Virus record (IMG/VR): IMGVR_UViG_3300032893_000073
Span: 1-49,460 of that record
DNA length: 49,460 bases
Origin: a virus
Reading direction: 5' to 3' (one strand)
Part shown: piece by piece, positions 1 to 49,460 of the stretch
Position numbering within the stretch: the stretch's first letter is position 1
Layout: the number at the start of each line of letters is the position of its first letter
The notes under the pieces: generated by a model
What the model was told of the DNA's origin: nothing
Databases searched by the model: none
Seen by the model: the letters and a program-made list of their open reading frames with translations, nothing else
Translations under genes and position numbers: made by a program

Positions 1-1160
1 CCCGGCGCTGGTGTTGTCGGGAATTGAATAGTGACAACGGCGCTTACATTGCTAGCGCTATAACTATTCTGTGACAGGATAGCGTTCGCGTTGATTTGTC
101 CTACCAGAGCAGCCGCTACAGTGGTAGTGGTGTCGCCCGCGATAGCAGTATAACTAATTGTCAGAGAGCCATTCGGCAGATTTGCCGAAGTGATTGTAAT
201 TGTGAAAACATTCCCAGCGGCTATCGAGCCGCCAACCGTTGCCGTCTCTGTGCTATTGGGCAAACTGGCGGTAATCTTGAGCTGGTCGCCTATCGTAAGT
301 GAACCGCCGATGGTGGCAGTCTCGTACTTAAGATTTGCAGACCACACAAGCGATGTCAACGCTGATGGATACTTGATTGCTATTGAACCACCAGAGCTTG
401 TCGCCGTCATTCCGGCAGCCGCAGCCGCTACGCTATTGTTCACGGCAGCAGCAAGAGCAGCAGCAGCAGTGTTATAGGTATCTCCGGCTTGAATGGTATA
501 GCTAATCGTTAGCGGATTGCTGCTGGTAACACCACTGCCCGAGACGATGATATTTAACGATTGTCCGGGTATCAGGGTTCCGGTAACATAAGCTATCTCG
601 GTAGAAAAGCCGTTGTTGAAGCCCAAGGTCGTGGTAACGTTTGGAGCACTACCAGCGGTGGCATTGTAAATCTTCAGCGGCTCTTGTTTGCCATTGCAAT
701 AGATTGTAAATGGATTGCTCGTGTAAGAAGTCGGCGAGTTCAGGCGCATACAAGGAAGCGCCGTAGAATTCAAACCGGTTGCAAGCGATGTCCCGGTGCC
801 ACCACCGCCGCCAGAGGTATTTGGCACGTAATTGTAGAGTATGCTGCCAGCTTGCACCATCAGGTACTGATTGCTCAGGGCATCAAGATAGATGCCAAAA
901 TCCAGAATGGCTGCATTGCTGTTTAAGCCACTGACGTTATCGCGTTTCCACCCGCCACCACCCGAGCTAAAGACACCGGGAGTGAACTGGTGAAAGTTCG
1001 TCATCACGGAAGCGGTATTCGTCGGGCGAAGATATTCATCAATGTTGCTCATCACACCAGATGAAGCGCTCACCTGTCGTGTCTGAAGCGACTTGCCATC
1101 TGTCGCCAGCGGGCTGTATGCTGCCGGACCCGCCAACATTGCTTGTTGCGAGGTGCTCAT
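1..1160 (-). CDS. tail hub / packaged-DNA stabilisation-like protein, N-terminal 386 residues (gene continues at 49460)
   Basis: This ORF starts at ATG 1158-1160, in a 1-nt TAATG overlap with the preceding adaptor gene, and runs off the left edge without a stop. It is in frame with the ORF entering at 49460; together they make 911 residues. The N-terminus is Gly/Ser rich. From about 570 down to 50 it holds copies of a module with the signature SYT-x-x-AGDT followed by an Ala-rich helix; a further copy spans the map junction. Position after portal, coat and adaptor genes and the repetitive beta-rich sequence suggest the tail hub or nozzle of a podovirus (P22 gp10 or T7 gp12 role). This role is inferred from order and composition, not from a diagnostic motif. 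Confidence 0.7.
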   Translation of the reverse strand, partial: MSTSQQAMLAGPAAYSPLATDGKSLQTRQVSASSGVMSNIDEYLRPTNTASVMTNFHQFTPGVFSSGGGGWKRDNVSGLNSNAAILDFGIYLDALSNQYLMVQAGSILYNYVPNTSGGGGGTGTSLATGLNSTALPCMRLNSPTSYTSNPFTIYCNGKQEPLKIYNATAGSAPNVTTTLGFNNGFSTEIAYVTGTLIPGQSLNIIVSGSGVTSSNPLTISYTIQAGDTYNTAAAALAAAVNNSVAAAAAGMTATSSGGSIAIKYPSALTSLVWSANLKYETATIGGSLTIGDQLKITASLPNSTETATVGGSIAAGNVFTITITSANLPNGSLTISYTAIAGDTTTTVAAALVGQINANAILSQNSYSASNVSAVVTIQFPTTPAP

Positions 1161-1999
1161 TATCTAATCGAGTCCGGTGTTATGTAGGGCGCATCTGAAT
1201 CGGGCGGGCTATCGTAGTAGCCATAAACGCCACGACGTTGAAAGAGTTTCTTCATGCGCACGCCCTTGCGTTCTGCTTGCGGTCGTGACGCTTTCTGGCG
1301 CGCTTGCAAGAAGGCCCTCTCTGCCTGCATGCCGAGCGAACCAGCTTTGCCCTCACCGAGTAAGTCTTCGAGGTTAAAGCGAGCGAAGTCGGTGATGACA
1401 TGCTCATACTCGGGAGGCCAGATAACGATATCGCTCGATAGCTCAATCTCGTATGGATTAAGCTGAGCGATGTAGGAAATTTTGTATTGCTGGTCGGGGT
1501 TCGGATAGAACCGGACTTGGTAAAGAGGCGATGTCGCGGTTCGTTGAACCGGTAGGAAGATGTAATTTGTGGGCGCCCCGCTGCTAATCTGCGTCAGGTC
1601 GGGGAAGCGCTCGGTGAAATATTCATACGTCCAATTGCGCAGCGAACCAGGTCCGGCAGGCTGCACAGACAGATTCCGAAAGCTGTTGAAGGTAACGCTC
1701 TCGACAGAGATGCCGGGGTCGAGAGGATAAATCGGGCCGGTGATGTTGTTGATGAAAAGAATGATTTCGCGCTTCGCAAATTCTACCGGCATATTGACGG
1801 TAATCTTTGCGTGTATTAAGCGCACAAATTCTTTGGCGCAAATCTGATACCGCGTCATCAGCCCCTGTCCAGGGCTATCAAACGCAGTGCTCATGCTCTC
1901 CTCGCTACCGGGCTGCACGTCCGGATTATCAATAGGAATCTCCGGCAGTCCGCTCTGCCGGAGAACATTGTTTGTGAGTGCAACCCAGGTGCTATTCAT
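1160..1999 (-). CDS. head-tail adaptor / tail accessory protein
   Basis: A 279-residue protein, initiated at ATG 1997-1999 behind a GAGG Shine-Dalgarno. It has no signal peptide or membrane segment. It begins MNSTWVALTNNVLRQSGLPE, an opening typical of gp4/gp11-like podovirus adaptor proteins, and has a basic C-terminus ending in a Pro/Asp-rich tail. It sits between an exported fibre-like gene and the large hub gene, with which it overlaps by 1 nt, so translation of the two is probably coupled. The call rests on gene order, size and the N-terminal pattern. A different tail-completion role is possible. Confidence 0.6.
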   Translation of the reverse strand: MNSTWVALTNNVLRQSGLPEIPIDNPDVQPGSEESMSTAFDSPGQGLMTRYQICAKEFVRLIHAKITVNMPVEFAKREIILFINNITGPIYPLDPGISVESVTFNSFRNLSVQPAGPGSLRNWTYEYFTERFPDLTQISSGAPTNYIFLPVQRTATSPLYQVRFYPNPDQQYKISYIAQLNPYEIELSSDIVIWPPEYEHVITDFARFNLEDLLGEGKAGSLGMQAERAFLQARQKASRPQAERKGVRMKKLFQRRGVYGYYDSPPDSDAPYITPDSIR

Positions 2000-2020
2000 G
2001 ACACGCCTCGTATCTCATCG

Positions 2021-2066
2021 GACAGCCCGCATTCCTGAATAGCGGAGAATCCGGGCGCGGGCTGTC
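2021..2066 (-). other. intercistronic hairpin (10-bp perfect stem)
   Basis: GACAGCCCGC at 2021-2030 pairs exactly with GCGGGCTGTC at 2057-2066, in the 81-nt gap between the exported fibre-like gene and the adaptor gene. No T-run follows on the minus strand, so it is not a classical intrinsic terminator. It may stabilise or process the polycistronic mRNA and so set different expression of the two neighbours (inference). Confidence 0.6.
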
Positions 2067-2080
2067 GTCAGAGAATTGGA

Positions 2081-3208
2081 TTACTGCTCAGCAGTGATGG
2101 TGAATTCATCAACCACTACGTCAGCAGCGCCAGTTGAAGTAGGCAAGTTTAGTTGCATATTCAACGCGTTGGTTTCCGTTTCTGCGGCAGTCGTGCTCAA
2201 GCTGTTTGCTAAAGCAGCGTTTGCATAAGCAGCTACGCTGATTTGTTGAGCACTGGCACCCGTGCGATAAATCAGGATATCAGCCCAGAAATCTTTACCG
2301 GAGCCGGTTGAGAGCGGCAGGGTAATTGTGACCGGTGTGGCGCCCCATTTAAAGTTGCAAGCCTTGGTGTTACCGTTGGCGGCAGTCGTGCCGTGAATCT
2401 TTACTCGAAGCCCTTGCCCAGTCGTGGTTAACGTGCTGGCCGGAAGCGAGTAGGTTGTATTTACTGCACCGCCTGTCGAAGACGAGGAGGTAGCCGAAAG
2501 GCTGAACAATCTACCGGATGGATTATAGGTAGCCGTGCTGCCCATTGTCGAGAGTACAGCGCCCTTGGCGAATGTCTTGATACCGGATACAGACTGAGCC
2601 GCACCAGTGTCTACGATATTATCAGAGGCTGCACCGGGGTCCGGCAACTGGAATGCAGTGGCTTGTCCAAGCGAGCTGATGACTGAGAGCGTGCCATTAA
2701 AGCTGGTGCCTGTCAGAATCAGCGAAGGCGCCGTGATGGCGTTGCTGAAAATCCAGGTGCCTGCGATTGTGGGATTGCCGTGGTCAAGCAGGAAATTGGC
2801 GTTGGCCCCGGCGTCAGGAATGGTGTAAAGCCGCGCGTAAGGCGTCCCTGTACCGCTAGGAGTCGTCCAATTGATATATGTGTCAAGATTGTCCGTCGGC
2901 TTCTTTCCGTAAGGACGCAAGACGATGGACGGGATGTTTGACCAAATAGCAATTGGGCTTGCCAACCCGGACCAATTGGCAGGGTCTTGGACAGTTTGAT
3001 TGCCGCCAAAGATTGCCTGGTTAGGGAAACGGAAGTTTCCTTTCACTCTTGTTTCCGGTATGGTGCCGGGATAACTGGATTGGGTCGATTGCCCCGAATT
3101 GGAAGCCTCGCCCGGTGCGGTATTGCCGCTAGTGTTCTGAGCCATAGCGGCAGGCGAACCTACCGCTATGCAAGCCAGAACCATCAAAGACGCAAGAATG
3201 CGCTTCAT
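2081..3208 (-). CDS. fibre-like virion protein with Sec signal peptide
   Basis: A 375-residue protein starting at ATG 3206-3208 behind AGGGGG. Residues 1-23 form a clear signal peptide (basic MKR, hydrophobic core, cleavage after AMA before Q). The rest is Ser/Thr/Ala/Gly rich and beta-like. It shares modules with the 814-residue fibre at 44184-46628: GQATA-x-Q-x-PDPG, TIAGTW-x-FSNA and AQS-x-x-G-x-KT. Fibre or decoration function is inferred from composition, the shared modules and location directly after the coat gene. A Sec signal on a protein in the virion operon is unusual, because virions assemble in the cytoplasm. Confidence 0.65.
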   Translation of the reverse strand: MKRILASLMVLACIAVGSPAAMAQNTSGNTAPGEASNSGQSTQSSYPGTIPETRVKGNFRFPNQAIFGGNQTVQDPANWSGLASPIAIWSNIPSIVLRPYGKKPTDNLDTYINWTTPSGTGTPYARLYTIPDAGANANFLLDHGNPTIAGTWIFSNAITAPSLILTGTSFNGTLSVISSLGQATAFQLPDPGAASDNIVDTGAAQSVSGIKTFAKGAVLSTMGSTATYNPSGRLFSLSATSSSSTGGAVNTTYSLPASTLTTTGQGLRVKIHGTTAANGNTKACNFKWGATPVTITLPLSTGSGKDFWADILIYRTGASAQQISVAAYANAALANSLSTTAAETETNALNMQLNLPTSTGAADVVVDEFTITAEQ

Positions 3209-3223
3209 TGGTTGAATACCCCC

Positions 3224-4150
3224 TTACTGTCCTCTGCTGCCCCATTGCCCGCGCCATGTTGGTTGCAGGAATGAGTATGCGCAGAGAGCTTGATAAAGCA
3301 CGGACGGGCTGTTTTGGTCTTTGACCATCCAAGTGCGCGGACGCTCTCTGTAGAAGAAGATGTTGCGAGCGCGTTGCTTGTCACGCAGATACCACTGGGT
3401 AGCTGCGATGGTCGGAGCTTCAGCCAGCAACGGCAAGGTGACGACTTCAATCTTGAAGACTTTCTTGTAGACGTTGATGGCGTTGTTGTTGCTGTCGGCA
3501 ATCTTGTCAGAGCCAACGAGTTCTTCGGCGTATTTCTTGAGCCGAGGGCCAACGATGAGCTGAATGGTGCCTTCGCCGAAGCCCTGGCTTACGCTGCCGT
3601 TTTCATCTCGTGTTTCGAGCATGTCGGCGATAGCGTTGAACAGGGTATCGGAGTTGAGCGGCACGTCGTTGCGATTCGGACAAGTCGTGCCGGAAGGCGC
3701 GAACTTGAGCGTGTGAGCTGTGTTGTACAAAGACAAGCCATCCGGCGTAATGACGGAGGTGAAGCCGTTGTAGAACAACTGCATCGCGTCTTTGTAAATC
3801 TTCCTCTGCATTGCATCGGCAAGACCCCAGACTCTTTGGTTAATCTCATCGTAGAGATTATCCCTCATCATCTCGTGGGTGATTTTTACTTCACCCGTGA
3901 ATGTGAGATGGACGGTAGCGCTTGTGTAAGCCTTGAGGACTTGCACGCGCTGGTACGGACTTCCTTCATCGGTCTGGATTACGACATCCGGGCCGGTGTA
4001 TTCTGAGACTTCTTCACGTCTCTTCACGGAATCTTTAACGTCGAAAACTTCTTCCCACGAAGTCCCACCTTCAAATGTGACGGTGAAAACTTCACGGAGC
4101 GTTTCCTCCATGTACTCAATGAATTCTTCTCTATTTACTGAAGCAGCCAT
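3224..4150 (-). CDS. major capsid protein (HK97-fold, Mu gpT-like)
   Basis: A 308-residue protein starting at ATG 4148-4150 behind AGGAG. Features expected of this coat family: an acidic helical N-terminus, an extended-loop-like stretch with KAYTSATVHLTFTGEVKIT, the pattern GPRLKKYAEEL in the middle, and a C-terminal RDKQRARNIFFYRERPRTWM segment. The size fits the Mu gpT-like major head subunit (about 300 residues). It follows scaffold and decoration genes, which is standard head-module order. The fold assignment is by recognition of pattern and context; no structure search was possible. Confidence 0.8.
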   Translation of the reverse strand: MAASVNREEFIEYMEETLREVFTVTFEGGTSWEEVFDVKDSVKRREEVSEYTGPDVVIQTDEGSPYQRVQVLKAYTSATVHLTFTGEVKITHEMMRDNLYDEINQRVWGLADAMQRKIYKDAMQLFYNGFTSVITPDGLSLYNTAHTLKFAPSGTTCPNRNDVPLNSDTLFNAIADMLETRDENGSVSQGFGEGTIQLIVGPRLKKYAEELVGSDKIADSNNNAINVYKKVFKIEVVTLPLLAEAPTIAATQWYLRDKQRARNIFFYRERPRTWMVKDQNSPSVLYQALCAYSFLQPTWRGQWGSRGQ

Positions 4151-4175
4151 TGTGCGGTTTTCTCCTAGTTAGCTA

Positions 4176-4913
4176 CTATATGGGGGACTTCATTTGGACT
4201 GTGATGCGGAACAGAGAACCTTTCGGTGAACCGAAATTACCCTGAATCTTGCGCACCAACGCATTGCCCGCGCCAACGTCCGCTACCGCGTTGGACAATC
4301 CAAGCTGCGGGCTTGAACTTGCAAATTTGATTAAGCTGCCAACTGCTAACGGTACAGCGCTTACAGTATCGCCAGTGGTGCATGCGCGAGGCGCAGCCGG
4401 AGCGAATACGAGAGTCACGTTTCCGCCAGATACGGCAGACGAGGTGATAACACCCTGCCAGTCTTGCTCGGGCAGATAGACGATACCGCCAGTGAAGTCA
4501 CCAGTAGAACCGCCATACGCGCAGATTGCTTGGCTGGCCGTGCTGTTTGAACCAGCAGCGACACGGTTGAGCAACGGCGTGATGTCATTCTGCAAGAGAA
4601 GGGCTGCCGCAATTGGCACAAAGCCAATCTTTTCACCAGCGGTTGTAGTCATCATATCAGTTGCAGGTCGCAACGGAGACGAATAGAAACCGTTTACATT
4701 GCCCATAGAGGCACTGTTAGGCGGCTGAGGGTCCATTTCTTGACACAGACCAAAAGGTTGGTCGGTCTGTCCCGAAAGAACAACGGGCAAACCCGCTGAC
4801 ATTTTGTACAGCGCGCCCTTGACATAAAGTGTGCTCGCAGCGCCCTGCAACCATTCAAGGCGTTCCTGCATTTCGTACACTTTATCTACGAGATAAAAGC
4901 CGTTACCAGCCAT
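4176..4913 (-). CDS. probable capsid decoration / minor head protein
   Basis: A 245-residue protein with no signal peptide, rich in Gly, Ser, Ala and Pro and probably beta-structured. It lies between the scaffold-like gene (12-nt gap) and the major coat gene (25-nt gap), the usual position of a decoration or head-stabilising protein. No family motif was recognised; the function is inferred from position only. Confidence 0.5.
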   Translation of the reverse strand: MAGNGFYLVDKVYEMQERLEWLQGAASTLYVKGALYKMSAGLPVVLSGQTDQPFGLCQEMDPQPPNSASMGNVNGFYSSPLRPATDMMTTTAGEKIGFVPIAAALLLQNDITPLLNRVAAGSNSTASQAICAYGGSTGDFTGGIVYLPEQDWQGVITSSAVSGGNVTLVFAPAAPRACTTGDTVSAVPLAVGSLIKFASSSPQLGLSNAVADVGAGNALVRKIQGNFGSPKGSLFRITVQMKSPI

Positions 4914-4924
4914 TGTCTACACTC

Positions 4925-5707
4925 CTATTTTTTCTTTGCTTTGGATTCAGCGTTGCTGATTAGGTTGAGGGCGCGCTTTTCCGCATCATCACGCTTCAAA
5001 CCCATGTGTTTCAAACCGAAATCGGTTTGGGAATTAAAAATTTCGAGCTGTCTTTCAGACAGGGAATCGCGCGATATTTCAGTTTTTACGTCTGCCGCGC
5101 CAGACGGTGCGCTATTTTTCATCGGTGGGCCTCCACTCGGCTTCTCTTCAGCCGGAGCTTCCTTGCCCCATTTGCTGACTTGTTTGACTACAGACTTTTC
5201 GAGTTCACTCCAATCAACATCGCCATTCTGCATAAAGCGTCGGACGAGTGCCGGATTCGAGTTGTAATCATCGATTGCACGAGAAGCAATCTTTTCTTTC
5301 AATTCCCGAATAAGTTCGGGATTCTTGCTGGTCTGCGCAAAGCGCTCAACCATTCTGCCGAGTTCAGCATGCACCTGTCGGCTCGCTGCATCGCGGTCAC
5401 GTTGTGATTGCGCCTTGCTTGCATTTATTTCGACATTCTTTTGCGCCGCTCGAATGAGCCGCTCAAGAGCTGGTGCTACGCTTTGGTCTACGAGTCCTTC
5501 CTTGAGGAGCGCTTCCGCTTCTTCCTTCAGGTAATCGACTTGCTTTTCTTGCGCTGGCGTCATCGGCGCCTGCTGCATGTTTATCTTCGCCACTTCGCTT
5601 ACTATTGACTTTGCGAATTCGTTGGCGTCTACCACCGCTGGCGGTGTCGCTGCCGGAGCTGAGGCTGTCGCCGTCGCTCCCTGCTGCTCTCCTGCTTCTA
5701 TTGCCAT
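4925..5707 (-). CDS. scaffold-like assembly protein
   Basis: A 260-residue, highly charged, largely helical protein with an Ala/Pro-rich N-terminus (residues 1-25), long Gln/Glu/Lys helices and a Lys-rich C-terminal tail. This matches podovirus scaffolding proteins in size, composition and place (between portal and coat). It starts at ATG 5705-5707 behind GGAG/AAGGA. Its first 245 nt overlap the out-of-frame end of the upstream gene (5463-6026). Confidence 0.7.
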   Translation of the reverse strand: MAIEAGEQQGATATASAPAATPPAVVDANEFAKSIVSEVAKINMQQAPMTPAQEKQVDYLKEEAEALLKEGLVDQSVAPALERLIRAAQKNVEINASKAQSQRDRDAASRQVHAELGRMVERFAQTSKNPELIRELKEKIASRAIDDYNSNPALVRRFMQNGDVDWSELEKSVVKQVSKWGKEAPAEEKPSGGPPMKNSAPSGAADVKTEISRDSLSERQLEIFNSQTDFGLKHMGLKRDDAEKRALNLISNAESKAKKK

Positions 5708-6026
5708 AGCTATCCTTAATCTCCGCTGTTATGCTTCGACCCATCACTGATACGTTCTCGAACTTTTGGACTCTCTGTTTGATACGTCCGAAAAGTTGAT
5801 TTAACGCATACTGGATAGTGGTGTACACGAGCCAGCCGTGCGGGTCGTCTTTCGGTGTGCAACAAAATTCTTGTTGAATCTCGTTGGCTATAAGTTGAGC
5901 GTATATGTACCCCTTGGTTTGAACAAGGGAAGTAAGCTCTCGGTCGAAATCGCGCATGAGCGCGCGCCTATCTTCAAGATGGGCATCGCGTTGCGCTGTG
6001 AGTTTATCTATGAACTTGGCTTGCAT
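5463..6026 (-). CDS. unknown head-module protein, overlapping the scaffold gene
   Basis: A 187-residue ORF from ATG 6024-6026 behind GGAGG (8-nt spacing), overlapping the portal 3-prime end by 23 nt. Residues 1 to about 106 look like normal helical protein. The remaining 80 residues are encoded in the overlap with the scaffold gene, in another frame, and are low-complexity Arg/Ser/Gly. The N-terminal part is convincing; the C-terminal part may simply be run-on because no stop occurs. No family was recognised. The position suggests a head-assembly role. Confidence 0.6.
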   Translation of the reverse strand: MQAKFIDKLTAQRDAHLEDRRALMRDFDRELTSLVQTKGYIYAQLIANEIQQEFCCTPKDDPHGWLVYTTIQYALNQLFGRIKQRVQKFENVSVMGRSITAEIKDSYGNRSRRAAGSDGDSLSSGSDTASGGRRQRIRKVNSKRSGEDKHAAGADDASARKASRLPEGRSGSAPQGRTRRPKRSTSS

Positions 6027-8007
6027 CTACAATGCCTCCGTTTGCATTGCTGCCTTGCGGTGGTATCATCGCCCCGGCTTGTTGCGAGACGCCAATTTGC
6101 TGCAAGGCGTTTTGAATTGCCATCACCTGGACTTGCGGATTCTGTGCCGCAAGCTGCTCTGGTGACATCATATTCTGCGGTTTGATAGGTACATTATTCA
6201 GTCGCGCCGCTTCCATAACGAGGTCGTTGATGATACCTGGCGCCTGCGGCATAAATGGTGCTGCGCGCGATACCATATCGAGCATCGCTGTAATCGACTG
6301 CAAGCGTTGACCTTTATCAAAGATGCCTTGCAGGTAGCCGATTGTAATCGAGCGCGGCTTTTGGAAGTCGCGAGCGGATAGAAAGTCTTGCGCCACTCGT
6401 CCGGCAAGATTGCGCTGATACTTGAGATAGCCATTCTCGTCGGGCTTGATGCGCTCTTGCATCACGTCGAAAGAACCCTGGAAGAAGCTGGTGAGAGTAT
6501 CGCTATATTTCGCTGCCATTTCATCAAGAAAGATGTTGCCGGAGCTGGTATCGCGATTGATTTCCGTTGCCGTCTTCTTGCTACCGGTGGAGCGCGTTGC
6601 GTTATCCACCTGTAAGCCGTCGATGTTCATCTTCGCTCGAAGTTCATCGCCCCAGAACTTCATGTCGCCCCAGGCAAGCTGAAGACCTTTATCCGGTGTC
6701 GGCACCGGTGCCATCACTTTTGACGGGTCCGTCATGCCATCAATCTCATTGACGGCGCCAGGCATGAATGAAATTTCCCCATCCTTGAAGGCGTTAGATT
6801 GTGCATTCATAGCGGGGAATTGCGATGCCACCGCCGCGTTGAACATCAAGCCGCCGAGGACGTTCTTCTGGCGCCATGCTGTCAGCGATTTCTCGACTGC
6901 GCTGATACCATAAGGAGAATTGGTGAAGAATTCATTGTAGGTGTCGAAAAGGAATTGTCTCTGTCCAGTGGGATTTGATTCGACTCGAATCATCCGAGCG
7001 CCAGCATGCATTCCGGTCGGAACGCCACGAGACGCACCACCTGCATTGACGGCGACATGGAAATACATATCGTAGTATTCCATGTCTTCAAATTTCAGAT
7101 AAGGCACATAGATGATGTAGACCGGCACGAGCTTGATAAAGCCACGGTCTGCCTCGGGCTGAAGTCCCATAATTTGCAGCGAGCGAATACGTGCCGCACC
7201 ATCATTCATTCTGCCCCAGAGGTCATAAGCGTAGTAGCCTTCAAGACCTTTGAGGTTTTGGTAAACCGGTTTGTTGTTCTGGTCAACTTCTGCAACCAAC
7301 TCTTCGACGTAGCGATACGTCTGAACGATGAACGGCTCTCGACGCTTGTTGGTTAGGTCGCTTACCGGATTGAGGAAATAGTCGTGCGTATCTATGACAC
7401 GAATAGAAGGACCATTGAACTTGCAGACCTCTTCCATCACGCGCACCATCTTGTTCGCGTGTTCCGGCGCAAGCCCTCCGGTTTGCAATGCATCAGCGAC
7501 AGCGCGCTGTGCCTTGGGTCCAACAACCGGACGGCGTTCGATTTCTTCGACATGCTCCCAGTAAAAGGCAGCGTCACCACGGACGGTGAGCATCTTTATC
7601 CACTTCGCTAACTGCCGTCTTGTTCCGGCTTCGCGATGTTTGAAGATAAGGAAGTCTCTAATTGCGTCAGTCGTATCTTGTGGTTCTGAGGGGTCAGAAG
7701 CCGCAGGGTTAAGGTACGGCATCCCAGGCGGGAGAATTGTTTGCAACATACGGATGACAATCGTATTAACGTTGTCGTATACGTCTGTTTCTCCAAATTC
7801 GTTATCATCGAGGAAATCAATTGCTCCTGTATCTGGCAGCCAGCGATAACATAAATATGCTTCATCGCACAACCTCCACTTCACTTCCATCGGGCGACGA
7901 CAATCGTGATAGTATTCCTTGAGCTGAACGAAGTGCCGCGCAAGGCGGTACATATGGTCCGAATTGAGCGGTGGAATTTCGCTCGGTTCAAATATTAGCC
8001 TGCCCAT
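6004..8007 (-). CDS. portal protein (head-tail connector)
   Basis: A 667-residue protein. ATG 8005-8007 is preferred because GGGAGG lies 11 nt upstream; an in-frame start at 8031 would add eight residues and deepen the overlap with terminase. It starts MGRLIFEPSEIPPLNSDHMY, is mostly helical, carries a YFLNPVSDL segment about a third of the way in, and ends in a Gln/Asn-rich tail. Size and position immediately after the large terminase are typical of podovirus portals (P22-type about 725, T7-type about 535 residues). It forms the dodecameric DNA channel at the capsid vertex. Confidence 0.8.
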   Translation of the reverse strand: MGRLIFEPSEIPPLNSDHMYRLARHFVQLKEYYHDCRRPMEVKWRLCDEAYLCYRWLPDTGAIDFLDDNEFGETDVYDNVNTIVIRMLQTILPPGMPYLNPAASDPSEPQDTTDAIRDFLIFKHREAGTRRQLAKWIKMLTVRGDAAFYWEHVEEIERRPVVGPKAQRAVADALQTGGLAPEHANKMVRVMEEVCKFNGPSIRVIDTHDYFLNPVSDLTNKRREPFIVQTYRYVEELVAEVDQNNKPVYQNLKGLEGYYAYDLWGRMNDGAARIRSLQIMGLQPEADRGFIKLVPVYIIYVPYLKFEDMEYYDMYFHVAVNAGGASRGVPTGMHAGARMIRVESNPTGQRQFLFDTYNEFFTNSPYGISAVEKSLTAWRQKNVLGGLMFNAAVASQFPAMNAQSNAFKDGEISFMPGAVNEIDGMTDPSKVMAPVPTPDKGLQLAWGDMKFWGDELRAKMNIDGLQVDNATRSTGSKKTATEINRDTSSGNIFLDEMAAKYSDTLTSFFQGSFDVMQERIKPDENGYLKYQRNLAGRVAQDFLSARDFQKPRSITIGYLQGIFDKGQRLQSITAMLDMVSRAAPFMPQAPGIINDLVMEAARLNNVPIKPQNMMSPEQLAAQNPQVQVMAIQNALQQIGVSQQAGAMIPPQGSNANGGIVDASQVHR

Positions 8008-9656
8008 GTAGCGGACCTCCCAGCCTTCCACTTCTTCTCCATGCGCTTAATCGTGAGATTGCGCACCTTGCCACCGCTAATCATGAATTTGTAGACCGCT
8101 GCCATACCGGCACAGTCCATTACGTCTGCCCACGGGTGGCGACGGTCAATTGCATCAAGTACCTGCCCGTTCTTATCCACCTTGCGGCGATAACCGCCTT
8201 TAAACGCCTCTACAAGACGAGGGCAATAGGTGTTGTTGATGACGAGACACGGACGGTTGAAACTGTCGCGTGCATTGAGCAACTGATTTAAAACTGTGAT
8301 GCGAGCCGGTTCGCGCTGGGTCGATTTCATTTCCGACAACCAACGACTATTTATAGTAAGACCCCACTGCCGCTGCATCAGTACGTAATCGGCATCAGTC
8401 TGCGATGCCACCAGGCGGATTGCGCCTTGAGGGTCGCCGATAGGTTGCTCGAATTCGCAATCCTCGAAGCGAGTGTTGGAAATGTTCTCCTCGTTCTCCA
8501 TCACCTGGTCAAGATATGCTTCGTCCATAACCAGCTCGTGATGAATCAGGATGCGCCTATTCTCCATGTCAGGCTGCACCCAGAGCCATGCAAAAGTTTT
8601 GCCGGGATCGCAGATACGAAGAACCGGTAGGTCCGGCTCGATTTCTAACTGTGGGTCACAGTGAATATCTTCGTTGAAGTTCTCGAATAGGCGACCCTTC
8701 TGAGAGACGTTGTAATCGAGCAGGTATTCTTTCGCCATCGTCTCGGCATCATTCTCGGTCTTCATCATCTGAAGCCAAGGCGACCACGGTTCGCCGTTGC
8801 GAATCTCAAGCCCTTTCTGCCGGTCAGGATGACGCCACCAATGGAAGCGCCAATGTTTAACGCGCTCCGGCTTCTCGCCGACGGTGCAGAATTCTGGATT
8901 TACCAGCTTGGCAAACTTATTGAAGGGTCCATCAGGTGTGCCGACGGCAATACGTACCTTGACCGTACCCGATAGAGAACGCCAGGATTCTTCATCGAAT
9001 TCCCACTTTTGGAATTCATCGCAGAAGGCTGCAAGCGCACGGCCGCCTCGACCAAAGTTTTCATTGGCTGACTCACCAACAATTTGTGCACCGCCCTCAC
9101 CGGGCGGCTTCGTAGATAAAAGTCTTTCTTTGCTGAACTTCTTCGAGTTGATATCAAAACCCGGAGGCAATAGAAATTGCGGCTGCCGAATAATGTTGAA
9201 ACGCAGTTTTTCAAACGGCGTATCCATGTCACCAATTTTGTCAACTTCTTCTTCCTTACGAGAGCCGATGATGAATGAGGCGCCATGGAATTGCCAAAAC
9301 CACTCAAAGGTGTAGAGCACGCAAAACGATGCGCCCATGTCGCGAGATTTGTCTGCGACATCATTCTCTCGGAATAGGTCATCAGTTTGCGCGCGCTTGA
9401 GGATGCCCACCAGATAGGTGATAAACTCCTCTTGAAACTCCCAAGGAATAAAAGGTTCTTCGATGCTACGAGCTTCTTTGCGCGGGTCGAACGCCCACGC
9501 CGTCATCTTCAGCCAGTAGATAGGGTCTTCATGGCATTCTTCGATAAAGGCGCGCAAAGCCTTCGGGTCTTGTAGAATCCGAAGCAATGTTTTTTCGCGC
9601 TTATCAAGCCAGTAATCGAGGTCAGGCTTGGGCGACGGCTTTATTATCAGCTCCAT
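7995..9656 (-). CDS. terL: terminase large subunit
   Basis: A 553-residue packaging motor: N-terminal ATPase and C-terminal RNase H-like nuclease. Visible motifs are a Walker A variant DKSRDMGAS (about 102-110), Walker B ending in FCDEF (D213, E214), a coupling motif GTPDGPFNKF (about 239-248) and a first nuclease Asp in ICDPGKT (D350), with a later acidic site in HPWADVMDCAG. The start at ATG 9654-9656 has GAGG directly adjacent, a poor spacing; it overlaps the preceding gene by 35 nt and is probably translated by coupling. A permuted genome fits headful packaging, but the pac site is not visible. Confidence 0.93.
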   Translation of the reverse strand: MELIIKPSPKPDLDYWLDKREKTLLRILQDPKALRAFIEECHEDPIYWLKMTAWAFDPRKEARSIEEPFIPWEFQEEFITYLVGILKRAQTDDLFRENDVADKSRDMGASFCVLYTFEWFWQFHGASFIIGSRKEEEVDKIGDMDTPFEKLRFNIIRQPQFLLPPGFDINSKKFSKERLLSTKPPGEGGAQIVGESANENFGRGGRALAAFCDEFQKWEFDEESWRSLSGTVKVRIAVGTPDGPFNKFAKLVNPEFCTVGEKPERVKHWRFHWWRHPDRQKGLEIRNGEPWSPWLQMMKTENDAETMAKEYLLDYNVSQKGRLFENFNEDIHCDPQLEIEPDLPVLRICDPGKTFAWLWVQPDMENRRILIHHELVMDEAYLDQVMENEENISNTRFEDCEFEQPIGDPQGAIRLVASQTDADYVLMQRQWGLTINSRWLSEMKSTQREPARITVLNQLLNARDSFNRPCLVINNTYCPRLVEAFKGGYRRKVDKNGQVLDAIDRRHPWADVMDCAGMAAVYKFMISGGKVRNLTIKRMEKKWKAGRSATWAG

Positions 9657-10020
9657 CCTCGCCGAATTCCTCTTCGTTCTTCTCGGGTTCAGCCGGTGGA
9701 ATGTAATCAGGCACCCAACACGGACCCTCTATACGCTTGCCGGTTTTCTTCTCTGCTGCCGTGAGCGGCAATTTGAGTGGCACACCCATCATCTGGAATG
9801 CGCCCTGGCGAGCACTAAGGACGAGTCCATTGACACCAGAGGTGATGAATTCGTGAGCGAAGAACGGCGCTGAATAGCCTTGGCTATCGTAGAATGTGCC
9901 CCATCGGCTCATGTGCTCGAATATAAGACCTTCGAGCTTTGCTACGCGTTCTTTCAGTTCTGCAATTTCGTCTGCGGGCTTCTTTTCGGCGACTTCCGCA
10001 ACCGCCTCTTTATTAGCCAC
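9622..10020 (-). CDS. small acidic protein upstream of terminase (possible small terminase or head protein)
   Basis: A 132-residue protein with a GTG start at 10018-10020 (GTGGCTAA overlap with the preceding gene). Residues 15-35 form a coiled-coil-like helix; the C-terminus is acidic and contains NEEEFGEDGAD, related to the E-E-F-G motif found in several other proteins here. Position just before the large terminase makes a small-terminase role possible, but no DNA-binding helix-turn-helix is evident. Confidence 0.55.
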   Translation of the reverse strand: MANKEAVAEVAEKKPADEIAELKERVAKLEGLIFEHMSRWGTFYDSQGYSAPFFAHEFITSGVNGLVLSARQGAFQMMGVPLKLPLTAAEKKTGKRIEGPCWVPDYIPPAEPEKNEEEFGEDGADNKAVAQA

Positions 10021-10219
10021 AGCTTGACTCTGCTCCCTTCATACCTTTCTTGCCATTGATACTTCCGCCTTTGACACGGACACCGCGCCCTTTTGGAATA
10101 CCACTGGCTTCATGCGCTCCCTTGAGTCCCGGTAGCCCTGGCACCTTTACGGATGCAGGCTTGCCGGAAACCGGGCGCCTGGCGTTGGCAGTTGTTTTCA
10201 ATCCCTTGCCGATTTTCAT
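10013..10219 (-). CDS. small basic Gly/Lys/Pro-rich protein
   Basis: A 68-residue, very basic, probably disordered protein between the 1261-residue ejection-type gene and the terminase genes. AGGAG lies eight nt before ATG 10217-10219, but this Shine-Dalgarno is the 3-prime arm of a perfect 9-bp hairpin (10228-10264), so its translation may be controlled. No family recognised; nucleic-acid or head binding would fit the charge (inference). Confidence 0.6.
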   Translation of the reverse strand: MKIGKGLKTTANARRPVSGKPASVKVPGLPGLKGAHEASGIPKGRGVRVKGGSINGKKGMKGAESSCG

Positions 10220-10227
10220 GGCAAATT

Positions 10228-10264
10228 CTCCTGATTCAGCGAATACACTTAGCGTAATCAGGAG
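10228..10264 (-). promoter_or_regulatory. hairpin that sequesters a Shine-Dalgarno
   Basis: On the minus strand CTCCTGATT (10264-10256) pairs perfectly with AATCAGGAG (10236-10228), loop 19 nt. The 3-prime arm contains the AGGAG used by the 68-residue gene starting at 10219. No T-run follows, so a terminator is unlikely. The simplest reading is translational control of the small basic protein and the GTG-started gene coupled to it (inference). Confidence 0.6.
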
Positions 10265-10284
10265 GTCTTAATCGAACAAGGTAA

Positions 10285-13200
10285 CTAGGTGACTACCTTC
10301 GCTTCTTTCTGCTCTGGTACTGCTTTCTTTTGCTTGAGCATGTTCTGCAAGGCATCGGCTCTCTGCTGCCAATAGGTAGCACGCTGACGCCAGAAGCGTT
10401 GTTGCAAATCACCTTTTGCCGAGAGCGCTGTGTACTTGTCGTGGATTTTTTGCGAGTCGAGGCCCATTTCTTTTGCGTCAGCAATAGCTTCGTCGCGCTC
10501 TTGATTCAAGTCGTGCAACTGCGTAAGTGCATCTAAATCCTTCTCGTCTTCGAGGGATTCTTTCTTGAATTCATCATCACCATTTTTCATCACCCAGTTG
10601 CGCAAATCCATTGTCTTCTGCGCATTGTAGGTCAGCTCTTGCTCTTGTTTGCCCTCTATTCCAAAATAGGCTTCAGAGAGCGATTTCACCATGTCCGTAG
10701 ACATCGGAATGTCAGCTACATGCTTTTCGCCACCGAATGTTTCGTGCTGATAAACACGCAGCGTTTTAAAACCCTTCTGCGCGTTCTGGACACCTTCGAC
10801 ATATTTCTCGGCAGTGCCAACACCCATCCCGGCGAACGCGCCACCAGCAGCGATGGCAGCACCTTTAACGAGTGCTTTGATTTGTTTCTCGTCAAATTTG
10901 CCAGTCGATGCTTGTCGTGCAACTTCGCGACCGACATCAAGGACGGACGAACCGCTAGCCGATACGAGGGGCGAAATGGACGGTTGAAGGTGCGGAATAG
11001 TTGGCAGCTCGTTTATATGCGTAGCCGCACGCCCTGCATTTACTGCATCCATGAAGTGGTAATATGCCGGGTCGCCAGCGGCGCCACGAATGAATGGCTC
11101 TGCGTCTTTCGGAATTGGACCCTTATCGCCTGCGGCAATGTACAAGCCACCAAGGGCGGTGCCCATTGTTGCCCATGCTTTAACGCTGCCTGGATTCTTA
11201 GCAATAGCTTTTGCCATCAAGTGCAGGTTGCGCGCCTGGACGGTTGGCATCGTCAAGAATAGATTGCCGAGTTGAGCGATAGCCCCGCCGCGCTGATACA
11301 AGTTTCTGTCACGCAACCCAGTAACATTGGTGCCCGTGAGGTTATGCACGTAATCCTGAATGGATGCCATCGCTTTTGTAATCTTGTCGCTATTGTAAGC
11401 AAGCGGACCTTTACCTTGGCGAGCGTCAATCAAGTCTTTCGCAAGAGCTTTGCCATCGGGATAGTCAAGCTCTCTAGCGGCCTTATCTAATCCGATAACG
11501 GTTGCTACCTCATTTGGTGCCGCCTCAATATATTGCCCCGAGATGGTGCGCCCGAGCTTGCCTTTAACCTTGCCGCCAACCTCTTCAAACGCTTCGCTGA
11601 GCGGACCCGAAGGATTGCCGAGAAAATTCTGTACAAAGTCGCGTACCGGACCCGGTGTATAAGCGCCTTTGATACCGCCGAGAACACCAATGCCTTCTTT
11701 GGCGGTCATTAAAACGCCTTTCTCTACGGCGTGAATCACCGCCAGTGGTGCCCGCGCCCCAAAGCCATACTTCATCAAACCACTGCCAAATGTTTTGGCG
11801 CCCTTCTCGAAGTTGGATGTTTTACTACGCGGCAGCTTGCCGATGCTTTCAAGATGCCCTTCGAGAGTTGCCTTCAGGCGACCCAGACCGCTCTGAGTGC
11901 TAACATCGTTGCCGATGTGTTCCTTGAGCCAATCGTAAACCGGTTTAACTTCCGCAGCATAGTCATCTATCGCTTTGCGTGATTCATTGACGGCTCGACG
12001 CGCATTCTCTGGAAGTTCACTTAATTCCTTTGGCGTAAGCTGTCCGCGAATACCTTTCATCAAAATATCGCTATCAGTTTTAGCGGTACCCATTTGAGCG
12101 AAGCGCAATTTGCCTGCCGTCTTCTTCAGGCTCTCGCTTGCATCAGCGAGCCTGCTCAGACTTGAACCAACTTTGTCCAGGGCGCCCTTTAGCTCTGGTG
12201 CATACTGTCTGAAGATATCGCTATCCCACTGCACGCCAGCGGCGTGCATGATGGTATCATATGCAGCGCCGCGTACCTCTGGATTCTTCACCATATCGCC
12301 TGCCCATGCGATAGCGCCCGCACCATTCATACCCTGCATGGTGAGATATTTGGCGATATCGTCACGAGCCTTTTCGGCTTCAAGCGGCAGAAATGCATTG
12401 CCTTCACCTTGTGGTGCAGATTCTGTATCAATAGACGAGTAGCCGCCCTCGTCTTCTTCGGGCGCGAAACTTTCAGCAGAAGGAGGTCTTTGGCTCTCAC
12501 GAGTAATACCGCCTTCTGGACTCTTATGCCTACCGCCCTTAACGGAGAACTGCGGCACTAAATCTCTTTGGTTTTTTTTTACAGGTTCAGCTTGTATCAG
12601 CTCTGCCTGGATGTCGCTTTTGTAAGGTCCGAGACGCAGCGGCTCTTTCTTTGGTTGTTCTGCGGCACGGGATTCTTCGCGTGCGTTAGCAACACTTCCT
12701 TGCGGCTGCTGATTCGCCATCTCATCGGCGTACTGCTGCGCCTTAGCATAGTGCTCTTTATTGAGCAATGCACTGCTTTGCTGCGCGGCATTGGTTCGTT
12801 CTGCGGCACGGGATTCTTCGCCGCGAGCAGCGGTTTGTTGTTTCTGTTGCGCTTGCTGCTGCCGTTTCAATGCAGCCTGTTGTTCCGCAAGATTCTCGTC
12901 TTGTAGACGCATACGAAGCGCTTCTTCATGAGCGTCATCAAGCGGCATGCCCTCTTGTACGTTCTGCATCAGGCGCTGCGCGCGCACATTAAGGACAGGA
13001 TTCTTATACGGCTTTGTCAGCTCTGAATTTTGCGCTTTGATACGCGACTTCATAAATTCTTGCTCTTGCTGATTCTGCGCCATGCTGGCGTCCCAATCAG
13101 CTTCGGCTTTATCTAGATGCTGGTCGTGCAGCATTTTTTGTTCTTCGAGCCGCATTTTGTGTTGCTGCTCAATAGCTTTCTGTTCCATCTTCGCCTTGGA

Positions 13201-14070
13201 CATCTGGAAAGGCTTGATGTCGCCAGCCATGGATTTGAGTAGTTTGGGAGCGAAAGCAAGGGTAGAAGCGGCACCCCCGGTGGCGATAACCGCAGGCATC
13301 ATTTCTGCCGTTTCCGAAAGAGCATCGCCGATAACTTTGCCAATATCGGGTTTGCGCTGATTGCCAGCTTTCATTTGATTCGTCAGAGCGCTTTGCAGAT
13401 TAGCGCCAAGTACGCCACCGGCACCATGGGTGGTGAGCTGCGTAATGGATTGCATCATCTGCGGACCCATCTTCTGCAAGCCCTGAAGAATGGCAGCACC
13501 TGCTGGACCCGTAGCTTTTGGCAAGAAGCTCAACGCTTGCTGTGTCGCCCTTGCACCTACGGCGCCGAGCGCTTTTGCCGCTGGCATTGCAGCACCAGCG
13601 CCAACTTCCATAGCAGGAGTCTGCGGGAGAGATTGCCCAGCACTCTCCGAAAGCTGGCTAAGCAAAGGATGTTCTTTTGCACCCTCTTGCAGTGGCTGTT
13701 GATAAGCATCATTCACCGCAGAGGTAAAATCGCTCGGTGTTTTGTTTTCTTCAGGTGTGCCTTGGTCGGAAATCCCGCGACTGATATTCATAGCCGCGTT
13801 ATCTAAATCTTGGAAGCCTTGAGCAGCGCCATGCACAACATGGGCTGCTGCATCACGAGTTGTCTTTACGATTGAATCAGCAGCTTTCTGGATACCAGTG
13901 CCCCAGTTATCCTGTTCAATCCTACCGGATAGCTGTTTGGAGTTCTTCGAGGGCGATGAGGTCGCGTTGTCGTGAATCGCAGTTGAATTGAGAACGTCAT
14001 CCCATTTCGATTGCGGTTTTGGGCTGCCACCATCTCCGGCGTCATTTAGAACGTCATCCCAGCCGCTCAT
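10285..14070 (-). CDS. large internal virion / ejection protein
   Basis: A 1261-residue protein, the largest in the genome, overlapping the previous gene by ATGA. The N-terminus carries a duplicated short motif, GWDDVLND and KWDDVLNS, about 20 residues apart. Residues 300-480 are Gln/Glu/Ala/Lys-rich helix with several QEQ/QQQ runs; Gly/Ala-rich, potentially membrane-active segments follow (for example AAIAAGGAFAGMG near residue 1100). Size, composition and place beside two other Ala/Gln-rich genes resemble podovirus core or ejection proteins that leave the virion with DNA. The role is inferred; no lytic transglycosylase motif was found. Confidence 0.65.
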   Translation of the reverse strand: MSGWDDVLNDAGDGGSPKPQSKWDDVLNSTAIHDNATSSPSKNSKQLSGRIEQDNWGTGIQKAADSIVKTTRDAAAHVVHGAAQGFQDLDNAAMNISRGISDQGTPEENKTPSDFTSAVNDAYQQPLQEGAKEHPLLSQLSESAGQSLPQTPAMEVGAGAAMPAAKALGAVGARATQQALSFLPKATGPAGAAILQGLQKMGPQMMQSITQLTTHGAGGVLGANLQSALTNQMKAGNQRKPDIGKVIGDALSETAEMMPAVIATGGAASTLAFAPKLLKSMAGDIKPFQMSKAKMEQKAIEQQHKMRLEEQKMLHDQHLDKAEADWDASMAQNQQEQEFMKSRIKAQNSELTKPYKNPVLNVRAQRLMQNVQEGMPLDDAHEEALRMRLQDENLAEQQAALKRQQQAQQKQQTAARGEESRAAERTNAAQQSSALLNKEHYAKAQQYADEMANQQPQGSVANAREESRAAEQPKKEPLRLGPYKSDIQAELIQAEPVKKNQRDLVPQFSVKGGRHKSPEGGITRESQRPPSAESFAPEEDEGGYSSIDTESAPQGEGNAFLPLEAEKARDDIAKYLTMQGMNGAGAIAWAGDMVKNPEVRGAAYDTIMHAAGVQWDSDIFRQYAPELKGALDKVGSSLSRLADASESLKKTAGKLRFAQMGTAKTDSDILMKGIRGQLTPKELSELPENARRAVNESRKAIDDYAAEVKPVYDWLKEHIGNDVSTQSGLGRLKATLEGHLESIGKLPRSKTSNFEKGAKTFGSGLMKYGFGARAPLAVIHAVEKGVLMTAKEGIGVLGGIKGAYTPGPVRDFVQNFLGNPSGPLSEAFEEVGGKVKGKLGRTISGQYIEAAPNEVATVIGLDKAARELDYPDGKALAKDLIDARQGKGPLAYNSDKITKAMASIQDYVHNLTGTNVTGLRDRNLYQRGGAIAQLGNLFLTMPTVQARNLHLMAKAIAKNPGSVKAWATMGTALGGLYIAAGDKGPIPKDAEPFIRGAAGDPAYYHFMDAVNAGRAATHINELPTIPHLQPSISPLVSASGSSVLDVGREVARQASTGKFDEKQIKALVKGAAIAAGGAFAGMGVGTAEKYVEGVQNAQKGFKTLRVYQHETFGGEKHVADIPMSTDMVKSLSEAYFGIEGKQEQELTYNAQKTMDLRNWVMKNGDDEFKKESLEDEKDLDALTQLHDLNQERDEAIADAKEMGLDSQKIHDKYTALSAKGDLQQRFWRQRATYWQQRADALQNMLKQKKAVPEQKEAKVVT

Positions 14071-15419
14071 TGTTTAGCCTCTTGCGCTCTCATGTATTTG
14101 GCAATGGTATTCTTTTGCTCGGCGGTAATCTTGCCTGCGTGAAACTGCGCCATAGTATTCTCCGGCGTCCAACCTTCAGGTGGTGCCTCGGGAACACCAG
14201 CGGCGCCTAGAACCGCGTTCATTTTGCGAACGTTCTTCATATGCAATCCTTGCGTTTCTTCGTTCGTCTTGGCGGCCTGAGCCTGATGCATCGCTGTCGA
14301 ACCTTTTATCGCATCGGCTGCTGCCTGCGCTTTTGGTGTTAAATGCGGTGCTGTATTCTTGGTTCCCGTTTCGGTGTTCGCGTTTGTATGGGCCGAAACA
14401 CCGCCTGCATTACCAAGCGTTGCCGGAGGTGCCACAGCCTGCGGCTTGCTGCTAGCTGGTTGTCCGGCTTCGACAGGAGGCGGCGGTTTCACAAAAGAGA
14501 GCTGGCTAGGCATTCCCATGCCCTGCATTTGCTCGTCGAATTCAGGGATGGCATTACCGGTAGCACCTTCGTATCCAGCCATGGTGCGCGCTGGCATCTG
14601 AGATGCTTGCATGTTTGCCAATCCGGTTCGCGCCTGTATTTCCGGCATCATTACGCTGAGCATCTTGTTGCGATAATCAATCTGCGAGGCGAGGTTGTTT
14701 GCCTGCTGCGCCAACAGTGCCTTTCTCTGAGGCATTGTTTCTCGCGCAAATTGTGCGCGTATATTAGCTAATTGAGTTTGTGCGACTCGATTGGCGTCCA
14801 TCAGATGGGCGCTGTGTTGGCGTCGTTCTTCGACTTGCTGTTTATCCCACTGTGCTTCGAGGTCTTTCCTATCACCAAGGTAATCACCGAATGCTTTACC
14901 ATACTCAGTGGCTGCTTTCAGGTAGTTATCTCCACCATCCTTGCGCATCTGATTCAAGAGCGTAAGCTGGTCTTTGATATTATTCTGACGCTGCGTAGCT
15001 GCCGTCTGGCGTGCTAATCTATTCTGTTGATAGAATGACAGCATCTGCGAGCCTACGTTATGACCGAAGAAGAGGCTGGCTAATCCTGCTTTTATTCCCT
15101 CGCTAGGCTTGCCACCGCCAGTGGTGTTGGGGTCAAAAGTATTCAGATTATCGAGCAATTTCTGTTGCTGGTCTGCGAGCTTCTTATCGTTTGTTTGAAA
15201 TTTGCCGAGCAAGTCGGCTCGCTTCGCTGCGTTCTGCTCGCGCTGAACGTCTGCTTCTGCCTGCATTGCGAAATTTGGCGCCTGCTGCGGCTGTCCATCG
15301 GCACCCCAAAGACTATTGCTTTGTGCACCCATCTGCGGAATTCCTTGCGATGGCTGCGAAGGCAATCCGTTAGGCGGGGGCAGATAATTTACCGAGTTGT
15401 CTTCTACCCAGTCCGACAT
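14067..15419 (-). CDS. internal virion / ejection protein, coiled-coil
   Basis: A 450-residue protein, ATG 15417-15419 in a TAATG overlap with the upstream gene and ATGA overlap with the downstream one. It has a Pro/Gln-rich N-terminus (1-60), long coiled-coil stretches rich in Gln, Arg and Ala (60-260), a Pro/Ala linker (about 300-340) and a helical C-terminus. It belongs to a three-gene block (254, 450 and 1261 residues) whose order and composition match ejection-protein modules of short-tailed phages. No enzymatic motif seen. Confidence 0.6.
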   Translation of the reverse strand: MSDWVEDNSVNYLPPPNGLPSQPSQGIPQMGAQSNSLWGADGQPQQAPNFAMQAEADVQREQNAAKRADLLGKFQTNDKKLADQQQKLLDNLNTFDPNTTGGGKPSEGIKAGLASLFFGHNVGSQMLSFYQQNRLARQTAATQRQNNIKDQLTLLNQMRKDGGDNYLKAATEYGKAFGDYLGDRKDLEAQWDKQQVEERRQHSAHLMDANRVAQTQLANIRAQFARETMPQRKALLAQQANNLASQIDYRNKMLSVMMPEIQARTGLANMQASQMPARTMAGYEGATGNAIPEFDEQMQGMGMPSQLSFVKPPPPVEAGQPASSKPQAVAPPATLGNAGGVSAHTNANTETGTKNTAPHLTPKAQAAADAIKGSTAMHQAQAAKTNEETQGLHMKNVRKMNAVLGAAGVPEAPPEGWTPENTMAQFHAGKITAEQKNTIAKYMRAQEAKQ

Positions 15420-16183
15420 TAGATGAGTGCTCCTATCATGCCACCAGCAAGACCGCCTTGGGCTATGCCGCTACCAAAACGTTGCGCCTGCGCACCAAGC
15501 TGTGCGTTGTATTGACCGCTTCTGGCACCGTAGATGCCTTGGCTGTAGTTGTTGGCGATTTGATTGACGCCAAGGTTGTAGTTGTTTTGACCTTGCGTGT
15601 TCGCCAGGTTGTAGCTGTTCTGAGCGATGTTCTGAGAGTCCGCTAGAGCGCCTAGCGCAAGCCCTTGGTTGACACCAAGTTGATTCTGTTGCTGTGCTAA
15701 TCCAATCGGGCCGGAATACAGCGAATTGATAGCGCTAAGTTGATTCTGGTAATCCTGCTCTTGCTGGCTCAACCCCGCCTCGAAGGCGTTTAGGTTGCCC
15801 ATCGCTTGCTCTTGTCCCAGATACGCGCCCGCGTAGCTGCTTCCGCCCTGTCCGTTTGCGTTTAGAGCTGACGCGTTTGCCGCTAGTTGCGGATTCACCT
15901 GCGTCTGATTGTAGTAATTCTCTGCTTGCGCTACGTTCGCCTGGTCGGTTGGATTGTTCTGCAAGTTCGTCCAGGGTGCGTATGCCGAGAGGTTCCCCGC
16001 CGCGCTGCCTGTATTCGATATCCCCAGCGCGCTCGACGTTAGCTGGTCCGCTCCCTGCACCGGAACGTCGTAGATGCTTCCGGGTCCGAAGTTTATCGGG
16101 TTGAATGCTGGCGCGCTCTGGTACGGCGCTGCCGGTTGATATGGCGGTGCAGTTGGCTTGGACGGGGTGCTGTTGCCAAACAT
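15419..16183 (-). CDS. small ejection-type protein, Asn/Gln/Gly-rich
   Basis: A 254-residue protein from ATG 16181-16183 behind GAGGA (7-nt spacing). The N-terminus is Pro-rich and carries a tyrosine-containing PYQPAAPYQ-type repeat; the centre is rich in Asn, Gln and Ala with repeated QNxYNL-like units; the C-terminus is a Gly-rich hydrophobic segment ending AGGMIGALI. This pattern recalls P22 gp7-like ejection proteins. Its first 449 nt overlap the out-of-frame end of the GNAT-like gene upstream. Confidence 0.6.
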   Translation of the reverse strand: MFGNSTPSKPTAPPYQPAAPYQSAPAFNPINFGPGSIYDVPVQGADQLTSSALGISNTGSAAGNLSAYAPWTNLQNNPTDQANVAQAENYYNQTQVNPQLAANASALNANGQGGSSYAGAYLGQEQAMGNLNAFEAGLSQQEQDYQNQLSAINSLYSGPIGLAQQQNQLGVNQGLALGALADSQNIAQNSYNLANTQGQNNYNLGVNQIANNYSQGIYGARSGQYNAQLGAQAQRFGSGIAQGGLAGGMIGALI

Positions 16184-16784
16184 TGACTATCCTCGGAGCG
16201 AACTTCTCAAAGAGAATAGTATCCGTGACAACTCGTTTGAACAAGGCATCCATCCGAAAGACGCCTGCGGTACTGAATCCCAAACGCAATAAAGCACGGC
16301 ATGCCGGTTGGTTCCGATTCGAGATGCAGGCTTTTATCTTGACTAATCCAAGACCTTTTTGGGAAAGCTTCTGACTGTTGGTTTGCTCGGGGTTCCATGG
16401 AGCAAAGGCGTAGTCGAGGATTTCTCGTATTTGCTTACCGGTAGGATACTTGCCGCGAAATTCAGGAGCAGTGTATGCCTCAAGGAATGCATCTCTGCCT
16501 GGTCGAACGTCGCGTAGCAAAACAAACCCAACCACACTATCACCGTAGAGGCAGCCAAATAATTCGCCGTTGGACAATGCATGACGTACAATCTCCGTGA
16601 AGTTCATGTCTACAATGCTGTCGTCTGCAAAGTATGGCTCCGCGAGCGCATTTTGCAAATGAGGCAGCAAATATTCGATGTTTGAGAAACGCTGCTCCCA
16701 TGCTGCCTGGCGTTCGCCTGGTGGCATAAGATTGATGCGTATTCCGCTATATCTTATTGGGGAGCGGTACTGCTGGTCTATCAT
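15735..16784 (-). CDS. GNAT-like acetyltransferase within the virion operon
   Basis: ATG 16782-16784 (GGAAG six nt upstream) is preferred over an in-frame GTG at 16796. The first ~200 residues look like a GNAT domain: strands VVGFVLLRDV and FLEAY, then the motif-B pattern NRNQPACRALLRLGF. The domain ends almost exactly where the next gene starts (16183). The remaining ~150 residues are Arg/Gly/Ser-rich, encoded in the overlap with that gene, and may be unselected run-on. Phage GNATs can modify host or virion proteins; the substrate is unknown. Position between tail/ejection genes is unusual. Confidence 0.6.
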   Translation of the reverse strand: MIDQQYRSPIRYSGIRINLMPPGERQAAWEQRFSNIEYLLPHLQNALAEPYFADDSIVDMNFTEIVRHALSNGELFGCLYGDSVVGFVLLRDVRPGRDAFLEAYTAPEFRGKYPTGKQIREILDYAFAPWNPEQTNSQKLSQKGLGLVKIKACISNRNQPACRALLRLGFSTAGVFRMDALFKRVVTDTILFEKFAPRIVNVWQQHPVQANCTAISTGSAVPERASIQPDKLRTRKHLRRSGAGSGPANVERAGDIEYRQRGGEPLGIRTLDELAEQSNRPGERSASRELLQSDAGESATSGKRVSSKRKRTGRKQLRGRVSGTRASDGQPKRLRGGVEPARAGLPEST

Positions 16785-17691
16785 GGTCACTTCCACACAA
16801 CTCGTTTTCTAAGTCCTTGGTATTCTTTGTGGTGATACCGCATTTAGTGCATTGAGACACTCTAATAACCGTTCCTTCAGAGCCAGGATTCGGAAAGGAT
16901 ACCGTTCTGAATTCGTGGGCAAGTGCAGGAACAGTCTTAGCTGTAACATCGTACAAAACGTCAAACCCAAAATCCTGTTCCTCGTCTCCATCTGCCGACG
17001 CAGGGGTTCCAAGGCTTGGGCCGAGGATGGCTTTAAGTTCTCCTTTGTCCGTATCAATTCCTTCGGCACGCATAGCATCTGCAATATCGCCATGCGGTAT
17101 TTTTGCATCGCGTCGAGGTGGTTCTTCCAACTGGGTTCCATCGGTGGCATAGGAACCATCTTGCTGTTTTTCGAGGTGAATGATTCGTCCATCTTTGTTT
17201 ACCTCTGAAAGCACCTTTGCCATATTGTTTACAGAGCCACCGGTCAACAGCAGCATTCTCTCTTCGCGAGTCATCGTGATAGAGATTTGCGTACCGATGC
17301 CACCAAGCAACTGCGCCACATCGTCAGCAGGCTTCTCCTCTTTCTGAACCGCCTCAATGGCGCGGAGTTGTATGCCACAAACATACCCGAGGGTATTTAG
17401 TTCGTTGCGTCCAACTCCGTCGCCATCTTCGGTCGGACCTAAAACAAAGGAATTAATAGCCTCATTAAGAAAACTGACGACACCTTTATTCGTGGTAAGG
17501 TCATGGCGTCGGCCGCGCAGACGATGCGCAGCATCAGTTCGTAGAGCTTTATTTGCATCAACCAGCGAAACACCTGTTTGCTCCGCTTTAACAAGTGCTT
17601 TAGCTTCATTGTTGTACTCAACTAGACTTTCGCTTGGTTTGAGCTTTTGCTGCTCGCTTTGTTTTTGGTTTCGGGCTGGTGCTCTTGGCAT
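16747..17691 (-). CDS. unknown protein with C-terminal zinc-ribbon-like CxxC
   Basis: A 314-residue protein from ATG 17689-17691 behind AGGA, overlapping the upstream gene by 74 nt and the GNAT-like gene by about 38 nt. The N-terminus is basic and Gln-rich; the middle is acidic and contains EEQDFGFD; the C-terminal 50 residues hold CTKCG and one more Cys, suggesting at most a partial metal site. No family was recognised. Confidence 0.6.
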   Translation of the reverse strand: MPRAPARNQKQSEQQKLKPSESLVEYNNEAKALVKAEQTGVSLVDANKALRTDAAHRLRGRRHDLTTNKGVVSFLNEAINSFVLGPTEDGDGVGRNELNTLGYVCGIQLRAIEAVQKEEKPADDVAQLLGGIGTQISITMTREERMLLLTGGSVNNMAKVLSEVNKDGRIIHLEKQQDGSYATDGTQLEEPPRRDAKIPHGDIADAMRAEGIDTDKGELKAILGPSLGTPASADGDEEQDFGFDVLYDVTAKTVPALAHEFRTVSFPNPGSEGTVIRVSQCTKCGITTKNTKDLENELCGSDHDRPAVPLPNKI

Positions 17692-18160
17692 GTAACATTC
17701 CTGGCATTATTTCAACACCAGACTCCAATGGCAACTGAACTGGCGCCATCACCGGCGGTGCTTCCTTCTGTATTTGATACGTCAGGAATTGCGTCATAAG
17801 CGTTGCAAGCTTATCGACGGTATCGCACAGCTTATCAATTTTGCCGTCTGCCGAAGCTGCCTTCCGCTGTTCGGCCTTAAGAGCTTGGACATCGGGTGGC
17901 AATTCGGATTCTGGTCTAAGCTCGCGCACCTGACGAACGGACTGCGGATATTTCTTCCCATACTTCTCGTTCGTTTTCTTGATTTCCTCGGCACAATCGA
18001 TGCAGCATTGCATTGCCTGTGTCTGAGTGGTGCCACGCACGCGCTCGAAGGCAAACACCAACTCGGGAGGCGGTACTTGCACTACCTCATCTTCGCAACT
18101 CTGGCAAACAAACTTGTAACCAGATTCGGGCGTTCGCTGGACTCGATTAACGCGCGGCAT
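17618..18160 (-). CDS. zinc-ribbon protein of unknown function
   Basis: A 180-residue protein, TAATG-coupled to the upstream gene. Near the N-terminus CQSC (about 19-22) and CCIDC (about 52-56) make a four-cysteine zinc ribbon. A helical middle and a very basic Lys/Arg/Pro tail follow, suggesting nucleic-acid contact (inference). The last 74 nt overlap the next gene. Confidence 0.6.
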   Translation of the reverse strand: MPRVNRVQRTPESGYKFVCQSCEDEVVQVPPPELVFAFERVRGTTQTQAMQCCIDCAEEIKKTNEKYGKKYPQSVRQVRELRPESELPPDVQALKAEQRKAASADGKIDKLCDTVDKLATLMTQFLTYQIQKEAPPVMAPVQLPLESGVEIMPGMLHAKSTSPKPKTKRAAKAQTKRKSS

Positions 18161-18519
18161 TATTCATGCCCTTCTTTCTTCAGAAAGTTTTGAAAGCGCT
18201 CGATTTCGGTATCGAGAATCTTGTGCGCATTCACCAGGCGAGTGCCATGGTTGCCGACGCCAGCTTTAGAGCCATCCTTGGTAGTTTCCTTGTTAAGCTT
18301 TTGCACGCGAATGTGCAATTTGTCTCGCAAGGTTGAGAGCAGTTCGCTCAGCTTTGGCTCTTGCTCGCAGACGGCGCCATGAGAAGGCGGTGCTTCTACC
18401 GCTTTTGCGCCAGAAGAGGCCCCGCCTTCCGATTTTGGGTAGAGGTTGTCCAACTCTTTCTCCTGCTTTTCAGCAACAGTGGTGGCTTCCTCTGGTGTCG
18501 TATTTAATTCGCTATCCAT
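18160..18519 (-). CDS. small charged unknown protein
   Basis: A 119-residue acidic/helical protein with a disordered N-terminal half and an amphipathic C-terminal helix (RFQNFLKKEG). It overlaps both neighbours by a few nt inside a tightly packed series of small genes. No homologous family recognised. Confidence 0.6.
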   Translation of the reverse strand: MDSELNTTPEEATTVAEKQEKELDNLYPKSEGGASSGAKAVEAPPSHGAVCEQEPKLSELLSTLRDKLHIRVQKLNKETTKDGSKAGVGNHGTRLVNAHKILDTEIERFQNFLKKEGHE

Positions 18520-19018
18520 TGCTTATCCTTTTGTTGTATGCAATTAATGCTTCGCAACCAGCGTTTCCGGTTGGTCGCGCGGCTTTGTCAGACTCTTCAA
18601 GTAACGCTTCAACCTCTTCGCGGCGCTCACCGTTAAGCAAATCGCATAACATAATGCGAGCGCGCGCAATCGATTGATAGCCAAAGTGGTACAGGTAGAA
18701 GGTGAATCTCTCGCTATTCACCCAGTCGAGAATGTTCTGCCAGGCAGATTCAAATATCCGCACCCTATCGGTGGTGGCATGCCAATCAGACGATTTGAAA
18801 TGCTGCCATCGACCTATGCCGATTGCATAACAATCGACAATCGTTTCCACAAGTTGACGCCAGGCAAGCCGCTCGGACGGGTCCATTTTGACCGGGTTCT
18901 CATTCTCGGGGATGAGTTTGTGCCCCAATGAGCTTTGGGGCTTGCCCGGCATCATGCCGTCTTCCCAACGTCCACCATGACCACGACATGCAAGAGTGCG
19001 GCTGCTTCTTCCGCTCAT
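18512..19018 (-). CDS. unknown helical protein
   Basis: ATG 19016-19018 gives 168 residues and an ATGA overlap with the upstream zinc-ribbon gene; a longer in-frame start at 19129 would lie deep inside that gene and is rejected. The N-terminus is basic and Gly-rich; the rest is helical with an aromatic-rich stretch FTFYLYHFGYQS. No family recognised. Confidence 0.6.
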   Translation of the reverse strand: MSGRSSRTLACRGHGGRWEDGMMPGKPQSSLGHKLIPENENPVKMDPSERLAWRQLVETIVDCYAIGIGRWQHFKSSDWHATTDRVRIFESAWQNILDWVNSERFTFYLYHFGYQSIARARIMLCDLLNGERREEVEALLEESDKAARPTGNAGCEALIAYNKRISNG

Positions 19019-19386
19019 CCTTTTCTTGCCTGTGGAACCCGCGCAACAACTGCTTGCGGGTGAGGGAATTTCTCGCGAATCACCAACAATCGCTGTTTCT
19101 TCTCTTCTTCTTGCCCCGGCGCGGAGCATTCCCGGTCAACTTCTGCCGCGAGCACACCGGGCATATTGCCGATAGTCCGGCAGCGCGGGCAGGTGAAGAA
19201 GTAGTTCTCTTTGACGCAACGCATATTGAATTCTTGCGCACACGCAGCACAGACAAGTTCGAGGACGTTGCCTGCCGGACGACTTTTGATTCTGAATCGC
19301 AATTCACGACCCATCACTTTTACATTGAGCGCGTCTCGCTGCTGTTGCTCGGCGGTCGTAACGATTTTTTTGTTAGGCTCGGCCAT
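19015..19386 (-). CDS. zinc-ribbon protein
   Basis: A 123-residue protein with CAAC (about 46-49), a further Cys in MRCV, and CPRC (about 66-69), a four-cysteine zinc ribbon in the middle of the chain, followed by a charged C-terminal helix. It overlaps both neighbours (14 nt and ATGA). It may bind nucleic acid or a protein partner; the function is unknown. Confidence 0.6.
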   Translation of the reverse strand: MAEPNKKIVTTAEQQQRDALNVKVMGRELRFRIKSRPAGNVLELVCAACAQEFNMRCVKENYFFTCPRCRTIGNMPGVLAAEVDRECSAPGQEEEKKQRLLVIREKFPHPQAVVARVPQARKG

Positions 19387-19687
19387 TGAGTGCCACCACG
19401 TTACTTGTCGCTTCGATTTCAGCTTTGCGCTTGACCGCTGCCTCGTACTGCGCTATGATGTTGTTATTGTACGAACCGGTGAGAGACATCGTGGTCGCAT
19501 TCGCCATCAAATCACCAATCTCTTGTGCAGCCAGAGCGACCCGCTCGCGGCGTAGAGTACGCAACGCTTTGTCATCGGGATTCTCGTCAGCTTGGGCTAC
19601 CAAACAAAAGGCATCATTGGCAACAAGCCCAGCAAGAGCTACGCCAGAATAGATGTAGTACAGAAGGGCGTGAAAGAAAACGTTCAT
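19373..19687 (-). CDS. single-span membrane protein, unknown function
   Basis: ATG 19685-19687 behind AGGAG gives 104 residues; the longer in-frame start at 19768 lacks a good ribosome site and would overlap the previous gene. The first 35 residues contain a hydrophobic, aromatic segment (FFHALLYYIYSGVALAGLV) that looks membrane-spanning; the rest is soluble, helical and charged. Confidence 0.6.
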   Translation of the reverse strand: MNVFFHALLYYIYSGVALAGLVANDAFCLVAQADENPDDKALRTLRRERVALAAQEIGDLMANATTMSLTGSYNNNIIAQYEAAVKRKAEIEATSNVVALNGRA

Positions 19688-19695
19688 TTTGCTCC

Positions 19696-20106
19696 TTAAG
19701 CAATAGCTTGACGAAGAGGACGGACTTGCGATACCGAATGAACCGGCTCGTCTACATGCGCGAGACATAAACCACAGACTTGTCTGCCGATGCCATTCTC
19801 GAATCGCAGCTCGGGCGCTTTCGGTTCATGCACGTCATAGCCGCAATAGTCACACATAAATCTAAAACTGATACCAGTGGTGGCTACCTTCCGATATTCA
19901 TTGATAACCTGTTTGAGTTTATCGATGCGAGTCAAAAGCGGCATGTTTTCTAGGTAGCGCTCTTTGTACTCGATTGCCGCGAGCTTCCACTTCTGGCATT
20001 CTATTTCCCAATTCCAAGCATCAAGTCTGAGATGCTCGAAATCTTCATAGGTTTGCCAGAGCGGTTGCGTCAGCAGTTTAAGAAAGAATTTGACGAGTGG
20101 TGACAT
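19696..20106 (-). CDS. coiled-coil protein with zinc ribbon
   Basis: A 136-residue protein whose ATG directly follows the TAG of the upstream gene. The N-terminal 75 residues are a Trp/Glu/Lys-rich helix; CDYCG (about 85) and CGLC (about 111) form a zinc ribbon. It belongs to the set of small zinc-ribbon proteins in this operon. Function unknown. Confidence 0.6.
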   Translation of the reverse strand: MSPLVKFFLKLLTQPLWQTYEDFEHLRLDAWNWEIECQKWKLAAIEYKERYLENMPLLTRIDKLKQVINEYRKVATTGISFRFMCDYCGYDVHEPKAPELRFENGIGRQVCGLCLAHVDEPVHSVSQVRPLRQAIA

Positions 20107-20343
20107 CTATCCCGCTCCTCGTGGGTAAAGTTTTTCTCTCGCGTTCTCCATGAACATCACCTGGAAGTATTCGCTCGTTGCGTTTGTTTCCCTGGCGTCG
20201 TGCGGCAAACGCTTCATTGCAAATTCGCCAGCTTCGGCGAGCGCTTGCTTTAGAATGCGGATTTCCGCTTCTAAGCGCTCTTTCTCTTGGCGCAGTTCTG
20301 CGATTTTGTCTTCTTCGACGCGTCCCACTATTCGCTTCTCCAT
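20107..20343 (-). CDS. small coiled-coil protein
   Basis: A 78-residue protein with a strong heptad-like stretch (residues 10-40, Glu/Leu/Arg rich). It overlaps the upstream gene by 16 nt and abuts the downstream one. No family recognised. Confidence 0.6.
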   Translation of the reverse strand: MEKRIVGRVEEDKIAELRQEKERLEAEIRILKQALAEAGEFAMKRLPHDARETNATSEYFQVMFMENAREKLYPRGAG

Positions 20344-20546
20344 CCTTGCGTATCAACGATGTTGTTGAACGCGTTTTCTACGTCTTTAAAAGGAATATCC
20401 AGAAGTCGCCATTTGAGATTGGTGATAATATCCAAGTTTTTCTTTTCACCTTTCTGTTGTTCAAGATTCAGTTGCAGAAGCAAGTCCCGCGCCTTCTCAA
20501 ATGGCGACTTCTCATGGTGTTCATGATAGTTACCGTTGTAGTACAT
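20328..20546 (-). CDS. small His/Asn-rich N-terminal, helical protein
   Basis: ATG 20544-20546 is preferred to a TTG one codon earlier. About 72 residues; the N-terminus is Tyr/Asn/His rich (MYYNGNYHEHHEK), then helical. It overlaps the 213-residue gene upstream by about 17 nt. No family recognised. Confidence 0.55.
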   Translation of the reverse strand: MYYNGNYHEHHEKSPFEKARDLLLQLNLEQQKGEKKNLDIITNLKWRLLDIPFKDVENAFNNIVDTQGWRSE

Positions 20547-21171
20547 CAATCAGTTCTTTTGAGCCTTCGTTGGACCTCTCCGCGAGGTTGGCAAATTCTG
20601 CCGCTTTGTTCAGGAACCAATCGGTGAGCTGACGATTGCAATCGATAACGCGGTTCAGCAGGTACTGAAACTTACCGAGCTTGTCTCTCAGTTCTGCGTT
20701 TTCTTTCAAGAGGATGTCGTTGGTTGTTTCTACCAAATGATTGACCGCAGCATTCGGCTGGCTAAATTGCTGCTCGAAGATTTCTTTGCTGAAAACAGGA
20801 TATTTAACATCGCCAGTTCTAGGGTCTGTCATCTGGACGATATAATCCCCTATGTTGACTTCGTGTTGCCCATCAACTAGATAGTTCTTCGTGACACGAT
20901 GGGCGCGCACCGCCTGCGGTGTATAGTCATCCCATTCAACCGGTTTGCCACCACCGATTTCAGTATTCAATACCTGGTCCCAATTTGTCATTCTAAGGCG
21001 AGGATGTTTAGAATCCGGCGCAAAATTTTGCTGCGCTTGTTGAATACCGGTAGCGCGCGCTTCGCGCAATGCAGAAGCTGCGAGAGCACCGGCCGACGCT
21101 CTATGCGTGGCATCCATGCGAATCGGTTGCCCTTTGTATGTAAGTTGAATATCTTCTAGCGCAATTGACAC
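20530..21171 (-). CDS. first gene of the virion operon, unknown function
   Basis: GTG 21169-21171 behind GGAG gives 213 residues; a longer start at 21213 is less likely. The N-terminus VSIALEDIQ resembles VSISLIDIQ of the divergently transcribed gene at 21236. Residues 50-90 contain NWDQVLNTEIGGG and VEWDDY, sharing the W-D-x-V-L-N motif with two other proteins. The C-terminal half is helical. It is the promoter-proximal gene of the long minus-strand structural operon. Confidence 0.6.
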   Translation of the reverse strand: MSIALEDIQLTYKGQPIRMDATHRASAGALAASALREARATGIQQAQQNFAPDSKHPRLRMTNWDQVLNTEIGGGKPVEWDDYTPQAVRAHRVTKNYLVDGQHEVNIGDYIVQMTDPRTGDVKYPVFSKEIFEQQFSQPNAAVNHLVETTNDILLKENAELRDKLGKFQYLLNRVIDCNRQLTDWFLNKAAEFANLAERSNEGSKELIDVLQR

Positions 21172-21235
21172 TTCGGTTATTCTCCGCGATGATTGGTGGG
21201 TCGAACGGCGCAATCTTGAGGCATAAATAGCAAAA

Positions 21236-21553
21236 GTGTCAATATCTCTAATCGATATACAGTCCGAAGAAGCCGATGAATTCGAGGTTAAAGACCCTCC
21301 GGTTCAATTGGCAGGCAAGGAAATCTGTGGCAACTGTCAGACAATGTTTGGCAATCTGGATACGAATTACGGCGATGACACGCAGCTGTGGCGGCAATTG
21401 AAACGCCGATATCATCGCCGCGTTGTCCACGAAGTCATCTATAACGGAATGCGTTTATGCCAGCTTTGTTATTCCGAGCGCATAGACGAGAAGAAAAAAT
21501 GGGAGCGCGCATTAGCACCGAAACCGTTCCTATCCGTAAAGGCAAATGCATAA
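21236..21553 (+). CDS. zinc-ribbon protein, early plus-strand cluster
   Basis: A 105-residue protein, GTG start at 21236; the Shine-Dalgarno is weak. CGNC (about 31-34) and CQLC (about 75-78) form a spaced zinc ribbon around a basic region RRYHRRVVHE. It is divergent from the gene starting at 21171 and overlaps the next gene by 8 nt. Function unknown; nucleic-acid binding is plausible. Confidence 0.6.
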   Translation: MSISLIDIQSEEADEFEVKDPPVQLAGKEICGNCQTMFGNLDTNYGDDTQLWRQLKRRYHRRVVHEVIYNGMRLCQLCYSERIDEKKKWERALAPKPFLSVKANA

Positions 21554-21770
21554 GTGGAGAACAAAGAGTACCCAGCCATGGCAATGCGATGGGAAGAAAC
21601 GTTATTTGACGTGGGAGCATGCGCGAGCGGACGCCAGAATTCTGGCACGCAAGATGCGCGGCAAACACATGACGGCAGAACCGTACAAATGTAGATTGTG
21701 TGGATTCTGGCACGTTGGTAGCAGAGAACATTTTAGCGGAGAAAGAAAAAATGCCAGCAATAATCAGTGA
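21546..21770 (+). CDS. small zinc-finger-like phage protein
   Basis: A 74-residue basic protein starting within the stop region of the preceding gene (ATGCATAA). It holds an N-terminal Cys, a helical Arg-rich middle and YKCRLCGFWHVG, a C-x-x-C-G-x-W-H pattern common in small phage proteins of unknown function. Confidence 0.65.
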   Translation: MHKWRTKSTQPWQCDGKKRYLTWEHARADARILARKMRGKHMTAEPYKCRLCGFWHVGSREHFSGERKNASNNQ

Positions 21771-22050
21771 TTCGTTGCTTGGGGAGTACATTGAGGATTG
21801 CCGGTTCTTATCGGTGAGCACATTGTACCGGCAGACAGTGGTAGACGGCACGAGCAATGCATTTTTGAGGCAGATAATGAAGGCGCTCAAGAAGGTGTCA
21901 CCAGATGTGGTGGCATTGTGGAAAGATTTCATTGAGGTGACAGTACCATACATGGATAACGACGCAAAGGAGTATGTCGAATGGAAGAAAAATTTCGGGA
22001 AGAAGGCAGAGAAAAGCAAACCTTCTGGCAAAAGGTCAAAACGTTTGTAA
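21751..22050 (+). CDS. small unknown protein
   Basis: ATG 21751 behind AGCGGAG gives 99 residues; an upstream in-frame start at 21700 lies inside the previous gene. Helical, with a strongly basic C-terminus. It overlaps the previous gene by 20 nt and the 41-residue ORF by 70 nt. No family recognised. Confidence 0.6.
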   Translation: MPAIISDSLLGEYIEDCRFLSVSTLYRQTVVDGTSNAFLRQIMKALKKVSPDVVALWKDFIEVTVPYMDNDAKEYVEWKKNFGKKAEKSKPSGKRSKRL

Positions 22051-22106
22051 TCGAATGGTGGGATGTACTCGTTTGGGTATTCGAGAAGCACGAAGGGGGA
22101 TTATAA
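21981..22106 (+). CDS. 41-residue micro-gene with strong ribosome site
   Basis: ATG 21981 follows AAGGAG at ideal spacing; TAA ends two nt before the GTG of the RNA ligase gene. It encodes MEEKFREEGREKQTFWQKVK and then an aromatic, hydrophobic stretch (VIEWWDVLVWVF), an amphipathic or weak membrane helix. The ribosome site and exact fit to the ligase start argue that it is expressed and may couple to the ligase. Function unknown. Confidence 0.6.
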   Translation: MEEKFREEGREKQTFWQKVKTFVIEWWDVLVWVFEKHEGGL

Positions 22107-22107
22107 A

Positions 22108-23232
22108 GTGTCAACTCTCAAAGCGGAAGTGGTCACAATTGACCGCGTAAAGAAACATCCGAATGCAGACCGGCTCGATTGCGTAATCGTTAAAGGTTGG
22201 AATGTGGTGGCAGGCAGAGATGACCCAAGCACACCGCGTTACAAGCAGGGTGACAAGTGTTTGTACATACCGATTGATTCGGTGTTGCCAGAACCGCTTG
22301 AAACGTTGTTGTTTCCGCCTGATGGCAAAATCAAATTGAGCAAAAGCAGGATAAAAACAATCAAACTGCGCGGCGCCGTGTCGCAGGGAATGATTACTGA
22401 TTTAGAGGGGCTAGAAGCACTATACCCTGGTATCAGTTTAGCCAAAGTTGGCGACGATTTGACGGAGGAATTGGGCATCATTAAGTACGAGCCGCCTGTT
22501 GAAGACGTGCCGCAGCACATGCAGGCGAAAAATGCACAGCATTTGAAGAATCCAAACTTCCGCAAGTACACCGATATCGAGAATTTCAAGAATCACAACC
22601 GCCTATTTGAAGACGGCGAGATGGTTTACATCACAGAGAAGCTGCATGGCACTAGCGCGCGCTATGCAATGCTTGAGACGATGACAAATCGCTGGTGGAA
22701 GAAGGTGCTCAAATTTTTTGGACTCTTACCGAAGTACGAATTCTGCTACGGCAGCAGAAATGTGCAGCTTCAGGGTCCAGGCAAGAAGAAATTCTACTAC
22801 GACGAGAACGTTTACGCCAAAATTGCGAAGCAATTGCGCCTAGACGAAGTGTTGCAGCCAGGCGAAGCGCTGTTTGGTGAGATTGTTGGTAGTGGAATTC
22901 AGAAAGGTTACACCTATGGATGTGCAGAAGGCGAGCATCGTTTCTATGCTTACGACGTGAATATCGATGGGCGGTGGTTACCTGCGCAAGAGTTCATGGA
23001 ATGGTGTGATTCTCGCGGTATTGAACGCGTGCCATTCATTAGCATTTGCGAATACAACGAGCAATTCGTGCGTGCGACGGCGAAAGGACCAAGCGCAATC
23101 GGCAACCAGCCGGTGCGCGAGGGTATCGTTATCAAAGCGGCCGCAGAGGAGAACTGCTACATCGGGCGGAAGGTGCTCAAGTTGATTAACGAGGATTACG
23201 AGCTGGCGAAAGACAACACGGAGTTTCATTAA
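22108..23232 (+). CDS. RNA ligase, DraRnl (DRB0094) type
   Basis: GTG 22108 behind GGGGGA (7-nt spacing) gives 374 residues; an ATG at 22063 lacks such a site. The N-terminal ~125 residues match the OB-like domain of this family (KAEVVTIDRVKKHPNADRLD). The nucleotidyltransferase core has motif I EKLHG with catalytic K178, motif III EFCYGSRN (211-218), motif IV ALFGEIVG (254-261) and motif V REGIVIKA with KVLKLIN (338-361). The family seals RNA 3-OH ends in nicked duplexes. Repair of cleaved tRNA or mRNA is inferred; no kinase/phosphatase partner is visible. Confidence 0.9.
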   Translation: MSTLKAEVVTIDRVKKHPNADRLDCVIVKGWNVVAGRDDPSTPRYKQGDKCLYIPIDSVLPEPLETLLFPPDGKIKLSKSRIKTIKLRGAVSQGMITDLEGLEALYPGISLAKVGDDLTEELGIIKYEPPVEDVPQHMQAKNAQHLKNPNFRKYTDIENFKNHNRLFEDGEMVYITEKLHGTSARYAMLETMTNRWWKKVLKFFGLLPKYEFCYGSRNVQLQGPGKKKFYYDENVYAKIAKQLRLDEVLQPGEALFGEIVGSGIQKGYTYGCAEGEHRFYAYDVNIDGRWLPAQEFMEWCDSRGIERVPFISICEYNEQFVRATAKGPSAIGNQPVREGIVIKAAAEENCYIGRKVLKLINEDYELAKDNTEFH

Positions 23233-23276
23233 GATGTTGAACGCTAAGGCGGAGTGCGTCAGGCGGTTCAAAGTTC

Positions 23277-23558
23277 ATGAACAGTGAACGCGGCACGAGA
23301 TGGACAGTCAACGGTATGCCAGGTTGGTTATGGTTAGCGAATATCGAGGATGCCGAGAGAAGGTATGCTCTTGACAACCAGGATGCTTTATGGGAGGAGT
23401 TCGCGAACCGGACCCCGAAGTGCAGGATAATCGTGTCAACGCCAGCCGGTTCCGACAATAAATTCGCAGAGCTTGTCAAGAAGTCGCAAGAAATAACGGA
23501 GGTGAAGTGGTGGCGAGACGTAAATTCGGCGGGTTTATCAGCCGAGAAGAGTTCATAA
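23277..23558 (+). pseudogene. terminase large-subunit fragment
   Basis: A 93-residue ORF whose middle, KCRIIVSTPAGSDNKFAELV, aligns with KVRIAVGTPDGPFNKFAKLV around the coupling motif of this phage's own terminase; LWEEF and VKWW also fall at matching places (SWRSL, FHWW). Neither Walker motif nor the nuclease domain is present, and the ribosome site is poor. Best read as a remnant of a second terminase left by recombination; a domesticated fragment is possible. A 17-residue ORF (23234-23287) lies just upstream. Confidence 0.6.
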
Positions 23559-23833
23559 AAGCGATGGAACGGTCGCTGTTTCCGGCATCGCGGCGCCAGG
23601 ACACCCGCATGTGGGCGAACGTCGGCAAAGCGATAGAGAAGCAGCGCAAGAAGTTCGAGCGCGGCGCGAAAGTATGTAGCAAACATAACCGACACGTTTG
23701 GGAGGGGCACCATTACAACGATTTGCGGCAACCGAGGCGCATGTCGTTTAAGCCCGGCGCGATAAATGAGATGGAAAGGGTTTTCAAGTGGTACTGGCAG
23801 TGCAAGCGCTGCGGGGTGAGATATGGCAGTTGA
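23507..23833 (+). CDS. zinc-binding protein, possibly HNH-like
   Basis: A 108-residue basic protein with a GTG start behind GGAGGTGA. It contains CSKHNRHVWEGHHYN and, at the C-terminus, WQCKRCGVRY, a C/H-rich metal site. The spacing is not a clear HNH nuclease motif, so only a zinc site is claimed. It overlaps the terminase fragment by 52 nt and the next gene by 11 nt. Confidence 0.6.
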   Translation: MVARRKFGGFISREEFIKAMERSLFPASRRQDTRMWANVGKAIEKQRKKFERGAKVCSKHNRHVWEGHHYNDLRQPRRMSFKPGAINEMERVFKWYWQCKRCGVRYGS

Positions 23834-24047
23834 GATGCGATTGATAGGTGGTCCGTGCGACGGCAGGCGCGGTGAGCTGCGCGAAGCGCAGCGGCGATTG
23901 GAGTTTATCGAATTGCAGAATAACCAATTGGCAGAGACATGGGAACCGCAGCCGCCGTTGTCTTTGCCGAAAACACGCTATCACAGCTATTTGCTGAAGA
24001 AGGTGATTGCCGTGTACGAATTCAGCAGCTCAACAGATTGGGGGTAA
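23823..24047 (+). CDS. small conserved-type phage protein (GGPCDG motif)
   Basis: A 74-residue protein, ATG 23823 behind GGGGTGAG. RLIGGPCDGRRGEL near the N-terminus and a later Tyr-rich strand are the pattern of a widespread small phage protein family without known function. It converges on the minus-strand gene at 24030, overlapping by 18 nt. Confidence 0.65.
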   Translation: MAVEMRLIGGPCDGRRGELREAQRRLEFIELQNNQLAETWEPQPPLSLPKTRYHSYLLKKVIAVYEFSSSTDWG

Positions 24048-24755
24048 AGATGTCAAGTGCTTCTGTCGGCGGCGCTCGTTTCTGCGGGCGCGATATTCCG
24101 GCGAGCGGTTGGCATTTTTCTTTCGCCAGCGTTCCCGCTGCTTCTCGATTCGCTCCTGCCGGGCAGCCAAAGCTGCGTCTATTGAGGTTTGAATTTCTTC
24201 TGGTGTTCGTTCGACGGTTGGGTATTTAGCAGCACGTTTGGCAGCGTTCTTCCGTTCGCGATACGCCGCATACCGGTTAGGGTCCGCCTTGAGACATTGG
24301 TAATGCTTGCGGGATTCTTTGCGGTTGCGGGCACGTTCGCGTTCGAGCTTAACGTCGGGGTCCAAAAGAGTACGCCCTTTCGGCGGATGAAGCTGTCGTT
24401 GGCGCTCGATTTTAGCCGCTTTGCGTTGTGGCGGCAGCGCTTTGTAATACCGCGCAGCCCGTTGCTGATTGTCGTACAAGCGTTCGGCTTCTTTGAACAG
24501 TGAGCGCTGTTTGGGTTTTAAGAGCAACTGACGTTCGGCAGAAGATAGCCGATGAAGTGTCACAAGCCGCTGCTGAGGCGTTATAGCGGCGAAATAACGA
24601 GAGATTTGCCATCGCCAAAAGGATTCACCCATCTCATTCAAACGGGGCAGCTTCTTGGGTTTTAGATTGTATCGATATCGTTCGTTATCAAGATGAAAGG
24701 CGATTTGTTCGTTGACCCAGTTTTGAATTTGGTCCCAGGCGTATCTATATTGCAT
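24030..24755 (-). CDS. very basic Arg/Lys-rich protein
   Basis: A 241-residue protein behind AAGGGA, with roughly a third Lys+Arg. The N-terminal 60 residues are mixed helical with aromatic residues; the rest is long charged helix with repeats of the type RERxRNRKESRKH and YRERKNAAKRAAK. Such sequences usually bind nucleic acid; no nuclease motif was found. It is separated from other genes by a repeat-rich non-coding stretch upstream (24756-25237). Confidence 0.6.
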   Translation of the reverse strand: MQYRYAWDQIQNWVNEQIAFHLDNERYRYNLKPKKLPRLNEMGESFWRWQISRYFAAITPQQRLVTLHRLSSAERQLLLKPKQRSLFKEAERLYDNQQRAARYYKALPPQRKAAKIERQRQLHPPKGRTLLDPDVKLERERARNRKESRKHYQCLKADPNRYAAYRERKNAAKRAAKYPTVERTPEEIQTSIDAALAARQERIEKQRERWRKKNANRSPEYRARRNERRRQKHLTSLPPIC

Positions 24756-25237
24756 AACTGTCCCTTATGTAACCCCTGAATAATAACACCTACGCTATTC
24801 GGGATTGAGGTATTGTAATATTTTTTAATGAAGGTCTATACCCCCTGCAAAAATGGGGGCGAAGGATGGCGCTCTCCCTGCCACCCACGGTGGGGGTGCC
24901 GGTGGGGGTCAAAGTTATGTAGCCGACATACCTCCCTGCTGTTATTCGCCGAACATAACCTGTGCTCGCAGCGCATGCAGCACGCTAAGATAGAAGCGCA
25001 GTTGAATGTTATTCATAGTGCATAACCTACATTGGTGATGTCAGCTACATACCCCTATTCCGCTACATATAAACGATTCTGTCGGCCGGAAGTGAGCGCC
25101 TAAGCAAAACCCCCATTTTTGAGGGTAAGTATCCAAAATGATACTGTCTTGTCAAGCAATACCTTATGAATGTCATCCAACAAAATGACCTGTCATCACG
25201 TGGATAACAGGTCATTTGGGATCGATTGCAGCCGATT
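24756..25237. repeat. repeat-rich non-coding region (candidate replication origin or control region)
   Basis: About 480 nt without a gene. It contains an inverted pair CAAAAATGGGGG (24848-24859) and CCCCCATTTTTG (25110-25121); a local CCCCC/GGGGG hairpin at 24841-24859; two direct copies of GGTGGGGGT (24889-24897, 24901-24909); TATGTAGC (24916-24923) and two copies of its reverse complement GCTACATA (25044-25051, 25062-25069); and a terminator at its right end. Multiple short iterated sites fit an origin or a regulatory hub, but no initiator gene adjoins it. Confidence 0.5.
25183..25217 (-). terminator. intrinsic terminator
   Basis: AAATGACCTGT (25183-25193) and ACAGGTCATTT (25207-25217) form a perfect 11-bp stem with a 13-nt loop. 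On the minus strand the stem is followed by TTTTGTT, 21 nt downstream of the stop at 25238, so it should end the 388/115-residue transcription unit. Confidence 0.75.
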
Positions 25238-25585
25238 CTAGACGTGTTCTGGTAAGGTCTGGATAGATTGGACCTTAAACGAATCTCTGAGCTTTGTAGA
25301 GCACTGTATCTCGCCTACATAATGCCCTCGGTACATGACATTGTAATCATGCTCACCAGACCATTCAATCGTTATCCCTTTGCGGCACATTGGTCTCCTG
25401 GTGTTCTCTGACCATGCGAACATGAATCCGGTAAACACATCTCTAGCTACCTTGAGCAGCCATCGCTCTGAATAGGGCTTGTATGCAGTCAATGTCTTCA
25501 CTGTAAACCAATTGTTTGTGTCGAACCCATCTTTAGCGTTGCCCCACAGCTCTGCTCTCACGAAACGATATTCCATCTTAGCCAT
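25238..25585 (-). CDS. unknown protein
   Basis: A 115-residue mixed alpha/beta protein, overlapping the 388-residue gene by 8 nt, so the two form a two-gene unit ended by the terminator at 25183-25217. It is Trp/Tyr/Phe rich with two cysteines that are not in a metal-like pattern. No family recognised. Confidence 0.6.
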   Translation of the reverse strand: MAKMEYRFVRAELWGNAKDGFDTNNWFTVKTLTAYKPYSERWLLKVARDVFTGFMFAWSENTRRPMCRKGITIEWSGEHDYNVMYRGHYVGEIQCSTKLRDSFKVQSIQTLPEHV

Positions 25586-26744
25586 TGTTTGATACCTCTT
25601 CAGTTAGCACGGCAACCAATTCAATATTGAGCCGTTCTATCTCTTCCCATTTAACATTGTGGCAACCTGCATGGATTGTGCCATCGCACATTACACGGTC
25701 TATTTGATAGCTGCCGAGATGAATAGAGTGTCCGTTCTTCTGCCAGATAGTGCATAGTCCATTAACATGGATGCAATCAAACCCGTCAATATCAACGTGC
25801 TTGCAAGCCGGTTTTTCATACATGAGCTTTTGTAGGAAGCCAATTGCTAATTGTGCATGCTTGCGTGGAAACAATACGCCTTGTGATGTCTGCACAGTAT
25901 CACCTTTCAGTCTGAGCAATGCGTTACCCTCGACCAAGAACGTGCCACGTAGCGGTTTGCCATCTCGAAAGGCTGCAATCCTCTCTTCTAGCGAAGCTGT
26001 GCTCATGCCACCATTGCGTCTACGCTCATTACGCTTTGCTGCACAGGCTTCATTGTGTGCTTGCTCTGCTGGTAATGCTGCATCTAGTTCATTCAATGCC
26101 ATCTGTAGGCTTGCTGGTATCCTGTGCAAATGTCCTGCCCATGATGTACCTTTGAAGATTTGCAGATATGCAATCATCTCGCTTAATTGACAGATATAGC
26201 GGCGCAGTCTGCGAGCTGCTAACCCTTTGCGCTCTCTTGTTGGTCGCTGCCATAATTCAATGCATTGCTCCTCATACCATTTGATATTTGCATCATGCAT
26301 GGGTTTGTCCGACTGCTTTTGACTAATCTCATTCTGCGCTCTGGTGCCAATCTTGAGCGTGCCATCTGCTTCTGTAAGCCTAACAGCTTGATACCTGCTA
26401 ATCACAGGCACAGTAAACACTGGCACAGGGCTGGGTATAGCTCGACGTACTTCCTTTTTATGCTTACCTTCTGTTGTTGGTGAGCTACTCTCACAATTGA
26501 ACAATACAGCCTGATATCCAAGATAATCTCTCTCTTCGATACCGCTTCCACGCGTAGACCAATTGTGATGCAGGGTCACATTGTAATTCTCGACTGTGAA
26601 CTTTCGAGCTATCGGGTAATGGTCGCCATAGCTATAGATAACATCATTCTGAAAATAAAAATTACCGTTGCCTGTGCGTCCATGCTCCATGTTGGCGTGG
26701 AACCATTTGTGCGCCAATTCACTATTGCTAAATACCGTTCGCAT
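25578..26744 (-). CDS. unknown protein with a common phage N-terminal pattern
   Basis: A 388-residue protein. The N-terminal 55 residues (AHKWFHANMEHGRTGNGNFY, then VIYSYGDHYPIARK) match a pattern I have seen in hypothetical proteins of many phages; the central 150 residues are helical and basic; the C-terminal 110 residues are beta-like with several cysteines. A palindrome overlapping a TAGAAT -10-like hexamer lies about 90 nt upstream (26823-26842). Function unknown. Confidence 0.6.
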   Translation of the reverse strand: MRTVFSNSELAHKWFHANMEHGRTGNGNFYFQNDVIYSYGDHYPIARKFTVENYNVTLHHNWSTRGSGIEERDYLGYQAVLFNCESSSPTTEGKHKKEVRRAIPSPVPVFTVPVISRYQAVRLTEADGTLKIGTRAQNEISQKQSDKPMHDANIKWYEEQCIELWQRPTRERKGLAARRLRRYICQLSEMIAYLQIFKGTSWAGHLHRIPASLQMALNELDAALPAEQAHNEACAAKRNERRRNGGMSTASLEERIAAFRDGKPLRGTFLVEGNALLRLKGDTVQTSQGVLFPRKHAQLAIGFLQKLMYEKPACKHVDIDGFDCIHVNGLCTIWQKNGHSIHLGSYQIDRVMCDGTIHAGCHNVKWEEIERLNIELVAVLTEEVSNNG

Positions 26745-27276
26745 TTGCCGTACCTCCGAAAGTTATGCACCTAGAATAACTCATCTCGATTTAATGCGCT
26801 AGAGCCTATACAGAGATTTTTGCACATTCTACCTTAAATGTGTCTCCACCATTTTTGACGCATTCACCTATAAAGGTACGTTTCGGCTGCTCATTGCTGC
26901 CGTTGAAGCCCTAAAGGCGCCCTGCGAAGCAAAGGGCGCTCTAATAGGGCGGTTTCAAAGCGTAGAATATATCTACTACTACCTCTTTTAGCTAAATATA
27001 TGGCGCATTTCAATTTTTCAGACATTTAATCTGCCGTTAGAACCCTCTGCCACTGCCCTTGGTGCCATTTGAATATCTACCGTGATACCTTGCGGTCGAA
27101 AAATTCTCAGATTATCATTCACAGCTAGTCGAATCCACAAGCGCCTGCCTCCCTGCTTGCCTTCGGCAGCGGGTGGTAAGGCGCAAGCAACCTAAAGAGA
27201 AGGCTTACCTTCTCCCCAAGGTCGAAGGTAAAATTCCGGGGAACCGGTGTAACTACGTGAGCTATATATTCAAAAG
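26745..27276. other. hairpin-rich divergent intergenic region
   Basis: About 530 nt between divergent units. A nested hairpin spans 26908-26950: outer GCCCTA/TAGGGC, inner GGCGCCCT/AGGGCGCT, loop 9 nt. TTACCTT/AAGGTAA forms another stem near 27205-27231, next to a GC-rich stem around 27150-27180. An AT-rich stretch with TAAATATATGG lies around 26995. A TATATT at 27265-27270 sits seven nt before ATG 27277. Promoters for both directions are expected here, but only the hairpins and the palindrome at 26823 are clear. Confidence 0.5.
26823..26842 (-). promoter_or_regulatory. palindrome overlapping a -10-like hexamer
   Basis: CACATT (26823-26828) and AATGTG (26837-26842) are a perfect 6-bp inverted repeat with 8 nt between. 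On the minus strand TAGAAT (26831-26826) overlaps it and points to the 388-residue gene; no good -35 is seen. The AAATGTGT core is shared with the operators at 36234-36251 and 41796-41827, so it may be a third site for the same repressor (weaker than those two). Confidence 0.4.
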
Positions 27277-27480
27277 ATGCACCCTTGGCACGGTAAACGA
27301 TATTGGACGAATGTAGAGAAGATGTCTGAGACGTACAAAAAACGCCTAAAGGCACGCTACGCCGAGCTTGGGCGCATTTCTGGACAGCGACCGTTGAGTA
27401 ATTCTGAACAACAGGAATGGCATCTACTGTGGACTCTCACCAGGCGTATCCTACGCCTAGAAGGTAATTCAAATGGCTGA
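27277..27480 (+). CDS. small basic protein opening the second plus-strand cluster
   Basis: ATG 27277 gives 67 residues; ATG 27322 would give 52 (MSETYKKRLKARYAEL) and is the part that looks protein-like. Neither has a proper Shine-Dalgarno. If the upstream TATATT is a -10, transcription would begin at about the 27277 ATG, a leaderless mRNA (speculative). Helical and Arg/Lys/Leu rich; it overlaps the next gene by 8 nt. Function unknown. Confidence 0.5.
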   Translation: MHPWHGKRYWTNVEKMSETYKKRLKARYAELGRISGQRPLSNSEQQEWHLLWTLTRRILRLEGNSNG

Positions 27481-27712
27481 AATAGAAAAGGAGATTTATC
27501 CCGAAAAGCTTACTGCTAAATGGGAAGCGGAGCATCAATTCAAAACTGCTAAATTCATTCGAGCAATAGAACTTGCTCGGGAAGCTGGTGCCACCACGCA
27601 AGCTGATTTGCTTGATTCCGTTCGCTTCATCATAGAAGCCGGTGTTCATCCGACTTACGCTGTTCAAATAATCACTCACATCAATAATCCAGCGGAGGAT
27701 TTTGGTTCATGA
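27473..27712 (+). CDS. small helical protein with C-terminal EDFGS tail
   Basis: A 79-residue protein, acidic N-terminus, helical throughout, ending NNPAEDFGS. The last five residues match the E/D-rich FGS tails of the 84- and 165-residue proteins encoded at 35938 and 36449. It overlaps the next gene by ATGA. No domain recognised. Confidence 0.65.
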   Translation: MAEIEKEIYPEKLTAKWEAEHQFKTAKFIRAIELAREAGATTQADLLDSVRFIIEAGVHPTYAVQIITHINNPAEDFGS

Positions 27713-28365
27713 AACATAAATTGCCCACTTTGACCATTGCCACCATTCGTGAAATGCGTCCATGCTACAACCCGAATCGCTACTTGCCTGAAGATTGGTC
27801 CGGCAACATTCTGCACATTCTCGAAAACGATGCCATCCCCGCTAAAGACCGCATCTGGGTCGCAATGCATCTTCAATGCATGCCCATCGAATTGATAGTT
27901 ATCTTCGCTGCTGGTTGCGCTCGCGAAGCATGCGACCTTGCTAAAGTTGATAACACTGACATTCTCAACGCAATCGATTTAGCTGAACAATGGGCATTCG
28001 ACAAATCACCAACCGCTGAACAGCTCTGGGTCGCAAACCGCAAATGCTGGGATTTCTATTATGCAAATTGGGCAGAAGCAGCAGCAGAAGCAGCAGCAAG
28101 AGTAGCAGCAGCAAGAGTAGTAGCAGCAGAAGCAGCAGCAAGAGTAGTAGCAGCAGAAGCAGCAGCAAGAGTAGCAGCAGCAGAAGCAGCAGCAAGAGTA
28201 GCAGCAGCAGTAGCAGCAGCAGAAGCAGAAGCAGCAAGAGTAGTAGTAGCAGCAGCAAGAGAAGCAGCAGCAGCAAGAGTAGCAGCAGTTGATAAAGAAT
28301 GCAGGAGACAAATCCTTGCGCTTGTTGTAATTCTTACTGAATGGGAGCAAGGCATCCATGGCTAA
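27709..28365 (+). CDS. protein with long Ala/Glu/Arg/Val repeat tract
   Basis: A 218-residue protein in two parts. Residues 1 to about 120 are ordinary helical sequence (AGCAREACDLAKVDNTD, then KCWDFYYANWAEA). Residues about 121-193 are encoded by GCA-based trinucleotides with AGA, GTA and GAA interruptions, giving units such as AEAAARVAA. A 25-residue conserved-looking end follows (DKECRRQILALVVILTEWEQ). The tract should be a long continuous helix, a spacer or stalk, and its length could vary by slippage. Related ankyrin-like or Ala-repeat proteins are not claimed. Confidence 0.65.
   Translation: MKHKLPTLTIATIREMRPCYNPNRYLPEDWSGNILHILENDAIPAKDRIWVAMHLQCMPIELIVIFAAGCAREACDLAKVDNTDILNAIDLAEQWAFDKSPTAEQLWVANRKCWDFYYANWAEAAAEAAARVAAARVVAAEAAARVVAAEAAARVAAAEAAARVAAAVAAAEAEAARVVVAAAREAAAARVAAVDKECRRQILALVVILTEWEQGIHG
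28072..28289 (+). repeat. GCA-based trinucleotide repeat tract
   Basis: About 218 bp made almost entirely of GCA with interspersed AGA/GAA/GTA codons, including several imperfect copies of GCAGCAAGAGTAGCAGCAGA. It stays in frame inside the 218-residue gene. The complementary frame reads as poly-leucine, which is an artefact. It is a candidate site of replication slippage. Confidence 0.85.
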
Positions 28366-28549
28366 TCTACTCGATAAAGCAAAATCCATTCTTGCCGGAT
28401 TGATTTTTTGCTACAACAATGTCCATAAAGGTGGCGCCTATCGGCAAACACGAAAGGTGCTTAAACAACAGTGGTATCACTTACCTGCTGATGTTCGCTA
28501 TGAAGCGTGTCTTCAATCAGGGCCGCCGCCTTCGGAGGTGCGCCCATGA
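28358..28549 (+). CDS. small unknown protein
   Basis: A 63-residue protein starting in the end of the repeat-tract gene (ATGGCTAA overlap). Helical, with CYNNVHKGGAYRQ and a QWYHLPADVRYEA segment; the latter resembles QWAHLPQELRDAV in the gene at 28634, so the two may be distant paralogues (lengths 63 and 80). Confidence 0.6.
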   Translation: MANLLDKAKSILAGLIFCYNNVHKGGAYRQTRKVLKQQWYHLPADVRYEACLQSGPPPSEVRP

Positions 28550-28761
28550 GATGTCATTGGTGCTGTGGCGACCCTTGTTGCTGTTTTGCCGACCGTCGTG
28601 TTTCCCCGTCCGTAAAGGAGAATCCTGAATTCTATGGCCGCAACTCAAGCTCAACTCGAACGAACAATAATTCTGTGGAACAAACTGCGATGGTGGCGCG
28701 AACAAGCTTGTCGGGATGCATCGACGACAGCGCGGAGGCACCTGGTATTGGAGACTCTTGA
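28546..28761 (+). CDS. cysteine-rich micro-protein (partly overlapping)
   Basis: ATGA-coupled to the preceding gene. The first 18 residues read MRCHWCCGDPCCCFADRR with six cysteines; the rest (to 71 residues) is Ser/Asn-rich and encoded mostly inside the overlap with the gene at 28634. The Cys-rich head may bind metal. Its C-terminal half may be run-on. Confidence 0.45.
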   Translation: MRCHWCCGDPCCCFADRRVSPSVKENPEFYGRNSSSTRTNNNSVEQTAMVARTSLSGCIDDSAEAPGIGDS

Positions 28762-28876
28762 AAAACAATGGGCGCATCTCCCGCAAGAATTACGCGATGC
28801 AGTCGAGAAACAAGTTCCTATCCCATTCATTCCACGCGAGGTAAATCATGACACAACAAAATCTGCAATCTCTTAA
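28634..28876 (+). CDS. small unknown helical protein
   Basis: An 80-residue protein with AGGAG 12 nt upstream of ATG 28634. Trp-rich helix ILWNKLRWWREQACRD then KQWAHLPQELRDAVEKQV, similar to a segment of the 63-residue protein at 28358. It overlaps the next gene by 29 nt. No known family. Confidence 0.6.
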   Translation: MAATQAQLERTIILWNKLRWWREQACRDASTTARRHLVLETLEKQWAHLPQELRDAVEKQVPIPFIPREVNHDTTKSAIS

Positions 28877-29057
28877 CTGTGCGCCACCATCTGATAGCGG
28901 CTGGCAGGAACAGCTCTATCAATGGCAGCATGATATGAAAAAACAGCTCGACAAAGAGCGCAAGAAACTGCAAACAGCCAACAACAAAATTCAATTGCTT
29001 GAGTTTCAACTGCGCCTGCTCGACAAAGCACGCAAGGAGGCAGCGAGAAATGCCTGA
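28848..29057 (+). CDS. small coiled-coil protein
   Basis: A 69-residue protein, ATG 28848 behind GAGG. Residues 20-65 are a clear coiled coil (KKQLDKERKKLQTANNKIQ and onward). It overlaps the following gene by 8 nt. Function unknown. Confidence 0.6.
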   Translation: MTQQNLQSLNCAPPSDSGWQEQLYQWQHDMKKQLDKERKKLQTANNKIQLLEFQLRLLDKARKEAARNA

Positions 29058-29436
29058 ACAACTATTGCATTCAGACGAACGAATCCAAAAGGCGGTGGAT
29101 TTCTGCTGGGAAACGCAACGCCTGCTCTCTCGTGCGCGCCATGATAATTGGCATCACTCGCGTTTGAGTATGTATGTCAAATCTCGCGTACAGCAATGGC
29201 GTCGTTTCCCGTCTGGTGTCCGCACGTCCGCTCACCTCATCTTTATGGAGCAATTGCATGAACAACTCAGAAAACCAGAACCAGAACGTGATACCACTAA
29301 ACCGGTCTGGCTTAACGAAACCAGCGGTATCGGACTCCCACAAGATTTCAGCGGAGAGCATTCCAGCGAATCAGTTGCCGGAGCTATTCTCAATGTCCAA
29401 TCAGCAGGAAATGTTCCTGCACCTGCAACATTGTAG
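29050..29436 (+). CDS. small helical protein with long overlap
   Basis: ATG 29050 behind AGGAGG gives 128 residues. Residues 1-75 are a His/Arg/Trp-rich helical segment containing QQWRRFPSGVRTSAH, again reminiscent of the QWxxLPxxxR segments in the genes at 28358 and 28634. The last 60 residues fall in the 179-nt overlap with the next gene and may be run-on. Confidence 0.55.
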   Translation: MPEQLLHSDERIQKAVDFCWETQRLLSRARHDNWHHSRLSMYVKSRVQQWRRFPSGVRTSAHLIFMEQLHEQLRKPEPERDTTKPVWLNETSGIGLPQDFSGEHSSESVAGAILNVQSAGNVPAPATL

Positions 29437-29656
29437 TGCTGAAATCAATACCGCAATTCGCGAGGGATTTTATGTTCACATGCTACCGCCAGTGGTGGCG
29501 CCAATTCAAGACGATGATACAGGCGAGGTGGTTGATATCGCGTTCTGCCTCTCTTATGAAATCGTGCCCGCTAACCCGGAGCGAACCAAAACCGTTGACT
29601 ACAGAGATGAAGTCAGCCGAAAACGCGACCCTTATTTCCAACCCATCGGAGGATAA
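29258..29656 (+). CDS. unknown acidic protein
   Basis: ATG 29258 behind GGAG gives 132 residues; an in-frame start at 29174 lacks a ribosome site. Asn/Gln/Ser-rich N-terminus, then a compact alpha/beta region with PIQDDDTGEVVDIAFCLSYE. No family recognised. Confidence 0.6.
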   Translation: MNNSENQNQNVIPLNRSGLTKPAVSDSHKISAESIPANQLPELFSMSNQQEMFLHLQHCSAEINTAIREGFYVHMLPPVVAPIQDDDTGEVVDIAFCLSYEIVPANPERTKTVDYRDEVSRKRDPYFQPIGG

Positions 29657-29664
29657 ACCAACCA

Positions 29665-29925
29665 ATGAAGAACCTTTCTCTCGTCATGGCCGTAACCTGT
29701 GTGTTATTTTTGAGCCAGCCGGTTCATGCTGCTGCGACATGGCAGACGATTGAACAAATTCACTTGCCAATCTACTACGGCATCAACACGGTTTGCTTCT
29801 TGGCAAACTGGCCGGTAGCAGGCATCGTGTGGGTCAACAAACACATTCGCACTCACATTCACCACGCAGCCATTGATGAAGCCAACGAGAACGCGATTAA
29901 AGGCGCGTCAGTTGTCTCAAAATAG
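29665..29925 (+). CDS. exported small protein
   Basis: An 86-residue protein, ATG 29665 behind GGAGG. Residues 1-23 are a signal peptide (MKNLSLVMAVTCVLFLSQPV, cleavage near HAA). A second hydrophobic stretch (YYGINTVCFLANWPVAGIVW) could span the membrane. It is the last gene of the cluster, just before the terminator at 29956. Function unknown; an envelope role such as superinfection exclusion is only a possibility. Confidence 0.65.
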   Translation: MKNLSLVMAVTCVLFLSQPVHAAATWQTIEQIHLPIYYGINTVCFLANWPVAGIVWVNKHIRTHIHHAAIDEANENAIKGASVVSK

Positions 29926-29927
29926 AT

Positions 29928-29945
29928 TTAGGGTATAATCCCTAA
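29928..29945 (+). promoter_or_regulatory. TATAAT framed by a perfect inverted repeat
   Basis: TTAGGG (29928-29933), TATAAT (29934-29939), CCCTAA (29940-29945). A TTGTCT at 29912-29917 lies 16 nt upstream (4 of 6 with the -35 consensus). If used, transcription would start about ten nt before the terminator stem at 29956, giving an RNA of only ~50 nt. A repressor-occluded promoter or a simple chance palindrome are alternatives. Confidence 0.4.
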
Positions 29946-29955
29946 GACCTCGCTG

Positions 29956-29990
29956 AAAGAACGCCTCTGCCGCACACAGAGGCGTTCTTT
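29956..29990. terminator. strong bidirectional intrinsic terminator
   Basis: AAAGAACGCCTCTG and CAGAGGCGTTCTTT form a perfect 14-bp stem with a 7-nt loop and A/T-rich ends on both sides. It stands between the plus-strand cluster (ending 29925) and the minus-strand tRNA region, so it can stop transcription from either direction. Confidence 0.9.
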
Positions 29991-30008
29991 GTTTCCCCGT
30001 CCTAAAAG

Positions 30009-30079
30009 TGCTCGATGCGGCTACCATATCCGAATCCGGCGCACACCGGTTGTTACATCGCTTTGGCATTCATCGAGCA
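30009..30079. other. long inverted repeat in non-coding DNA
   Basis: TGCTCGATG (30009-30017) and CATCGAGCA (30071-30079) can pair over nine bases around a 53-nt interior containing a CCGG-rich mini-stem. No gene occupies 29926-30211. It could be a small RNA or a protein-binding site; nothing decides between them. Confidence 0.4.
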
Positions 30080-30130
30080 TGTGTACTATATCTGCTTTAC
30101 ATTACTTTGTGACTTAAAAGATACATAAAC

Positions 30131-30155
30131 AGAAAGACCGCCTTTCGGCGGCCAG
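30131..30155 (-). terminator. intrinsic terminator after the tRNA region
   Basis: On the minus strand GCCGCC, GAAA loop, GGCGGT then TCTTTCTGTTT: a short GC-rich stem with a tetraloop followed by a U-rich run. It lies about 60 nt downstream of the CAU tRNA and would end the long minus-strand transcription unit that includes both tRNAs. Confidence 0.75.
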
Positions 30156-30211
30156 TCTGCTGCATTTTTAGGTCTGCCGACTCTATCGTTAGCGCCATTG
30201 CGCTGTGATAT

Positions 30212-30288
30212 TGGTTGCGGGTGACAGATTTGAACTGTCGGCCTGAAGGTTATGACTCTCCTGCTCTGCCGGACTGAGCTAACCCGCG
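30212..30288 (-). tRNA. tRNA-Met(CAU), initiator-like
   Basis: A 77-nt cloverleaf: acceptor CGCGGGT/ACCCGCA with six pairs and a C1-A72 mismatch, D-stem GCTC/GAGC, anticodon loop GTCATAA (CAU), T-arm GACAG-TTCAAAT-CTGTC, A73 and an encoded CCA. The C1-A72 mismatch is the hallmark of bacterial initiator tRNA and blocks use in elongation. Against full initiator identity, the anticodon stem lacks the three G-C pairs and has an A31-C39 mismatch. An elongator Met or lysidine-modified Ile tRNA are alternatives. Confidence 0.85.
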
Positions 30289-30530
30289 ATGGGTCAGGAT
30301 TCTCACGGCGTACCGCGAAGGTCCCCTTCACAACCTACTATCCTACGGCTTCTTACCCAGGCGTACCTGGAGCTTCGCTTTCGCCCTGAGCTGGGGATTT
30401 GATGACCACGTACTGCTGATTTCCGCTTTACTGCGACATAACCTTAAGCCGGTGTACGCTTCGGGCTAGGGATATCTGGTTACCCTTCGCATTCCTGCCT
30501 TCGACTCGCATCGAAGGAACCAGAGGAACA
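30289..30530 (-). ncRNA. candidate structured non-coding RNA upstream of the CAU tRNA
   Basis: About 240 nt with no plausible gene and several perfect local stems: CTGGTT/AACCAG (30476-30481, 30518-30523) enclosing CCTTCGA/TCGAAGG (30498-30504, 30511-30517); CCAGG/CCTGG with a four-base loop (30357-30370); GAAGG/CCTTC (30317-30329). It would be co-transcribed immediately 5-prime of the CAU tRNA. It matches no RNA class I can recognise (not tmRNA, not RNase P). Confidence 0.45.
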
Positions 30531-30539
30531 TGAATGAAA

Positions 30540-30645
30540 TGGTATCACAAATTTCAAATCGCGCAAGGTAGCTTTTGTATATACCAGAAGACCGGAAGCA
30601 CACACCTCCGGTCTTGTCGCGTTTTGTAGCCGCTATCTGATACCA
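30540..30645. ncRNA. candidate structured element, outer 8-bp stem with internal hairpin
   Basis: TGGTATCA (30540-30547) and TGATACCA (30638-30645) close a 106-nt element whose centre is a perfect 9-bp hairpin AAGACCGGA/TCCGGTCTT (30588-30596, 30607-30615). It lies between the two tRNA genes. The inner hairpin could also act as a weak terminator. Function unknown. Confidence 0.4.
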
Positions 30646-30664
30646 CACTCCTTGTGGCCCCGCT

Positions 30665-30737
30665 CTGTAGCGCTTGGGTTTGAACCAAGGACTTCCGAGT
30701 TAACAGCTCGGCACTCTACCAACTGAGTTACGCTACA
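30665..30737 (-). tRNA. tRNA-Asn(GUU)
   Basis: A 73-nt complete cloverleaf: acceptor TGTAGCG/CGCTACA fully paired, D-arm ACTC/GAGT with GG in the loop, anticodon stem CCGAG/CTCGG with loop CTGTTAA (GUU), T-arm CTTGG-TTCAAAC-CCAAG, discriminator G73. CCA is not encoded. Its first ten bases overlap the end of the upstream protein gene, whose TAA stop lies at tRNA positions 8-10. Confidence 0.95.
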
Positions 30738-31057
30738 TCTCCGTGAATTTCATTCCAGCATTGCGCATTGCAATACTCGGCAGTCACAGACATGCTCCAT
30801 GTTTTCGATTCGCAAGAGGGGCACTTGGTCTGACGGCGAATAGGATGCTCAGGGCTAAAACGCCCAAGGATGCAACTGCCGAATACAGCCACGTAATCCC
30901 TGCCGTGAGGTTTGATTTTGCCATCGCCATGTGCTCCCAATTTTTCTAAATCTGCTTCCGACAGCGCAGTGAGAAAACTGCCCAATGTTGCCATATCTTC
31001 TTTGTCGTGCACACCGATGAATGTGGTCAACACGATTGTACTTGCTGCTTTGCTCAT
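30728..31057 (-). CDS. small protein with C-terminal zinc-binding cysteines
   Basis: ATG 31055-31057 behind GAGGAAC, ATGA-overlapping the upstream gene, gives 109 residues; a start at 31084 is less likely. The N-terminal 60 residues are helical; the C-terminus holds CPSC and CNAQC, a four-cysteine site. Its stop codon lies inside tRNA-Asn. Function unknown. Confidence 0.6.
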   Translation of the reverse strand: MSKAASTIVLTTFIGVHDKEDMATLGSFLTALSEADLEKLGAHGDGKIKPHGRDYVAVFGSCILGRFSPEHPIRRQTKCPSCESKTWSMSVTAEYCNAQCWNEIHGDVA

Positions 31058-31566
31058 GATTGTTCCTCGCTTTGATGAACCCATGGCGGTGTCCCACTAG
31101 GAGGATTATACCGCGTGCGCCTCCCCGTAGTGCCATCTTCCTTGGTGAATTCTTCCTCTTCTGTTGGCATATTCTTGGTCGGAAATGGACACAATCCAAT
31201 ACGCGCCAATTCCGTCCATGCATTCAGGAAAGCTTCACACAATTTGTCTGGCATCTGGTTGACTAGAGCGCGAAAGACATCGGGATATCCAACCTTACTA
31301 TCCTGCTCTGAAGCCAACTCTTGTAAATGCGCCCAAAAAACCTGCTGAGCGCTGTAGCGATAGCGAGTGCAAACGAAGACAACCACTTCCCATGCGCTGT
31401 TCAAATCTTTGTGATAGAACGGCACGCCGCCCTCGTCATCCCGCAAAGCATCACCAATCGGTTGCCAGCCGAGAGCTTGAGCAATCCGCACATCTTTTGC
31501 TCGGACTTCTTCATAGTCTTGCTCCGTCATTCCGGCATACGGACCCTCAAGCATAACGGCTGGCAT
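31054..31566 (-). CDS. unknown protein, phage ABA-sandwich-like N-terminal region
   Basis: A 170-residue protein behind AGAGGGG. Residues 30-70 read like the small phage ABA-sandwich domain (ALGWQPIG, then PFYHKDLNSAWEVVVFV). The C-terminus is acidic then basic and Pro-rich. The domain call is by pattern only. It forms an ATGA overlap with the next gene. Confidence 0.5.
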   Translation of the reverse strand: MPAVMLEGPYAGMTEQDYEEVRAKDVRIAQALGWQPIGDALRDDEGGVPFYHKDLNSAWEVVVFVCTRYRYSAQQVFWAHLQELASEQDSKVGYPDVFRALVNQMPDKLCEAFLNAWTELARIGLCPFPTKNMPTEEEEFTKEDGTTGRRTRYNPPSGTPPWVHQSEEQS

Positions 31567-31759
31567 GATGATTACCCCTCTTCTCTTTCGGTGCTATAGG
31601 CGCTAGCGATATTCGTCCACTCAATTGGCGGCTCGGCAGATGTCCGATGCTGTTCCATACCATCCAGAAATTATCTGTTGGTGGCACCGTGGGCACCATG
31701 CTTGATGGCACGCCGGACAATGCCGCCATCTCTTCTCTTTCTTCTAGAACTATACTCAT
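31547..31759 (-). CDS. small unknown protein
   Basis: A 70-residue ORF, ATGA-coupled to the upstream gene and overlapping the next by 20 nt. It contains NFWMVWNSIGHLPSR, similar to a W-x-V-W-x-x-x-G-x-x-P motif seen in many small phage proteins. The coupling on both sides supports a real gene. Confidence 0.5.
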   Translation of the reverse strand: MSIVLEEREEMAALSGVPSSMVPTVPPTDNFWMVWNSIGHLPSRQLSGRISLAPIAPKEKRGNHHASRYA

Positions 31760-32268
31760 ATTATGAAATCTCCCTTCTTTGCTAGTGATTGCCGAAGAAT
31801 TTCCTCAAGCGAAAGCATTTGGTTATTCTTCGGCGCTTTGTAATTACAATCATTGAGAAACGAATCCTGATGCGGATTGTAGTTGCCGCCAGATTCACGA
31901 ATGATACGCGCCTTCTCTCTTTCAAGCATCTCGCGTATCTCTTTTGCCCAATGCGGCACGATGCGCGCCTGGACATTGAGGTGATTGAACTTTATCCAGA
32001 ATGCACCGAGGTAGCATTTGCATTTTACGAGAGAAAAACTCGGTTTGCAATTGATGATGCGCCCTTCCACCACTTCTGGGTCGAGCAGCGAAATACCAAG
32101 GACAATAGCACCAGTGCCTTTGCACTTCATGCATTTACCCTCAGCGGGTCTATCGCTTGGGTCGTGATTTAAACCCTGCTCCGCTTGAAGTAGTTCGCGA
32201 TTCTGGAAACCTTTTGGCACCAGAATGTGAACGTTGTTGTTCTTCTCTTTTGGTGCCCACTCGCTCAC
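31756..32268 (-). CDS. protein with DnaJ-like zinc-finger knuckle
   Basis: A 170-residue protein. CMKCKGTG (about 46-53) is the knuckle motif seen in DnaJ zinc fingers; a C-x-C (KCKCYLG) about 35 residues later could complete the site. The rest is helical and charged. Function unknown. Confidence 0.6.
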   Translation of the reverse strand: MSEWAPKEKNNNVHILVPKGFQNRELLQAEQGLNHDPSDRPAEGKCMKCKGTGAIVLGISLLDPEVVEGRIINCKPSFSLVKCKCYLGAFWIKFNHLNVQARIVPHWAKEIREMLEREKARIIRESGGNYNPHQDSFLNDCNYKAPKNNQMLSLEEILRQSLAKKGDFII

Positions 32269-32289
32269 TGCTATCCCTCCTGTCGCTGC

Positions 32290-33024
32290 TTAGCGGGCGA
32301 TCCCGCATTCGGGACCACACGAAATGTCTTCTTGCCGATAACGTTTGAAGTCTTTTGGTTCGCCTGGGGGCAGTTCATCCAAGAAAATGCGCTTGCCTTT
32401 CAATACGACCAAAGTGCAACCCAGTTCCCGCGATAGTTTCGCAAGTTCAGCAAACCTAACAGGATCTACCAGGCGAACAAGCGCCCAATATTTCGGGCTG
32501 GTGGCTTTCACGCAACCTATGCAGTTAGCGTTCTTAAAGCCGAGGTCATACATCACAGATGGTTTGATGCCTGCAAACTTGATGATACCCTTGCACTCCT
32601 CCTTGGTAATGCCGTGCTCTTGAAGCAACCAACGAAGGTTTAAGTCGTGATTGTTTGCCTCAAATTCCTCAATGCGTCCGCCTTCATCGGCGGTGAAGCC
32701 AAACAAGTGAATATCACCAGGGCGCTGATATGCAAAACGTAGTTTCTTCTTCATCTCGACGGTGCATTTAGCGCCGCCGATGCCGCTCATGTAGCGTTCT
32801 TTGCGAAACACATCCATGACCGAATCGTATTTCCCTTTGAGTCGGATGATCGGTTGCCCGATCCAGCGTTCAACCTCTGTCAAGAAACGAAGATTATCTG
32901 GATGCTCGTCTCTCGACATATCGCAGTTAACAACCTCGACATTCTCAAGTTGCTGCACGGCGAGCTTAGCTGTCACCGCACTGGCGACACCACAGGAGAA
33001 CCAAACTATTGTTCTTTGACTCAT
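32290..33024 (-). CDS. PP-loop ATPase of the PAPS-reductase family
   Basis: A 244-residue protein. Residues 6-15 (IVWFSCGVAS) are a PP-loop variant (SxGxxS), followed by the family pattern GAKCTVEMKKKLR and cysteine pairs CIGC (about 169) and C-x-x-x-C near the C-terminus. Family members adenylate or thiolate substrates or act as phosphosulfate reductases; phage members have no settled role. A role in sulfur-based nucleic-acid modification or counter-defence would be inference. Confidence 0.75.
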   Translation of the reverse strand: MSQRTIVWFSCGVASAVTAKLAVQQLENVEVVNCDMSRDEHPDNLRFLTEVERWIGQPIIRLKGKYDSVMDVFRKERYMSGIGGAKCTVEMKKKLRFAYQRPGDIHLFGFTADEGGRIEEFEANNHDLNLRWLLQEHGITKEECKGIIKFAGIKPSVMYDLGFKNANCIGCVKATSPKYWALVRLVDPVRFAELAKLSRELGCTLVVLKGKRIFLDELPPGEPKDFKRYRQEDISCGPECGIAR

Positions 33025-33065
33025 AAAGTCACCGTCTGAGAAGGTTGGTTATGTCTTATTGACAT

Positions 33066-33527
33066 TTAGAAAGGGATTTCTGCATCAGAATCAAACAAGT
33101 TGTCCCAGTCCTGTTTGGTTGGTGCTGCCACCGGTGGTGATGCCGGACGCTGTTGATTAGGCGTTGCAGCCCCAGTCGGACGGGCAGGTGTCGCACCGGC
33201 TGCGGCTTGTTGCGGAGGGCGCGAGAGCAGTTTCACCTGCTGCGCATTGATTGTCGGCTGCGTTTTCACTTGCCCTTGCTGGTCGGTGTAAGTCTGCATT
33301 TCCAATCTGCCAATGACACAAACTTGCGTGCCTTTCAGCAGATACTGCGCAATGCTCTCCCCGAGTTTGCCCCATACATCGACGCGATACCAGTCGGCAA
33401 TGTACTTGCCCTGGTCGTCTTTGCGCGTTGTCTCTACTGCCATGGTGAAACCAACTACATTTGATTGGCCTGCCTGTCGCGTAGTTGAATCCTTACCCAG
33501 CCTGCCTATTGCCGTTATGCTGTTCAT
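33066..33527 (-). CDS. ssb: single-stranded DNA-binding protein
   Basis: A 153-residue SSB. Residues 1-105 form the OB fold (SITAIGRLGKDSTTR at the start, then DWYRVDVWGKLGESIAQYL and VCVIGRLEMQTYTD). A Pro/Ala/Gln linker follows, ending in the acidic tip DNLFDSDAEIPF that recruits replication and repair partners. It starts behind GGAG. A TGTTA/TAACA palindrome (33552-33563) lies upstream. It protects ssDNA during replication and recombination. Confidence 0.95.
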   Translation of the reverse strand: MNSITAIGRLGKDSTTRQAGQSNVVGFTMAVETTRKDDQGKYIADWYRVDVWGKLGESIAQYLLKGTQVCVIGRLEMQTYTDQQGQVKTQPTINAQQVKLLSRPPQQAAAGATPARPTGAATPNQQRPASPPVAAPTKQDWDNLFDSDAEIPF

Positions 33528-33679
33528 TGAACTGCTCCATTGCTTTAAAAGTGTTACCTAACATCTCGTGATACCTCTGGCGTCTACCATCGCTTTTGTA
33601 GAAAAACAACCGTTCAGCCAGTGTTATTTCGTTTGGTTTTTAAAACCAGAAATGCTCATGCGTATGCTCCGATTCATAT
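33528..33679. other. 152-nt gap upstream of ssb
   Basis: No gene is supported here. The only clear signal is the palindrome TGTTA-CC-TAACA at 33552-33563, resembling the TAACA half-sites of the operator at 41796-41827. A promoter for ssb may lie here, but no convincing -10/-35 pair was seen. Confidence 0.35.
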
Positions 33680-35938
33680 TTATACAGCCTCATCAAATGC
33701 CTCCGCATCCTCTTCTGCTTCGCTCTCAGCAGCTTCCAGTATTGCGTCCCTATCGGTTGTTGACTCCATTCGTAAACGTTCCTCAGCTCTTTGGCGAGCA
33801 AGAGCGCGGTCTGGCGCGTGAGTGGACAATGAGGCGAGGGAATTAAAGAGTTCGTCAACGATTTTTTCTCGCGTGACTTCTTTGCGTGCTGATTTGCCTC
33901 TGGTAACGGCATCAAGAATCTCACCTTTCTCTTTCAATTTTTCTTGGATGTCCACTTCGATGGTATCATCGGCGATGGCGTCCCAGATGTTGATATTGTG
34001 TACTTCGTGTCGGTCAATGCGTCCTGCGATTTGTCGCATCTCTGCCGGTGTCCACATTTGCTCTACGCGCAAAAGGTCATCAGCCTTGTCGAGATTTACG
34101 CCGTCTTTGGCAGCACCATTTGAAGCAATCAATAACCGGGAGTTTAACCCCGTCATATTACCAGCTTCGTTTTGAAAAATCTCCATGTGCAAATGACGCT
34201 GGTCTGTATTGTCCTTACCGAAAATATGCAGACAGTTGAATGTCTTTTGTAGGTCATACTGGATATCGCGTTGCCATGCAAACACGACTAACTTCTTTTC
34301 TGTAGGTAAAAAATTCTCTTGAATCCATTGCTTGACGGCAGCAACTTTGCCGCGAGCAGCGACACGCTTGAGGGCGCCAATGCGAATAAGCGCTTGGGCC
34401 TGCATCACGCGCATTGCCGTTTCAATCTTCTTGCGCTGGATAGCATCTTCCTGCTGCAACGGCGAGAGCTTTTCAAGCATCGATTGGAATTCTACCTTGA
34501 GCACCGCCTGCTCGGCGCACCAGTTGACGACATCGGTTTTGACGCGCTCATATTCTTCGCGATTGTCGATGTCTACCCAGATAGTGCCATATCGGATTGG
34601 TTGCAGGTCAGTGCGCACGTCGCGTTTGTTGCGTTGAATGTATCCGGTTGCTCGTAGCATTGAATGCAGTTTCAATTCTTGCTGCGAGCCTTTCGGGTCA
34701 ATGTCCCCGATATATTCACGGTAAAATACTTCTTCTCCCCCCAAGTCTTCGAGTCTATCGAGCACTTTGAGCGGCGCAATAAGCTCTGAAGTTCTGCTCT
34801 TGATTGGGGTGCCAGAGAGAGCAAGTCGCACACGACAGCCTCGGGCAAGAGTAGCGACAGCTTTAGTGTTCTGCGAGTCTTCTTCTTTGATGACGTAAGA
34901 CTCATCAATGATGATGCTTTGTAATCCGCGCTCAGCAATAGCATGGGCCACAGGAGATAACTGGATATCTCGGCGTTCGCCTTTCTGGGGTTTGCGCCCT
35001 TTGATTTTTTTACCGTCTTTGTCATATTGGCATTTCCATCCTGCTTTGAGTTTTTCGTAATTAGCAATGATAATGTGTGAGTTGTCGAACTGACACCGAG
35101 GGCAGTTGACATCAAATGTGGTATCAGCCTGATTTAGCAATGAGAGCTGATTGGTGGCGCTCGCGCAAATATGTCGTGGCGCCTTAGTGCTTTTACAGCG
35201 CCAGATACGAAACTCGCCGCGACCAATTAATGCTTTGAATGCACCAATCGCTTCTTTCTCCCAGTTTTTTGTAACCGATGCAGGAGGTACAATGAGAGCC
35301 GGAAAGGAGCGGGCAAGAAATAAAACTCCAAGCGCCTCTCTTGTTTTTCCGAGTCCCATTTCGTCTGCAATAAAGCCGCGAAGAAAACGCAGCGCACCTT
35401 TGATGCCAGCCTTCTGGTAAGGGTCCAGCGGCAGTCCGAATTCACCCATATCGATGTCTGCGTCATGGGCCATGCTCGCCTTGTACCGTGCGCGCATTTC
35501 AACATACATTTCGAGGATGGCTTGCTTAGCCGCTTCAGTGTAATGAAGCCCTGGTGCATTCTTGACGAACTTGTGGAGCTGAAGCACCGGAAAGAGCCGG
35601 TACGGGACCACGTAGCAATGGGTAGCCCGGTCATAGCTAGCAAGCGGAACCGTGTGGATAAATTCCGCCTGCTTGTCCGAGAGGCGCAGGATGAACTTGC
35701 CTTTGATGAAGTCAACGAAGTACGGCTCTTTTGGCAGCTCGGGGAGGGGTTCAGGGCACGGTGGCAACCCAACGCCCACCATTCGTAGAGTGAATTCATA
35801 GCGCTTCAACACCTCATAGATGTATTTCTGCTGTTCAAATGTTGGATTCTTCAGCTTCAGCAACTGGATAGCAATCGGTTCTTTTGCTGGTGGCAAAAGA
35901 GTAGCGAGAGCCTTGGTTGCTTGAGCGAAAGTGGTCAC
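33680..35938 (-). CDS. SNF2-type superfamily 2 helicase
   Basis: A 752-residue protein, GTG start at 35936-35938 overlapping the TAG of the upstream gene. Motif I DEMGLGKT (192-199), motif II DES (345-347, DESY rather than DEAH), motif III LSGTP (374-378), motif VI QIAGRIDR (636-643). Four cysteines at 248, 258, 279 and 282 may form a zinc insertion between motifs Ia and II. The C-terminus is acidic and Ala/Glu-rich. It resembles SMARCAL1/HepA-like remodelling ATPases of phages; fork remodelling or strand annealing is likely. Confidence 0.9.
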   Translation of the reverse strand: MTTFAQATKALATLLPPAKEPIAIQLLKLKNPTFEQQKYIYEVLKRYEFTLRMVGVGLPPCPEPLPELPKEPYFVDFIKGKFILRLSDKQAEFIHTVPLASYDRATHCYVVPYRLFPVLQLHKFVKNAPGLHYTEAAKQAILEMYVEMRARYKASMAHDADIDMGEFGLPLDPYQKAGIKGALRFLRGFIADEMGLGKTREALGVLFLARSFPALIVPPASVTKNWEKEAIGAFKALIGRGEFRIWRCKSTKAPRHICASATNQLSLLNQADTTFDVNCPRCQFDNSHIIIANYEKLKAGWKCQYDKDGKKIKGRKPQKGERRDIQLSPVAHAIAERGLQSIIIDESYVIKEEDSQNTKAVATLARGCRVRLALSGTPIKSRTSELIAPLKVLDRLEDLGGEEVFYREYIGDIDPKGSQQELKLHSMLRATGYIQRNKRDVRTDLQPIRYGTIWVDIDNREEYERVKTDVVNWCAEQAVLKVEFQSMLEKLSPLQQEDAIQRKKIETAMRVMQAQALIRIGALKRVAARGKVAAVKQWIQENFLPTEKKLVVFAWQRDIQYDLQKTFNCLHIFGKDNTDQRHLHMEIFQNEAGNMTGLNSRLLIASNGAAKDGVNLDKADDLLRVEQMWTPAEMRQIAGRIDRHEVHNINIWDAIADDTIEVDIQEKLKEKGEILDAVTRGKSARKEVTREKIVDELFNSLASLSTHAPDRALARQRAEERLRMESTTDRDAILEAAESEAEEDAEAFDEAV

Positions 35939-36192
35939 TATGAGCCAAACTCCTCGTCGTCATCCGATGATAGCGCTTCGACTTCGGCTTTAATTTGTTT
36001 GCTGCGCTTTAATTGTTTCTGATAGTCAGCCGGGTCGATGTCGTTAAGCCGTTTCATGAATCCGGCTGCATGGGCATACTCAATGAGCTGTACACAGAGC
36101 ATTGAAAAGTTCTGATGCGGATAAGCCGTGCGCAATTCATTTGCTATCTCAATCGGCAAGCTGATGCATAGTCTTTCTGTTGTTCGAGCCAT
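35938..36192 (-). CDS. small RHH-like regulator with EEFGS tail
   Basis: An 84-residue protein behind CGGAGGA. The N-terminus RLCISLPIEIANELR is a beta-strand and helix like that of ribbon-helix-helix DNA-binding proteins; helix and basic linker follow, and the end is SSDDDEEFGS. A near-consensus promoter with an overlapping palindrome sits just upstream (36222-36251), suggesting autoregulation (inference). It is cotranscribed with the SNF2 helicase. Confidence 0.6.
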   Translation of the reverse strand: MARTTERLCISLPIEIANELRTAYPHQNFSMLCVQLIEYAHAAGFMKRLNDIDPADYQKQLKRSKQIKAEVEALSSDDDEEFGS

Positions 36193-36221
36193 AACTTAAT
36201 CCTCCGTTATGTACAGAGAAT

Positions 36222-36251
36222 ATCATACAGTGTTAGACACATTTCTGTCTA
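36222..36251 (-). promoter_or_regulatory. promoter with palindromic operator
   Basis: On the minus strand: -35 TAGACA (36251-36246), 18-nt spacer, -10 TATGAT (36227-36222), each 5 of 6 with consensus, start expected near 36214, ATG at 36192. The -35 is half of a perfect inverted repeat, TAGACA (36234-36239) / TGTCTA (36246-36251). Its core GAAATGTGT recurs in the operator at 41796-41827. It should drive the RHH-like gene, the SNF2 helicase and ssb. Confidence 0.7.
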
Positions 36252-36452
36252 GTGCGATGGCATTCTTTTAAGGTAATAGGGCGAATCGGGATTATTGCGG
36301 TTGTCCCGAATGAGCTTCTCTTCTATGGCCCGTTTAATGTAATCGTTCCGGCGCAGTCTGGCCTGTTTGCAGGCAGGGTCCAAGGTGTCCTCGACATAGC
36401 CGGGGTCAAAATAGACGCTCACGCATTTGGTTTGTACTCTACCTGGCTTCAT
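36249..36452 (-). CDS. ribbon-helix-helix-like protein
   Basis: A 67-residue protein. CVSVYFDPGYVEDTLDPACK followed by an Arg-rich helix (ARLRRNDYIKRAIEEKL) fits the Arc/CopG-type fold. ATGA-coupled to the 165-residue gene upstream. Its stop codon lies within the palindrome at 36234-36251, which could be its own or a shared operator (inference). Confidence 0.6.
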   Translation of the reverse strand: MKPGRVQTKCVSVYFDPGYVEDTLDPACKQARLRRNDYIKRAIEEKLIRDNRNNPDSPYYLKRMPSH

Positions 36453-36946
36453 GAGCCGAATTCCTCCTCTAAATCGCTACCAAATTCCATTTCGGTATCA
36501 TTTACGATACCAGTATCCGCTACCACCATTCCATACGCCTTGGTTGAAATCTCAAAGCATTCACTAAACCATTCAAAGAACATAGGGTCGCGCGGTTCTG
36601 CGCTATATTGCGTCAGGTTCGCCACCAGCCCGTCGAAATATTCTTGCAGTTTGCCCTCGGACTGCTTCTGCTTCATGCGATCGATTTCGCCATCTAGCGT
36701 CCATACTGGGAGGGTGCGTACACTACCTCCTGTTTCCTTGCGGCGATAGACGCGTCTGCCGCCTTCTAAATCGACAATCTCATGCGGTGGTAGCTTTTGC
36801 ACTTTCTCAATCCTCCTTTTCAGATATTCTCGCTTGATGACGGACATTAGTTCTGGAAACCTTTCTCCGAGAGTCTTTAAGAAAACCCTGTTGTCCGTTT
36901 TGCATGCCGCTTCTATCCACGGCAACCATTTTACGGTGCTTTCCAC
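36449..36946 (-). CDS. unknown protein with double EFGS C-terminal tail
   Basis: A 165-residue protein, helical and basic in the first 100 residues, with an acidic tail that reads EMEFGSDLEEEFGS to the stop. The tandem motif matches the tails of the 79- and 84-residue proteins and the N-terminus of the 461-residue protein. It lies just after the DnaB-like helicase gene (16-nt overlap). Possibly a helicase partner or loader by position (speculative). Confidence 0.6.
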   Translation of the reverse strand: MESTVKWLPWIEAACKTDNRVFLKTLGERFPELMSVIKREYLKRRIEKVQKLPPHEIVDLEGGRRVYRRKETGGSVRTLPVWTLDGEIDRMKQKQSEGKLQEYFDGLVANLTQYSAEPRDPMFFEWFSECFEISTKAYGMVVADTGIVNDTEMEFGSDLEEEFGS

Positions 36947-38328
36947 GGTGTCACCATGGATTTCCTGTAGTGGTGAATCACCTCAAAGGAGGCGCGCTCA
37001 GCACCATCACGCCCCTTACCGATGTCTATATGCACTGGCGTCTCGCCGCGCATCTTTAAAGCTTCTTTGATTTGCTTGAGCAGCTTTGCGGCTTCACTCT
37101 TGTTGTTTGGGGGTTCCACACAGCGAGCAATAAGACCGCCGTTGTTGATATCGTAATAACCGAGCAGCTCATTGTCATTCCACTCCGCAAGAGTAATTAT
37201 ACAGTCAGCACGCATCACAATGCGATTGCTGCCTTTTACGTTGGCATTACTGCCACGCACCTCGGCGGCACTCTTGGTGCTCTCGGTGATAACCAGTGTG
37301 GGTCCGTTGCTGGCGTTAGCGAGCTTCTTCACTTCGTCAATGAGAAAGTCGTCGATTTCCAGAGCGCGCTTCTCTGGTGGCACCGGCATAAGCTGCATGA
37401 AATCAATAAGGGTAACTATCTGCTCACATTTGCTGGCGTTGAGCAGTGATGCCTGTTCGCGAATGATGTTGTGACGCGAAGCATTTGTAAAGTTGTCTTC
37501 GTCGAGAATGCGAATACGGTGTGCTAATTTTTCGAGCGAAGTAAATCCAGTTTCGACTCTGCGCTTCTCTTCAGGCGTCCATCCTTCGGTGGTACTACCA
37601 GATTGAACGATGCGAATCGGCAGACCTACGCAGCCCGTGAGCAATCTATCTTGAATGCGCCACTTCTTCATGTCCAGGGAGACTATAAGAACACAAGCAT
37701 CTTCGTAGCGCTCAAGAATATCGCGCACCACCTGTAGTGCCAATGTTGTTTTGCCACCACCGCTCTTAGCGGTCATCAATGTTAAACCCTGCAAACCCCC
37801 AGTAGCTTCATCAAGAGCAGGAATAGTGCCCTGTGTAAGCCCGAGAAATTGTTTGCCCTGCATTGCTGCAAGACGGCTTCGCATTTGTGACAACTCATCC
37901 GAGAGTGAACATATAGGCTCGCTGGCACGCTCGGATAGAATGTTATCTGCAACTCTGAGAGCATCGCTGAATGCTTCTCGTGCGGAATCCCCCGACAATC
38001 CGTTGTCCACGATGAACCCGATTGCATCATTGATAGCCTCTCTGTATTTTTCTTGGCGCTCGCGCTGCTCCCACGCCTCCCAGGCGTCATAAATATACTC
38101 TTCGTCCTCATCTACCAGTCGCGCCAGCTCTGGAATGAAGTACCGCTTGATGAACAAGCTGTGCGCTCGCGGCTGCCCAACTTCCCAGCGCAAACCACGA
38201 TGCAGAAGGTCATCTTTGCCAGCGGGCAACGCCAAATCGCAGCCTTGGGCAAGAGTATCGAGATGCTCGTGCGCCCAATTAACCCACGCCTCGCGTCCGT
38301 CATAGATGTGCGGTGCGTTAATCGCCAT
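36931..38328 (-). CDS. DnaB-like replicative helicase (RecA-fold)
   Basis: A 465-residue protein. The N-terminal 140 residues are helical; the ATPase domain has Walker A AKSGGGKTT (187-195), an Asp-ended strand LIVSLDM (about 214-220), Walker B VTLIDFMQLM (D309) and a downstream GSNANVKGSNRI DNA-loop-like region. This fits the DnaB C-terminal domain family, which unwinds DNA as a hexamer at the fork. The N-terminal domain is not obviously DnaB-like and no primase fusion is present. Confidence 0.85.
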   Translation of the reverse strand: MAINAPHIYDGREAWVNWAHEHLDTLAQGCDLALPAGKDDLLHRGLRWEVGQPRAHSLFIKRYFIPELARLVDEDEEYIYDAWEAWEQRERQEKYREAINDAIGFIVDNGLSGDSAREAFSDALRVADNILSERASEPICSLSDELSQMRSRLAAMQGKQFLGLTQGTIPALDEATGGLQGLTLMTAKSGGGKTTLALQVVRDILERYEDACVLIVSLDMKKWRIQDRLLTGCVGLPIRIVQSGSTTEGWTPEEKRRVETGFTSLEKLAHRIRILDEDNFTNASRHNIIREQASLLNASKCEQIVTLIDFMQLMPVPPEKRALEIDDFLIDEVKKLANASNGPTLVITESTKSAAEVRGSNANVKGSNRIVMRADCIITLAEWNDNELLGYYDINNGGLIARCVEPPNNKSEAAKLLKQIKEALKMRGETPVHIDIGKGRDGAERASFEVIHHYRKSMVTPWKAP

Positions 38329-38819
38329 CAGTACGTTCCTTCGCTGGAATAATTACTTGCGTTATAGTCGAGAAAATCATGGGCGTCGAGGGCGTAGAAT
38401 CGCACCCAAACAAATTCCTCTCCTTTCTCGACTGCGATTTCGCATTTGCTAACGTATCCTCGAATAAGGCTATCATTTGCAAGAGCGGCGCCTTGTCCAG
38501 TGAGCCTGTCGCAATGTTGAAGTCCATCCCAAATCGCCTTCTCTAAATTATCTATGTCTGCTCGATTCTTATGGACTCCAAATATCACTCGGGCTGCAAC
38601 CGGGAAGGTAATGGTCTTCCGCCCTTTCATCATGTCGCTGGCTGTAACGGTGCCAACATACGCTTCCCAGTTGCGAGTTTTTTCCGGTGTTGAGTGATGA
38701 GAACCATGCGTGCGCTCTTTGCCGTGAGGACGAATAGCGATGAACAAATCCAACACCTCGCGATGTTCTTTCGGTTCTGCCGCTTTCATATATTGGTCAA
38801 AGAGGTGGCGCGCTTTCAC
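38328..38819 (-). CDS. RusA-like Holliday-junction resolvase
   Basis: A 163-residue protein, GTG start (TAGTG overlap). RADIDNLEKAIWDGL (86-100) and NDSLIRGY (115-122) supply the conserved acidic residues D88, D90, D98 and D116 of the RusA fold; RPHGKERTHG and the HSTPEKTRNWE stretch upstream also fit. RusA dimers cut four-way junctions. It sits among recombination genes and next to the helicase. Confidence 0.85.
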   Translation of the reverse strand: MKARHLFDQYMKAAEPKEHREVLDLFIAIRPHGKERTHGSHHSTPEKTRNWEAYVGTVTASDMMKGRKTITFPVAARVIFGVHKNRADIDNLEKAIWDGLQHCDRLTGQGAALANDSLIRGYVSKCEIAVEKGEEFVWVRFYALDAHDFLDYNASNYSSEGTY

Positions 38820-39184
38820 TACTTAATGAGGCTCCCCAGTATGTTGCCTAGCCCCGAGCTACCGCATTGTCCAAGCGGAATCAACCAAGTGCTATTTGGA
38901 TGACTATCACTCAGCGCACGACGGTCTGGGGCCTGCGGATAAGAAGGCTTTTGACAGACCATCGTGACGGTGCTGCCGTCTGGTTGAACCCATTCGTAGT
39001 ACCAATGCGTGATTTTACCCGGCTTCAGTTTCAGCCACTTCCAACTGCGCTTGTCTCTGTCCGTCTTCACTAGACCCGAGAGATGCGCAACTGGGTTTAG
39101 GTTCCCGGTTGACTCCTGAGCAGCAACCGGCATTGCCGAGAGTAGTGTCGCCAGGCTCAACGCCAGCAGTATCCTTTTGTTCAT
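38819..39184 (-). CDS. exported small protein
   Basis: A 121-residue protein, ATG 39182-39184 with GGA about 12 nt upstream. Residues 1-22 are a signal peptide (MNKRILLALSLATLLSAMPV, cleavage after VAA before Q). The mature part contains KWLKLKPGKITHWYYEWVQ and two Cys (one near C83, another near C107) that could form a disulfide. Its first 170 nt overlap the gene upstream. Secreted or periplasmic; role unknown. Confidence 0.65.
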   Translation of the reverse strand: MNKRILLALSLATLLSAMPVAAQESTGNLNPVAHLSGLVKTDRDKRSWKWLKLKPGKITHWYYEWVQPDGSTVTMVCQKPSYPQAPDRRALSDSHPNSTWLIPLGQCGSSGLGNILGSLIK

Positions 39185-39410
39185 TTTTCAATTTCCTTTC
39201 AATTTCGGGCAGTTTTTCAATCATCGTGGCAATTGGTGATTCGTCGTCAAACGTATCCTCGTCTTCTTCGAGAAATACTGCGACCGTGCTATCCATGTTT
39301 TCGGAGGTAGGTAGCGCATGATTGTGCATGCATGCCGCCCCGAGTGCGAAGAAATAGAGCGCGAGCCGTTGAGTTGTGCTCAAATCCTTCTGCTGTCTGA
39401 GTGTTTTCAT
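39015..39410 (-). CDS. membrane-anchored or soluble small protein, overlapping the next gene
   Basis: A 131-residue ORF behind GGGAG, ATG 39408-39410 (ATGA with the upstream gene). Residues 18-30 (LALYFFALGAACM) are a short hydrophobic stretch; residues 45-80 are acidic, then helical (MIEKLPEIERKLKNEQKD). The last ~55 residues are in the overlap with the exported gene and look low-complexity. Nested pairs like this recall Rz/Rz1 spanins, but the downstream protein has no lipobox. Confidence 0.5.
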   Translation of the reverse strand: MKTLRQQKDLSTTQRLALYFFALGAACMHNHALPTSENMDSTVAVFLEEDEDTFDDESPIATMIEKLPEIERKLKNEQKDTAGVEPGDTTLGNAGCCSGVNREPKPSCASLGSSEDGQRQAQLEVAETEAG

Positions 39411-40792
39411 TTTATCTCCCTTGTTTTGAGTGGATTTGGTTTTACATCTTCCCAGCCTGGCGGCAGGAATTTTGTCGCAATACTTTTATCGAAATCAGCC
39501 GTTGTTTTGAGAGTGACACCGGCTTGCTCCTTAATAGCCGCCATCTGTTCCGCATCGCCCGCTTCTTTGAGCGCGAGCAATTCATTCTTGCGCTCCTCTA
39601 GCCACGCGAAAAATACAGGCGGATTAACGCATGTCGGACCACCGCTATCGCCGCGCCACGAAATAGAGCCGCTGGCAAAGTCGAGCGATTTCTTACTGAA
39701 GTCGCCTTTCTTATGCGGGTCTTTCGTTCCTTCTTTGCTGTCAGACTGGTAGCGTGGCAGTCTGCCATCTTTGCCGGTGCCATCACCTTCGGCATATTTA
39801 TCGAGCAGGGCGCCGAAAGCATCGTCCCAGAGCTTCGCTTTCTGCTCTAGTGGCTTGGCGCGCTTCTCGGCTTGTTCACGATAGCGTTTCGCCGGGTCGA
39901 TGAAACGCGTATGCATCAAGTCGAGAATTTCGTCCACCTGCTCCTTGGTCAATTCCTGCGGCAGCTCGGGCCAACCGAGTGCCTCAAGGAAATAGCCACG
40001 AGTTACCACCGCTCCCGTCTCTGGGTCAACTAGGCGATTAAGCACCTCATCCCAGTGGAGCGCCTTTGGGGTAGATGGCGAGGATGGAGCAGATACAGCC
40101 GGAATGGAGGGCGTGCCAGTAGCCGTGGCTGCATTGCCAGACTCCCCCGAGCCGAATTCCTCCTCCGGTTCTGGATTAGCACGCTTATTCACCTCAGCCA
40201 AGACGGCATTAACCGTTTCGTGGGTCAGCTCTTTAAAGCCAAGTTCGTCGAAGATGATATTGCCGTCCATGCCGCACTTCTTCGCGTGTTCGAGGATATG
40301 CGGCCAGCGTTCTTCGGGCGTTGGACCAGGATGCGCTGCTTTGTATTCTTCCTCGGCTTTAACCTTGGCTGCTATTTCTAGCGCCTTCTTACTACTGCGT
40401 CTGGTAGTTTTCTCGGGTTTCTGCGCCGCGTGGAATTTCGCCAGATTCTGATTCATCTCAAAATAGGCTTCGTCGCTGATGCCACCAAGGGCGCCGAGCT
40501 GCTTTTGAAATTCATCCTTGTTGCCGTAGGCTTCAAAGAATGCCTTGGACAATTCAGTCCATTGCCTTTCCGTTTTGGACGCAGTGTTGAATTTCGCAAG
40601 CTGTTCTTCTGCTGCTTTCTTGGCGCTGCGCAGCGCGGTCTGTTCTTCGGGGTCCATCGTCGCCGCAATTTGCTTGGTCAGTTCTTCAACCAAGGTTTTC
40701 AATGCCACCGGATCATCTTCTATGCGCGGCGATACCACCGGTGGTGCATCTGCGCCGAATTCAACATCGGCGCCAAATTCCATTTCGCTCAT
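39407..40792 (-). CDS. unknown protein with repeated EFG motifs
   Basis: A 461-residue protein. The N-terminus reads MSEMEFGADVEFGAD; EPEEEFGSGES appears near residue 217; HWDEVLNRL near residue 248 matches the W-D-x-V-L-N motif of two other proteins. Long charged helical segments (30-160) and a Trp/Pro-rich C-terminus surround these. It follows the putative annealing protein gene by one nt, so it is in the recombination module. A scaffold holding several partners would fit the motif repeats (inference). Confidence 0.6.
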   Translation of the reverse strand: MSEMEFGADVEFGADAPPVVSPRIEDDPVALKTLVEELTKQIAATMDPEEQTALRSAKKAAEEQLAKFNTASKTERQWTELSKAFFEAYGNKDEFQKQLGALGGISDEAYFEMNQNLAKFHAAQKPEKTTRRSSKKALEIAAKVKAEEEYKAAHPGPTPEERWPHILEHAKKCGMDGNIIFDELGFKELTHETVNAVLAEVNKRANPEPEEEFGSGESGNAATATGTPSIPAVSAPSSPSTPKALHWDEVLNRLVDPETGAVVTRGYFLEALGWPELPQELTKEQVDEILDLMHTRFIDPAKRYREQAEKRAKPLEQKAKLWDDAFGALLDKYAEGDGTGKDGRLPRYQSDSKEGTKDPHKKGDFSKKSLDFASGSISWRGDSGGPTCVNPPVFFAWLEERKNELLALKEAGDAEQMAAIKEQAGVTLKTTADFDKSIATKFLPPGWEDVKPNPLKTREIK

Positions 40793-40793
40793 G

Positions 40794-41765
40794 TTACCTC
40801 CCTGCGTTTGTCAAAGCGAGGTCAACGCTCTGCATAATGCGAGAGAAGACATCGAGAGTGAGCGTCTTTGTTCGATTCTCGTTGGTGACATCAAACGATT
40901 CTTTGAGGAATTGGTTCATTTGCGGACCCGTCCAGCCGCACAATTCCTTGCAGCCGTACACGATGAATTTCATGTGTTCGGCGTCTGCAACGATAGCAGT
41001 TTCATCACCGACAAACAGCTCGGCATGCTCGGCGAAGCGGCGCGGACAGTTAGAAGGCAAAGCAGGTACAGGTGGTTCCACCGCAGTCGGGGCAGGTACG
41101 GCCGGAGGGGTTCCAACGGCTTGCTTTGGGGCTTCACTCGGCTTCGAGTCCTTCGCCGCAGGCGATGCAGAAGCGGAGGCAGGCTTTGCCGCCACCTCTG
41201 TAGCCGATTGCCCATTGGTGCTCGCAGGCTTTGGGGATTCGTCACCCAAGTCAACGCGCGTCGCGCCCTCGACATCATCAACTTCTGAATCATCAAGGAA
41301 GGCAAGCCCACAGATTTCTAAGGTCGCTCTGCGCTTCGCTTTCGTCTCGGCGTGCATTATCTTGTTCGCCTGCATTTCTGGGGTCATTGGGTATTTGCCC
41401 CCCTGGAGCGTGCAAGCGCCAACCGCGTCCACTTCCCTGCCTGTATCCAAATCACGGGCGGTGTAGGTATACACAGCGCGCTCTGAATTGATATTCTCTT
41501 TGGACTGCTTCAATGAAATCTTGTGTTTGCGGCCAAGCTCTACTGATGTTTGCCTGGAAGCATAGGGGATTTCTTTGACAACCTCATCACTGTTCTTTGC
41601 TTTCTGTTGAATCATTCCGATGGTGCCGAAAGGCAGACCGGCACGCTTATTCAGGTAGGACAAGTAGGTGAGCTTATCTTTCATGGCCCATGTGTGCATG
41701 GTGCTTTCGACGGTGAAGCGCGCATGCAACTTCATCTCGTCTGCTGTCGGTGTGTATTCTTCCAT
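40794..41765 (-). CDS. putative single-strand annealing / recombination protein
   Basis: A 323-residue protein. The core (residues 1-165) ends in MHAETKAKRRATLEICGLAF followed by LDDSEVDD, a pattern common in phage recombinase-type (Erf/RecT-like) proteins; the C-terminal half has a Pro/Ala linker (about 175-235) and a helical end. It is first in the recombination/replication operon, under the promoter at 41815-41844, and upstream of RusA, DnaB-like helicase and SSB. The annealing role is tentative. Confidence 0.5.
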   Translation of the reverse strand: MEEYTPTADEMKLHARFTVESTMHTWAMKDKLTYLSYLNKRAGLPFGTIGMIQQKAKNSDEVVKEIPYASRQTSVELGRKHKISLKQSKENINSERAVYTYTARDLDTGREVDAVGACTLQGGKYPMTPEMQANKIMHAETKAKRRATLEICGLAFLDDSEVDDVEGATRVDLGDESPKPASTNGQSATEVAAKPASASASPAAKDSKPSEAPKQAVGTPPAVPAPTAVEPPVPALPSNCPRRFAEHAELFVGDETAIVADAEHMKFIVYGCKELCGWTGPQMNQFLKESFDVTNENRTKTLTLDVFSRIMQSVDLALTNAGR

Positions 41766-41795
41766 TTGGTTATGCTCCTTGCATATACGATAGAA

Positions 41796-41844
41796 ATAGG
41801 GCTAACACATTTCTATGTTAGCCCTATCGCAGAATCTCTGTCAA
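41796..41844 (-). promoter_or_regulatory. replication-operon promoter with 12-bp palindromic operator
   Basis: On the minus strand: -35 TTGACA (41844-41839, 6 of 6), 18-nt spacer, -10 TAACAT (41820-41815, 4 of 6). A perfect 12-bp inverted repeat, ATAGGGCTAACA (41796-41807) / TGTTAGCCCTAT (41816-41827), covers the -10. The core AGAAATGTGT is shared with the palindrome at 36234-36251. A bound repressor would block transcription of the recombination operon. It could also form an mRNA hairpin, but lacks a T-run. Confidence 0.7.
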
Positions 41845-41860
41845 CTTGTTTCGCGACTTT

Positions 41861-42091
41861 TTAATCTGGCTTCTTCGGGAGGCGCTTAAGCACGCCGGTC
41901 AGACGGTCGCGAGCAATTGAGTATATCGTGCTGCCGTAAGGAAGCAAGATGATAGTTAGCATCCATTGGTCAGGTACAAAGTGTATGCCGTGCGCAGCTT
42001 GCCACATAGCAAATAGCCATGTTCCAAGAGCCATAACCGGTGGAACATAGTCGTTTGGGTTTAACTTGCGCTCATCTTCGGTATCCGGCAT
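41861..42091 (-). CDS. holin-like membrane protein
   Basis: A 76-residue protein with a charged N-terminus (1-14), two hydrophobic segments (VPPVMALGTWLFAMW and WMLTIILLPYGSTIY) and a basic C-terminus (KRLPKKPD). This is holin-like, in a cassette with an endolysin and spanin-like gene. It is the last gene of the lysis cassette, six nt after the 31-residue membrane ORF. Confidence 0.65.
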   Translation of the reverse strand: MPDTEDERKLNPNDYVPPVMALGTWLFAMWQAAHGIHFVPDQWMLTIILLPYGSTIYSIARDRLTGVLKRLPKKPD

Positions 42092-42097
42092 GGCGCT

Positions 42098-42193
42098 CTA
42101 TCCAAAGATAAAACGCTTCACCAGATGGCATCCTTCTATGATGCTGCCGCCGATGAGAATGGCGTAAAACACGCTAGAAAGGAACATATCCAT
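42098..42193 (-). CDS. 31-residue single-span membrane micro-protein
   Basis: ATG 42193-42191 immediately follows the TAG of the preceding gene; TAG ends at 42098. Sequence MDMFLSSVFYAILIGGSIIE then a short basic tail is one clear membrane helix. Between an endolysin and a holin-like gene, it could be a pinholin or holin partner/inhibitor (inference). No separate ribosome site is visible; coupled translation is likely. Confidence 0.5.
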   Translation of the reverse strand: MDMFLSSVFYAILIGGSIIEGCHLVKRFIFG

Positions 42194-42553
42194 CTACTTG
42201 GCCGCTGCCTCAAACTGAGCAATAAGCCCGGTAACAAGACTCATTTCTTCGCCCGCAATTTCTTTAGCTTGGGCGAGGAAGCCTTTGAGTTCAGCCTGGT
42301 GGCCCTGGACGTAGGCAAGCAGCTCTGCGGCTTCTTCCTTGGCGGTTGCCGGATTTATCAGTTTTTCCAAAACGTTTTCAATTGTCGCGGCATGCTCTTT
42401 GGCAAAGCCGACTAGCTTCTTTGCAGCAGCGATGTTGCTGAGCGTTTCGCCGTCGTGAATCTGGACTTGAAAGTTGGCGAGCTTCTCGAAAGCATTATGG
42501 GCCAGTGCGACCTCTGCGAGCACTTTCTTGATGTCGTTAATTTCGTTAAACAT
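42194..42553 (-). CDS. helical unknown protein in the lysis cassette
   Basis: A 119-residue Ala/Glu-rich all-helical protein without signal or membrane segment. It separates the endolysin from the membrane genes. Heptad-like repeats suggest oligomerisation. Function unknown. Confidence 0.6.
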   Translation of the reverse strand: MFNEINDIKKVLAEVALAHNAFEKLANFQVQIHDGETLSNIAAAKKLVGFAKEHAATIENVLEKLINPATAKEEAAELLAYVQGHQAELKGFLAQAKEIAGEEMSLVTGLIAQFEAAAK

Positions 42554-42589
42554 TATATGGATTCTCCATGGGGTTATAAGGGTAGGTTA

Positions 42590-43075
42590 CTAGGCTACCG
42601 CTTGATTGAACAAGGCAATTTCATTTGCACGACGATGGACCAAACCGTCAATGACGGCGCCGTGGTCGTCGTGCACCCAACGCTTCATTTCGTTTGGTAT
42701 AAGTAGGAGTTTGCCGCTTTCAATATCGCGGCACGCACTCGAGCCTTTCCAGGCACCAATGCCAATATTGAAGATGAATGCCACCAGTGCATCAAACTGA
42801 TTCTGATTGAGCTTGCATTCTGCTATCTTCAGAGTATCATTGAGTGCATTGGTGAATCGCTGCTGGTCTTTCTCGAAGAGAGCGACTGCTTCTGCTACCG
42901 TGAGGACGGGATGTATGCGCGTATAGAATTGAATTTCTTCTGGAAGTATCTTGTGTCCGAAACCAATCGTGAGCTTTCCCGCTGCGCAGTGATACGCAGA
43001 CAGTCTCAAACCCTCTGCGTTCTCTATGAATTTCTTTCCTTTATCCGAAAGCACCACGACGCGCCTGAACCTCAC
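42590..43075 (-). CDS. endolysin, T4-type lysozyme (GH24)
   Basis: A 161-residue protein, GTG start at 43073-43075 overlapping the TGA of the upstream gene. EGLRLSAYHCAAGKLTIGFG (21-40) has the GH24 catalytic pattern E-x8-C-x5-T (E21, C30, T36), the E-C-T variant in which Cys replaces Asp. NQFDALVAFIFNIG is also typical. It hydrolyses peptidoglycan glycan strands. No signal peptide, so a holin is expected to release it. Confidence 0.9.
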   Translation of the reverse strand: MRFRRVVVLSDKGKKFIENAEGLRLSAYHCAAGKLTIGFGHKILPEEIQFYTRIHPVLTVAEAVALFEKDQQRFTNALNDTLKIAECKLNQNQFDALVAFIFNIGIGAWKGSSACRDIESGKLLLIPNEMKRWVHDDHGAVIDGLVHRRANEIALFNQAVA

Positions 43076-43242
43076 TTCTTGTGTCCAAAGTTCTCAGCAA
43101 AAACAGCGCGCTTGCGTTCAGCGGGATTCTTACTCTTGGCCGCCTTAGCAATCTTGCTCTTGGGTATTTTTTGTCCCATCGGCGTGCCAGTTTCTTTATG
43201 CAGCAAACCGCGATGACTTGGTTTTATTTTGATGGTGCTCAT
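43072..43242 (-). CDS. small basic conserved-type phage protein
   Basis: ATG 43240-43242 behind AGGAG gives 56 residues; a longer in-frame start at 43374 would overlap the lipoprotein gene and is rejected. The pattern HRGLLHKETGTPMGQKIPKS followed by KNPAERKRAVFAENF is a common small phage protein of unknown function. Confidence 0.75.
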   Translation of the reverse strand: MSTIKIKPSHRGLLHKETGTPMGQKIPKSKIAKAAKSKNPAERKRAVFAENFGHKK

Positions 43243-43246
43243 TTTT

Positions 43247-43393
43247 CTATCTCCTGCGTGGCGGGCATGATGGATGATACATTGGTACGGGAGGATGATA
43301 ACCGCTGTAGCCATTATAATGGCGCTGCGCATCCTCATCGCAAGCCGAAACCGGAAGCGCAAGGACGCAAACAAATCCCATTATCCTAATCAT
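43247..43393 (-). CDS. proline-rich lipoprotein, probable o-spanin (Rz1-like)
   Basis: A 48-residue micro-gene, ATGA-coupled to the gene upstream. Residues 1-17 are a lipoprotein signal (MIRIMGFVCVLALPVSAC, lipobox VSAC); the mature part is Tyr/His/Pro-rich (GYHPPVPMYHPSCPPRRR). Rz1-type outer-membrane spanins are small, proline-rich lipoproteins in lysis cassettes. No i-spanin partner was found, so the assignment rests on lipobox, composition and position. Confidence 0.6.
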   Translation of the reverse strand: MIRIMGFVCVLALPVSACDEDAQRHYNGYSGYHPPVPMYHPSCPPRRR

Positions 43394-43542
43394 TTCTTCT
43401 TTCCTTTGCGATTGGGCAAGCCTTTGCGTTTCGTGCTAGCAAATTCTTTGACTTGCTGCGCGTTCATTCCTTTCGGTCGTTTGATTTTTCCGGCTTCAAC
43501 CATTCCGAAAAACTCTTGTTGTTTTTTGCTTGTTGATGGCAT
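43390..43542 (-). CDS. small basic protein (MPSTSKKQQEFFGM type)
   Basis: A 50-residue gene behind GGAG, ATG 43540-43542. MPSTSKKQQEFFGMVEAGKI and, at the end, EFASTKRKGLPNRKGKKK match a widespread small phage family (start MPxxSKxQQ, end FAxTKHKGLP). Function unknown. ATGA overlap with the lipoprotein gene. Confidence 0.75.
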   Translation of the reverse strand: MPSTSKKQQEFFGMVEAGKIKRPKGMNAQQVKEFASTKRKGLPNRKGKKK

Positions 43543-43555
43543 CTATTTTCTCCGT

Positions 43556-44002
43556 TTACGGTAGCGTGATATTGTTGGCTGTTGCGTGCGTCTGAATAGC
43601 TGTTATCTGTGGTGACGTTGCGCTCGCCTTGATTGCCGTCCAAACATTTAGCGCAAGCGCTGTGCTGCCTCTCAAATACCAAAGCGCCATGATGTTGATG
43701 TTTTGCCGCTGGGTAACAGAAAGTGTGCCATCGCCATTGCAGTCAGCCACAAATTGTGTCGGCTTAGGTTGCACGCTATTCCAGGTCGATGCCTGCTGGG
43801 CAAGCGCAAGCGCTGACGCTGCCTGCTGCGTAGTGCATTGCGAACAATCAACTCGTAAGCTAGGGTCGGTCGGTCCACTGCCGCTAACGCCGTCGATCGG
43901 ATAGCCCGCCGCTTTCAGTGCGGTATCGCAATCAGCAACAGATGCGCTCGCAGGCTGCATTGTTAGCAATCCAATAGTAAGAATCAGGATTGTATGCCTC
44001 AT
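43556..44002 (-). CDS. exported protein with EF-hand/dockerin-like loop
   Basis: A 148-residue protein with a signal peptide (residues 1-20, MRHTILILTIGLLTMQPASA). The mature chain has four or more Cys and the loop DCNGDGTLSVTQ, which follows the D-x-N-x-D-G-x-x-S pattern of a Ca-binding EF-hand/dockerin loop (position 12 is Gln rather than Glu). Ser/Thr/Ala rich elsewhere. Exported; function unknown. Confidence 0.6.
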   Translation of the reverse strand: MRHTILILTIGLLTMQPASASVADCDTALKAAGYPIDGVSGSGPTDPSLRVDCSQCTTQQAASALALAQQASTWNSVQPKPTQFVADCNGDGTLSVTQRQNINIMALWYLRGSTALALNVWTAIKASATSPQITAIQTHATANNITLP

Positions 44003-44193
44003 TCGTTCACCGTCCCATAGAGAGAATTGCCGCCGTCGGTTGGCGGATCAACAGTGAGTGATACGCCAACAATCGGAATCCCTTGAGAGACCAGATAGTT
44101 GTGGAACGATGCGGACATGCTTTGCTGTGCGCCACACGGCAGCGGTATCATCATGAGCGCTGCGAGAATCACAAGTATCAATCTCATTGGCAT
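43999..44193 (-). CDS. small exported protein
   Basis: ATG 44191-44193 behind AGGGA gives 64 residues; an in-frame start at 44289 would lie inside the fibre gene. Residues 1-23 are a signal peptide (MPMRLILVILAALMMIPLPC, cleavage near CGA before Q). The mature part is about 40 residues (FHNYLVSQGIPIVGVSLTV). It overlaps its neighbours by ATGA and 10 nt. Confidence 0.6.
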   Translation of the reverse strand: MPMRLILVILAALMMIPLPCGAQQSMSASFHNYLVSQGIPIVGVSLTVDPPTDGGNSLYGTVNE

Positions 44194-46628
44194 ACTGTCC
44201 CTTGAAGTGCGCTCTGTATTGGTGACGTTGTGAATCCCCCAGCCGACGTAGCCCCGCTGCCGTAGAAAGTGACCGTATTGTTGGCCCACTCAAGCATTTG
44301 ATAGTAGTGGAAGCCAGCCGCAATTGCCGTTGCTGACAAGCTGCATGATACGGTTAAGATCTCATTTGCCGATATTGCAGTGGTGCTGTTGCTGGCAATA
44401 GCGCTTGTACTGTCCATGCCGATGCCATTTGATGAACTCGAACTGCTATCAGCAAGAGATTGCACGAAGGTTAGGTTTACCGAACCTCCTGTAGCACCAC
44501 ATACGATACCAATACGCCCCGCTCCGTAACTCGTGTTACTATCGCTTGCGCGTAACGTTTGAGTGCCGTACGTCCATGAGGACACGTTGATTTGTGCCCA
44601 GACGGACATCGGCAGCTGATTTGAGTAATTCCAGATGCCTCGAAAACCGTTTTGGTCATCAAGTTGTCCGCTAACCGAAGGGTCAGTGTATATGGTGCCC
44701 ACCCAGCGGTCCTGGGTGTTGTTGTTGGTGTATGGAATCCCGTTGGATACCCCGCGAGTGGGCGGCGTGGTGGCATTAGTCCATGCCACCGTGTGAAGCC
44801 CAGGCGTTCCGCCACTGTCAGACACGTACACGTCGTATGTGGTGGCGGTTGTATTAGGCACCGCAACGCTGATGCCGCTAGTGCCGATATCGTCAATTAT
44901 TACGCTTGTGCCGTTGTAGAGTGCAATCTTGGTATGATTTAGCGGGTAATAATAAAGGGTGGTGCCGGTTGTGTTTTGCGGGTACGGACTTGAACTACTT
45001 ATTGTTAGCCTACCGCCCGCAATGGCAGCAAAATCACCAGGGGTTGCCCATGAGACGCCGCCACTACTAGTGACTGTCGGCACCTGCTGCGTGCTACCGA
45101 TGGCATTAAAACTCGGGGCACCGCTTGACGTACCCCAGTTGCCGAAGATGGTTCCGGCGCCCGCATTAGTCAACGAGAATGTAAGTGCTGGAGTCGTGGT
45201 GGCAGTCGCTACCGAGGTCGTGAACAGCGGCGACAGGTTGCCCGCACTAAATGAAGTGACACCAGACCCAGGTGCAGCCCATGCGGGCGAGTTGGTGCCC
45301 GTATTATAGCTGAGCACCCACCCGTTGTTTGTCGTCGGGGCAAGTCCTAAGAGCTTCGTTCCATCGCCGTAGTAAACAGTCCCGGCTGTTACCGAGAGCG
45401 AACCGTTATTCGTGCCACCACCGCCGGTACCGAGAACGCCCCAGGTCGGAACGCTCGTACCGGCGCTGATAAATGCTTGCCCGGTGCTGCCTGCCGCAGT
45501 GGTGCCAATTGCGCTACCATCACACCATGGTATTTTGCCAGCGGCATACGACATGGAACCATCGGACATCACGAACTGACCATTCACGCCCGTATTGGGA
45601 ATAGTGTAGGTCAGAGAGCCGCTTGAATTTGCCGCCCACGTCAGCGTGTAGTTGTTAGTTGTCTGAAGCTGAACATTTGTATTCAGAATAGGACTGGTGA
45701 TTGTCTTCTGTCCGGTAATGCTCTGAGCGCTGCCGAGATTCACCAAGGTATCTGTGCTATTCGGTATCGTTACCGTATTATTGGTGCTAGTGGTAATCGT
45801 GTTGGTGCTTAACTTCGGAGCATTACTGAACGTCCAGGTGCCAGCGATAGTGTCATTGCCTTGGTCAAGACAAACGTGCGCCGTGCTTACAGTGCCAGGG
45901 TCTGGAAATTGAATGGCGGTTGCTTGTCCGAATGCAGCCCATGTAATTGTGGCATTGCTGCCGTTGTTCAATGTAAGCTGTGTGTTGAACTTTGCGCTAG
46001 TCAGCGTCTTGTTCGTAAGAGTTTGTGTGCCGGTTAGCGTAACAACACTGTTGCCAATGTCAAGCGTCATGGTACTACCGGCGCCACCATCGGTTAGCGT
46101 AATATCACCAGCCGTTCCCTGAAGTTGTCGGGAATTGGTGAGCGTAGCGCTTTCGTTCGCCTGCGTGATAAAGGTGGCACTAGCGGGGGCACCACTGCCG
46201 GTCGAATTGATTGTTATGCCACCAGCAGAGTTGCTAATAGTTACATTGGTGCCAGCAGTCAGAGTAGCAAGCGTATAACCACTACCATTGCCAATGAGCA
46301 ATTGCCCATTCGTCGGCGTAGCGGTAAGTCCGGTGCCCCCATAAGCAGCCGTTACGGTGGCAAGCTCTAGTTGAAGCGTACCGCCAGCTCCGTTGTCGGT
46401 GAGGATGAAGCGAGCACTAGGAGAAAGCAGGCGATTGTTTGGATAGTTACCCGCCGAAGGGTGGTTGGGGTAAACAATAATGTCTGCATTTGCGTCTATG
46501 TTGGTAGGCGTATCCTGCGGGAAGCCACCAGGAATAGTGCCGCCAACAGACGCCTGCGCAAATGTTGCTTGCGCACAGAATAAAAACGCAACAAAGGCGA
46601 ATAGAAATGAAAGAAAATGCTTCATCAT
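44184..46628 (-). CDS. tail fibre-like protein with Sec signal peptide
   Basis: An 814-residue protein, ATGA-coupled. Residues 1-25 are a signal peptide (basic MKH, Phe/Ala-rich core, cleavage after TFA before Q). The body is Gly/Ser/Thr/Asn-rich beta sequence with fibre-type repeats (LTNKTLTSAKFNTQ, TITSPILNTN). It shares modules with the 375-residue protein at 2081. The C-terminal 250 residues are less repetitive (WNYSNQLPMSVW) and may be a receptor-binding or trimer domain. A Sec signal on a fibre is unusual. Confidence 0.7.
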   Translation of the reverse strand: MMKHFLSFLFAFVAFLFCAQATFAQASVGGTIPGGFPQDTPTNIDANADIIVYPNHPSAGNYPNNRLLSPSARFILTDNGAGGTLQLELATVTAAYGGTGLTATPTNGQLLIGNGSGYTLATLTAGTNVTISNSAGGITINSTGSGAPASATFITQANESATLTNSRQLQGTAGDITLTDGGAGSTMTLDIGNSVVTLTGTQTLTNKTLTSAKFNTQLTLNNGSNATITWAAFGQATAIQFPDPGTVSTAHVCLDQGNDTIAGTWTFSNAPKLSTNTITTSTNNTVTIPNSTDTLVNLGSAQSITGQKTITSPILNTNVQLQTTNNYTLTWAANSSGSLTYTIPNTGVNGQFVMSDGSMSYAAGKIPWCDGSAIGTTAAGSTGQAFISAGTSVPTWGVLGTGGGGTNNGSLSVTAGTVYYGDGTKLLGLAPTTNNGWVLSYNTGTNSPAWAAPGSGVTSFSAGNLSPLFTTSVATATTTPALTFSLTNAGAGTIFGNWGTSSGAPSFNAIGSTQQVPTVTSSGGVSWATPGDFAAIAGGRLTISSSSPYPQNTTGTTLYYYPLNHTKIALYNGTSVIIDDIGTSGISVAVPNTTATTYDVYVSDSGGTPGLHTVAWTNATTPPTRGVSNGIPYTNNNTQDRWVGTIYTDPSVSGQLDDQNGFRGIWNYSNQLPMSVWAQINVSSWTYGTQTLRASDSNTSYGAGRIGIVCGATGGSVNLTFVQSLADSSSSSSNGIGMDSTSAIASNSTTAISANEILTVSCSLSATAIAAGFHYYQMLEWANNTVTFYGSGATSAGGFTTSPIQSALQGTVCQ

Positions 46629-47080
46629 CTTTGAGTATTCAAACTAACGTCAGTGTTGGGATTGTTATCGTCTTGAATGCCGGACACGAAGAATTCAGTT
46701 GATTGCGTTCCGGTTTGAACATAGAACGGCACGCCTTCTTCGCAAGTAAACGAAGCAATGCTTAGCTGGTCAACCGTCTTTTGATTCTCTGCTGCGACTG
46801 CACCGAGCTTCACCCAGCCGTTACCGGAATTAACCTGCGCCGCATCTTTGTGCCACACCCATAATGTGCATGTGATGCCGGTGCCAAAGTCACTGGCGAA
46901 GAATGACACAATACCATTCTTGCCAGTCAGTCCCATCGACTGCGCGCGCACTGTTGGAGCATTGCTACTTGTGGCTTTATTGGAACCAGACGAACCGGCG
47001 CCCTGAAAAACAGAGCTGCCGTTATATTGTTTTGCTAGACGACGACCAGGCCATTCAGCGATATTGGAATGAACGCGCAT
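46625..47080 (-). CDS. virion-associated protein, unknown
   Basis: A 151-residue beta-rich Gly/Ser/Asn protein without signal peptide, between two fibre-type genes. It ends in NNPNTDVSLNTQR. Position suggests a fibre-head or fibre-assembly protein; no motif supports more. Confidence 0.55.
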   Translation of the reverse strand: MRVHSNIAEWPGRRLAKQYNGSSVFQGAGSSGSNKATSSNAPTVRAQSMGLTGKNGIVSFFASDFGTGITCTLWVWHKDAAQVNSGNGWVKLGAVAAENQKTVDQLSIASFTCEEGVPFYVQTGTQSTEFFVSGIQDDNNPNTDVSLNTQR

Positions 47081-47884
47081 TTATTGTGTCCTCATGATGA
47101 CAGCCAGCGCAATATAGCGCGGTGTAACTGTTGTATTTCCCGTCGGGCTTAACGTCCCGTAGCCGCCTGTAAAACTTCCACTAGCATTCGATATTAGCGA
47201 TACTGCGTGATTGTGCGACGAACCGGTGCCAACACCGCCCGCTGCCATTACATCACCAGCAGTGGTGCCGCAAGCTACGTTACCCATGCCGTTCGCTGCG
47301 GCAGAAGCAATGCCACCACCAGAGCCAACTAGATACAAGCCTTGCGTGTTTTGCGTAACATATCCGTTGTAAGTGCCACCATCGCAGACTACGTATCCTG
47401 TCGGCAATGCACGTTGTGATAAATCCCACAGAAGCATTCCGCCGAGTGGAACACCGGGTGCCGTTTCCCACGCCAATCCGTTAGTTTGCCCGCTATCGGC
47501 AGTTAGCACTTGCCCGTTGGTGCCTATCGGCAGACGAACAAGAGCGCTTCCGCTGTAGGTGAGCAAGTCACCCTTGGTATTAAGGGTGATGGTATTTACC
47601 GCTGACTCCCAATCAACACCGAGTCCATTGGCTGCACTGCTGCGAGCGGTTAAAAATTGTCCATCAGTACCAACCGGCAATCGTCCCAATCCAGAATTAG
47701 AGGTGCCGTTAAATACGTAAACATCACCTTTTGCCGAGAGCGAATTCAATCCGCTCGAAAGCAAAGTGTTGTTCAACCACGTATAGATACCGCCAACGGC
47801 AGTATTCCATTCAGTAGCCAGAACGATATGACCGGCAGCCAGCGTGCCAACGCTATTTACTATTTGTGCAAATGGTGCGCCCAT
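47081..47884 (-). CDS. tail fibre / collar-like protein
   Basis: A 267-residue protein whose ATG follows the TAG of the hub gene directly. It contains tandem fibre repeats (SAKGDVYVFNGTSNSGLGRL and TKGDLLTYSGSALVRLPIGT) and a C-terminal domain like the short tail-fibre/collar domain: GGMLLWDLSQRALPTGYVVC, SSHNHAVSL and RYIALAVIMRT. The repeat-plus-collar architecture is a known receptor-recognition form. No signal peptide. Confidence 0.7.
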   Translation of the reverse strand: MGAPFAQIVNSVGTLAAGHIVLATEWNTAVGGIYTWLNNTLLSSGLNSLSAKGDVYVFNGTSNSGLGRLPVGTDGQFLTARSSAANGLGVDWESAVNTITLNTKGDLLTYSGSALVRLPIGTNGQVLTADSGQTNGLAWETAPGVPLGGMLLWDLSQRALPTGYVVCDGGTYNGYVTQNTQGLYLVGSGGGIASAAANGMGNVACGTTAGDVMAAGGVGTGSSHNHAVSLISNASGSFTGGYGTLSPTGNTTVTPRYIALAVIMRTQ

Positions 47885-49460
47885 CTATACGCGTTGACCC
47901 CCAATAGATATAGTCGCCTGCAAGAATGTAAAATCAAGATTATGCGATGTATCGTTGCAGGACAAGGTAAATTCCCAAACGCGTCCATGCCCTTCCGGCA
48001 CATAGCCGCCCAAGAATTTGGAATAGTTTGCAGGGAAGGCGCTGGTGTTGAGTATCCATTCCTCGGGCGAAGCTGGACCTAATACCGTTTGCCCTGGTGT
48101 AAATGATTGCAAGAGCCAGTTCAAAGGTGCCTGCTGCTGTTTGCGAGTCGAACCATCATCCATGGCTTCATAGGTCGCAGCATTGATAAGGCACTTTTGA
48201 TTGCCGCCTGCACCAAGAGCAGAACCGGTGCCAACAACTACTGTTTGAATTGAGCAGAACTGACTCGGGTTACTCGGACCCACAAGGGCAAGCGTGAGAG
48301 TTGCTCCTGGTGTGATATTCTGCGGTGAGCCGAGCGCTGAGTTGGCATCATCATAGTTGTTGACACCATACCAGGCTTGAATCAGTCCGTCGTTATGACC
48401 GCCATAGAAGGTGTTGTTGAATTCAATGCTCGCCATGCAAACAGTGTTATCAACAAAATACCAGATAGGGCTGCCGCTAACAGTGTTGTATTGATAGACA
48501 AATGCATGCTGTGGTTGTCCGGCGTCTCCGTGTGCAGGATTGCCGTCTTCACCAGTATAGGGAACCCAGAACCAAACTTCTTGGGTATAGCGGTGATGCA
48601 CCGCGTGTGATACTGCCCAATTCGTTTGGTCAATCATCTCGAATTGGTCGAAGATACCGAGCGTCAAACTATCGGTGAGCAGATTGGAGATGTTGTTGGT
48701 GCCGTTGTAGGCGCGGATACCATCTGTTGCTAGAAAGAGCAGATTGTTATCGAGCTGTATCCACGTCCGGTTCGAGGGAACGCCAAATTCATCGCTCTGG
48801 ATTTGCAGATTGAAGGTGGTGGCATCTGTGCCTTCGATAATGCACATACCATTCTGGCAGCCAATCACAAGAATTTCGGATGCCGTATTGGTGAGCGGAC
48901 GGAAATGCCGCATACCGGTGGGTGCCCCTAGCTTCGAGGGAATATTTATCACCCATGCATCGGTTGCTTGCGTCGGCGTAGACTGCGTGAACAGTTCAGC
49001 GTTATTCAGAGAGCTGATAAGCACAGCTTGGCAGACAGAATTGCCGGATGGTCCGGTGTTTGCGAATCCACAATAAGCTGTGCGCCCAAGGAATGGCTCG
49101 CAGAATTTAGGCTTGGTGTATGTCAAGCTATTAAAGGTGCCAGGCCACGTCGGCGAATTATTGCTCTGCCCGAAAGTGATGCTGCTGGTTATGGATGGCG
49201 TGGTATTCGCTAGAGAAATCGTTTCCGTCGCAGAGCCGGTGACTGTCTGACTGAATGCCGGAGAGAGCACCGATGGATATGAAATGGTGATTACTGCGCT
49301 CGCAGCGCTTGCTTTGATACCAGCATAATTCAGATTGAGGTTGCTGTTAATAGCAGCCGCCAAGCCTGCCGCCATCGTCGAAGTAGTATCACCGGAGATG
49401 GTGGTATAAATTACCGTGACAGTGGTGCCGGTAACACCTGCCGCCATTACTAGAGTCGCA
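47885..49460 (-). CDS. tail hub / packaged-DNA stabilisation-like protein, C-terminal 525 residues
   Basis: The in-frame continuation of the ORF that begins at 1160. Stop TAG at 47885-47887. After the last AGDT-type module copy (49.4-49.3 kb) the sequence turns to a propeller-like, Trp/Asn-rich region with ILVIGCQNGMCIIEGTDATT and NNLLFLATDGIRAYNGTNNI, a pattern seen in podovirus tail-hub/nozzle proteins. Residues near the end (SKFLGGYVPEGHGRVWEFTL) fit a docking strand. The full length of 911 residues is close to that of T7 gp12 (about 800). Confidence 0.7.
   Translation of the reverse strand, partial: ATLVMAAGVTGTTVTVIYTTISGDTTSTMAAGLAAAINSNLNLNYAGIKASAASAVITISYPSVLSPAFSQTVTGSATETISLANTTPSITSSITFGQSNNSPTWPGTFNSLTYTKPKFCEPFLGRTAYCGFANTGPSGNSVCQAVLISSLNNAELFTQSTPTQATDAWVINIPSKLGAPTGMRHFRPLTNTASEILVIGCQNGMCIIEGTDATTFNLQIQSDEFGVPSNRTWIQLDNNLLFLATDGIRAYNGTNNISNLLTDSLTLGIFDQFEMIDQTNWAVSHAVHHRYTQEVWFWVPYTGEDGNPAHGDAGQPQHAFVYQYNTVSGSPIWYFVDNTVCMASIEFNNTFYGGHNDGLIQAWYGVNNYDDANSALGSPQNITPGATLTLALVGPSNPSQFCSIQTVVVGTGSALGAGGNQKCLINAATYEAMDDGSTRKQQQAPLNWLLQSFTPGQTVLGPASPEEWILNTSAFPANYSKFLGGYVPEGHGRVWEFTLSCNDTSHNLDFTFLQATISIGGQRV

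Follow-up and report, generated by a model that had tools for sequence, protein, structure and literature searches.

An operator-like inverted repeat conserved upstream of phage replication genes, with a probable second copy of its half-site at another promoter

Genomic context of the locus

Whether symmetric sequences lying on two promoter-like sequences act as operators for a shared regulator is the question raised by the replication region of a 49.5-kb IMG/VR phage (IMGVR_UViG_3300032893_000073; the window is the whole record of 49,460 nt). The locus is of interest as a short candidate control site for replication genes, in a phage group for which no close relative in culture turned up in the collections searched; apart from this candidate site the picture is one of ordinary phage gene control, and the analysis below shows which part of an earlier proposed regulon survives. 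Most genes are carried on the minus strand, including those for structural proteins, lysis and replication, and the order on that strand runs from the lysis genes through a gene for a 323-aa protein into a replication module of a RusA-like resolvase, a DnaB-like helicase, two small proteins, a SNF2 helicase and SSB. No lysogeny module was recognisable among the genes searched. The first site lies within the 95-bp gap from 41861 to 41765, and the second between the genes for a 67-aa and an 84-aa protein. The features of the first region are:

42590-43075, minus strand: phage lysozyme, a lysis gene
41861-42091, minus strand: small, possibly membrane protein, among the lysis genes
41844-41815, minus strand: promoter-like sequence P1, TTGACA-N18-TAACAT, with its -10 box inside the 5' arm of site 1
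41796..41827: site 1, a perfect inverted repeat, ATAGGGCTAACA / CATTTCTA / TGTTAGCCCTAT, with 12-bp arms and an 8-nt spacer
41792..41808, minus strand: 17-bp motif GTGTTAGCCCTATTTCT, which begins at the predicted transcription start and overlaps site 1 in its 3' half
40794..41765, minus strand: 323-aa protein, the first gene after site 1, opening the replication/recombination module

Site 1 is a repeat far beyond chance: in the window, only site 1 and a repeat at 29956-29990 have perfect arms of 11 bp or longer, and 10 first-order Markov shuffles gave none. It stands 30 nt upstream of the 323-aa gene and overlaps P1, which has a weight-matrix score of 12.2 (at scores of at least 12, 0.8 matches per window are expected and 4 were found). 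P1 and the second promoter-like sequence, P2, were recovered where the initial annotation had placed them, and are the only sequences between 30000 and 49460 to match 10 of the 12 promoter positions. A recombination function for the 323-aa protein is unproven, no family match having been found in Pfam, PHROG or NCBIfam; a 36% match over ~130 aa was obtained to an unannotated protein of Campylobacter phages.

Conservation of site 1 in a related phage

Searches of IMG/VR with the portal and capsid proteins returned one close relative, IMGVR_UViG_3300020057_000004 (48.3 kb; G001, with coordinates given on L007 to L009), which was reached via the portal protein and is the sole relative on which all statements of conservation rest. 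Searches of IMG/VR with the 323-aa protein, the SNF2 helicase, the DnaB-like helicase and the terminase, and of genome_contigs with the capsid, returned no relatives, and the matches among cultured phages were distant only. The relative has the same gene order as the window, with protein identities ranging from 88% (capsid) down to about 30% and lying mostly at 30-50%; the two 323-aa orthologues are 43-50% identical. Its DnaB-like gene is divided between the two ends of the contig, which is therefore probably circularly permuted.

Upstream of the 323-aa orthologue, the relative carries a site 1 of the form TGGGCTAACA / TGAACAG (7 nt) / TGTTAGCCCA, followed by ATTTCTA (L007:4505-4531), together with its own copy of the 17-bp motif, GTGTTAGCCCAATTTCT (L007:4499-4515, minus strand). 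The two upstream regions align at GGGCTAACAT.GAA..GTGTTAGCCC.ATTTCTA with a score of 22.5 (z 13.6), where none of 500 shuffles exceeded 12.5, and this is the highest score among 13 orthologous upstream regions, the next (19.0) coming from within the preceding coding sequence. The conserved block ends 25 nt before the ATG in the window and 24 nt before it in the relative. Within it, the spacer measures 8 nt in the window and 7 nt in the relative with no conservation of its letters, and the outermost pair of the conserved stem is A-T in the one and T-A in the other, while the arms are unchanged and the flanking intergenic DNA has diverged. That the arms persist amid diverged flanks and proteins of mostly 30-50% identity indicates that the letters themselves are under selection. 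The arm sequence is present in a single copy in each genome.

Promoter-like matches occur at both positions in both phages. The best match within 200 nt upstream of the relative's 323-aa orthologue is TAGCAA-17-TAACAT, which is weak (7.95) and at the position of P1, such that the overlap of repeat and promoter falls in the same place in the two genomes. The counterpart of P2 is TTGCAA-N18-TAGAAT (L009:6947-6918, score 11.0), also at the same position.

Searches beyond this pair of genomes added little. The pattern GGGCTAACA-N6..9-TGTTAGCCC was found in IMG/VR in the relative and in two other sequences, for a chance expectation of about 2-3 that rests on an assumed collection size; both of the others were rejected, one (L003) being a palindrome followed by a T run inside an ORF and the other (L013) lying in an unrelated phage and not being terminator-like. 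A looser pattern in genome_contigs returned two copies of one AT-rich intergenic hairpin from Clostridia MAGs, likewise rejected. The literature search returned nothing relevant.

A probable second copy of the half-site at promoter P2

The features of the second region are:

36249..36452, minus strand: 67-aa protein, weakly ribbon-helix-helix (RHH)-like, conserved in the relative
36251-36222, minus strand: promoter-like sequence P2, TAGACA-N18-TATGAT, weight-matrix score 10.5
36234..36251: 6-bp inverted repeat, TAGACA / CATTTC / TGTCTA, ordinary by count
36230..36246, plus strand: site 2, 17-bp motif GTGTTAGACACATTTCT, filling the P2 spacer in the orientation opposite to P2
35938..36192, minus strand: 84-aa protein, the first gene after P2

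The initial annotation described a perfect repeat on each promoter, which holds for site 1 with its 12-bp arms; the repeat at site 2 is one of 211 perfect repeats in the window with arms of at least 6 bp and spacers of 0-12, and is indistinguishable from the rest. The same is true of the third palindrome proposed earlier, at 26823-26842 (CACATT-N8-AATGTG), which has 6-bp arms, has only AAATGTGT in common with the others and is at chance level. The P2 score is also unremarkable across the genome, with 14 matches of at least 10 found against 18 expected.

What links the two sites is their sequence. The common core reported earlier, GAAATGTGT, is exact and occurs only twice in the window, at sites 1 and 2, in a register which takes in the site 1 spacer that is not conserved in the relative. 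A longer motif that had been missed, GTGTTAG-N-C-N-N-ATTTCT, likewise occurs exactly twice in the window, on the minus strand at 41792-41808 and on the plus strand at 36230-36246, and explains why ATTTCT, which lies beyond the palindrome, is conserved. Because the shared 10-mer overlaps this motif, the one observation does not count independently of the other; the new element is GTGTTAG, a 7-bp match at a fixed spacing. Allowing up to 2 mismatches gave no third site in the window (mean 0.28 expected; at least 2 in 5 of 100 shuffles). A fairer test is a consensus of the two site-1 copies only: the best other match in the window is then site 2, with 3 of 17 mismatches, where 0.03 are expected per genome (2 in 60 shuffles), and it remains the sole other window site at up to 4 mismatches. 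Conversely, site 2 finds its best match in the whole relative at that phage's site 1, in the opposite orientation.

In the relative, the 17-bp motif occurs only once, at site 1, and P2 bears neither the motif nor the 6-bp repeat, which suggests that the second site is lineage-specific; conservation thus extends to site 1 and not to site 2 in the one relative available. This absence is also what lends some substance to the possibility that function is confined to site 1, with site 2 resembling it by coincidence and P2 being an ordinary promoter. A 6-bp repeat is common, and a shared 9-mer is seen in 1-2% and a shared 10-mer in 0.3-0.8% of random window pairs, the values for 45-bp intergenic windows being about 2% and 0.8%, respectively. 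Against coincidence, the second-best genome match to the site 1 consensus, of which 0.03 are expected, falls inside a promoter. We regard coincidence at site 2 as possible, though the less probable outcome. The earlier notion that both promoters carry related sites of a protein-binding type is strengthened by the 17-bp motif, by the conservation of site 1 and by promoter-like matches at both positions in both phages: site 1 is a real, conserved operator-like element, probably with a second copy at P2.

Operator model and candidate regulators

The reading that best fits the conserved letters, their symmetry, their overlap with the -10 and start region and the reappearance of the motif in reverse orientation at another promoter is that site 1 is a DNA operator at P1, with a second copy of its main half-site at P2, and on this sequence evidence we lean towards it, if only just. 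A sequence-specific protein would bind the inverted repeat over the P1 -10 box and start point and would thereby keep the module that begins with the 323-aa gene from being transcribed; since the main half-site, GTGTTAG-N-C-N-N-ATTTCT, recurs in the P2 spacer, the same protein would probably also damp P2 in this phage. The opposite orientations of the motif relative to P1 and P2 fit DNA binding and not one shared RNA element. Counting against an operator are the weak P1 match in the relative, the single copy of the motif there and its absence from P2, the reliance on one close relative, and the change of spacer from 8 to 7 nt, which is awkward for a rigid dimer.

Phage repressor operators overlap early promoters, as in lambda OR/OL and the P22 Arc/Mnt operators. 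The locus resembles these in having a symmetric site on the -10 and start region, small candidate DNA-binding proteins encoded nearby and related sites at more than one early or replication promoter. It differs in that the second site has only a single half-site set in another local repeat, that the relative carries just one such site, and that no lysogeny module was recognised in the genes searched.

Both genes flanking site 2 had been put forward as RHH-like, of which the 67-aa protein retains a weak case and the 84-aa protein does not. For the 67-aa protein, converging but weak Arc/CopG-like matches came from the relative's copy only (PHROG transcriptional repressor E=0.009, CopG-like 0.13, Arc-like 0.18); there was no Pfam match, and an AlphaFold monomer was of low confidence and gave no useful Foldseek match. 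The first 50 residues of the 84-aa protein are 30% identical to a protein of the relative, with no RHH family match in sequence or monomer-model searches, although a monomer model is poorly suited to judging RHH proteins, whose dimers are intertwined. We infer protein binding at the sites, repression by that binding and, where it is supposed, a phage-encoded protein; the 67-aa protein is one candidate only, and a host protein is equally possible as the regulator. The RHH-driven regulon of three sites under a single repressor is not established, given the chance-level third palindrome, the relative's P2 without the motif and the arm found once per genome.

Several small genes of each phage encode a recurring C-terminal peptide, E-[ED]-F-G-[SV] (window gene ends at 27712, 35938 and 36449, and also 39407-40792; homologues on L009 and L007). 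These C-terminal copies fall on a gene-junction sequence that is itself repeated, GAGGA..TTTGG..ATGA, comprising a Shine-Dalgarno sequence and an overlapping start; in a 461-aa protein the peptide is internal and near the N-terminus, where the junction sequence does not explain it.

Site 1 as a possible RNA element or recombination site

The main rival at site 1, and a serious one in view of a strong coding-strand fold, a one-base change in spacer and one pair changed on both sides, is that the element acts at the RNA level. Transcripts arriving from the lysis and tail genes upstream would meet a strong hairpin (with a GAAA loop in the window) before the 323-aa gene, serving as a weak or regulated terminator, a processing site or a protein-binding leader. 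The coding strand folds at -22.5 kcal/mol in the window and -17.6 in the relative, against -17.9 and -15.1 for the other strand, with z-scores of -5.4 and -4.7 in the two phages; the outermost pair is A-U in one phage and U-A in the other, a U-G pair lies inside, the spacer length of an RNA hairpin is free to vary, and site 1 sits at the boundary of late and early genes. Like the intrinsic terminators between phage operons, site 1 is a stable hairpin in a codirectional gap after lysis genes. It is unlike them in its poor T tract in both phages and its conserved arm letters: it lacks a G+C-rich stem with a T run behind it, and its terminator d-scores (-8.9 to +3.5 for full or near-full stems in the window, -25 in the relative) are lower than those of hairpins at the plus-strand gene end (8.5 in the window, up to 50 in the relative). 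Further, an RNA begun at P1 (about 41808) would be without the 5' arm, there is almost no change in the letters of the stem, and the motif at site 2, antisense to P2, is left unexplained. A purely RNA role is on this evidence unlikely. Rfam gave weak sub-threshold matches at site 1 (SdsR_RyeB, 26.4 bits against a cut-off of 38), explained by the hairpin and rejected.

Less probable still is a composite element, an operator at P1 which also forms a hairpin at the late/early boundary when late transcripts read through; here an undescribed regulator would read GTGTTAG-N4-ATTTCT, and one lineage would have recruited the motif to a second promoter inside the module.

It is very improbable that site 1 serves in recombination or replication (as a loxP/FRT-like site, loxP and FRT being tyrosine-recombinase core sites, or as an origin hairpin), for which the geometry of 12-bp arms and an 8-bp asymmetric spacer and the single copy per genome speak, and against which stand the 7-nt spacer of the relative, the absence of a recombinase among the genes searched (part of the gene set), the absence of a G+C-skew break at the site, the position on a promoter and the conserved distance to the ATG.

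Other features of the two genomes

The perfect repeat at 29956-29990 forms a 14-bp, terminator-like hairpin where the plus-strand genes end, with a counterpart at L008:19561-19596. The window also carries tRNA-Met and tRNA-Asn genes (30212-30288 and 30665-30737, minus strand), separated by 376 nt within an 800-bp convergent intergenic region, and an RNA ligase gene (22063-23232, plus strand; phrog_968, E=7e-70); no tRNA genes were found in the relative, nor a counterpart of the ligase by tblastn. A second conserved intergenic hairpin lies at 2021-2066 on the minus strand, between a 375-aa gene (2081-3208) and the gene at 1160-1999, and at L007 13074-13114, minus strand. A 14-mer, GCCCGGATTCTCCG, is identical in both phages, with differing stems around it (GACAGCCCGC/GCGGGCTGTC versus AGAGGGCTTGC/GCAAGTCCTCT) and fold z-scores of -3.0 and -4.2; the element has no Rfam match and has the look of a structured RNA whose loop is conserved.
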